DNA from: Bacteroidota bacterium
GTDB lineage: Bacteria; Bacteroidota; Bacteroidia; Chitinophagales; Chitinophagaceae
Reading direction: 5' to 3'
NCBI GenBank assembly: GCA_030706685.1
Contig: JAUZOA010000061.1
Location: 1 to 34,658, forward strand
Length of the DNA: 34,658 nucleotides
Made by a program: the position numbers and the translations under genes. The notes below the pieces were generated by a model. It was not told where the DNA came from, made no database searches, and saw nothing but the letters and a program-made list of their open reading frames with translations. Positions 1-34,658 of this stretch are shown here, piece by piece (position 1 is the first letter of the stretch; each line of letters begins with the position of its first letter).

Positions 1-5
1 CAATC

Positions 6-1631
6 ATGAAACGACGCGACTTCCTTACCACCAGCACCTTAGCCACTGCAGGTCTTACCACTTTATTAGCCGCTTCCTGCAATCCCAACCCTTCCAAAAC
101 AACAGAGCCGGCAACCACTGCTGATACTCCTCCCGATTTTGAATTAAATGAAGAAAGTATCGGCAGCCTGCAGGAAAAAATGGCTTCCGGCAAATACAGC
201 TCCGAACAAATAACCAAACTCTACTTAGACCGCATTGAGGCTATTGACAAAAAGGGACCTTTACTGAATTCAGTCATCGAACTCAACCCGGATGCACTGG
301 GCATCGCCAAATCATTGGACGATGAAAGAAAATCCGGCAAGACAAGAGGCCCCCTGCATGGCATTCCCATTTTAATAAAAGACAATATTAATACAGGAGA
401 TAAAATGCAAACGACGGCCGGCGCTTTGGCCATGCAGGGACATATCGCCCAACAAGATGCGTTCGTGGTAAAAAGATTAAGAGAAGCGGGTGTGGTTATT
501 CTTGGCAAAACCAACCTGAGCGAATGGGCCAATTTCCGTTCCACAAAATCCTGTTCGGGCTGGAGCAGCCGCGGCGGCCAAACAAAGAATCCTTATATCC
601 TTGATCACAATCCCTGTGGATCCAGTTCCGGATCGGGTGTAGCGGTATCCGCTAATCTTTGCACCGTAGCGGTAGGGACGGAAACAGATGGTTCGGTTAC
701 TTGTCCTGCGTCCACCAATGGTATTGTTGGTATCAAACCTACTGTCGGTTTGGTCAGCCGTTCGGGTATCATTCCCATATCCTCCACACAGGATACCGCA
801 GGCCCGATGGGAAGAACCGTAAAGGATGTAGCCACCCTGCTCAGCGTAATGACAGGGGTGGATGCAGCCGATGCCATTACCAAAGAAAGCGAAGGCAAGG
901 CTCAGCCTGATTATACAAAATTCCTTGATGCCCATGCGCTAAAAGGAAAGAGGATCGGCGTTGAGAAAAAAATACAGGGCGACAACCAATATATGCATGC
1001 GTTGCAGCAAAAGGCGATTGACTTAATGAAACAACAGGGCGCCGAGATCGTGGAAATAGAATACCTGGATAAGATCAACAAGATGGGCGATGCCGAATTA
1101 TTAGTGATGCAATATGAATTCAAGGATGGACTGAATAAATATCTTTCAACAGCCAATGCCGGCCGGAAAACTCTGGCCGATGTTATTGACTTCAATAAAA
1201 AGAATGAAGACAAAGCGATGCCTTATTTCAAACAGGACATCCTGGAGACCTCCGATAAGAAAAATGGTCTTGACAGCAAAGAATACAAAGACGCTTTTCA
1301 GAAAAGTCATATTGGATCGAAGCAAATTATTGATGATGTGATAAAGCAAAACAAACTGGATGCTATCTGTGGCCTTACCATGGGACCCGCCTGTAGTATT
1401 GATGTAGTATATGGCGACCGCTGGGGCGATGTTTTCCTGACTATGCCTGCAGCGGTAACCGGTTACCCGCATATTTCAGTGCCCTGCGGAATGGTATATG
1501 ACCTGCCGGTTGGACTTTCTTTCTTTGGTCCTGCTTATAGTGAAGGAGTATTGATCGGTATTGGCTATGCATACGAGCAGGCTTCGAAGAACAGGGTTTT
1601 ACCAAAATTCAAAAAGGCCTTTCTTTCCTGA
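6..1631 (+). CDS. Secreted amidase-signature family hydrolase
   Basis: The 541-residue protein belongs to the amidase signature (AS) family, serine amidohydrolases that cleave amide bonds with a Ser-cisSer-Lys triad. The lysine is K125 in HGIPILIKDN, the cis-serine probably S206 in GSSSGSG, and the nucleophile S230 in TDGSVTCPAS; the 24-residue gap between the serines is the usual family spacing. The N-terminus (KRRDFL, a hydrophobic stretch, then LLAASC at residues 21-25) looks like a Tat-type signal with a lipobox, so the enzyme is probably exported and may be lipidated. Length fits secreted AS amidases. The substrate cannot be told from sequence. The ATG is only 5 bases into the window, so the promoter is not visible. 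The next gene starts 23 bases after the stop and may be co-transcribed. Confidence 0.93.
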   Translation: MKRRDFLTTSTLATAGLTTLLAASCNPNPSKTTEPATTADTPPDFELNEESIGSLQEKMASGKYSSEQITKLYLDRIEAIDKKGPLLNSVIELNPDALGIAKSLDDERKSGKTRGPLHGIPILIKDNINTGDKMQTTAGALAMQGHIAQQDAFVVKRLREAGVVILGKTNLSEWANFRSTKSCSGWSSRGGQTKNPYILDHNPCGSSSGSGVAVSANLCTVAVGTETDGSVTCPASTNGIVGIKPTVGLVSRSGIIPISSTQDTAGPMGRTVKDVATLLSVMTGVDAADAITKESEGKAQPDYTKFLDAHALKGKRIGVEKKIQGDNQYMHALQQKAIDLMKQQGAEIVEIEYLDKINKMGDAELLVMQYEFKDGLNKYLSTANAGRKTLADVIDFNKKNEDKAMPYFKQDILETSDKKNGLDSKEYKDAFQKSHIGSKQIIDDVIKQNKLDAICGLTMGPACSIDVVYGDRWGDVFLTMPAAVTGYPHISVPCGMVYDLPVGLSFFGPAYSEGVLIGIGYAYEQASKNRVLPKFKKAFLS

Positions 1632-1654
1632 TCTTTGTATAAGAAACCAGGTAA

Positions 1655-2317
1655 ATGAAAATAAAAGCGATCCTCACAGGCGCCACGGGTATGGTAGGCG
1701 AAGGCGTGTTGCATGAATGTTTGCAGCATGATGATGTGGAAGAGGTATTGGTGGTAAGCAGGAAATCCTGCGGTGTTATTCACCCGAAACTGAAAGAGAT
1801 CATTCACCCGGATTTCTATTACCTCGCTGCTATTGAAAACCAGCTCTCCGGTTATAATGCCTGCTTCTTTTGCCTGGGCGTATCATCTGTAGGAATGAAA
1901 GAAGAAGAATTTTATAGACTCACTTATATACTGACGTTGAATTTTGCTACTACCCTTGTCAATCGCAATCCCGGCATGAGCTTTTGCTATATTTCAGGCG
2001 CCGGCACAGACAGTACGGAAAAAGGAAGGATGATGTGGGCAAGAGTAAAAGGCAAGACAGAAAATGATTTGATGAAATTACCATTTAAAGCCGTATACAA
2101 TTTCCGGCCGGGCATTATCAGGCCCACCAAAGGATTAAAAAATACGTTGAGCTATTATAAATATTTTGGCTGGCTGTTGCCCATCATTAAGTTTGTAGCT
2201 CCAAAATATATTACCTCCTTAAAAGAGCTGGGGTTGGCAATGATCCATGCAGCGGCCAAAGGATACGAAAAAAATGTATTGGAAGTTAAAGATATTCTTG
2301 TGCTGGCTAAAAAATAA
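1655..2317 (+). CDS. NAD(P)-binding Rossmann-fold protein, atypical SDR/epimerase-like
   Basis: This 220-residue protein opens with a beta strand and the dinucleotide-binding loop GATGMVGEG (residues 9-17), typical of extended or atypical short-chain dehydrogenase/NAD-epimerase folds. A later strand reads CYISGAGTDS, and FRPGIIRP matches the 'RPG' segment after the catalytic region in NAD(P)H-binding SDRs. The canonical YxxxK is not obvious: the region around ARVKGKTENDL has K but no Tyr at the usual place, which fits atypical, possibly non-catalytic members. It follows the amidase by 23 bases. The weak motif GATCTTTG near 1630, overlapping the end of the amidase gene, could be a -7 element. 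The gene is convergent with the histidine kinase, with 20 bases between stops. The substrate is unknown. Confidence 0.8.
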   Translation: MKIKAILTGATGMVGEGVLHECLQHDDVEEVLVVSRKSCGVIHPKLKEIIHPDFYYLAAIENQLSGYNACFFCLGVSSVGMKEEEFYRLTYILTLNFATTLVNRNPGMSFCYISGAGTDSTEKGRMMWARVKGKTENDLMKLPFKAVYNFRPGIIRPTKGLKNTLSYYKYFGWLLPIIKFVAPKYITSLKELGLAMIHAAAKGYEKNVLEVKDILVLAKK

Positions 2318-2337
2318 CTTTAACTCTTTGCCTGACA

Positions 2338-3864
2338 TTAAAGGCCTTTATGGAATTTATTTTGATTCTCCTTGTTGTCTTCTCCTATCGCCGGCACTGA
2401 TATGACAATAGTTGTTCCTTTGCCCGGAGCGCTTCTTATTACCAGCTTCCCACTCATCATTAATATCCTTTCCTTCATACCGAGCAGGCCAAGTGTTCTT
2501 CCCTGGCTAATCCTGGCCGTATCAAAGCCCTTTCCATTATCTGTAACGGTTAAAACGATCTCTCCACTTACAATTTCCAGCGAGGAAGAAACCCGGTCAG
2601 CTCCCGAATGACGGGCCACATTAGTAAGTGATTCCTGATAAACACGAAAAAGGCCCATGGTAATGGAAGAAGAAACATCCAGTTGCTGAATGGCCGTATT
2701 GAAATGAACCGGTATCGAATATCTTTTTGCAAACTCATCTCCCTGCCAATGCAGGGCGGTTACCAGTCCGAAATCATCGAGGATACTCGGCCGGAGCTCG
2801 GAAGCAATTTTCCTGACAGTTATTACCGCGGAATCCAGCAACCCGTTCATTTGATCCAATCTTTCTTCGACCCTATTGGGTTCTTCACGACTCGCGAGTT
2901 TTTTCCTTACCCATGACACATCCATTTTCAACCCGGTGATTTGTTGCCCCAGCTCATCATGTACTTCGCGGGCGATTCTCTTCTGCTCTTCTTCCCGTAT
3001 ACGTTCGAGATGAGCGGAAAGCTGGCGCAGCCGTTCATTTGTTTGCTCAAGTTCCATTTCAGCTTTTTTCCGTTGACTGATATCACGGATAAAAACCGAT
3101 AAACCTTCCGGCGAAGGATAAATATGATTTTCCTGCCAAAGATCAAGCGATTCAAAATAATCTGTATTACAGATATACCGTTGCTCCGTCATTGCCTGCA
3201 GAAAAGCGCGGTAGGTTTCCGATCCGACAGCTTCGGGGAATTCTTCCCATACGTTCTTGCCAATGAGCGATGCGGGGTCACGGTGAGTAAGTTCACCTAC
3301 CTTTTTATTGGCATAGGTATAGCGAAAATTCTTGTCCAAAGCGATGAAGCCGTCGGTGATCCTTTCGAATATACCTGTCAGTTCAGCTGTTTTTATCCTT
3401 AGTTGCTCCTGCAATTCCCTATGCTGCTTTTGAAGCTGGTGCTCAAATTCTTCAGTTTGTTTTACCCTGGCTGTTACATCCTCTACGCGGTGAATAATGT
3501 ATAGAATTTCGCCTGTCTCATCCAATACCGGCTTATTTAAAGGGCTCCAATAGCGTTCTTCAAAAGGGCCATCAGGTCTTCTTATATCATATTTCTGAAT
3601 AGCCATCCTGTGCGCAGTCTTATTGGCGAGTACATAATTCAGGGAAGCCTTCAGGTTGGATACGCCTGTGGCCGTCAAATCATCGGGGTTGTCGGGAAAT
3701 ACATCGAAAAGATGGCGGTTGAGAATAGTATCCCGCTGCGTCATGGTAGCGGCAAGATAAGCATCACTGGCAGCAACAATAGTAAGGTCTTGCAACAGGA
3801 TAAGGTAAAGTCCGGGGGAAGATTCAAATAATTGCCGGAAACGAATTTCATTTGATAGGTTCAT
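2338..3864 (-). CDS. Orphan PAS-domain sensor histidine kinase, HisKA_3 (NarL/DesK type)
   Basis: The 508-residue soluble kinase has no membrane segment. From the chosen start it carries a PAS domain (about 5-130), a coiled coil (130-165), a second PAS domain (about 165-285), another coiled coil, HisKA_3 with phospho-acceptor H302 in REVHDELGQQ, and an HATPase_c domain with N-box ESLTNVARH (N415), G1 box DNGKGF (442-447) and GLLGMKERI. This architecture autophosphorylates and passes phosphate to a LuxR-type response regulator; none lies beside it here, so its partner is elsewhere. The longer open frame starts at 3909, but the internal ATG at 3864 begins directly with the PAS domain and is preferred. 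The signal is unknown; PAS domains may sense redox state or small ligands in the cytoplasm. Confidence 0.92.
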   Translation of the reverse strand: MNLSNEIRFRQLFESSPGLYLILLQDLTIVAASDAYLAATMTQRDTILNRHLFDVFPDNPDDLTATGVSNLKASLNYVLANKTAHRMAIQKYDIRRPDGPFEERYWSPLNKPVLDETGEILYIIHRVEDVTARVKQTEEFEHQLQKQHRELQEQLRIKTAELTGIFERITDGFIALDKNFRYTYANKKVGELTHRDPASLIGKNVWEEFPEAVGSETYRAFLQAMTEQRYICNTDYFESLDLWQENHIYPSPEGLSVFIRDISQRKKAEMELEQTNERLRQLSAHLERIREEEQKRIAREVHDELGQQITGLKMDVSWVRKKLASREEPNRVEERLDQMNGLLDSAVITVRKIASELRPSILDDFGLVTALHWQGDEFAKRYSIPVHFNTAIQQLDVSSSITMGLFRVYQESLTNVARHSGADRVSSSLEIVSGEIVLTVTDNGKGFDTARISQGRTLGLLGMKERILMMSGKLVIRSAPGKGTTIVISVPAIGEDNKENQNKFHKGL

Positions 3865-4243
3865 GGAATTGTTATTACATCCATTTTTAAACAAAAATCT
3901 TTCGCCCACTCATACAATACACACTCTTAAAGGGGCATAACCGGTATGACAATAAAATTGTCTGCGATTAAAGTTCGTAAAATTATTTTTAATAACATAT
4001 AAGGGGATAACATTATCCATTGGCGATATTTTTCCCTATGGCCATTTTCATGCTTCCGGGGTTGCCATAAATAAATGAGACCATTTGATATACCGCACAC
4101 ACGGTATTGCCCTGCGCCAAAGCATCACATACTTTTAGTATTCAAAGACCCGGTAGTGACTCCCTGTTACGAAATTATTGCAAAATGCAAAGTCCTTATT
4201 GACACATATTGTAACCCCGCAATTCATCATTAAATTATTTGTC
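3865..4243. other. Intergenic region between divergent genes, no gene seen
   Basis: This 379-base AT-rich stretch separates the leftward kinase from the rightward repeat protein and must hold both promoters. I see no open frame with coding character, no tRNA and no strong hairpin. A possible weak -7 (GATTTTTG on the minus strand near 3894) lies ahead of the kinase. No convincing TAnnTTTG element is placed for the plus-strand gene. Confidence 0.5.
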
Positions 4244-4924
4244 ATGATCCATCCTCTTGAGCAGCGTGTAATGCAGTTAGAGAAAAATATCCGCTTCTGC
4301 CATTTTTGCTTTGCCGGTTTAGTGCTTGTCTTAGCAAGCTTTATCATCCTGTCATTTAACAACAGGAAGTCCGCTCCTGATGTAATAGAAGCGAAAGCCT
4401 TTCATGTAGTGGATGAAAGAGGCAATACGCTGGTAGAATTGAATAAGGAAGACGGCAATGGTCAAATAAGCACTTTTACACCTGCCGGTAAAAGATTGGT
4501 CAGCCTGTTCACTACCGATGGTGGCACGGGCGGCCTCAATACTTTCGATAAAAATGGGCAGGTGCTTTTCAAAGTTACCAATACTACAGAAGGGGGCGGT
4601 TATATGGCATTGTTTAACTCAGAAGGAAAGGAAGTGACAGAATTGGGTGTGACCGATATCGAATCCGGTTATATGAAACTGAATAACCGTTATGGCAACA
4701 AACTGGTGTGGATGACCTATACACAAGACGGGGGTGGCTACCTTTCATTATCGAAAGAGGGCCAGGAGATGATTCGTCTTTCCACGCCGGCGATAGGTGG
4801 AAGAATGGGCATCTACAACAATTCAAATACGCGAGTCATTTACATGGGTACACAAGACAATAAAGATGGAAATGTGACTATCTGGAACAGCGCCGGCACA
4901 CGTTCGGGCGGGCTGCCACAATAA
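4244..4924 (+). CDS. Membrane-anchored protein with eight ~22-residue tandem repeats
   Basis: I do not recognise a named family. From the ATG at 4244 the 226-residue protein has a short cytoplasmic start (MIHPLEQRVMQLEKNIR), one membrane segment (about residues 18-37), then eight repeats of 21-23 residues from about residue 56 to the C-terminus. The units follow a pattern like 'G-hydrophobic-x-hydrophobic-x-N-x-x-G-K-x-hydrophobic-x-x-hydrophobic-x-x-T-x-D-x-G', for example GYMALFNSEGKEVTEL and GYLSLSKEGQEMIRLS. Regular glycine turns and paired short strands suggest a beta-solenoid or stacked beta-hairpin fold on the periplasmic or outer face. An in-frame ATG at 4178 would add 22 residues ahead of the anchor; 4244 is preferred because MIHPLEQ gives a normal signal-anchor. 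The gene is monocistronic, with an unusually long non-coding region downstream. Confidence 0.75.
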   Translation: MIHPLEQRVMQLEKNIRFCHFCFAGLVLVLASFIILSFNNRKSAPDVIEAKAFHVVDERGNTLVELNKEDGNGQISTFTPAGKRLVSLFTTDGGTGGLNTFDKNGQVLFKVTNTTEGGGYMALFNSEGKEVTELGVTDIESGYMKLNNRYGNKLVWMTYTQDGGGYLSLSKEGQEMIRLSTPAIGGRMGIYNNSNTRVIYMGTQDNKDGNVTIWNSAGTRSGGLPQ

Positions 4925-5119
4925 ATTTCTTAATTCACGGGCATATTACCCGGAGACTCCGGCCTGAGGACCAGGCCCGGAAAACGAACCGGGCTACCCA
5001 GGGCTTTGGCCCGGCGAGCCGGACAGCTTTATATGAATTGGGCCCAATAGGTTAAAACCACACTCTGCCATATAAGAGGGATAGAGGAGGAATAGAGACA
5101 CCCTTTAGGCGGGTCTCAT
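4925..5119. other. GC-rich region with several short hairpins
   Basis: Just after the repeat-protein stop, a GC-rich stretch can fold into short hairpins: CCGGCCTG (4959-4966) against CAGGC-CCGG (4972-4980), and CCGGGC (4989-4994) against GCCCGG (5009-5014). No U-tract follows either, so it is not a textbook terminator. Together with the next two entries it fills an 837-base gene-free gap. It could be a 3' UTR structure, a small RNA or a degenerate repeat. Confidence 0.35.
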
Positions 5120-5197
5120 TAGGGTCAGGGCAGGGTCAGGTCAGAGCCAGGTGAGGGTCAGGTCAGGGTCAGGGAAAAGTCAGGCAATAATCAGGCA
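5120..5197. repeat. Degenerate short tandem repeat, (G)GGTCAGG-like
   Basis: About 78 bases are built from imperfect units of 5-8 bases around GGGTCAGG, GGTCAG and AGTCAGG, with units decaying toward AATCAGGC at the right end. The strand is strongly purine-rich (G over C). Unit length varies and there are no unique spacers, so it is not a CRISPR array. It lies between the repeat-protein gene and the TamB-like gene with no overlapping gene. Confidence 0.7.
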
Positions 5198-5393
5198 AAA
5201 GTCTCGTGAAAATCACGTAAAAAGGAGAAGAATATTGGGGGAAAGACGGTATAAACTTTCCTGCCGCTCGTTCCATCTTTCAATATACAAAAAAGCGGGG
5301 CTATAACAAAGATTAAACCGGGAATTATTTTCAAAATGAGTTACTACCCGAAAGCCTTTGTGTTACTTTTAGCGTGCCGGGATTGTAGCTAAA

Positions 5394-5520
5394 AGAGGCT
5401 CTTTGAAAAGGTGTTTATTTCCCGCAACGGCGTCACGGCTTACTATTCGGAAATTACTTCTTTATTCTTTGCGGCGCTACGAGAAATTCTTCTTTTCTGA
5501 TCTTTTGAGACTACTTCTTT
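5394..5520. repeat. Palindromic dispersed repeat, copy A (MITE- or REP-like)
   Basis: This ~127 bp element is clearly related to 20020-20148. The two share long exact blocks such as AAAAGGTGTTTATTTCCCGC near the left end and TTTTGAGAC near the right end. Each copy is an imperfect inverted repeat: AAAGAGG...AAAAGGT at the left pairs with the complement of CTTTTGAGAC...CTCTTT at the right, and TTTCCCGC-ACGGCG pairs inside with CGCTACGAGAAA. The centre (about 5430-5460) is the least conserved part. No gene is needed to explain it; a short hydrophobic open frame across it (5403-5600) is not conserved in copy B. It probably acts as a non-autonomous mobile or structured intergenic repeat. Confidence 0.72.
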
Positions 5521-5761
5521 TATTATTCACCCGGCAGAGCTTTTTGACCCTTGCCCGAAGCAGGATCCCGTTTGATCATATTATTAAGAAAGAAAAGTGA
5601 AAAAATGATGTTCCGTATCCAAATCCTGCAAATTTTGAGCAATTTACATTCAGGTCAAAACCTATAAGATTGACCGGGAGCCTAATACAGCCAGCCTTGC
5701 AGGTTTTGGTATTGATTTTGCACAAAGCAGTCAATTCTGTTTATTTTTACAAGCCAAATAT

Positions 5762-8700
5762 TTGAAACTGAGGAAATTCAAGAAAATATTATTATGGTTC
5801 TTTCTCTCATTGCTGTTTCTTATCATAGCATTGTGGGTCTTTATTCAAACTCCGTTTGGCCAAAATTGGATAACCCAACAGGTAACAAGTCGTCTTTCCA
5901 AAGACCTTCATACAAAAATTAAAATAACGCATGTTGACTTTTCTCTGTTCAACAAAATGAAGTTGCAGGGAGTATTGGTAGAGGACCGGCAGCAGGATAC
6001 TCTTTTGTATGCAGGCGAGGTACAGGTTCACATTACAGACTGGTTCTTTTTCACGAAAAACGTAGAACTAAAATATATCGGTCTTGAAAACGCGGTGATC
6101 AACCTGCAACGTACTGATTCAATATGGAATCACCAGTTCCTGGTAGATTATTTCTCCTCTCCTTCTTCCGGCAATAAAAAAGAAGGTGGCACCCAGTTAA
6201 GCCTGAAAAAAACAGAGTTAAGAAATGTAACCTTCCGGCAAAAAGATGGATGGCGCGGCGAGGATATGATAATTACCCTGGGAGCACTTGACCTCGACGC
6301 AAAGGATATTAATTTTTCAAAAAAGAATATACTTGTTAATTCCATCACGATTGATAAACCTGTTCTCAATATCTATAAATACCAGGGGAAAAGACCTGAA
6401 TTGCCGGAGGGAGATAATAAACCGGCGGCTGATTCTCTGCTCCAATGGAATGCTGACGGATGGGTGGTACAGGTAAATAAACTCGAGATAAAGAATGGCG
6501 ATTTTATCGCCAATAAAGAATCGCAGGAACCCCTGCTTGCCTCCTTTGATGGGCAGCATATTGACTTTAATAAAATCCAGGGCGTATTCACCAACTTACG
6601 CTGGGAAAAAGATACGATCACTTCGCATATTGACCTCCGGGCAAAAGAACGCAGTGGTTTCGAAGTAAAAAACCTGGTTGCCAATGTAAAAATGACGCCG
6701 CGGGAAATGGCGTTTGCTGATCTTAACATCCGGACCAATAACAGTACCATCAAGAATTTTTTCCGGATGAGTTTTAATGATTTTGACGACATGGGCGATT
6801 TCATTCGCCTGGTAAAAATGCAGGGTGATTTTGATGGTTCTGAAATAGACAGTGATGATATTGCTTATTTCGCCCCCTTTATGACCACCTGGAAAAAGAA
6901 GATAACATTAAAGGGCAATGTAAAAGGAACAGTAGATGATATGATCGGCCGGGGAATGCTGATACAGGCCGGCAAGAATACTTTATTAAATGGAGATATA
7001 AGCCTTACCGGGTTACCCGATATCAACCAGACCTTTATTGATTTCAAGGCCAATGATTTCCGGACAACCTATGAAGATGCTGTCGCGATCGTTCCGGATA
7101 TACGTACTGTAACAGCTCCTGATCTCCGCAAACTGCAATTCATCCGCTTCAACGGAAGCTTTACAGGTTTTATCCGCGACTTTGTAACATTTGGAACTAT
7201 CCAAACAAACCTCGGCACGGTAAAAAGTGACCTTAACATGAAATTGCCTGCCCACCAGGATCCTCTCTATTCAGGTACTATCTCCACTGATTTTTTCCGG
7301 CTGGGAGAATTTATCAATGACCCGGAGATCGGCTCAATTGCCATGAACGGCTCATTACAGGGAAAAGGCTTTAATGAAAATAACCGCAACGCGGTTGTTG
7401 ACGGTAAAATCCGTTTTGTTGATTTCAATGATTACCGGTACACTAATATTACCGTAAAGGGGAAACTCGACAAGAAATTATTTGACGGCGCCGCTTCCAT
7501 CGTTGACCCCGAAGCCGAACTGGCCCTGAACGGCCTGATCGACTTCAACAGCGAAGTGCCCGTATTTAATTTCACCGCCGATGTAAAGAAAGCAAACCTT
7601 AAAAACCTGAAATTGACGGATGATGATATCGCTTTTAACGGGAAGTTCAACCTTAATTTCACCGGCGACAATATTGATAATTTTCTTGGCAATGCCCGCA
7701 TTACAGAAGCATCGCTTACCCATAATGGCAACCCATTGCCCTTCGATTCACTGGTCGTTTCTTCTGAATACGTCAATAATATAAAAAAGTTGAGCGCCCG
7801 TTCGAATGAATTTGAAGGCAGCATCAGCGGGAATTTTAACATACGTGATCTGCCCGATGCCTTTAATCTCTTTTTAAATAAGTATTATCCCGCCTATATC
7901 AGGCCGGCTAAAAAAATACCTGAAAACGAATCATTCGGTTTTGATTTCACTACGCAGTATGTTGATGATTATGTGAAACTGGTAGATTCGGCTCTTTCAG
8001 GTTTCAACAACAGCCATATATATGGGTCGCTGAATACGGCCAATAATGAACTGGTGTTGAATGCTGAAGTTCCTCAATTCAAATTCAAAACTTACAGTTT
8101 TGACGATGTGAAATTATCTGCCAAAGGAAACCGCGACAGTCTTTCACTTTCCGGCGGAGCCGCTAATATCAGCATCAGCGACAGCGTGAATATCCCTTTA
8201 GCCTCTTTTCATATCCGTGCACGTAACGATTCTTCCAGGGTATTGATCACAACCAGTACCAACCAGGCCATTAACCAGGCCAGCCTGAATGCGCAAGTGC
8301 TTACTTATAATAATGGCGTGAAGATCGAATTTAACCGGTCCTCTTTTGTGATCAGCGGAAAGAGATGGACCATTGATGAAAACGGAGAGCTGGAATTCCT
8401 CAGTAATGTTCCGGCCAGCGGCCAATTAGTGCTCCGGGAAAGCAACCAGGAAATAAAAATAAAATCAAGACCTTCTGAAATTGGCGACTGGAATAATCTT
8501 GCTGTCGAATTAAAAAAAGTAAATGTCGGCGATTTCTCTCCCCTGCTCCTGCCCAACAACAGGCTCGAAGGGTTGGTATCGGGGAATGTATTGATAGAAG
8601 ACCCGACCCGTAACCTGCATATCACCTCCAATAATATACTGGCGGAAGGAGTACGCCTCGACAATGATTCGCTTGGAAATGTCCGGGTTACCGCTGATTA

Positions 8701-10651
8701 TGACGGTAAAAACAAAGAACTAAAAGCAAAAGGTAATACAGAGAACCAGGACAATAGTCTCGGATTTAATGCGGATATTTTCTTTGACAAATCAAAAGAA
8801 GCTAATAATGTCATTGCCTTAAAGGCAAAGAACTTCCAGTTAAAAGTATTGGAACGTTTCCTCGGCGATCTTTTTTCAGACATGCAGGGCTATGTAACGG
8901 GTGATTTTGATATCCTCGGTGATTTTGACCAGTTGCAGGTAGTCGGAAAAGGAAGGTTAAAAGATGCGGGCCTGAAAGTCAATTTCACCCAATGCTTTTA
9001 TAAAATACAGGATACCGATGTGGAATTAACTTCCAATGAAATAAAACTCGATGGTATTGTACTGACCGATCCGGTTACAGGCAACCCGATCTATATCAGG
9101 GGTGGGATCCAGCATTCAGCCTTTAAAAACATGTTCTTCGATGTGACGGTATCCACCCAAAAACCCAATACTTCAGACAGTAAAAACAATAAGCCGGTTT
9201 TATTACTGAACACGGGCTACAACGACAATAAACAATTTTATGGCAGGGTGAAAGGAACGGGATCATTTTCATTATCCGGATCCCAGTCGGAAATGTTCAT
9301 GCAGATCGCTGCGGTGGCCTCCACAACGGATACCAGTTCTATTGTCATTCCATCATTCCAGAGCCGTGAATCCGGAATGGCCGACTTTTTAGTTGAAAGA
9401 AAATACGGGCATGAAATGGTTGACAGCGGTTTTTCAAAAAATGCCACCAATATAATATATGATGTGGATGTAACCGCCAACCCTAAGCTAACGGTAAGAG
9501 TAGTATTGGATGAAATGACCGGTGATGAAATAAAAGGGAAAGGTACCGGCACACTGAATATTCACTCGGGCACCACGGAACCTCTTACCATACGGGGAAA
9601 ATTTGATATTGAAGAAGGCGAATATATTTATACTTTCCAGCCGCTATTGCCCAAAAAACCATTTAAGATCAGCAAAGGGGGCGACAATAATATTTCCTGG
9701 AGCGGAGATCCTTACAGCGCCAAGATAAATTTCGAAGCGGTGTACACAGCAGAAGGAGTAAGTTTTGCGCCATTGGTAAATTCATTAAACCTCAATGAGT
9801 CATTGTCGCGTCAAAGAGAAGATGTATATGTCAAGATACTTCTCACCGGCGACCTGTTTAAACCAAGATTCAGTTTCAAGCTTGACTTTGCTCCCAACAG
9901 CATATTCAAGAATGACTTCGTGGTAGCAGCCAACATACAGCAGATGGAAAAAAATGAGAACGAGATCAACAGGCAGGTAGCCTACCTGATCGGTTTTAAT
10001 AGTTTCGCTCCGCTGGAAAATACCACCGGAAATATTGCCGGTACGGGCAGCTCTCCTATCAATGAACTGTTTAATACTACTTTCTCGAGTCTCTCCGGTC
10101 TTATCTTTAATGAAATAAACAGGAAACTGAATACCGAGCTGGCGAAAATTTTAAAAACAGACAAAGTCGGTATTAATTTCAGCGGCTCAGTCTATAACCG
10201 TAACCTGCTGAATAATCAAACAAGTAATACTAACTTTGGTTTCAACCAGAGTAATTTTAATGTGACCGTTCCCATCTCGTTATTTAAAGACCGGTTTATA
10301 GTCACGCTGGGAAGTACGCTCGATGTGCCCTTGCAAACCACCATTCAGCAAACCGTACAGTTTCTCCCGGACGTAACAGCGGAATGGCTGATCAATGAAA
10401 GCGGTACCATCCGTGCCAGTTTCTTTTACCGTCAGAATCTTGACTATCTCACCGGGAGCTCTACCGGTGCCGCCCGCACCAAGCGTTCAGGCGCAAGCAT
10501 TGCCTATCGTAAAGAGTTTGATACCCTGGGCGAGCTTTTCAAAGGCAGTAAGGGCAGCAATAAAAACAAACGGAAACAGCAACCTCCTTTACAGCCTCCA
10601 CCTGCAGATACCTTGCAAAGAACGACTACTATTTTACCCCCGCGCAAATGA
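5762..10651 (+). CDS. TamB-like translocation/assembly module protein (DUF490)
   Basis: A 1629-residue envelope protein with a single N-terminal membrane anchor (about 9-29), then AsmA/TamB-type repetitive beta-rich segments throughout, and a C-terminal TamB (DUF490) domain over roughly the last 450 residues (DIEEGEYIYTFQPLLPKKPF, then beta-rich sequence ending with YRKEFDTLGELF). TamB-family proteins are thought to bridge inner and outer membranes, with roles in outer-membrane protein assembly and phospholipid transport. The length fits the Bacteroidota version. The only plausible start is TTG at 5762 (TTG AAA CTG, giving MKLRKFKK); no in-frame ATG precedes the signal anchor. The low-complexity tail (PPLQPPPADT) is Pro-rich. 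No TamA/BamA partner lies beside it. Its 3' end is convergent with the VOC gene. Confidence 0.9.
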   Translation: MKLRKFKKILLWFFLSLLFLIIALWVFIQTPFGQNWITQQVTSRLSKDLHTKIKITHVDFSLFNKMKLQGVLVEDRQQDTLLYAGEVQVHITDWFFFTKNVELKYIGLENAVINLQRTDSIWNHQFLVDYFSSPSSGNKKEGGTQLSLKKTELRNVTFRQKDGWRGEDMIITLGALDLDAKDINFSKKNILVNSITIDKPVLNIYKYQGKRPELPEGDNKPAADSLLQWNADGWVVQVNKLEIKNGDFIANKESQEPLLASFDGQHIDFNKIQGVFTNLRWEKDTITSHIDLRAKERSGFEVKNLVANVKMTPREMAFADLNIRTNNSTIKNFFRMSFNDFDDMGDFIRLVKMQGDFDGSEIDSDDIAYFAPFMTTWKKKITLKGNVKGTVDDMIGRGMLIQAGKNTLLNGDISLTGLPDINQTFIDFKANDFRTTYEDAVAIVPDIRTVTAPDLRKLQFIRFNGSFTGFIRDFVTFGTIQTNLGTVKSDLNMKLPAHQDPLYSGTISTDFFRLGEFINDPEIGSIAMNGSLQGKGFNENNRNAVVDGKIRFVDFNDYRYTNITVKGKLDKKLFDGAASIVDPEAELALNGLIDFNSEVPVFNFTADVKKANLKNLKLTDDDIAFNGKFNLNFTGDNIDNFLGNARITEASLTHNGNPLPFDSLVVSSEYVNNIKKLSARSNEFEGSISGNFNIRDLPDAFNLFLNKYYPAYIRPAKKIPENESFGFDFTTQYVDDYVKLVDSALSGFNNSHIYGSLNTANNELVLNAEVPQFKFKTYSFDDVKLSAKGNRDSLSLSGGAANISISDSVNIPLASFHIRARNDSSRVLITTSTNQAINQASLNAQVLTYNNGVKIEFNRSSFVISGKRWTIDENGELEFLSNVPASGQLVLRESNQEIKIKSRPSEIGDWNNLAVELKKVNVGDFSPLLLPNNRLEGLVSGNVLIEDPTRNLHITSNNILAEGVRLDNDSLGNVRVTADYDGKNKELKAKGNTENQDNSLGFNADIFFDKSKEANNVIALKAKNFQLKVLERFLGDLFSDMQGYVTGDFDILGDFDQLQVVGKGRLKDAGLKVNFTQCFYKIQDTDVELTSNEIKLDGIVLTDPVTGNPIYIRGGIQHSAFKNMFFDVTVSTQKPNTSDSKNNKPVLLLNTGYNDNKQFYGRVKGTGSFSLSGSQSEMFMQIAAVASTTDTSSIVIPSFQSRESGMADFLVERKYGHEMVDSGFSKNATNIIYDVDVTANPKLTVRVVLDEMTGDEIKGKGTGTLNIHSGTTEPLTIRGKFDIEEGEYIYTFQPLLPKKPFKISKGGDNNISWSGDPYSAKINFEAVYTAEGVSFAPLVNSLNLNESLSRQREDVYVKILLTGDLFKPRFSFKLDFAPNSIFKNDFVVAANIQQMEKNENEINRQVAYLIGFNSFAPLENTTGNIAGTGSSPINELFNTTFSSLSGLIFNEINRKLNTELAKILKTDKVGINFSGSVYNRNLLNNQTSNTNFGFNQSNFNVTVPISLFKDRFIVTLGSTLDVPLQTTIQQTVQFLPDVTAEWLINESGTIRASFFYRQNLDYLTGSSTGAARTKRSGASIAYRKEFDTLGELFKGSKGSNKNKRKQQPPLQPPPADTLQRTTTILPPRK

Positions 10652-10734
10652 AACCCTGGTCTGTGAAACTCCTTGCGGGCAACAACAAGTTCTCCATTAT
10701 TTGATTTGAGCCAAAACAAAAACAGGATCAGCAA

Positions 10735-11118
10735 TCATACTTCAACTATCTGGATATTATTTCCGCAGGTATCATCGAATACCGCGATCGTAGCAGGTCC
10801 CATCTTAGTTGGCTTCATACTGAATTTTACACCCGCTTCCACTAATCTTTCATATTCTTTCTGAATATCGTTCACGTGAAATGCCGTCAAAGGTATGCCG
10901 GCATCAAACAATGCTTTCTGGTAAACCCTTGCAGGCTCAAACCCCATTGGCTCCAGTAATAACTCAACCCCATCCTGTTCTTCTTTGGAAACAACGGTCA
11001 GCCATTTATGCTCACCCATAGGTATTTCCTTTTTTTTGATAAAGCCGAGTACGCCTGTATAAAATGTAAGCGCTTTATCCTGGTCATCTACCATAATGCT
11101 TGTTATTCTTATTCGCAT
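10735..11118 (-). CDS. VOC (glyoxalase/bleomycin-resistance fold) family protein
   Basis: The 127-residue single-domain protein has the paired beta-alpha-beta-beta-beta modules of the vicinal oxygen chelate superfamily. The N-terminal module starts RITSIMVDDQDKALTFYTGV with LGF following, the classic glyoxalase-like opening, and the second module ends FDDTCGNNIQIVE, where a metal-ligand Glu is usually found. The set of metal ligands cannot be fixed by eye, so whether it is an isomerase, dioxygenase or binding protein is open. It lies 203 bases downstream of an AraC-type regulator on the same strand, a pairing often seen in this phylum, so that regulator may control it (inference). Confidence 0.88.
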   Translation of the reverse strand: MRIRITSIMVDDQDKALTFYTGVLGFIKKKEIPMGEHKWLTVVSKEEQDGVELLLEPMGFEPARVYQKALFDAGIPLTAFHVNDIQKEYERLVEAGVKFSMKPTKMGPATIAVFDDTCGNNIQIVEV

Positions 11119-11284
11119 AAATAGTCATTTGTTTTTTGAAGATTAATAGCTTCAGCTTTTTGCAGGTTCAATCGTCATGAAACACCCAATCTATCTTCCG
11201 GGCACCCTTATTTATTGCTAAACGGGTATGCCGGAACAGTAAAAGCAACGATCTTTTGCACAGATAACATTTTAAAGATCCGAT

Positions 11285-11298
11285 TGCACAAAGGTGCA
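11285..11298. promoter_or_regulatory. Short palindrome TGCAC-AAAG-GTGCA
   Basis: A perfect 5-bp inverted repeat with a 4-base centre lies between the AraC-type gene stop and the VOC gene. On the minus strand it reads TGCACCTTTGTGCA, which also contains a CnCCTTTG string near the -7 consensus. It may be an operator or part of a VOC promoter; the evidence is only the symmetry and position. Confidence 0.3.
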
Positions 11299-11321
11299 TG
11301 GAGGAACTTTATTATGCTTCT

Positions 11322-11759
11322 TCAAAATTGCCTTTTTTGACCGGATCTTTTTTTCTTTTGAAAAACAAAGGGGGTAGTCCCTGTAATTTTTTTGAAAAGC
11401 CCTGTAAAAGAGCTAACACTGTCGAAACCGACTGATGCGCAGACTTCGGATACAGGCATACCCGATTGCAAAAGCTCTTTTGCGGCAGCCATTCTCACTT
11501 CAGTGAGGTATTGATAAGGAGTCCTGCCATAATTTTTTTTGAAAAGCCGTATGAAATGAAATTTTGAGAAACAAGCTTCTTCAGCCATTGAGTCGAGGTC
11601 AATCGGCCCGGAATAAAAATTATCCATGAATTGCTTTGCCCTCGCAATTCTATCGCATAAATCATCATGAGGAAAAACCCTTTTTTTGATTCTCAGTACC
11701 TGTTGGTGGTAAAAGGTCAATGACGCAGGATTAACCGGTATATCCTTTAAGGTAATCAT
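11322..11759 (-). CDS. Short AraC-family transcriptional regulator
   Basis: The 145-residue protein is essentially a stand-alone AraC/XylS DNA-binding domain. The two helix-turn-helix motifs are [22 protein letters not shown] and [24 protein letters not shown], followed by [11 protein letters not shown], the usual end of the domain. Only ~45 residues precede it, so it lacks the usual ligand-binding domain. The ribBA stop overlaps the chosen start as ATGA (ATG at 11759-11757, TGA at 11758-11756), a translational-coupling arrangement that favours this Met over the one two codons upstream at 11765. It probably regulates itself and/or the downstream VOC gene. A basic C-terminal tail ([11 protein letters not shown]) is present. 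Confidence 0.88.
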
Positions 11760-12958
11760 TTCCATTCATGTCCCAGTTTATCTCTTTTTGTCTGCAGGTA
11801 TTTTTCATTGTGCGGGTTCGATTGTATAATGATGGGAATATTTTCAACGATCTCCAGCCCGTACCCGATAAGGCCTACCCTTTTCTTCGGGTTATTGCTC
11901 ATTAACCTGAGCCTGGTGATCCCAAGATGCCGCAACATCTGTGCGCCTACGCCATAATCCCGCTGGTCTGTCTGGAAGCCAAGGTGAAGATTGGCCTCTA
12001 CTGTATCCATTCCCTGTTCCTGCAACTGGTAAGCTTTTAGTTTATTAAGCAAGCCAATTCCCCTGCCCTCCTGGTTCATATAAAGTATAGCGCCCTTGCC
12101 TTCTTGTTGCACCATTTGCATGGCGCTATGCAACTGGTCGCCACAATCGCAACGGAGTGATCCAAGAATATCGCCGGTAAAGCAGGATGAATGTACCCTT
12201 ACCAGTACCGGCTCATCCTTTTGCCATTCGCCTTTTATGAGGGCCAGGTGTTCATTGGCAGAATTTTTTTCACTAAATGCCACCAACTTGAAATCACCAT
12301 AGAGGGTGGGCATATCTACCCTTACTATCTCTTCGATCAATGAATCCGTTTTGAGCCTGTACTCTATCAGGTCTTTTATGGAAATGATCCTGAAATCGAA
12401 TTTTTTAGCTACTTCTACCAGTTCGGGTAGCCTCGCCATGGTTCCATCATCATTCATGATCTCAACGAGCACCCCGCCATGCGGAGCGCTAAAACCGGCA
12501 AGTCTTACAAGGTCAACTGTCGCTTCTGTATGCCCGGATCTCCGTAACACTCCCCCTTTTTTGGAACGTAACGGGAAAATATGTCCTGGCCTTCCAAGGT
12601 CCGCAGGAGTTATTTTTGGATCAATCAGTGCCTGGATGGTTTTGGCCCGGTCCTGGGCTGAAATACCCGTAGTGCAACCATGGCCCAGAAGATCTACAGA
12701 AACTGTAAATGCGGTTTCGTGCAAGGCTGTGTTATTATTAACCATCAGCTCCAGGGCCAGTTCTTCACATCTTTCTTCCGGCAGAGGAACACAGATCAGG
12801 CCACGACCGAATTTGGTCATAAAATTGACAACATCAGGGGTAATATTAGCGGCGGCTGTAATGAAATCGCCCTCGTTTTCACGATCTTCATCGTCTACTA
12901 CAATGACCAGTTTTCCCTCCCGGATGTCGCGGATGGCATCTTCAATAGCATCAAACAT
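11756..12958 (-). CDS. ribBA: Bifunctional 3,4-dihydroxy-2-butanone-4-phosphate synthase / GTP cyclohydrolase II
   Basis: The 400-residue fusion catalyses two entry reactions of riboflavin synthesis. The N-terminal ~200 residues are RibB (ribulose-5-phosphate to dihydroxybutanone phosphate), with the acidic loop [11 protein letters not shown] and the GHTEATVDL motif. The C-terminal ~200 residues are RibA, with Zn-binding cysteines in [20 protein letters not shown] and the [16 protein letters not shown] segment. Both active sites look intact. The open frame extends upstream to 13036, but the ATG at 12958 ([16 protein letters not shown]) matches the usual RibB start. It is the first gene of a leftward unit with the AraC-type gene and is divergent from the TonB-dependent receptor. 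No FMN riboswitch is recognised in the 190 bases between them. Confidence 0.96.
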
Positions 12959-13096
12959 GATTTGCAATTTTTTCCAAAGATAGAAACAAATAAAACCAGT
13001 CAAAGGTTGCCTCGGCAGACGCAGCAAACAGCACAAAGAGGCTGTCCTTTAAGTGACTAATCATAGGGTGACGATTTCTTAATATTTATCTATATT

Positions 13097-13104
13097 TATT
13101 TTTG
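13097..13104 (+). promoter_or_regulatory. Candidate -7 element TATTTTTG of the TonB-dependent receptor gene
   Basis: The 8-mer matches the Bacteroidota -7 consensus TAnnTTTG and lies 43 bases before the receptor ATG. A clear -33 TTTG is not seen at the usual distance, and a second near-match (TTTCTTTG at 13116-13123) is an alternative, so the assignment is tentative. Confidence 0.4.
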
Positions 13105-13147
13105 GAATATTCCCTTTCTTTGCACTTAACACAGAAAACTAACTAAT

Positions 13148-16100
13148 ATGCTTAAGAGAATTACACTGACCCTTGCTATGGCATTTATAGCAGGGCTGTT
13201 TGTATCGGCCCAGGTTACTACCAGTAGTATTACCGGGTTTGTAAAATCAGATAAAGGCGGCCCTCTCGAAGGCGCCACCATTACCGCGATTCACCAACCC
13301 TCTGGTACAAAATATGTTACGATAAGCAAAAAAGACGGAAACTTTACCATACCCAATACCAAGATCGGAGGACCTTACACTATCACCGCAGAATTTGTCG
13401 GTTTTTCGCCCAGCAAAACCGAAAATGTTACCCTTAGCCTTGGCGAGCCTTTTGTAATTGATCTCACTCTTAGTACTAAAACGACTTCTTTAAGCGAGGT
13501 GATTCTTACTTCAGCAACAGCCAGGAGTAAGGCAAAAACCGGCGGCGCCTCTACTAACGTCAACTCCCGGATGTTAAACACCTTGCCCACTATTTCAAGA
13601 AGCATCACTGATTTTACCAGGCTGACACCGCAGGCTAACGGAAATAGTTTTGGAGGCAGGGACGGCAGGTATAATAATGTGACTGTAGATGGAGCCAACT
13701 TAAATAATAATTTCGGGTTAAGCACTGACCCCTTGCCGGGCGGTGGCGCTAACCCGATCTCCCTGGATGCCATTGAAGAAATTACTGTAAACATTGCCCC
13801 CTATGATGTGCGGCAGGCAAACTTCACCGGCGCCAATATCAGCGCCGTTACAAAAAGCGGAACCAATACCTTCCATGGCAGCGCATATGGCTATTACCGC
13901 AATGAAACATTTGCCGGAACTAATGTAGCTGGTTTTAAATTACCTCCGCCTGCAGTTACTTATAATAAAATATATGGCGGAACCCTTGGCGGCCCCATCA
14001 TTAAGAATAAATTATTCTTCTTCCTGAACGGGGAATATGAAGAAAAACCGGCTACACTTGCATATTACACGCCTCTTGGCGGAAGCGGATCGGGTAATAT
14101 TTCCCAGGTGCCGATTGATTCCATGATAAAACTTTCCAACTATTTAAATACAAAATATAATTATGATCCGGGAGCTTATGATAATTTTCAATCCAGCACG
14201 GTCGTAAAAAATCATAAATACCTTGCAAAATTAGACTGGAACATCAGCACCGTCAATAAACTCACAATTAAGTACAGCGACTTCCAGAATTCACAGAATT
14301 TTCTCCCCAGCCAAAGCGGCGGTATAAACGGGGCATCCAGCCAGTCTGGTATCGTGACGTATGGACCTAAATTCTCCACCACGGCTATGGCGTTTGGTAA
14401 TACCGTTTATGAACAGGTGGATAAAGTAAAATCAGGAAGTTTTGAGCTGACCAGTAATTTTCATGGAAAATTTGCCAACCAGTTGCTGGTAACAGCTACT
14501 AAAATCAGTACAGACAAGAATCATCCCGGCGCGCAATTTCCATTTGTAGATATCCTGGGTTTAACCGCCGGAAGCAAAAATAATTACCTGAGTTTCGGGA
14601 ATGAGCCCTTCAATGGTAATTACAATGTTGTGGTCAATGACGTATATACCGCGACTGACAACTTTAGTTATTTTGCCGGCAAACATACATTGACCGCCGG
14701 TGTTAGTTATGAATACCAGAAAGTAGGAAATGGATTTATGCCCGGCAGCCAGGGTTACTATGTATATGGCTCATTAGATGATTTTATCAATAACAGGGCG
14801 CCCAAATTATTTTCAATTACCTATTCTTTGGTGAAAGGTCAGGATGCTGTTATTTCAGCTAATTTGAAAATTGGCCAGGCAGGCGCTTATATCCAGGATG
14901 AAGTAAATGTGAATGATAAATTAAAAATTACTTATGGCCTGAGGATTGACAAGCCGGTTTATCCTGAGCAGCCACTGCCAAACAATGCAGTTAATGCGGA
15001 GAACCTGTATGACCACAGCGGAGCTATTACCACTTATAATACAGGAGCATGGCCTAAGAGTTCTCTTTATTGGTCTCCGCGTGTCGGCATGCGCTGGAAT
15101 TTGCCCGAAGAAAAAATTGTTATCAGGGCCGGAACCGGATTGTATACCGGTCGTATTCCCTTTGTTTATTTGACGAACCTGCCTACAGGTGTCGGACCCT
15201 ACCAGTTTGGTACTTTGATCACTTCCAACCTGCAGAATTTCCTGTTTAATCCGGATATGCATACTTACAATCCTTTTTATAATACTTCTTTGAATCCTGC
15301 CCAGTTTCCAACCGTAGGCGGTACGGTTGTTCCAACCGGTGCTTATGCCTTAATTAGTCCAAACTTTAAATTCCCCCAGGTTTGGCGTACCGACTTCGCT
15401 GTCGACAAACAACTGGGAAATGGCTTTGTAGCGACATTAGAAGCATTGTATACGAAAGATATCAACGCCGTATACATGTTTAACGCGAATCAGAAAGCTC
15501 CGGATATTACAATGTCAGGACCAGACAACAGACCTATTTATTCCTATATTACCCAAAATCTTAGCGGGGGCGCGTTAACGACTGCCCGCAATAATGCTAC
15601 AAAGCTCAACCTGGCTTCCGGTAACGCAGTTGTCTTAGACAACACCGCAAAAGGTGAATCTTTTTCGCTGACCGCCCTGCTCACCAAGAATTTTGCAAAA
15701 GGATTTTACGGATCTGTGGCCTACACTTATACAGCCGCTCTTGATGTTACAGCCAATCCCGGCAGCCAGGCCACTTCAGTATGGTCAGCTAATCCTACTT
15801 CCAGAACACAAAATGACCTGGAATTAGCGACTTCGGCTTTTTCAGTTCCTCACAGGGTTATTGCGAGTTTATCTTACCGGTTTGAGTATGCTAACCATTT
15901 GGCCACTACCGTTTCAGCTTTTTATGAAGGAGCCATCCAGGGTACTTTCTCTTATATTTACAATGGAGACGTGAATGGAGACGGAAACTCTGCCGACCTG
16001 ATGTATATTCCAAGAAACCCATCAGAAATTCACTTTGTAGATCTGCCGGCCTCAGGTAACACACCTGCTTTTACAGCGCAACAAGAATCAGATGTTTTCT

Positions 16101-16495
16101 TTAAGTTTATCGCGCAAGACCCCTATTTACGCAAACACCAGGGCCAGGTCGCGGAAAGAAACGGAACGCAGCAACCCTGGTACAACCGGGTGGACCTGAA
16201 GTTTGCCCAGGACTTCTTTATTAAAATAGGCAGCCACAGAAATACACTTCAGTTCACAGCCGATATTCTTAATTTCCCTAATCTTATCAATCATGACTGG
16301 GGTATTAAGCAATTCTTCATCGTCAATAATCCATTGAAAGTCGTCAGCTATACAAATGGACAACCTAACTTCCAGTTAGCAACTTATATACCTGTCGGGA
16401 CAACTACCGGCACTTTAATAGACAGAACCTATATTCATAATAACTCTTTGTCCAGTACGTATGCCATTCAACTTGGGCTACGTTATATTTTCTAA
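13148..16495 (+). CDS. TonB-dependent receptor with N-terminal CarboxypepD_reg domain
   Basis: The 1115-residue outer-membrane protein has a signal peptide (MLKRITLTLAMAFIAGLFVSAQ), a carboxypeptidase-regulatory-like beta sandwich (about 25-110; SSITGFVKSDKGGPLEGATI), a plug region (about 120-240; NVTVDGANLNNNFG and DAIEEITVNIAPYDVRQANF) and a long beta-barrel ending in LGLRYIF, with the terminal aromatic residue of barrel proteins. It resembles the OmpA-like 'carboxypeptidase regulatory-like TonB receptor' group more than SusC, and no SusD gene follows, so it is not a typical glycan locus. A SAQ(V)-type signal cleavage site fits. The substrate is unknown. The gene is transcribed alone and ends at a strong terminator. 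Confidence 0.94.
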   Translation: MLKRITLTLAMAFIAGLFVSAQVTTSSITGFVKSDKGGPLEGATITAIHQPSGTKYVTISKKDGNFTIPNTKIGGPYTITAEFVGFSPSKTENVTLSLGEPFVIDLTLSTKTTSLSEVILTSATARSKAKTGGASTNVNSRMLNTLPTISRSITDFTRLTPQANGNSFGGRDGRYNNVTVDGANLNNNFGLSTDPLPGGGANPISLDAIEEITVNIAPYDVRQANFTGANISAVTKSGTNTFHGSAYGYYRNETFAGTNVAGFKLPPPAVTYNKIYGGTLGGPIIKNKLFFFLNGEYEEKPATLAYYTPLGGSGSGNISQVPIDSMIKLSNYLNTKYNYDPGAYDNFQSSTVVKNHKYLAKLDWNISTVNKLTIKYSDFQNSQNFLPSQSGGINGASSQSGIVTYGPKFSTTAMAFGNTVYEQVDKVKSGSFELTSNFHGKFANQLLVTATKISTDKNHPGAQFPFVDILGLTAGSKNNYLSFGNEPFNGNYNVVVNDVYTATDNFSYFAGKHTLTAGVSYEYQKVGNGFMPGSQGYYVYGSLDDFINNRAPKLFSITYSLVKGQDAVISANLKIGQAGAYIQDEVNVNDKLKITYGLRIDKPVYPEQPLPNNAVNAENLYDHSGAITTYNTGAWPKSSLYWSPRVGMRWNLPEEKIVIRAGTGLYTGRIPFVYLTNLPTGVGPYQFGTLITSNLQNFLFNPDMHTYNPFYNTSLNPAQFPTVGGTVVPTGAYALISPNFKFPQVWRTDFAVDKQLGNGFVATLEALYTKDINAVYMFNANQKAPDITMSGPDNRPIYSYITQNLSGGALTTARNNATKLNLASGNAVVLDNTAKGESFSLTALLTKNFAKGFYGSVAYTYTAALDVTANPGSQATSVWSANPTSRTQNDLELATSAFSVPHRVIASLSYRFEYANHLATTVSAFYEGAIQGTFSYIYNGDVNGDGNSADLMYIPRNPSEIHFVDLPASGNTPAFTAQQESDVFFKFIAQDPYLRKHQGQVAERNGTQQPWYNRVDLKFAQDFFIKIGSHRNTLQFTADILNFPNLINHDWGIKQFFIVNNPLKVVSYTNGQPNFQLATYIPVGTTTGTLIDRTYIHNNSLSSTYAIQLGLRYIF

Positions 16496-16520
16496 TAACT
16501 CATTTTTCAATACTTCATTC

Positions 16521-16555
16521 AAGACAGTCCCGCCTTCGCGGGACTGTCTTTTTAT
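16521..16555 (+). terminator. Rho-independent terminator of the TonB-dependent receptor gene
   Basis: A perfect 13-bp stem, AAGACAGTCCCGC (16521-16533) with GCGGGACTGTCTT (16538-16550), closes on a CTTC loop and runs into TTTTTAT. It sits 26 bases after the receptor stop and 10 bases before the stop of the convergent DUF4846 gene. Confidence 0.92.
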
Positions 16556-16564
16556 AGTACCTGC

Positions 16565-17395
16565 TCACCATTTCTTTAACTGGTCGTTTCTAAATGTCCA
16601 TTCAGGTGTCACGATTGCAGAGAGGCTGTCTGCCTCATACCAGGGCGACAGCTTTTCATTGAGCGGGTTCTTCACTATATGAATATCCTGTGCCGGCATA
16701 TAACTTTGCGCAAGCATAAAAACCTTTTTCCCGGCGCTGTTTACCGCAACATCCATCACTATCATCGCATGACCGGGTGATCCGCCTTTTACAAACACAT
16801 CACCGGGGTTTATACCCAAAATATTTTTGGAATGCATTTCATGGCTTAAGGATAAGGTGCCGCAAAAAGAAAAAACGGTCTCGAGAAATGATTCCAGGCT
16901 GCCACGGAGATCAGTATCGCTGCTACTTTGTTTATAAGCGACCAGCCTGTTACCGGCAAGCCTGTACCGGGTTCCTTTGAGCCAATCAGTAAAGGACAAA
17001 ACTGTTCCATCTGTTGCCTTGAATATAATTTGGCTGACTTGGTTCTGATCGAAAAAATATTCTGCCCTCAAACGTAATATCGCGTCAGCGCATTGTTGCA
17101 GATCTTTTGTTCCTATGGTAATATCCAGTACAGCATATTGCGCCGATTGGTTCGCCTTTAGTGAGCCGTTGTATAAATAAACCCGGTTATCTTTTTTTAA
17201 CCGGACATTTCTCAGCCATTCCCCAAAAGAATGAGCCACCAATTCTACCCTTGTATAACCCGCAGGCGCTGGAATGTCCGATTCTTTTTGGAAAAGATTC
17301 AATTTACCTGTTTGTTGCGCCATGAGTTTTTTATCATTATCCCAATGGCATGCCATAAGAATAAAAAAAATAAAAGGGATGTATAGCCGGCTCAT
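16565..17395 (-). CDS. DUF4846 family lipoprotein
   Basis: The 276-residue protein starts with a signal segment and lipobox-like LMAC (Cys16), so it is probably a lipoprotein. The body matches DUF4846: AGYTRV near residue 46, SFGEWLRNVRLK, then DITIGTKDLQQCADAILRLRAEYF, a central GSLESFLETVFSFCGTLSL, and near the C-terminus a GDVFVKGGSPGHAMIVMD stretch followed by AQSYMPAQDIHIVKNP. The conserved PGHAMIVMD and QSYMPAQ strings are suggestive of a catalytic or ligand pocket (a His-containing papain-like/NlpC arrangement has crossed my mind), but no function is established. It is divergent from the carboxylase gene and convergent with the receptor. Confidence 0.85.
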   Translation of the reverse strand: MSRLYIPFIFFILMACHWDNDKKLMAQQTGKLNLFQKESDIPAPAGYTRVELVAHSFGEWLRNVRLKKDNRVYLYNGSLKANQSAQYAVLDITIGTKDLQQCADAILRLRAEYFFDQNQVSQIIFKATDGTVLSFTDWLKGTRYRLAGNRLVAYKQSSSDTDLRGSLESFLETVFSFCGTLSLSHEMHSKNILGINPGDVFVKGGSPGHAMIVMDVAVNSAGKKVFMLAQSYMPAQDIHIVKNPLNEKLSPWYEADSLSAIVTPEWTFRNDQLKKW

Positions 17396-17565
17396 AAAAG
17401 TTGGGTTTGAGCCTTAGAATCTTCACCGCCTATTTTCCATATACCTGTTATTAAATTCTACTGTTAATCATTTCAAAAACCTGCGGCTCATGAAGCCGCT
17501 ATAGGTACCGGGGGGCCGGACTTCGTACTTCCGGCTTCATACTTCTGACTTCTTCCCCACTCCCC

Positions 17566-17573
17566 TATCTTTG
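17566..17573 (+). promoter_or_regulatory. -7 promoter element TATCTTTG ahead of the carboxylase gene
   Basis: An exact TAnnTTTG match lies 21 bases upstream of the ATG at 17595. It overlaps the alternative TTG start at 17571, which would then fall before the transcript start; this is why the ATG at 17595 is preferred. It lies right after a degenerate ACTTC-type repeat (about 17522-17553). A hairpin, GCGGCT (17483-17488) with AGCCGC (17494-17499), lies further upstream. Confidence 0.65.
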
Positions 17574-17594
17574 CCGCTACAACTCACTCATACC

Positions 17595-19220
17595 ATGAAC
17601 ATTGAATTCAACAGGAATGAAGATGCTATGAAAATGGCGCTCAGCGGTATCAGGCGAAAACTGGAGAAGATCTACCAGGGTGGCGGTCCAAAAGCTATCA
17701 AAAAGCAAAAAGAAAAAAATAAACTTACTCCCCGGGAAAGAATAGAGTACCTCATTGATGCCAATAAGCCTTTTATTGAGATCGGCGCCTTTGCGGGTTT
17801 TGAAATGTATGAAGCCGAGGGGGGTTGTCCTGCGGGTGGAACAGTTGCAGGCATCGGGTATATCAGCGGCCGGCAATGTGTGATTCTTGCCAATGACCAG
17901 ACAGTAAAAGCCGGCGCCTGGTTTCCTATCACGGGTAAAAAAAACCTGCGGTTACAGGAGATTGCCATGGAAAACCATTTGCCTGTTATTTATCTTGTTG
18001 ACAGCGCCGGTGTTTTTTTGCCCATGCAGGATGAAATATTCCCGGATAAGGAACATTTTGGAAGGATATTCCGAAACAATGCCCGGATGAGCGCAATGGG
18101 AATAACACAAATAGCCGCGGTGATGGGCGCCTGTGTTGCCGGCGGCGCTTATCTTCCCATTATGAGTGATGAAACATTAATGGTGGAAGGGAATGGATCT
18201 ATCTTCCTGGCCGGTCCCTATCTTGTCAAGGCCGCAATAGGGGAAGATATAGATATTGAAACACTCGGGGGAGCTGTCACCCATACTGAAATTTCCGGCA
18301 TCGCGGACTATAAATTTAAAACGGAGCAGGAATGTATGGATCATATCAAAAGAGTAATATCCATGCTCGGTAAAAAAGAAACGGCAGGGTTTGACCGCGT
18401 TGCCCCCAAATCTCCCAAAAAAAACCAGGAAGAGTTGTATGGCATTTTTCCCGTTGACGGAAAGCCATACGATATGCTTGAAATTATTGAAAGGATAACC
18501 GATAATTCGGAGTTTGAGCAATTCAAGGAAGACTATGGTAAAACAATTATCTGCGGATATGCAAGGATCGAAGGATGGGCAGTGGGTATCGTAGCTAACC
18601 AGAGAAAAATTGTAAAAAATAAAAAAGGGGAAATGCAATTGGGAGGGGTTATCTATAATGACAGCGCCGATAAAGCAGCCCGTTTTATTTTGAATTGCAA
18701 TCAAAAGAAAATACCGCTTGTCTTCTTACAGGATGTTACCGGTTTTATGGTCGGCAGCCGCAGTGAGCATGCGGGAATTATCAAAGATGGCGCTAAACTC
18801 GTCAATGCTGTTGCCAACTCTGTGGTTCCCAAGATCACTATTATCATCGGCAACTCTTATGGCGCCGGAAATTATGCGATGTGCGGCAAAGCTTATGACC
18901 CGCGTTTTATTTATGCCTGGCCTTCCGCAAAAATTGCTGTCATGGGAGGCGACCAGGCTGCTAAAACTTTATTGCAAATACAAGTGGCTTCCATGAAATC
19001 ACAGGGCAGGGAAGTTAGCCCGGAAGAGGAAAAAAAGCTTCTGGATGAAATAAAAAACCGGTATGAAAAACAAACTTCACCTTGTTATGCAGCTGCCAGG
19101 TTATGGGTAGATGCAATCATTGATCCTGCTGAAACGAGAAAAATGATTACCGAAGCATTAAATTCAGCTAACGAAAATCCATTCCTTCCAGAACTCAAGC
19201 TGGGCGTGTTCCAGGTGTGA
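17595..19220 (+). CDS. Acyl-CoA carboxylase beta (carboxyltransferase) subunit, methylcrotonyl-CoA carboxylase-like
   Basis: The 541-residue protein is a biotin-dependent carboxyltransferase of the crotonase fold. It has an N-terminal half with GAFAGFEMYEAEGGCPAGGT and GACVAGGAYLPIMSDE, and a C-terminal half with GFMVGSRSEHAGIIKDGAK, YGAGNYAMCGKAYDPRF and AVMGGDQAAKTLL. The GNYAMCGKAYDPRF string and the internal GGAVTH segment resemble methylcrotonyl-CoA carboxylase beta (leucine degradation) more than propionyl-CoA carboxylase. It would transfer carboxyl from biotin to the acyl-CoA in the cytoplasm. No alpha (biotin carboxylase/carrier) subunit is adjacent, so its partner is encoded elsewhere and the substrate is not certain. 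Start choice is decided by the -7 element above. It is monocistronic. Confidence 0.92.
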   Translation: MNIEFNRNEDAMKMALSGIRRKLEKIYQGGGPKAIKKQKEKNKLTPRERIEYLIDANKPFIEIGAFAGFEMYEAEGGCPAGGTVAGIGYISGRQCVILANDQTVKAGAWFPITGKKNLRLQEIAMENHLPVIYLVDSAGVFLPMQDEIFPDKEHFGRIFRNNARMSAMGITQIAAVMGACVAGGAYLPIMSDETLMVEGNGSIFLAGPYLVKAAIGEDIDIETLGGAVTHTEISGIADYKFKTEQECMDHIKRVISMLGKKETAGFDRVAPKSPKKNQEELYGIFPVDGKPYDMLEIIERITDNSEFEQFKEDYGKTIICGYARIEGWAVGIVANQRKIVKNKKGEMQLGGVIYNDSADKAARFILNCNQKKIPLVFLQDVTGFMVGSRSEHAGIIKDGAKLVNAVANSVVPKITIIIGNSYGAGNYAMCGKAYDPRFIYAWPSAKIAVMGGDQAAKTLLQIQVASMKSQGREVSPEEEKKLLDEIKNRYEKQTSPCYAAARLWVDAIIDPAETRKMITEALNSANENPFLPELKLGVFQV

Positions 19221-19293
19221 TTCATGTTAAATAAAAGGCAGCGTATCAGAGAGTTTTTTTGTCTACTTTCATGAATAAAATATTTGAAAGCTT

Positions 19294-19995
19294 ATGAAAA
19301 AATTTACTCTTGCCCGTTTCGTTGCTATACTCTTTATTTCAATCAGCGTATTACAATCCTGTAAAAAAACAAAAGATACGGTACAAGCGCCTGCACCGGT
19401 TCCCGATCAAACCTATACACAGGAATTCGATAACATCGCTTCCGCTACTTCGGCAGGATGGAAATTTCTTAATCTTAGCGAAACACATACAACGGGTACA
19501 GTTGGCTTTGTAAATGGAGCAGGGTTTCCCGCTTATTCCGGCGCCGGTTTTATTTTTGCCGGTTACCAGGCTAATAACGGAGATGGTTTGATCAGCGTAT
19601 GGGCCATTTCACCAAAAGTAACTATGCAAAACGGTGATAAGATCACTTTCTACACGCTTTCAGTTAATGATTATACGGATCCCGCCAACGTTTATCCCGA
19701 CAGGTTGCAACTTCGTGCATCGCTATACAAAGGAGATGCGATTAAAGATGATCCGACAGACGTAGGGGGCTTTACTGTTAACCTCGTTGATGTTAACCCC
19801 ACCTTATCGGGTACGCCCCCGCAGGCTTATCCAAATACCTGGACAAAATTCGAAGGAACTATATCCGGACTCAGCAAACCTGTAGATGGTTATTTTGCTT
19901 TCCGTTATTTTGTAGCCGATGGAGGAACTAACGGAGCTAACAGTAACGGCATTGCCATAGATAAAGTCACTTACACGAGCGTGAATCATCAATAG
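19294..19995 (+). CDS. Choice-of-anchor J domain lipoprotein
   Basis: The 233-residue protein begins with a lipoprotein signal (ILFISISVLQSCKK; Cys23), then a linker and a beta-sandwich matching choice-of-anchor J/cleaved-adhesin domains. The signs are TQEFDN, SAGWKFLNLS, a central DGLISVWAISPKV strand, GDKITFYTLS, and the terminal YFAFRYF...NGIAIDKVTY, where the family ends in a V/I-x-I-D-x-V pattern. These domains usually bind carbohydrate or mediate surface contact, often in larger proteins; here the domain is alone on a lipid anchor. No partner gene is adjacent. Copy B of the dispersed repeat begins 25 bases after the stop. Confidence 0.83.
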   Translation: MKKFTLARFVAILFISISVLQSCKKTKDTVQAPAPVPDQTYTQEFDNIASATSAGWKFLNLSETHTTGTVGFVNGAGFPAYSGAGFIFAGYQANNGDGLISVWAISPKVTMQNGDKITFYTLSVNDYTDPANVYPDRLQLRASLYKGDAIKDDPTDVGGFTVNLVDVNPTLSGTPPQAYPNTWTKFEGTISGLSKPVDGYFAFRYFVADGGTNGANSNGIAIDKVTYTSVNHQ

Positions 19996-20019
19996 AAAAG
20001 AGATAAGTCTTATTTGCCA

Positions 20020-20148
20020 AGAGGATTTCCCAAAAGGTGTTTATTTCCCGCAGCGGGCGCTAAGATTCCCTATTTGGAAATCGCTTTTTTATACTTTGCG
20101 ACGCAGCGAGAAATTTTTCTTTTCTGACCTTTTGAGACACCCTCTTTG
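20020..20148. repeat. Palindromic dispersed repeat, copy B
   Basis: The second copy of the element at 5394-5520, in the same orientation. Shared blocks include CAAAAGGTGTTTATTTCCCG (with one difference at the first base), CGAGAAATT, TTCTTTTCTGA and CTTTTGAGAC. Its ends, AGAGG...CAAAAGGT and CCTTTTGAGA...CCTCTTTG, are complementary, as in copy A. It fills the gap between the lipoprotein stop and the rnhA upstream region and overlaps neither gene. Confidence 0.72.
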
Positions 20149-20186
20149 TTTTTTACCTGCGCAAAGGTTTATATCTTAGTTCTTTT

Positions 20187-20669
20187 ATGTCTTCCCATTC
20201 AATTACAATGTACACCGACGGGTCTTCCCGCGGCAATCCCGGTCCCGGCGGTTATGGCGTCATCCTGATTTCGGGCCATCATAGAAAAGAATTATCACAG
20301 GGCTATCGTCTTACCACCAATAACCGGATGGAGTTAATGGCAGTCATTTCGGGATTGGAAGCTTTGAAAAAGGACGGTAGCCGGGTGACTATCTATTCGG
20401 ACAGCCAATATGTAGTAAAAGCAATAGAAGAAGGATGGTTAAAAAACTGGATAGCTACCAATTTTAAAGGAGGCAAAAAAAATAGGGACTTGTGGATGCG
20501 CTACTATCATCTTGCACAAAAACATACGATCCGTTTTAAATGGGTAAGAGGCCATGCGGATAATCCATATAACAACCGTTGTGATGAACTGGCCACCCAG
20601 GCAGCTGATGGTAACCATCTATTAGTTGACGAAGGATATTTGCAGGATAAGAACAATCTTTTTCCTTAA
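20187..20669 (+). CDS. rnhA: Ribonuclease HI
   Basis: The 160-residue enzyme cleaves the RNA strand of RNA-DNA hybrids (primer removal, R-loop resolution). All catalytic acids are visible: D11 in MYTDGSSRGNPGPGG, E49 in NNRMELMA, D72 in YSDSQYV and D133 in NNRCDELA, with the catalytic-loop histidine H123 in RGHADNP. Length matches the bacterial RNase HI core; there is no extra hybrid-binding domain. The ATG lies 38 bases after the dispersed repeat. A weak -7-like TATCTTAG (about 20173) may drive it. It is followed by a terminator shared with the convergent DUF6580 gene. Confidence 0.97.
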   Translation: MSSHSITMYTDGSSRGNPGPGGYGVILISGHHRKELSQGYRLTTNNRMELMAVISGLEALKKDGSRVTIYSDSQYVVKAIEEGWLKNWIATNFKGGKKNRDLWMRYYHLAQKHTIRFKWVRGHADNPYNNRCDELATQAADGNHLLVDEGYLQDKNNLFP

Positions 20670-20694
20670 TACCCATTGGATGATGCGCATTAAA

Positions 20695-20717
20695 AAATCC
20701 TGCTCATGGCAGGATTT
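20695..20717. terminator. Bidirectional terminator between rnhA and the DUF6580 gene
   Basis: AAATCCTGC (20695-20703) pairs with GCAGGATTT (20709-20717) around a 5-base loop. On the minus strand the stem is followed by TTTTTTAA, a proper U-tract for the leftward gene; on the plus strand the tail is weaker (TTTAATT). It lies 26 bases after the rnhA stop and 24 bases beyond the DUF6580 stop. Confidence 0.82.
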
Positions 20718-20740
20718 AATTATCATCAGCGTTTATTCTT

Positions 20741-21343
20741 TTAAGCAAGCTGTGGCTTTGAAATTGTAAAGACCTTAGTAAGCAGGGAATACAATCCGTA
20801 TATGATAAATCCCCAGATCATATCACCAAGAATAAAATTGGCGGCAAACCCTTTTATTAATCCGAACTGGCGATAAAAAGCTATCCCGTCTCCATAGCAA
20901 AGCAGTAAACCGTTCCATGTATGTGGCCTGCCAAGACCCTGGCCCACTTCCCAGGTAATATAATTGGTGATCAGGAAAAAAAAGACAGAACCTGCTATGG
21001 AATAAATCGCCACATTCAGCATGTTTACCTTTTTCATTAAAAAACCGAAACAGGTAATAGCAATAAATGCCAGGTAAATAACCCATTGACCATCATAAAA
21101 ACCAAGCCTGCCCGTAAGACCCGCCTGGTTAAGAAAATAAAAGGCCAGGTCAGAGATGAACAGGGAAAGAACGGGAAGGATAAAAGCCCATTTTTTATCT
21201 TTAATAATTGCGCCGCCCAATAATGCCATCGCCATCTGCGGTGCAAACCCTTCAGGCTTATTAGGAATGAGGCGATAAAATGCCGCCGCCGCGAGGGACA
21301 ACAAAAAGATGACAACAACAGGTCTGTTAAGTTTCATATTCAT
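20741..21343 (-). CDS. DUF6580-like multi-pass membrane protein
   Basis: The 200-residue protein is almost wholly hydrophobic, with five or six membrane segments: about 8-26, 36-46, 50-70, 86-102, 109-127 and 168-190. The pattern 'FAPQMAMALLGGAIIKDKKWAFILPVLSLFISDLAFY' and a C-terminal FAANFILGDMIWGFIIYGLY resemble the DUF6580 group, which looks like the substrate-binding S component of energy-coupling-factor transporters. That resemblance is from memory of the pattern, not a computed match. If correct, it would bind a vitamin-like substrate in the inner membrane. No ATPase gene is adjacent. The gene is 49 bases downstream of manA on the same strand, so it may share its transcript. Confidence 0.72.
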   Translation of the reverse strand: MNMKLNRPVVVIFLLSLAAAAFYRLIPNKPEGFAPQMAMALLGGAIIKDKKWAFILPVLSLFISDLAFYFLNQAGLTGRLGFYDGQWVIYLAFIAITCFGFLMKKVNMLNVAIYSIAGSVFFFLITNYITWEVGQGLGRPHTWNGLLLCYGDGIAFYRQFGLIKGFAANFILGDMIWGFIIYGLYSLLTKVFTISKPQLA

Positions 21344-21392
21344 TGAGTTTCATTGCAAAAATAACAAGAATTCGTTTAACGAGACCGGGTAT

Positions 21393-22613
21393 TTATTCAT
21401 TGCTGCCAGGTGGTACCCCAGCCCTGAATACAAGTGAAGTCTCTATGGCTGATAATTGTATATCATTTCCGGGGAAAATGACCGCGGAAGGCGAGCCTTT
21501 TTTCAGACCTACCTTTTCATTGCCTGACTGGATCGAACAATTCCCCTCTATGAGTAATAATATCTCCGTCGTGCTTGCCTTTAAAGGAACGCTATCTCCT
21601 GCTTTAAGAGGGTAAGCCCATAATTCAAAGTCAGGAGCCGGTGTTTTATAGACAATGCCATTGCCCATCCGGTCTCCGTCCAGTATATTGACGATCCCCG
21701 GCTCGCATTTAACGTGTTTGAGCAGCTCCTTTACATCAATATGTTTAGTGGTCAGGCCACCGCGTAAGACATTATCGGAACTGGCCATGATCTCCACATT
21801 CTGTCCTTCAAGATAGGCATGAGGTATGCCTGCGTCCTGGAAAATAGCCTGCCCTCTCTGTAACTGTACAAGATTAAATAAATAAACAGAAAAGATTCCC
21901 CTGTCAATTTTTTCCGGCTGATTAAAAGTAAGCGCAGCTCTCGCCGCCCAGAAATCTTCCTGCGATTTCTTTAATTTTCCCGCATTGTACAAAGGAATAA
22001 TACGATCCAGCACAGGTTGTAAGATAACATTCACCTCTTCCTGCGGCATTCCCATTACTTTTTGATAGACCCCGCTATACCCGGATCTTTCAAAAACGGG
22101 TAAAAGGAATTTCAATTCATCAATACTTTGGAGCATGCCGGTGAGCTTCGCTACGGGTTTAAAACCATGTAAAAGCCAGAATTCACCCATGGCGACCATC
22201 AGTTCCGGCTTATGATTGTCATCTTTATAATTGCGGTCAGGCGCATCCAGTGGAATGCCCTTGTTATTTTCCTCCGCGAAATTCTTTTCTGCCCCGCTCT
22301 TCGACGGATGAACCTGTATGGACAGCATATCCTTTACATCCAGCGCCTTCAACAGGTAAGGAAGATTTCCAAAACGATGATAAACATAATGACCCAATTT
22401 CTCCAATGGAGCGAAACGGATAGTATCACGTAATGTCGCGGGAGACACACCTTCCATGATCACCCTGCAATCAGCCTGGGGATGCACACCCAGCCAGTAT
22501 TCCGCAAAAGGTTTTTTTTCCTTATTTATGACGTCAAGTAACGAAGGAATAAAAGAAAAACCTCCCCAATCATAGTATTTTACTGTTCCGGTTAATTGAG
22601 CAATTCCAGGCAT
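21393..22613 (-). CDS. manA: Mannose-6-phosphate isomerase, class I
   Basis: The 406-residue cupin enzyme interconverts mannose-6-phosphate and fructose-6-phosphate, feeding GDP-mannose and glycan synthesis. Type I zinc ligands are visible: Q100 and H102 in LSIQVHPSKS and E137 in DDNHKPELMVA, with a later histidine in GIPHAYLEGQNVEIMASSDNVLRGGLTTKH, which also carries the conserved R. The N-terminal YYDWGG is typical. Length matches the bacterial family (~390-420). It is divergent from the yraN-like gene, whose ATG is 28 bases away, so the two promoters must overlap or lie inside the flanking sequence. Confidence 0.95.
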   Translation of the reverse strand: MPGIAQLTGTVKYYDWGGFSFIPSLLDVINKEKKPFAEYWLGVHPQADCRVIMEGVSPATLRDTIRFAPLEKLGHYVYHRFGNLPYLLKALDVKDMLSIQVHPSKSGAEKNFAEENNKGIPLDAPDRNYKDDNHKPELMVAMGEFWLLHGFKPVAKLTGMLQSIDELKFLLPVFERSGYSGVYQKVMGMPQEEVNVILQPVLDRIIPLYNAGKLKKSQEDFWAARAALTFNQPEKIDRGIFSVYLFNLVQLQRGQAIFQDAGIPHAYLEGQNVEIMASSDNVLRGGLTTKHIDVKELLKHVKCEPGIVNILDGDRMGNGIVYKTPAPDFELWAYPLKAGDSVPLKASTTEILLLIEGNCSIQSGNEKVGLKKGSPSAVIFPGNDIQLSAIETSLVFRAGVPPGSNE

Positions 22614-22641
22614 AAGCTCTTACTTTGAGTAAAGATAATAC

Positions 22642-22998
22642 ATGGCTGAACATAACAAATTCGGTACCGAAGGGGAAGTCCTTGCCGTCAAATGGCTGGA
22701 GGAAAAAGGCTATAAAATACTGCACCGCAACTGGCGGCATTCCTATTACGAGATCGATATCATCGCGATAAAAAATAAAATGCTTCATATCATTGAGGTA
22801 AAAGCGCGGAACTTTTCGAAGTTTGGGCATCCCGAAGACAGCGTTGGAAAAAAGAAATTTAAGAACCTGCAGCGTGCTACCGACGAGTTTCTTTTTCTTA
22901 ACCCGGGCTATCAATGGATCCAATACGATATATTGGCCATCACCCTTTTTAAAAATAAGGATCCTGAGTTTTTTCTGCTTGAAGATGTGTTCCTGTAG
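22642..22998 (+). CDS. YraN family (UPF0102) putative endonuclease
   Basis: The 118-residue protein has the restriction-endonuclease-like fold of UPF0102: HNKFGTEGEVLAVKWLEEKGYKIL at the N-terminus, then the catalytic-type E-ID...EVK core (YEIDIIAIKNKMLHIIEVKAR) and a helix with VGKKKFKNLQRATDEFL. The acidic and lysine residues of the PD-(D/E)xK motif are all present. Members are small and of uncertain physiological role; a Holliday-junction or DNA-processing role is often supposed by fold. It is divergent from manA and convergent with the YkgJ-like gene. Confidence 0.9.
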   Translation: MAEHNKFGTEGEVLAVKWLEEKGYKILHRNWRHSYYEIDIIAIKNKMLHIIEVKARNFSKFGHPEDSVGKKKFKNLQRATDEFLFLNPGYQWIQYDILAITLFKNKDPEFFLLEDVFL

Positions 22999-23098
22999 GG
23001 TGAGTGGTCAGTGGTGAGTAGTGAGTGATTAATGGAAAAAATAAATAAGGTGCTTAAGGCTGGATCTTCAGAACTCGTAACTCACCACTCACTACTCC
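22999..23098. repeat. Short-period GTGAGTAG-type repeat with an inverted copy
   Basis: After the yraN stop the plus strand has GTGAGTGGTCAGTGGTGAG then TAGTGAGTG (about 23000-23028), and near 23079-23097 the complementary string CTCACCACTCACTACTC. The two can pair as an imperfect stem of about 15-17 bp with a ~50-base loop. The stem overlaps the last codons of the convergent YkgJ-like gene. It may act as a two-way terminator or simply be a degenerate intergenic repeat. Confidence 0.5.
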
Positions 23099-23607
23099 CC
23101 CAACCGTTCCATCATCTTTTCCACCAACTTAAAAGTCGCAGGGCATAAATCTATATTCTGCTTATGCACATGCATATAATCCGTCATCCTTTTTTTGGAT
23201 AAATGCGGGAAGCCGGCGCAATCAGCAGGGCGAACTTCATAGATCGTACATTCATTTGTTCCGGCGTCCAGGAACTGGCAGGGAGTAGTTTTATTGAGCC
23301 AGTCACCGGTATTTTTTTCCTTGCGTAACCATTTCTTCTTAAAAGCAGCCGCTGTCATCCCCTGGTGTGCAGCAATCCTCCTGATATCCTTTGATGAATA
23401 AACAGGCGTCATGGTCTTGCAACAATTCGCGCAACTCCTGCAATCCACTTCGGACCAAACTTCTTTTTCCGCCAACGCAGCCAACCCGTCCAAACCACGC
23501 GGCCGCTCCTTTTCAAGACGGGTGAGAAATCTCCTGAATGACCTTTTACGAAGACTTGCTTTTTTCCAGAAGTACCTGAGATTGTATTTTATGATCGAAG
23601 CCATCAT
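23092..23607 (-). CDS. YkgJ family cysteine cluster protein
   Basis: The 171-residue protein carries CxxCxxCC at C56, C59, C62 and C63 (CRSCANCCKTM), then a later pair of cysteines in TPCQFLDAGTNECTIYEVRPADCAGFP, the signature of the YkgJ/UPF0153 group, predicted to bind zinc or an iron-sulphur cluster. The exact function is not established. A basic N-terminal segment (KKASLRKRSFRRFLTR) is notable. It could start at either of two adjacent Met codons; the outer one is given. It is convergent with the yraN-like gene and divergent from the following lipoprotein, whose promoter lies in the 126-base gap. Confidence 0.9.
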   Translation of the reverse strand: MMASIIKYNLRYFWKKASLRKRSFRRFLTRLEKERPRGLDGLAALAEKEVWSEVDCRSCANCCKTMTPVYSSKDIRRIAAHQGMTAAAFKKKWLRKEKNTGDWLNKTTPCQFLDAGTNECTIYEVRPADCAGFPHLSKKRMTDYMHVHKQNIDLCPATFKLVEKMMERLGE

Positions 23608-23651
23608 TCAAAGATACTGCATCCACTAACATATACGGAGGTTAAAAGAAA

Positions 23652-23684
23652 TTTGCGCACAAATCTTTTCATTGGTTATTTTTG
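23652..23684 (+). promoter_or_regulatory. Bacteroidota-type promoter: -33 TTTG and -7 TATTTTTG
   Basis: TTTG at 23652-23655 and TATTTTTG at 23677-23684 (TAnnTTTG) are separated by 21 bases, close to the spacing known for the primary sigma of this phylum. Transcription would begin near 23691, leaving a leader of about 43 bases before the lipoprotein ATG at 23734. It is the best-formed promoter in the window. Confidence 0.72.
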
Positions 23685-23733
23685 CTCAACTCTTGTATAA
23701 AACCACTCCACTTCTAATCTAAATATAATATCT

Positions 23734-24393
23734 ATGAGAATGCTTTTTATCATTGTTGTTGTTATGGCTATCCTGGGACTCGCTTTTACATCCTGTAAAT
23801 CATCATCCGGCCCCCCCACGTTTTGTGATACCTCCTGTATGAAGGATTCGCTAAAGTTTACCAGGCAGGACAATCGTTTTAAACCCTATGTGTATATCAG
23901 CGCGAAGAATTGCATGGCCGATACCGTTACCTGGAGCTATGACGGGATGGGAGCCAACCGGAAATTGAGCATCCCCGACCTGGTGGGCAAAGAAGTGCAT
24001 CTTAACAAAGATTTCGTACGCTGTACTATTAATGATACCAGCTATGCCTGGCTCCTGTTCAACGATTGCAGCAATGGAAGAGGTTATTCCATCAAAATAC
24101 CCTTTGATAAGAAAAAACCACTGGGGCCAAAGAACAGCGCTGTCAACAGCATTGATCCCAAATTTTCAGTAGCGGAGGGTATGGTCGCTTATACCGACCG
24201 GGGAAATATTTTTGTTGAAGAAATGGCTACCGGCAAAAAAGCCATGATGACTTTTGGCCAGGATATCAGCCCGGATTACAACGCTATTCATGAGACCATT
24301 GATTCCGTTAATATTACCCCAACAAGGATATGGGCGAAAGTAAAGATCAAAGACGAATGGAAGGAGTTGGAGAAAAAAATTACATTGCAATGA
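23734..24393 (+). CDS. Cysteine-containing lipoprotein of unknown function
   Basis: I do not recognise the family. The 219-residue protein has a lipoprotein signal (IVVVMAILGLAFTSCKSS; Cys21), followed by a mature body with four further cysteines in the first 100 residues (FCDTSCMKD, KNCMADT, VRCTIND, FNDCSNG), which suggests disulphides outside the cytoplasm. A mostly beta-strand body follows, ending VKIKDEWKELEKKITLQ. It may sit in the outer or inner membrane facing the periplasm. It has a good promoter upstream and ends 102 bases before xerD; the region between holds a degenerate repeat, so co-transcription with xerD is possible but unproven. Confidence 0.75.
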   Translation: MRMLFIIVVVMAILGLAFTSCKSSSGPPTFCDTSCMKDSLKFTRQDNRFKPYVYISAKNCMADTVTWSYDGMGANRKLSIPDLVGKEVHLNKDFVRCTINDTSYAWLLFNDCSNGRGYSIKIPFDKKKPLGPKNSAVNSIDPKFSVAEGMVAYTDRGNIFVEEMATGKKAMMTFGQDISPDYNAIHETIDSVNITPTRIWAKVKIKDEWKELEKKITLQ

Positions 24394-24453
24394 TCCCGGA
24401 ATTCCGGAAACGGGATAAAGATACCCGGATGGGCTTTGTTGTTGCTCCCTGTT

Positions 24454-24495
24454 CAATTTTCCAATTTCCCAATTCCCGAATTTCCCGATTTCAAT
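24454..24495 (+). repeat. Degenerate ~8-base pyrimidine-rich repeat abutting the xerD start
   Basis: About five imperfect units of CAATTTCC/AATTCCCG run right up to the xerD ATG at 24496. The leader just before the start is therefore C/T-rich and has no Shine-Dalgarno match, which is normal for this phylum. Confidence 0.6.
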
Positions 24496-25413
24496 ATGTG
24501 GGAACCTTATAAAAAAGGATTCAAAGCTTACCTGCAGCTGGAAAAATCATTATCCGATAATTCCACGGAGGCTTACCTGCGGGATATTGATAAGCTCACC
24601 GAATACCTGCAGCAGAGCCATTCTTTAAAAGCTCCTTCAGAATTAAAGCTGAAAGATCTTCAGCAATTCACTAAGTGGATCGCTGAATCAGGGATGACAC
24701 CGTCTTCGCAGGCAAGGATTATATCCGGCATCCGGGCGTTTTATAAATATTGCCTGCTGGAAAACATTTCCAAAACCGACCCCACGACCCTTTTGGAAGC
24801 GCCCAAATTAAAACGGGCATTGCCCGATGTATTGAGTTTTGATGAAATTGAAAAGATCATTTCGCAAATTGATCTTAGCAAGCCGGAAGGAGGACGTAAT
24901 AAAGCGATACTGGAAACGATGTACAGTTGCGGGCTTCGTGTAAGCGAGGTAGTAAACCTCAGGATATCACAACTCTATTACGAAGCAGGTTTTATACGCG
25001 TCACGGGTAAGGGCGATAAAGAGCGATTAGTGCCCGTCGGCAGAAGCGCTGTAAAGTATCTGAAGATTTATCTCAAAGATATCCGCGTACATATTCCTGT
25101 AAAACCGGGCAACGAGGATATCGTTTTCCTGAATAAGCGGGGCGCCAAACTTTCACGGGTAATGATATTCCTGATCATTAAAGAATTAGCAGGGAAGGCG
25201 GGTATTCAAAAAACAGTTTCACCCCATACTTTCCGGCATTCATTCGCCACCCATTTAATCGAGGGTGGCGCCGATCTGAGGGCAGTACAGGAAATGCTGG
25301 GCCATGAAAGCATTACCACTACTGAAATATATACACATCTTGACAGGGAGTTTTTGAGAAAGACGCTGGAGAATTTTCATCCTGCATTTAAGTCCCAGAA
25401 GGCACACGGATAA
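24496..25413 (+). CDS. xerD: Tyrosine recombinase XerD (or XerC/D-type)
   Basis: The 305-residue site-specific recombinase has a SAM-like N-terminal core-binding domain (about 1-90) and a catalytic domain with the full set R148 (SCGLRVSEV), K172 (TGKGDKER), H244 and R247 (PHTFRHSFATH), H270 (MLGHES) and Y279 (TTEIYTHLD). It would act at dif sites to resolve chromosome dimers. The catalytic motifs and length are typical of XerD rather than a mobile-element integrase, and there is no sign of an island at its borders. The open frame extends upstream to 24436, but that adds the low-complexity repeat; MWEPYKKGFKAYLQLEK at 24496 is the natural start. A role at the tRNA-like sites in 30271-31161 is conceivable but unsupported. 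Confidence 0.92.
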   Translation: MWEPYKKGFKAYLQLEKSLSDNSTEAYLRDIDKLTEYLQQSHSLKAPSELKLKDLQQFTKWIAESGMTPSSQARIISGIRAFYKYCLLENISKTDPTTLLEAPKLKRALPDVLSFDEIEKIISQIDLSKPEGGRNKAILETMYSCGLRVSEVVNLRISQLYYEAGFIRVTGKGDKERLVPVGRSAVKYLKIYLKDIRVHIPVKPGNEDIVFLNKRGAKLSRVMIFLIIKELAGKAGIQKTVSPHTFRHSFATHLIEGGADLRAVQEMLGHESITTTEIYTHLDREFLRKTLENFHPAFKSQKAHG

Positions 25414-25559
25414 GACGGATGAAACGGATTTTCACGGTTTTTTCTTTCCATCCGTAATCTTCAATGACCGGCTTATTACTGACTGAGAATTCGTATAAAT
25501 AAATTCGTCCTATGAAATAGAATAAGGTCTGGCTGATCTTTCCTATCCTTGTTCCGGGA

Positions 25560-26720
25560 TTATTGAATGATTATTTTTTCTGTGAATTTTTTACTGCTGA
25601 CCTTATTAGTCAATTTTAAAAAATAAACTCCTGCTGCGACAGCCGGGATATCAATATTTAACACCTGCGCTTCCGCGTCAATCCATGTCTGCCTGTTAAA
25701 TACTTGTTGTCCTGCTTGATTGAATAGCTGGATGCTATAATACCCTTCCTTCAATTTTTGACAGCCGACATTAATATTAGTTCCTGATTGTACAGGATTG
25801 GGGTAGACTTTTATCATAGGCTGTAAATCAGGTTCAGGTTTGATTTCTTTGGTTTCTATCTTATCGTTTACAGATTCCCCCATTATTACGCTGCCCATGA
25901 CACTCGTTACACTGCCTGTGACACTTCTTTTTAGCATGGTAGAATACCCAGTGACTATTACTTCATCGAGGGGTGCATTGGTATCTAATTGAATAATTAT
26001 ATCATTTGCGGCATCAGTATATCCTGGAATGGTTATTTCCTTTGTCTTATAACCCGCAGATGAAGCATCTAACACGATCCCTGTTTTTAAACCCGGCACC
26101 TTCATCTTAAATACCCCGCTACTGTCTGCTGCTATAGCTGTCTTTGTTCCTTTTATCGTTAGGGTAGCAAAAGGGATAGGATCATTATTTTCATTAATTA
26201 TCCTTCCCCTGATGGAATTTGCATTAGAACCCGGTTCTTTATTTAAATTGACCCGCCCTTTCAGTAACTCAGCAGTCCCGTCTTCTTTTTGAACCGGCGC
26301 AAAATATGTATCCCCCACTATGCCCCTTCTATTCATCCGGCCTGCTTCACCTATCCTCTTTGCACATGAAGGCGCCGGCACGGCATGTGAAGCTGACGCT
26401 ACTTTTACTTTTCCCTGTGCTGTAGCTTTCATAGAAAACAAAAAAGCAGGTAAAGCAAATTGAAAAAAATATTTAACCCATGGAATACGCTTCCCGGGTA
26501 TTTCAATATCCCTGTCTAATTGATCCTCGTAAAACCTGCCACAGACAGATCCCGCCGATGGCTTTTTGAAAAAAGCGGCTACTTGTGAATCACTCATACC
26601 CGTAAAATCCATTACTTGTTTTTGACAGGAGGCACAGAAACGGCCTTGTTCAGCTTTTGTCATCTTATCCCAGTTCTCATGACAGGGATCGGCAATAGTG
26701 AGCTGAATATGTTTACTCAT
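25560..26720 (-). CDS. Modular envelope protein: Cys-rich N-domain, membrane segment, CarboxypepD_reg, T9SS sorting domain
   Basis: The 386-residue protein has four parts. Residues 1-65 form a small domain with C13, C29, C32 and C60 (DPCHENWDKM, RFCASCQKQVMDFT, SVCGRF), a pattern of metal-binding anti-sigma-like or zinc-ribbon modules in this phylum. A hydrophobic segment (about 82-97) ending MKATAQ is internal and looks like a late signal or anchor. Residues ~165-245 are a CarboxypepD_reg_2 beta sandwich (IRGRIINENNDPIPFATLTI) followed by the SusC-type linker DEVIVTGYSTMLKRSVTG, but no plug or barrel follows. The last ~80 residues (VYPNPVQSGTNINV...AGVYFLKL...EKIIIQ) are a T9SS type A sorting domain. 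The internal signal and T9SS tail predict export with the Cys domain left inside or cleaved. It follows the next gene by only 7 bases. Confidence 0.85.
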   Translation of the reverse strand: MSKHIQLTIADPCHENWDKMTKAEQGRFCASCQKQVMDFTGMSDSQVAAFFKKPSAGSVCGRFYEDQLDRDIEIPGKRIPWVKYFFQFALPAFLFSMKATAQGKVKVASASHAVPAPSCAKRIGEAGRMNRRGIVGDTYFAPVQKEDGTAELLKGRVNLNKEPGSNANSIRGRIINENNDPIPFATLTIKGTKTAIAADSSGVFKMKVPGLKTGIVLDASSAGYKTKEITIPGYTDAANDIIIQLDTNAPLDEVIVTGYSTMLKRSVTGSVTSVMGSVIMGESVNDKIETKEIKPEPDLQPMIKVYPNPVQSGTNINVGCQKLKEGYYSIQLFNQAGQQVFNRQTWIDAEAQVLNIDIPAVAAGVYFLKLTNKVSSKKFTEKIIIQ

Positions 26721-26727
26721 AATAAAA

Positions 26728-27699
26728 CTATTGAACCATTAATTTTTCCTGCCGGATAAGCCTTCCCTTTTCATTGCGCAACTGAACAATATAAATTCCT
26801 GCCGACCATTTGGCCTCCGCAGTTACTGACAGATGATTTAAACCTTTATTGACTTTTTGTGACTGAAGCAAAACTATACTTCCATTCAGGCTGGCAATAC
26901 TTAACTGCATTGTCTCATCCCCGCTGTTTTCCAATTCCAGGTTGAAAACATTATTTCTTTGAACAGGATTGGGGTATACAGGCTTTACAATACCTGCCGC
27001 TTTGGATTCTAACCCGATTATTTCCCCCGCTTTTGATATTGTACATAGGCTACTGTGACAGCACCCCCCGCAACGGGTAACAGGGTAAGCGATCATGATG
27101 ACGTTGCCATTTTCTTTAATATCTCTTTCTAATAATATTTCCTGCTCTTTTCCTTTTACCCCGGTAGTGAATGTTTTATATCCTGCGGATGAAACGGTTA
27201 TATCGTACTGTACTCCCGGCTTTAATTTATCGGCAACCACTATTCCACTATCATTAGCTGTAAACACTATTTTATCTTTTTGGGAGATAAAGGATACTGT
27301 CGCGAAAGGAATATTAGCGCCACTCAGAAAATCTTTGATAATAAACTTCCTGGTCGAAGCGGTTTTTGTAGTGATGATGATAACTCCCTGTGCAGCCCGG
27401 CAACCATATATAGCCGACGCGGTTGCATCCTTTAAAATATCTACCGAAACAATATCACTTACTTTCAATTTCCGGAAATCATCCATTTCACCTGCTATTC
27501 CATCAATTACAACCAGGGGCTCGTTGCCGGGGATAATAGCCCGGGCCCGACAACTGAATGGGATCGGTGCGCTATTTTTTTGTGAAGGCTGTGTAAGAAG
27601 AGCAGGGAAAGATTTTACGGGAATAGAATCAATCGCTGTACCCGCAGCATTTATCTTACTAATAAAAAAGAAGGCGATAAATGTAAAAATCAGTTTCAC
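26728..27699 (-). CDS. Free TonB-plug-like domain protein with CarboxypepD_reg segment and T9SS sorting domain
   Basis: The 323-residue secreted protein has a signal peptide (KLIFTFIAFFFISKINA), then a plug-like domain typical of SusC (EPLVVIDGIAGEM, SVDILKDATASAIYGCRAAQ, GVIIITTKT), a carboxypeptidase-regulatory-like beta segment (SGANIPFATVSFISQKDK), a cysteine-rich linker (TRCGGCCHSSLC) and a T9SS sorting domain (PNPVQRNNVFNLEL...AGIYIVQL...LMVQ). No barrel is present, so the plug is detached from any receptor. The open frame begins at TTG 27705, but GTG at 27699 (GTG AAA CTG, 'MKLIF') gives the normal signal start. It is the first gene of a two-gene leftward unit. A terminator-like hairpin lies just upstream (27719-27750). 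Confidence 0.83.
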   Translation of the reverse strand: MKLIFTFIAFFFISKINAAGTAIDSIPVKSFPALLTQPSQKNSAPIPFSCRARAIIPGNEPLVVIDGIAGEMDDFRKLKVSDIVSVDILKDATASAIYGCRAAQGVIIITTKTASTRKFIIKDFLSGANIPFATVSFISQKDKIVFTANDSGIVVADKLKPGVQYDITVSSAGYKTFTTGVKGKEQEILLERDIKENGNVIMIAYPVTRCGGCCHSSLCTISKAGEIIGLESKAAGIVKPVYPNPVQRNNVFNLELENSGDETMQLSIASLNGSIVLLQSQKVNKGLNHLSVTAEAKWSAGIYIVQLRNEKGRLIRQEKLMVQ

Positions 27700-27718
27700 A
27701 AGCAAAGGTTTTAAGCTT

Positions 27719-27750
27719 TAAAAAATGTGGAGCCGGTAGAAACCGGCTCC
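27719..27750 (-). terminator. Terminator-like hairpin in the leader of the plug-protein gene
   Basis: On the minus strand GGAGCCGGT (27750-27742) pairs perfectly with ACCGGCTCC (27737-27729) around a 4-base loop, and the tail reads ACATTTTTTAAAG, a U-tract. This sits 20 bases before the GTG at 27699, with no leftward gene upstream to terminate. It could be an attenuator in the leader, or could end antisense transcription from the divergent sigma-factor region. Confidence 0.65.
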
Positions 27751-27940
27751 TTATCACTAACCGGCTGTTAGTATAACTGTCGTATTATGTTGGCTGCCGT
27801 CACGAAATAGCTTAATTATGATTGGTTCTTCACTGTACGCAATGATCTCCTGCCCCCTCTTTTCCTGCAATTCTTTCAAAGAGATGAGCCTTTTTTAGCA
27901 ATTGCATAAAGCCAAGTCAATTTTTTATTTATTATTTTTA

Positions 27941-28582
27941 ATGCCTGTGGCCTTTTTAAAGAAAATATCACCCAACCCGCTAACTGATAAAGAGCTGGTA
28001 GCCCTCTACAAGGAGTCGGGTGATATGGCCGTACTTGGCGAGCTCTACCAGCGCTATATGGAGCTGGTATATGGCGTCTGCCTGAAGTATTTTAAAGAGC
28101 CTGAAGCTGCCAAAGACAGTGTGATCCTGGTCTTTGAAGAACTGGTATCAAAACTGAAAAAACACGAAGTGGAGAATTTCAGGGGCTGGCTGCACCAGGT
28201 GGCTAAAAACCATTGCCTGATGCAATTACGGACTCCTAAAAACCTGAAAACCGTTGAGTTCAAGGCAGAATTTGTGCAAAATGAAGAAAATGTGCATCTG
28301 AATGGTGTTCTGGAAAAAGAAGAGAATTTTCAAAAACTGGAACACTGCCTTGGTACTTTGACAAAAGAGCAGCAAGAAGCGATCCGGCTCTTTTACCTGG
28401 AAGGAAAATGCTATAACGAGATAGTTGAGATAACCGGCCAGGAATGGAACCATGTAAGAAGCTTTATCCAGAATGGCAGAAGGAACCTGAAGATTTGTAT
28501 GGAAAGTCGCGAGCCCGGATTGAAAGAAGCCTCAAAAGTCCCATCTATCGGAGGGGATTTGGGAGAGATCAAAAAATTATGA
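27941..28582 (+). CDS. ECF-type RNA polymerase sigma factor
   Basis: The 213-residue protein is a sigma-70 family ECF factor. Region 2 spans about residues 14-85 (LTDKELVALYKESGDMAVLGELYQRYMELVYGVCLKYF, KDSVILVFEELV, FRGWLHQVAKNHCL) and region 4 about 120-180 (LGTLTKEQQEAIRLFYLEGKCYNEIVEITGQEWNHVRSFIQNGRRNLK), with the helix-turn-helix near EITGQEWNHVRSFIQNGR. The open frame extends upstream to a TTG at 27902, but that stretch would encode a hydrophobic start; ATG at 27941 fits better. A partly hydrophilic tail (about 190-213) follows region 4. It is 18 bases upstream of the membrane partner gene, forming an operon, and divergent from the T9SS pair. Confidence 0.92.
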   Translation: MPVAFLKKISPNPLTDKELVALYKESGDMAVLGELYQRYMELVYGVCLKYFKEPEAAKDSVILVFEELVSKLKKHEVENFRGWLHQVAKNHCLMQLRTPKNLKTVEFKAEFVQNEENVHLNGVLEKEENFQKLEHCLGTLTKEQQEAIRLFYLEGKCYNEIVEITGQEWNHVRSFIQNGRRNLKICMESREPGLKEASKVPSIGGDLGEIKKL

Positions 28583-28600
28583 ATTTTGCAATAGCCCATA

Positions 28601-30082
28601 ATGGCAAATGAGACTAACATAAGATCCTTTACCGCAAATGATATAGAAAAATATCACAAGGGGCTGCTATCGGCAAAAGATATGCATGCCCTGGAAAAAG
28701 CGGCGCTGGACGATCCATTCCTGGCAGACGCGCTTGAGGGATACCTGGCGCCCGGAATTGCGATTGACGCGGATCTCGCAGAATTGAGAAAAAGACTAAT
28801 TGCTAAGACGGAAAAGGGCAAAGTCATACCCCTCGGTACAGGGGGCAACTGGTCATTCCCCTGGTTGCGGATCGCTGTTATGATCATATTGATAGCCGGC
28901 GCCGGTTTATTAGCCTACCAGTTCTTATTCAAATCCCAATCCCATGAACTCGCGCAAGTCAGCGCAGACAATAAGAATAAAGAAGTAAATACACCATTAA
29001 AACCAAAGGACACTGCCGGCAACACACCCCAGCCCGGTGAACCAGGCAGTACTGAAAGCCTGAAAGAGCCTGTTAACAGGATTAGTACGCTTGCCAATAC
29101 TGATAATACCGTTGCCAAAGGAAGAACAACAGAAGATAAGTCTTATAAATGGGAATCAAACCAGGAAGGAATGATTGCCGGGGATTCCGCCAATATCAAT
29201 AGTGTAGCCGGCACTGCCAAGACTCCGGCGATACCTGTTCCTGCAAAAGCCAAAGAAGAAAATATAGTTCAGGGCGTAACCGCAGATAATAAGACCTTAA
29301 ATAATATTGCCGCCAATAAGATTGACAGTACTGCAAACAAAAATTTTGGATATCAAGCACCTGCCCCGAAAAAACAAGTTCCCGGAAATGAAAATGAGGC
29401 ATTGGCCATGTTGGAAAAAGCAAAAGCCAATGCTCCGGATAATAAGGAGAATATCAATCAAGATGATGCCTTCTATCGTAATCCAAAAGTTTTCCGTGGC
29501 CGTGTTACTGATGCCAATAATAACGCCCTCCCCTTTGCCAATATCACGAATACCCGGGATAATGTAGGCACGTATAGCGATGCCAAAGGATATTTCGCCT
29601 TGTTATCAGCCGATTCTGTTATGAATGTGCAGGTAAAAGTCGTCGGGTTTGAAAACAAAAAAATTAACCTGCAAAATGGAGTGCTTGCTAACCAGGTAGT
29701 GATGCAGGAAGATAAAAGTGTAGCGGCAAATGTGCTCGATACCGTTAAACGAAATTATGCCCGTCGTTCCAGCGATGCAGCCATGACATTTGAAGAACCC
29801 GAGCCTGCAGACGGATGGGCTTATTATGATTCCTACCTTGCCAACAACCTGCATGTTCCTGAAACCTTAGATACCCGGAAGAAAGATGGTTCCGATGCAG
29901 TGGAAGTTTCTTTTGAGGTCAACAAGAATGGTGACCCCATTAACCTGAGAATAGAAAAATCGCTTTGCGATAAATGCGATAAAGAAGCTATACGCCTGAT
30001 CAAAGAAGGCCCGAAATGGAAAAGAAAAGCAAAGAAGGGAAAACGGGCCACTGTTACCATTCCGTTTACTAAAACTGACTGA
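28601..30082 (+). CDS. Putative anti-sigma/transducer: membrane protein with CarboxypepD_reg and TonB C-terminal-like domains
   Basis: The 493-residue protein starts with an anti-sigma-like cytoplasmic segment of ~85 residues (FTANDIEKYHKGLLSAKDMHALEKAALDDPFLADALEGYL), then one membrane helix (about 88-110), a long low-complexity Ala/Asn/Lys-rich linker (115-295), a CarboxypepD_reg beta sandwich (VFRGRVTDANNNALPFANI, about 296-365) and a TonB_C-like end (EVSFEVNKNGDPINLRI, KEAIRLIKEGPKWKRKAKKGKR, VTIPF). The linker would let the last two domains span the periplasm. It probably holds the sigma factor at the membrane and senses or contacts an outer-membrane receptor (inference from operon and architecture). 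The DEKA-type start after an ECF factor is common in this phylum. Confidence 0.83.
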   Translation: MANETNIRSFTANDIEKYHKGLLSAKDMHALEKAALDDPFLADALEGYLAPGIAIDADLAELRKRLIAKTEKGKVIPLGTGGNWSFPWLRIAVMIILIAGAGLLAYQFLFKSQSHELAQVSADNKNKEVNTPLKPKDTAGNTPQPGEPGSTESLKEPVNRISTLANTDNTVAKGRTTEDKSYKWESNQEGMIAGDSANINSVAGTAKTPAIPVPAKAKEENIVQGVTADNKTLNNIAANKIDSTANKNFGYQAPAPKKQVPGNENEALAMLEKAKANAPDNKENINQDDAFYRNPKVFRGRVTDANNNALPFANITNTRDNVGTYSDAKGYFALLSADSVMNVQVKVVGFENKKINLQNGVLANQVVMQEDKSVAANVLDTVKRNYARRSSDAAMTFEEPEPADGWAYYDSYLANNLHVPETLDTRKKDGSDAVEVSFEVNKNGDPINLRIEKSLCDKCDKEAIRLIKEGPKWKRKAKKGKRATVTIPFTKTD

Positions 30083-30270
30083 TAGTTTTATCTCCCCGGT
30101 CACTAATAGAATGCTGAAGTTGTATCTTAATCTGCCTGTTTTATAATTATTCGAAAGTTCTGTCGTGTAAGCTGGAATATCATTGAAATATCCCGGCAAG
30201 GGATAATAATGATGAAAGATCTGACCTGATCTCAGCCATTTTTCCAGGCAGAAGTTTCCAAATTTTTGAT

Positions 30271-30296
30271 ACAGGTTCGATTCTTGCTGGGGCTAC
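30271..30296 (+). repeat. Boundary element S1: tRNA 3'-end-like sequence
   Basis: The 26-base string ending GGTTCGATTCTTGC-TGGGGCTAC resembles a T-arm (5-bp stem-like ACAGG, loop TTCGATT, partner CTTGC with two mismatches to CCTGT) plus an acceptor end. No D-arm, anticodon arm or 5' acceptor strand is present in the preceding ~80 bases, so it is not a complete tRNA. It shares GGTTCGA and GGGCTAC with S2 and S3, and TTCCAAAT upstream with S3. It lies in a 312-base gene-free gap after the anti-sigma gene; the rest of that gap holds only the next promoter. Confidence 0.5.
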
Positions 30297-30365
30297 TTCA
30301 GGGCGATGAATGCAAATAGCCATCGACTATCCTTTGGACTGGGCATGCCAGATAATGATTTTGCA

Positions 30366-30384
30366 TCGTATATTTATATGTGTG
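30366..30384 (+). promoter_or_regulatory. Shared 12-mer plus -7-like TATGTGTG
   Basis: TCGTATATTTAT (30366-30377) is identical to 31304-31315 ahead of the LRR gene and is followed here by TATGTGTG (30377-30384), one base from TAnnTTTG. The ATG at 30395 is only 10 bases further, so the transcript would be near leaderless, in the same way as the LRR gene. Confidence 0.5.
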
Positions 30385-30394
30385 CAATAATGTT

Positions 30395-30907
30395 ATGACA
30401 ACAACTACACGGCAATCATACCTTGACCAATTAAGTGAATTTGAAACCACCCCCTTGTTTTTAACAAACAGGACAGATTCTATTGAAAGTGAAATTCATA
30501 ATAACAGTGTTTTCATTGGCTTGACCAAAGAAATCGCCAAACAGGTCTCAATTAATGATTTTACAGACTTTCTTGCTAAGGTAAAATTGAACCGACGAGA
30601 CCAACTCTTCAAAAGCTACCTCAACATAGATTTAATTTATTATTTGTGGTTTGACGAAATGGCTGGACAACTTCGACTTAATTTTATCAATTCAAATCAT
30701 GTAAGTCTGCCTTTCAAATGCAATCTTATATTTGTCGACACAGAACAGCAAATTATTGACGCCTTTCTCAATTCAAGCTATTTAGAGGGAATACCCTTTG
30801 ACGAGCTGACAGATGTCGAAAATAGTGATGAAGAAACTCACGACAATGCCTCTCCACATAATTTGAAAATATATCGGGAAACTATAGCGAGAAAGATTTC
30901 AAGGTGA
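30395..30907 (+). CDS. Hypothetical 170-residue protein
   Basis: I do not recognise a family. The protein has no signal peptide and no membrane segment. It starts MTTTTRQSYLDQLSEFETTP, has a central LFKSYLNIDLIYYLWFDEMAGQLRLNF and a polar, acidic tail (FDELTDVENSDEETHDNASP) with a basic end. Such mixed alpha/beta cytoplasmic proteins with acidic loops include immunity-type proteins, but nothing here proves that. An open frame begins at 30380, inside the -7 element, so the ATG at 30395 is chosen. Base composition is AT-richer than the genes before it. It lies alone between boundary elements S1 and S2. Confidence 0.65.
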   Translation: MTTTTRQSYLDQLSEFETTPLFLTNRTDSIESEIHNNSVFIGLTKEIAKQVSINDFTDFLAKVKLNRRDQLFKSYLNIDLIYYLWFDEMAGQLRLNFINSNHVSLPFKCNLIFVDTEQQIIDAFLNSSYLEGIPFDELTDVENSDEETHDNASPHNLKIYRETIARKISR

Positions 30908-30908
30908 C

Positions 30909-30925
30909 CGGCCTTAAAAAGGCCG
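30909..30925 (+). terminator. Short GC hairpin just after the hypothetical gene
   Basis: CGGCCTT (30909-30915) pairs with AAGGCCG (30919-30925) around AAA, starting 2 bases after the stop. The downstream TCATCATTT is only weakly U-rich, so it is a possible terminator or the 3' end structure of the cassette. Confidence 0.5.
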
Positions 30926-30977
30926 TCATCATTTAAAACATGAAAAGTTGCTGTCATAAGCCGTTGATCCGCAATAA

Positions 30978-31019
30978 ATCTTCCAGACAGTGGTTCGAAC
31001 TACGTCTTGTTTGGGCTAC
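30978..31019 (+). repeat. Boundary element S2
   Basis: A 42-base block running from ATCTTCC to TTTGGGCTAC, matching S3 at 38 of 42 aligned columns (three substitutions, one gap). The core AGTGGTTCGAACT is palindromic and AGAC...GTCT flanks it, so it can form a small stem-loop with a GGTTCGA loop. The end resembles a tRNA T-arm plus acceptor strand without the rest of a tRNA. Confidence 0.65.
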
Positions 31020-31025
31020 TTGGGC

Positions 31026-31075
31026 AGAAACAGAAAGAGAGCGGGAATGCGCGCACTCTTTCTCTTTCTGTTTCT
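31026..31075. other. Long perfect hairpin between S2 and S3
   Basis: AGAAACAGAAAGAGA (31026-31040) is perfectly complementary to TCTCTTTCTGTTTCT (31061-31075), giving a 15-bp stem over a 20-base GC-rich loop. Purine-rich and pyrimidine-rich arms also permit other registers. It begins only 7 bases after S2 and is not followed by a U-tract (CCTTTGAG), so it looks like a recombination or transcript structure rather than a simple terminator. Confidence 0.65.
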
Positions 31076-31120
31076 CCTTTGAGCTGTTCGCGCCTTTTAT
31101 AATTCGCTGATTTTTACTAG

Positions 31121-31161
31121 ATCTTCCAAATAGTGGTTCGAACTGCTCTTGTTTGGGCTAC
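31121..31161 (+). repeat. Boundary element S3
   Basis: A 41-base block from ATCTTCC to TTTGGGCTAC, a direct repeat of S2 that starts 143 bases downstream of it. It retains GGTTCGAACT and TCTTGTTTGGGCTAC exactly. It is followed by a 165-base leader and then the LRR gene promoter; the leader has no convincing gene (a 61-codon minus-strand frame over it is not supported). Confidence 0.65.
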
Positions 31162-31303
31162 AAATGTTTTAACAGGAAATCCCTGCGATGAAGATCGCGA
31201 ACAATTTATAGCCGTAAGCTGGTTTCGAGATATGCAACAAATTTTGCAAATGCTGCCATATTGATTATCAAGTGGATTGGTTTTAGCGGGTGAATGGTTC
31301 ATG

Positions 31304-31320
31304 TCGTATATTTATGTTTG
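31304..31320 (+). promoter_or_regulatory. Shared 12-mer plus -7 element TATGTTTG
   Basis: TCGTATATTTAT (31304-31315) repeats the element at 30366, and TATGTTTG (31313-31320) is an exact TAnnTTTG. The ATG of the LRR gene is 6 bases further on, which places the expected transcript start at or next to the start codon, suggesting leaderless translation. Confidence 0.6.
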
Positions 31321-31326
31321 TAGGCT

Positions 31327-31905
31327 ATGACAACACTCAAATTCATATCAAGCATATTTATTCTGACACTTATTGGAATTTCCCGCTCCTATAGTCTGGC
31401 AAACCACGTATACGTTATGAAAGCGAGCATTGATACCGCTTACAATATCTCGACAAAACAATTAAAGGGTGACAGGATTCCTGATAGCGTTTTCTGGATG
31501 ATCAATCTTAGGCATCTATCAGTTACTGGAATGGATTGTGACAATGGCAAGCCGAATTGCTGGATGATAAAAGAAATTCCTAAAGAAATAAAAAATCTTC
31601 GAAAATTAAAAACACTAAGACTCACTCTTAATGCAATTAGCGCAATTCCTAATGAACTGGCTGAATTAAAAAGCTTAAACCTCGTTGACCTGACAGATAA
31701 TGGGGGGCTTACAAACATTGACAACATTGCAAAAATTCAAAGTCTTGAGTATTTATATCTGTATGGCTGTGGATTGACAAAACTGCCAGGCAACATTGGT
31801 AGTTTGAAAAAATTAAAGGAATTAGGGCTGGTCGGCAATAACCTTGACAAAGCAGAACAGGCTAGAATTAGAAAGGCGCTCCCAAACTGTAATGTAAAGT
31901 TTTAA
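31327..31905 (+). CDS. Secreted leucine-rich-repeat protein
   Basis: The 192-residue protein has a signal peptide (TTLKFISSIFILTLIGISRSYS) and about five LRR units from residue ~55 to ~180: LRHLSVTGMDC, LRKLKTLRLTLNAISAIPNEL, LKSLNLVDLTDNGGLTNIDNI, IQSLEYLYLYGCGLTKLPGNI, LKKLKELGLVGNNLDKAEQ. The 'LP.NI..L..L..L.L..N' spacing of ~23 residues is the plant-like/ROC bacterial type. LRRs bind proteins, so a surface or periplasmic binding role is likely; a partner is not known. Cysteines in the cap (DCDNGKPNCW) may form a disulphide. It is preceded by S3 and its own short promoter, and lies in the AT-rich accessory region. Confidence 0.85.
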   Translation: MTTLKFISSIFILTLIGISRSYSLANHVYVMKASIDTAYNISTKQLKGDRIPDSVFWMINLRHLSVTGMDCDNGKPNCWMIKEIPKEIKNLRKLKTLRLTLNAISAIPNELAELKSLNLVDLTDNGGLTNIDNIAKIQSLEYLYLYGCGLTKLPGNIGSLKKLKELGLVGNNLDKAEQARIRKALPNCNVKF

Positions 31906-31972
31906 CAATGGGTAGAGAAGCATAAGCCTAAAACATAAGGTTTGCTACCAGGACGGCTAAGGTTAGCAGCTC

Positions 31973-32347
31973 TCACCTTAATTTTTGGTACTCGTCGCCA
32001 CCAGCATCTACAGACATGACATCAATGGAAAGTATGGAATTATTGATGATAACAAAAGAAGGAATGATGCTTGTTCCATAATGCACTACTCCACCTTTTC
32101 TTCCGTGCCAAATGGTATCTGCCAACGTGTAGCTACTGCTCTCGTTCAACTGTCCATTATTGTAACGCAAGTATGTTGTATTGGTAAATTCTATTATGTT
32201 ACCATTGCCCGCAGGATAGCTCGTCGTCGTCCCAAAACCACCAAATCTCGTCCGCAATTCCCATCTTCCGATTATCTGGTCCTGGAGAGTAAGTTCTTTC
32301 TTGCAACCAATGAGAACGAGGAGCAGTAAGTAGTAGATAGGTTTCAT
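31973..32347 (-). CDS. Small lipocalin-like lipoprotein
   Basis: The 124-residue protein has a lipoprotein signal (MKPIYYLLLLVLIGCKKE; Cys15). The mature part starts IIGRWELRTRFGG, the usual opening of lipocalin-like domains in Bacteroidota, with beta strands IIEFTNTTYLRYNN, ESSSYTLADTIWH and FVIINNSILSIDV. It probably binds a small ligand or forms part of a surface complex; the role is unknown. The open frame extends upstream to 32431, but that adds 28 residues ahead of a clean signal peptide, so ATG at 32347 is preferred. The upstream minus-strand sequence CATTCCGTTTATTATGAT distantly resembles the promoter 12-mer of the two plus-strand genes. Confidence 0.75.
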   Translation of the reverse strand: MKPIYYLLLLVLIGCKKELTLQDQIIGRWELRTRFGGFGTTTSYPAGNGNIIEFTNTTYLRYNNGQLNESSSYTLADTIWHGRKGGVVHYGTSIIPSFVIINNSILSIDVMSVDAGGDEYQKLR

Positions 32348-32449
32348 ATCATAATAAACGGAATGTATCCTCACAAAATTGCGACTACCGGCCAGAACTT
32401 GAAGAATGAATGAATTTAGCATTACAGGCAAAGGAGCTCCGAGCTACCC

Positions 32450-32510
32450 CAGATTTCGGTTGCCTCGGTTCGTGTCTACTCTCGAACCAAGACGTAGACA
32501 TGGGGTAATT
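32450..32510 (-). repeat. Candidate boundary element S4 with overlapping inverted repeats
   Basis: On the minus strand this region has GGTTCGAGAG and, ~30 bases on, TGGGGTAGCTC, a weak relative of the GGTTCGA...GGGCTAC pattern, sitting upstream of the lipocalin-like gene as S1 and S3 sit upstream of theirs. It also holds two overlapping inverted repeats: GGTTCG (32467-32472) with CGAACC (32483-32488), and TGTCTAC (32473-32479) with GTAGACA (32494-32500), an interleaved, pseudoknot-like order. Confidence 0.35.
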
Positions 32511-32520
32511 GAAATCATGT

Positions 32521-33186
32521 TTATTTTTTATATCGCAACTTGTTAATCCATGCATTCTCCGGACTTATTAATTCGCTGATTGGTGCTCTTTTAAAAAAAA
32601 GATCTTTAGGCTTTTTTAAATTGTCAAACAATGTTCCATCTATCGCATAAGTAGGGTTTTGAGGAAATGGGGGCACAAGATGCCAGTTTAAAATGGTATC
32701 CCTGTTTTTTAAAATACCTTGAAAATTACAGATTAACCGTTGAAATCTGCCATGGAAATTTAGACCCATACCAAAGACGAGGTATATTTCAGCCCTGATG
32801 GTGTCTTTTTCGATCTGATAAACACCCCAATCATTTATATAAGACTTTTCCTGCGTGCCAAATTTTATTTGGTTATTAACAAAACCAATTGAATCAAAAT
32901 ATAACCTGTAGGAATAAGCAACGAGCCCATTACTAAAAAACAATATTGGTTTATCGGCATAAGGGGTATCTATATATCTTGTTGGTAAACCATTTTTATA
33001 ATCTGTACCCAGGTGATAATTCGAATCCCTTATATGGTGATAAAAGCCGGAAAAATTAATAGTTGAAATTTCATTTGAAGTGCGCTGCTCTCTGATAAAA
33101 CTATCTGGTTTCTGATGATAAATAATGCCTGAACATGACAATAAAAAAGTAGCCATTAAAACATAAATTATAAACGAAACTTTCAT
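32521..33186 (-). CDS. Hypothetical lipoprotein
   Basis: I do not recognise a family. The 221-residue protein has a lipoprotein signal (IYVLMATFLLSCSG; Cys18) and a body rich in Tyr, Phe and Asn with a mostly beta pattern (STINFSGFYHHIRDSNYHL, GLVAYSYRLYFDSIGF, EIYLVFGMGLNFHGRF). The C-terminal part ends LISPENAWINKLRYKK. AT-rich codon use (many AAA, AAT, ATA) sets it apart from the housekeeping genes. It points the same way as the lipocalin-like gene but is separated from it by candidate S4, so each may be an independent unit. Confidence 0.7.
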   Translation of the reverse strand: MKVSFIIYVLMATFLLSCSGIIYHQKPDSFIREQRTSNEISTINFSGFYHHIRDSNYHLGTDYKNGLPTRYIDTPYADKPILFFSNGLVAYSYRLYFDSIGFVNNQIKFGTQEKSYINDWGVYQIEKDTIRAEIYLVFGMGLNFHGRFQRLICNFQGILKNRDTILNWHLVPPFPQNPTYAIDGTLFDNLKKPKDLFFKRAPISELISPENAWINKLRYKK

Positions 33187-33342
33187 ATCAGTAAATTATG
33201 TCGCTATTGCTATAACTTCCAAAATAACGCCACGGTTTTGAAGGAAGATGGGTATCCCCGAAATGCCAAGGGGTATCAAATATATGAAATGGAGAATGGT
33301 CATGTATGAAATTTTGAACTCCATGTAATAACCTTTCGCTAT

Positions 33343-33594
33343 TTACACCCAAAAAAGAAGCATGCCCCTATAGATTACACCACCATAAAGCGCGTCACTC
33401 CTGTATGGATAAGGCAATTCTTTAGCTGGAACTGTAACATTTTTACCTGATTTCGGATCCTTGACATCTGAATATTCATTCCTGTCTCCCGTTATGGCAG
33501 CAAAACCCACTGCAACTGTTACGTCATTATTAACCCAGTTCTTCGTAGTGTTCTCCTCTTCGATCCAGCAATAAAGATATAAATTATAGGGTTG
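33343..33594 (-). pseudogene. Gene remnant: open frame lacking a start
   Basis: On the minus strand, 83 codons are open between an in-frame stop (33595-33597) and the terminal stop (33343-33345). The translation has protein-like character: YNLYLYCWIEEENTTKNW, VNNDVTVAVGFAAITGDRNE, YSDVKDPKSGKNVTVP and, at the end, YGGVIYRGMLLFWV. There is no ATG, GTG or TTG start in a sensible place, and the 5' flank leads straight into the large inverted repeat. It is probably the 3' end of a gene cut by that element or by deletion. The family is not recognised. Confidence 0.55.
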
Positions 33595-33597
33595 TTA

Positions 33598-33645
33598 TGT
33601 TTCGCCCCGGCCATAGGTGCGGGATAAATATTGCAACGAAACATC
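33598..33645. other. Hairpin at the outer edge of the large inverted repeat
   Basis: ATGTTTCG (33598-33605) is perfectly complementary to CGAAACAT (33638-33645), with a 32-base loop. It touches the left end of the ~980 bp inverted repeat. No gene is seen here. Confidence 0.4.
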
Positions 33646-34033
33646 GGCCTCAAAGAGCTAATCGTTACCCAAATTTGCCGGCGGTGGTTCCAATAATAAA
33701 GTTTTGCCTCTTGCTGGAGCGCGCTTAGTTTGAATAAATGAAGCCTGTTGTGGTTTTCGTCATGCTTTGCACCAGGTAGATGCTGTGTTACTTTCTTTTC
33801 TTAAAAAAAGAAAGTAACCAAAGAAATTCAAGGCCAATTCAAAGTATATATTTCGCTATTCGCAAATTCCTCTGTGAATTGGCCGTCCGAACAGTCCTTT
33901 AAACCGAAGGGCTTAAGGACGAAGATTACAATTCGTGCTATGCGCACACCCGGGAGGCGCTAATGTTCCGCCTTAGTTTTCCGATAGAAGAAAGTTTATC
34001 AAAGCAGGACGGAACAAGGCGCTGGAAGACCCA
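33645..34033. repeat. Left arm of a ~980 bp inverted repeat (foldback element)
   Basis: This 389-base arm is the imperfect reverse complement of 34265-34628. The best block (33738-33848 against 34452-34560) has only a few differences in ~110 bases. The arm holds a run of hairpins: GTTACTTTCTTTT with AAAAGAAAGTAAC (33787-33818), GGCCAATTC (33832-33840) with GAATTGGCC (33876-33884), GTCCTTTAA (33894-33902) with TTAAGGAC (33913-33920), and GCGC...GTTCCG (33957-33970) with CGGAAC...GCGC (34010-34022). The outermost conserved block is 33645-33679. A 40-codon frame starting at 33780 stops at 33900-33902, so no protein spans it. Confidence 0.82.
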
Positions 34034-34264
34034 TAGGCAGGGGGTGAACTATCGAATAAATGATTTTAGGGTATAATTGACTGCTTCCCGGTAAGGCCCA
34101 AGCAGATTTTCATGGTTATCAATATTTATTTGAGCGATCCAATATTTGTATGCAATGTAAAATAAATTGGACGAAGCTGTCTTTATTAGCCCGGTTATCC
34201 CGAAACAAGGCTGACAGATAGTCTTTACGAAAAATTTTTCAATGTAAGGATAACTACTGTGCTG
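34034..34264. other. Unpaired centre of the large inverted repeat
   Basis: This 231-base AT-rich centre lies between the two arms. It has no open frame of note, no recognisable transposase and no RNA gene. No repeat to the arms is seen. Confidence 0.5.
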
Positions 34265-34628
34265 TGGGTCTTCCAGCGCCTTGTTCCGTCGTTGTTTAGT
34301 AACAACTCATCTTTTAGAAAACCAGGACGGAACACTAGCGCCTCCCGGGTTCTCCTGTAACACGAAGCAGAGTCATCATCCTGAGGCCGTTCGATCTTAA
34401 TGACTGTTCGAACGGCCAATTCACAGAGAAATTTGCTGATAACAGGGTGTATACTTTGAATTGGCCTTGAATTTCTTTGGTTACTTTCTTTTTTTAAGAA
34501 AAGAAAGTAACACAGCATCTACCTAGAGAAAAGCATGACGAAAACCACAACAGGCTTCATTTTTCAGACATAATTATTCCGCAAGCAGTAATTGGTAAAT
34601 TTGGGTAAGGACTAGCTCAAAGAGGCCG
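34265..34628. repeat. Right arm of the ~980 bp inverted repeat
   Basis: This 364-base arm mirrors the left one. It keeps the same hairpins read on the minus strand: the GTTACTTTCTTTT stem near 34480-34512, the GGCCAATTC/GAATTGGCC stem, and the GCGC...GTTCCG/CGGAAC...GCGC stem, while the third hairpin is rebuilt with other bases (AGTCAT with ATGACT). A 97-codon minus-strand frame (34225-34518) overlaps it, but the left arm breaks that frame, so it is not annotated as a gene. The outermost match is 34594-34628. A further weak hairpin (GGCCGTCACC with GGTCGGCC) occupies 34624-34655 at the window edge. Confidence 0.82.
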
Positions 34629-34658
34629 TCACCTGTAAAACACGAAGGTCGGCCATCA

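Follow-up and report, generated by a model that had tools for sequence, protein, structure and literature searches.

Arrays of small gene cassettes behind tRNA 3' ends and tRNA-like sites in a Chitinophagaceae genome

Junctions and cassettes in the window

The DNA examined here, referred to as the window, is a stretch of 34,658 nt on contig JAUZOA010000061.1 of assembly GCA_030706685.1 (Bacteroidota bacterium, Chitinophagaceae). We designate the host genome G000; other G numbers are the other genomes compared, and C numbers are contigs. The original prediction described three junctions in which GGTTCGA is followed by GGGCTAC, and all three are present on the + strand, at 30274-30296 (S1), 30992-31019 (S2) and 31135-31161 (S3). 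The pattern GGTTCGAN{4,30}GGGCTAC matches three times in the window and never in 100 dinucleotide shuffles.

S1 differs from the other two, a point missed in the earlier reading. It represents the 3' half of a tRNA-Arg(CCT) in decayed form (30250..30296, + strand) that ends GGTTCGATTCTTGCTGGGGCTAC and stands at the head of the array as its anchor (attB-like) site. Its 47 nt share 88% identity with the 3' portion of the tRNA-Arg(CCT) of this genome (E 6.8e-9, query positions 149-196), and the array on contig C5 is also headed by a tRNA remnant similar to S1. No tRNA gene or Rfam RNA was found within the window. S2 (30966..31019, + strand) and S3 (31108..31161, + strand) are cassette-type sites, with R1 scores of 57.4 and 56.8 bits, both being themselves among the rows used to build R1. 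They had been said to match at 38 of 42 columns; on re-reading, the figure is 37-38 of 42, varying with the placement of a one-base gap, and the likeness extends farther upstream (75% over 51 nt).

Cassette A (30297..31019, + strand, 723 bp, GC 0.37) is bounded by S1 and S2, the latter forming its right end and the left flank of cassette B. It contains one gene, an open reading frame of 175 aa from a GTG at 30380, with a later ATG at 30398 (30380..30907, + strand), whose product matched nothing in Pfam, NCBIfam or PADLOC at the thresholds applied. Ahead of it lies a promoter-like repeat that is common to other cassettes, TCGTATATTTATATGTGT (30366..30383, + strand). Cassette B (31020..31161, + strand), which S3 closes on the right, is a gene-free, terminator-like unit of 142 bp with six copies in the genome, identical in their left boundary. 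Its left end carries a terminator-like hairpin (31026..31075, + strand), and the 15-bp inverted repeat first noticed there is indeed perfect, with arms at 31026-31040 and 31061-31075. Cassette C (31162..31905, + strand) starts after S3 and carries an LRR gene (31327-31905, with LRR family matches) preceded by a promoter-like motif at 31304-31321. Its right end was not located, with no R1 match beyond S3 in the window at E<=1.

The motif GTATATTTA stands directly before both genes, at 30368 and 31306, and nowhere else in the window. A sigma-70 scan of the window gave 9 sites, no better than shuffles (mean 5.7, sd 2.6). That each gene may have its own promoter, as originally proposed, is plausible.

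Sites, tRNA anchors and cassette contents across genomes

The cassette idea depended on the junctions occurring elsewhere, and they do. The site model, for which 11 of the host-genome sites served as training set, has 26 matches in the host genome, 22 of which extend to the CTAC end. The pattern GGTTCGAN{6,16}GGGCTAC gives 11 matches genome-wide against none with the reversed control. Among 394 genomes of the same family, six are positive for the exact site pattern (reversed control 0). An R1 search of these genomes returned matches in 19 at E<=0.001, but since most are single, partial, AT-rich and short of the CTAC end, they were mostly not counted as arrays. A single match in Silanimonas, lacking the AT-rich arm, was treated as chance. 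We also considered and rejected a viral origin: two exact site-pattern scans of viral contigs gave no match. A 22-nt tRNA-end pattern found 16 stretches in these contigs and its last 15 nt found 60; the latter loci are tRNA ends or unrelated sequence, and at none of them is a cassette site convincing (lowest R2 E 0.089).

A cassette site is a conserved stretch of about 50 nt. It opens with TAAATC, which a spacer of some 13 nt separates from GTTCGAACT; after some 4 nt more comes the 14-nt core, CYTG(TCG)GGNCTAC, which is similar to a tRNA-Arg 3' end. In both sites of G396 the core CCTGTCGGGACTAC is exactly the tRNA-Arg(CCT) 3' end of G000, G001 and G266, whereas the cassette cores of G000 itself have diverged, often having little beyond GGNCTAC in common with the tRNA. 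From GTTCGA to CTAC, tRNAs have 22 nt and cassettes mostly 26-30 nt, with 20 nt on C51. To the right of CTAC there is no sequence conservation, an awkward finding if the core site is symmetric.

The head of an array is the 3' end of tRNA-Arg(CCT), tRNA-Arg(CCG) or tRNA-Glu(TTC), or else a tRNA-like remnant, and where the tRNA anchor is intact (C26, C62, C208, G001, G266) the final base of the head is the 3' end assigned by ARAGORN. Cassettes follow tRNA-Arg and tRNA-Glu 3' ends, or one another, in tandem. At the syntenic tRNA-Arg(CCT) locus of G000, G001 and G266, the same upstream gene is found in all three (67-76% identical) and the cassettes differ, so that different genes do occupy one anchor, the situation that the original prediction had proposed to look for.

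We delimited 24 units in 11 selected arrays from four genomes (eight in G000 and one each in G001, G266 and G396); on C47 and in G266, three of the unit ends could be placed only approximately. With the exception of one 17.6-kb unit in G266, all measure 142-4700 bp (22 of the 24 are under 4 kb), and most have a single open gene. The 25 encoded proteins of at least 100 aa show no mutual BLASTP match at E<=1e-3, and a Pfam scan of all of them found no recombinase or transposase. The cargo includes a Fic protein matching a defence model, an acetyltransferase, a phosphatase, a glycoside hydrolase and many proteins of unknown function.

The order within a cassette is recurrent: after CTAC there is often a hairpin, in several cases a common leader, usually one unrelated gene, and then the site of about 50 nt. 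A terminator-like hairpin occurs at 21 of 38 left ends, compared with 326 of 2000 windows taken at random and 6 of 33 taken upstream, and no left-end structure was found in every cassette. Of 14 cassette genes, 7 have the motif GTATATTTA in the 150 nt that precede them. Promoter-like leaders are common to several unrelated cassettes, that of cassette A being present also in two C47 cassettes, and several units have 5' and 3' modules in common. Gene-free units of the cassette B type (142-148 bp) recur at six genomic places with differing flanks; the left similarity begins at CTAC in all six copies and the right boundary is intact in five. One of the six is the S2-S3 unit of the original prediction.

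Candidate recombinase and rival explanations

The gene-cassette-array interpretation is thus well supported, by the sites found genome-wide, the cassette differences at a syntenic locus, the unit present at six places and an integrase at the same tRNAs. From the sequences we infer that the cassettes are probably mobile. The explanation that we favor, and consider likely, is that they are non-autonomous and are inserted by a trans-acting tyrosine integrase, perhaps of the Arm-DNA-bind_5/SAM_5 family. An excised cassette circle would recombine at the core, its partner being either a tRNA 3' end or the site that belongs to a cassette already in place. Insertion would leave the tRNA 3' end intact, and the terminator of the incoming cassette would substitute for the displaced one. 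The right end of the inserted cassette would then be a fresh target, and arrays would therefore grow. In this scheme, integrase elements would act as helpers and cassettes as satellites of them that lack an integrase.

That the enzyme is an Arm-DNA-bind_5 / Phage_int_SAM_5 integrase acting in trans is suggested, with less certainty, by the location of this family. In relatives, its members sit directly behind tRNA-Arg(CCT) and tRNA-Arg(CCG), one of them, in G004, at the same tRNA-Arg(CCT) locus, and the closest members lie behind the same tRNA-Arg genes as the arrays. Relatives of the G004 integrase were matched at 26 loci. Among the 21 scanned for tRNAs, eight lie behind tRNA-Arg, eight behind tRNA-Leu, -Asn or -Gln, and five have no tRNA; the remaining five comprise a second piece of a tRNA-Arg case already counted and four loci without a tRNA. 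In two integrase elements the attR repeats the tRNA 3' end over 14 nt, in the position that the core takes in cassettes, and both of these sites lack the cassette arm (TAAATC...GTTCGAACT). For three of the five long integrase elements, a search of 44-60 kb found no attR. Integrases of the CTnDOT type can recombine sites with mismatches in their overlaps.

An integrase beside a cassette-type site was seen in a single case, in G209, where a truncated relative (52% identity) begins about 80 nt past a site that matches model positions 3-35 of 47 and has a poor core except for GGTCTAC. In the other site-bearing genomes, for the part of the listed recombinase loci that the test covered, there is no R2 site within 1-2 kb on either side. 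No dedicated recombinase was found in the host genome, the G004 integrase having no relative there beyond a hit to XerD at 0.029, and the same query gave only Xer-like matches in the site-bearing genomes G044, G394 and G396 (E 0.003-0.016). The linked recombinase family for which the original prediction had called is thus represented by tyrosine integrases behind the same tRNA-Arg genes, and once beside a site, but not in the host genome.

These absences bear on the idea that the same cassettes are Xer-exploiting modules, moved by the host XerC/XerD or another host recombinase, which we regard as rather unlikely. XerC- and XerD-like proteins are the sole PF00589 matches in G000 (one XerD, the other best as XerC), G396 also has two such matches only, and G396, G044 and G394 have no close relative of the tRNA-Arg integrase. 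The window itself encodes a housekeeping XerD (24436..25413, + strand; PF00589; TIGR02225 equivalog, 348.7 bits, cut-off 329.6) about 5 kb from the array; given the many arrays, this nearness of XerD to S1 is a single instance. However, PF00589 can overlook integrases: G080 holds, besides two PF00589 matches, a 340-aa relative of the G004 integrase adjoining tRNA-Asp. Moreover, the targets are tRNA 3' ends, the core is tRNA-like and does not seem to resemble dif, and the integrase family sits behind exactly these tRNA genes. Ordinary decay, in which a succession of ICEs, IMEs or prophages built up at tRNA-Arg and was reduced to CIME-like remains whose cassette format was never selected, is in our view an unlikely origin. 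Tandem accretion at tRNA genes and subsequent decay is a known route (PMC5704250), and both the integrase elements at the same tRNA-Arg genes in G004, G090 and G131 and the 17.6-kb unit of G266 are in keeping with it. Decay sits poorly, however, with the small size of the other 23 units, most of them single-gene and several with common 5' and 3' modules, with a 142-148-bp unit whose copies at six places share their left boundary, and with matching leaders before unrelated genes, which decay would not be expected to produce.

Single-gene units in tandem, each closed on the 3' side by one conserved site, in a genome without an integron integrase, also recall an atypical integron cassette array (CALIN) whose attC sites would be unusual. 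This is very improbable, and the original remark that the junctions do not fit attC holds. The boxes RYYYAAC...GTTRRRY occur in order in 0 of 24 aligned sites (GTTRRRY alone in three, RYYYAAC alone in one); with about 110 nt more of upstream sequence, both boxes are again found in 0 of 24, with GTTRRRY near the junction in two. Folding of eight sites is no better than that of shuffles on the bottom (z -1.08 to +1.02) or top strand (z -0.85 to +1.20), integron-integrase models stay far below cut-off in the host genome, and the anchors are tRNAs. Least credible of all is a DNA transposon (for example of the HUH/IS200 type) or a retro-element inserting 3' of CTAC without target duplication. Insertion directly past CTAC with nothing conserved rightward would fit such an element, but the 25 cassette proteins include no transposase, the left-end structure is not common to all cassettes, and the GTTCGA kept at targets points to a longer recognised site.

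Insertion by a trans-acting integrase remains the preferred reading. A bolder extension of it, which we put forward tentatively, is that the arrays represent a second, independently evolved gene-cassette capture system, with a mimic of the tRNA-Arg end as exit and re-entry site and a borrowed enzyme. Its cassettes would be single-gene, self-promoted and terminator-bearing, and the mimic would be double-stranded. Each insertion would regenerate the landing site, ordinary tRNA-Arg and tRNA-Glu genes would form the platform, and the enzyme would come from passing integrase elements. If true, single-gene cassette arrays would not be exclusive to integrons, and integron-less bacteria could collect and shuffle genes behind tRNA genes via transient site-specific integrases. 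The array signature, a site model plus a tRNA anchor, is searchable, and it is accompanied by a candidate family for the enzyme and by a rule of array growth that can be tested.

Comparison with known systems

Our search of open-licence PMC papers found no description of such arrays. Several known systems are similar in part. In Xer-dependent pdif modules, small gene modules lie between short recombination sites and the recombinase acts in trans. The arrays described here resemble them in these respects and differ in that their sites are tRNA-like.

Tycheposons are likewise flexible islands anchored at tRNAs, with sizes given as 4-200 kb in one account (PMC10872708). In the Methylophilaceae, an additive island is described in which the terminal 20 bp of a tRNA-Lys gene recur as a marker, and the tycheposons of that group contain a tyrosine recombinase (PMC10872708, PMC11389934). 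In contrast, 22 of our 24 units are under 4 kb, most have one gene and none has a recombinase, and a conserved arm lies upstream of the tRNA-like core.

The likeness to CIMEs is closer. As described for those elements in PMC5704250, integrase-less units bounded by att sites adjoin a tRNA gene, and integrase-bearing elements are found behind the same tRNA genes. Here, the 25 cassette proteins include no integrase, and the bounding sites share a core with the target tRNA, exactly so in G396 and in diverged form in G000. Unlike CIMEs, the units range from 142 bp to a few kb, are mostly single genes and have common leader and 3' modules, and there are many arrays per genome (at tRNA-Arg CCT and CCG, tRNA-Glu and remnants).

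In integrons and CALINs, as here, mostly single-gene units stand in tandem, each having a single conserved site on its 3' side, and there are integrase-less arrays that would need a trans-acting enzyme. Cassette-borne promoters and ORF-less cassettes are known from integrons too, as mentioned in PMC8618304. The sites here, however, are like tRNA 3' ends and not like attC, have no stable fold and come without IntI; the anchors are several tRNA genes and not attI, and leaders are common to unrelated cassettes. The system looks like one that works in the manner of integron arrays and CIME accretion, yet is a distinct variant.

Junction sites and their tRNA anchors

The three junctions that the original prediction placed at 30271-30296, 30978-31019, and 31121-31161 are present there (delimited here as S1, 30250-30296; S2, 30966-31019; S3, 31108-31161; plus strand), and GGTTCGAN{4,30}GGGCTAC has three matches in the window versus none in 100 shuffles. 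Such sites also occur elsewhere. The window is the entire contig C185 (34,658 bases) of the draft genome G000 (226 contigs, 5.74 Mb), and GGTTCGAN{6,16}GGGCTAC matches 11 times across this genome versus 0 for the reversed pattern. A sequence-only model, R1, trained on 11 sites, gave 26 matches in G000 at E ≤ 0.001 (41 at E ≤ 1), which include the 11 training rows by construction and two identical copies, leaving about 13 new; 22 of the 26 reach the CTAC end (model position at least 52), and the other four are partial. R2, a second model built on 24 sites from several genomes (12 from G000), gave 29 matches in G000 at E ≤ 0.01. In the alignments, the sites take the form TAAATC, a spacer of about 13 nt, GTTCGAACT, a spacer of about 4 nt, and a 14-nt core best written as CYTG(TCG)GGNCTAC, with core positions 1, 8, 11, 12, 13, and 14 (C, G, C, T, A, C) invariant in all 24 rows.

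These sites resemble tRNA 3' ends, and tRNA genes are the start of arrays. The arrays on contigs C26 and C62 begin exactly at the predicted 3' ends of tRNA-Arg(CCT) and tRNA-Arg(CCG), respectively, that on C208 starts at tRNA-Glu(TTC), and those of the comparison genomes G001 and G266 likewise start at the tRNA-Arg(CCT) 3' end. Downstream of tRNA-Arg(CCG) in G001 (E 1.6e-4) and of tRNA-Glu(TTC) in G241 (E 4.2e-5) there are partial model matches. In the window, ARAGORN detected no tRNA gene and no Rfam RNA matched at gathering score; the head of its array, S1, is a decayed tRNA-Arg(CCT) 3' part (88% over 30250-30296), as is the C5 head (86%), and the C41 and C202 heads are a tRNA-like 22-mer. 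Measured from GTTCGA to the last base of CTAC, tRNA heads span 22 nt and cassette sites mostly 26-30 nt, the exception being C51 with 20 nt.

By strict pattern, the system is rare yet phylogenetically coherent. Among 394 family genomes, six contain an exact match to the 27-nt pattern (reversed pattern, 0). The strict pattern, which overlooks diverged sites and recovers 6 of the G000 sites, is present in 10 stretches of an 84,980-genome collection, nine of them in Bacteroidetes, Bacteroidota, or Chitinophagaceae records, and has 0 matches in the viral collection.

Visual inspection showed, near several arrays, a short palindromic element in dispersed copies, distinct from the cassette site, of the GGTTCGT...ACGAACC type with GACAC or GTGTC inside (window 32465-32497; L019 on C62 near 2850; L017 on C41 near 3980 and 3470). 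The window also contains a 301-nt inverted repeat (33736-34036 and 34262-34562; 83% complementary, 225 nt between arms), inside which lie near-perfect short palindromes, GTTACTTTCTTTT.../AAAGAAAGTAAC.

Probable mobile units with variable content

The clearest sign of movement comes from the S2-S3 unit (31020-31161), which is gene-free and present in six copies in G000: behind tRNA-Arg(CCT), tRNA-Arg(CCG), one tRNA remnant, two tRNA-like 22-mers, and cassette site S2. Similarity among the copies starts on the left at CTAC in all six (the C5 copy deviates at the next two bases) and stops on the right after CTAC in five, the C202 copy having lost the right half of the core. One and the same unit thus follows tRNA ends in some places and a different cassette's site in another.

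Boundaries were set for 24 units from 11 arrays, of which G000 holds eight and G001, G266, and G396 one each; three unit ends on C47 and in G266 are approximate. Five are gene-free (142-148 bp), eighteen measure 723-4700 bp, and one, in G266, 17.6 kb. Their 25 proteins of at least 100 aa do not match one another at E ≤ 1e-3, and a Pfam scan of all 25 found no recombinase or transposase. The labels include GNAT acetyltransferase, PhoD-like phosphatase, putative esterase, Fic, OmdA, an AraC-type regulator together with an alpha/beta hydrolase, an MGH1-like glycoside hydrolase together with two dehydrogenase-type proteins, DUF4279, DUF4261, DUF6603, and Peptidase_M64; several proteins have no match. 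These units very probably behave like cassettes.

The tRNA-Arg(CCT) locus, recognisable by a shared upstream gene in G000, G001, G003, G004, and G266 (63-76% identity), carries different cassettes in three of these genomes. In G000 the tRNA is followed by the gene-free cassette and one encoding 229 aa; G001 has three cassettes, the first with an OmdA protein, the second with three genes, one of them for a glycoside hydrolase, and the third with a Fic protein; and G266, of another genus, has an 829-bp cassette, whose L,D-transpeptidase ORF has a stop codon overlapping the left boundary, and the 17.6-kb unit. G003 has other genes, and a search of 14 kb there found no R2 site; G004 has an integrase element.

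The 17.6-kb unit (G266, C63, 4629-22247; L159/L160/L326) is flanked by two cassette-type sites and contains five large ORFs of 1103, 1856, 619, 863, and 1169 aa; Pfam matches the 863-aa product to Peptidase_M64 and the 1169-aa product to DUF6603, with no match in the other three. The site in G002 is weak and partial (E 0.04). On its contig C150 (L245), the first seven bases of the tRNA-Arg(CCT) at 114-186, GGTTGCG, pair poorly with its 3' end, and an exact 23-nt copy of the tRNA end lies about 3.4 kb downstream (3630-3651); an insertion may have exchanged this 3' end.

A terminator-like hairpin is present at 21 of 38 left ends, which are not independent (they include ends directly behind tRNA heads and five gene-free cassette copies), versus 326 of 2000 random 90-nt windows, and in 6 of 33 windows directly upstream of sites. 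Its enrichment at left ends makes sense if insertion displaces the terminator of the tRNA. After the hairpin comes GTATATTTA, which occurs 13 times in the 335 kb of strand examined (13 own-genome stretches, each on both strands), yet 7 of 14 cassette genes have it in the 150 nt preceding them. This motif is promoter-like and may serve as a promoter; a sigma-70 scan was not above shuffles (9 sites vs. a mean of 5.7). Cassettes with unrelated genes share leaders: 40 nt at 97.5% between one cassette on C5 and one on C47, and 41-57 nt at 77-80% between cassette A (30297-31019) and two C47 cassettes. Cassette A and one C5 cassette have a common 3' part (111 nt at 78%). Such cassettes hold a differing gene within a conserved frame; in the same comparison, no shared leader was seen in the remaining cassettes.

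A repeat of about 600 bp ending in a cassette site is common to the C5, C47, and C160 arrays at 84-85% identity (L016 8963-9554, L070 7217-7817, L072 5184-5775), and its C5 copy has an internal 56-bp palindrome.

A candidate integrase

The original prediction had named tyrosine integrases as users of such tRNA-end-like targets and proposed looking for a linked recombinase family. One candidate stands in the G004 element, whose first ORF, 165 nt behind tRNA-Arg(CCT), encodes a 403-aa tyrosine integrase (Arm-DNA-bind_5, Phage_int_SAM_5, Phage_integrase). A search for relatives at E ≤ 1e-30 gave 26 matches, spread over 24 of the 394 family genomes. A tRNA scan of 21 of these loci found tRNA-Arg at eight (two CCT, six CCG), tRNA-Asn, -Gln, or -Leu at eight, and none at five; among the remaining five, one is the second piece of a counted tRNA-Arg(CCG) gene and four are without tRNA. 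All six members at 61-100% identity lie behind tRNA-Arg. The last 14 nt of the tRNA, the position of the cassette core, are repeated at the element end in G090 (at +10,242) and G131 (at +50,683); no terminal repeat was found in the stretches searched for G027, G096, and G222, or up to the contig end in G004. In G209, a truncated relative starts about 80 nt after a cassette-type site, of which the model covers positions 3-35 only and whose core is poor.

Against this assignment, the cassette arm (TAAATC...GTTCGAACT) is absent from both attR sites (G090 and G131), no cassette site was found near the tested recombinase loci of other site-bearing genomes, and no close relative of the integrase was found in G000. 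The two PF00589 matches of G000 are XerD, an equivalog above cut-off located in the window, and a protein that scores best against the XerC model but stays under that model's cut-off. PF00589 alone is an incomplete census, since G080 has, besides two such matches, a 340-aa relative of the G004 integrase adjoining tRNA-Asp. An integrase family thus lies behind the same tRNA-Arg genes, once near a cassette-type site. On this balance, the cassette reading is held with high confidence, and the chances that this integrase family is the enzyme are roughly even.

The G090 element, within the stretch C1, 672500-684500 (L322), is 10.2 kb long, lies behind tRNA-Arg(CCG) and ends in the 14-nt tRNA repeat. 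On visual inspection, the integrase is the sole mobility gene apparent in it, and its large ATPase-like ORFs are defence-gene-like by appearance.

Proposed mechanism and known systems

The system most likely works as follows. A tyrosine integrase acting in trans would make a cassette circle, which would recombine at the tRNA-like core; its partner would be either a tRNA-Arg or tRNA-Glu 3' end or the site of a cassette already in place. The tRNA would be left intact, the cassette hairpin would become its new terminator, and the right-end site of the inserted cassette would offer a new target. Such a scheme would account for the growth of arrays, for arrays that lack an integrase, and for mixed heads. 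The site, the boundaries, the multiplicity, the variable content, and the anchors are observed; the circle, the enzyme, the point of strand exchange, and the terminator and promoter functions are inferred.

The sites failed the defining integron site tests, which upholds the misfit to attC noted from the window and speaks against integron membership. Passages in the literature describe general integron features (PMC8618304), CALIN arrays as integron hitchers (PMC11389934), and Tycheposons together with an island marked by tRNA-end repeats (PMC10872708); in excerpts of open-licence PMC papers, we found no description of single-gene cassettes of the present kind. In the way it works, the system is like an integron cassette array, and like the accretion of CIMEs described in a passage of PMC5704250.
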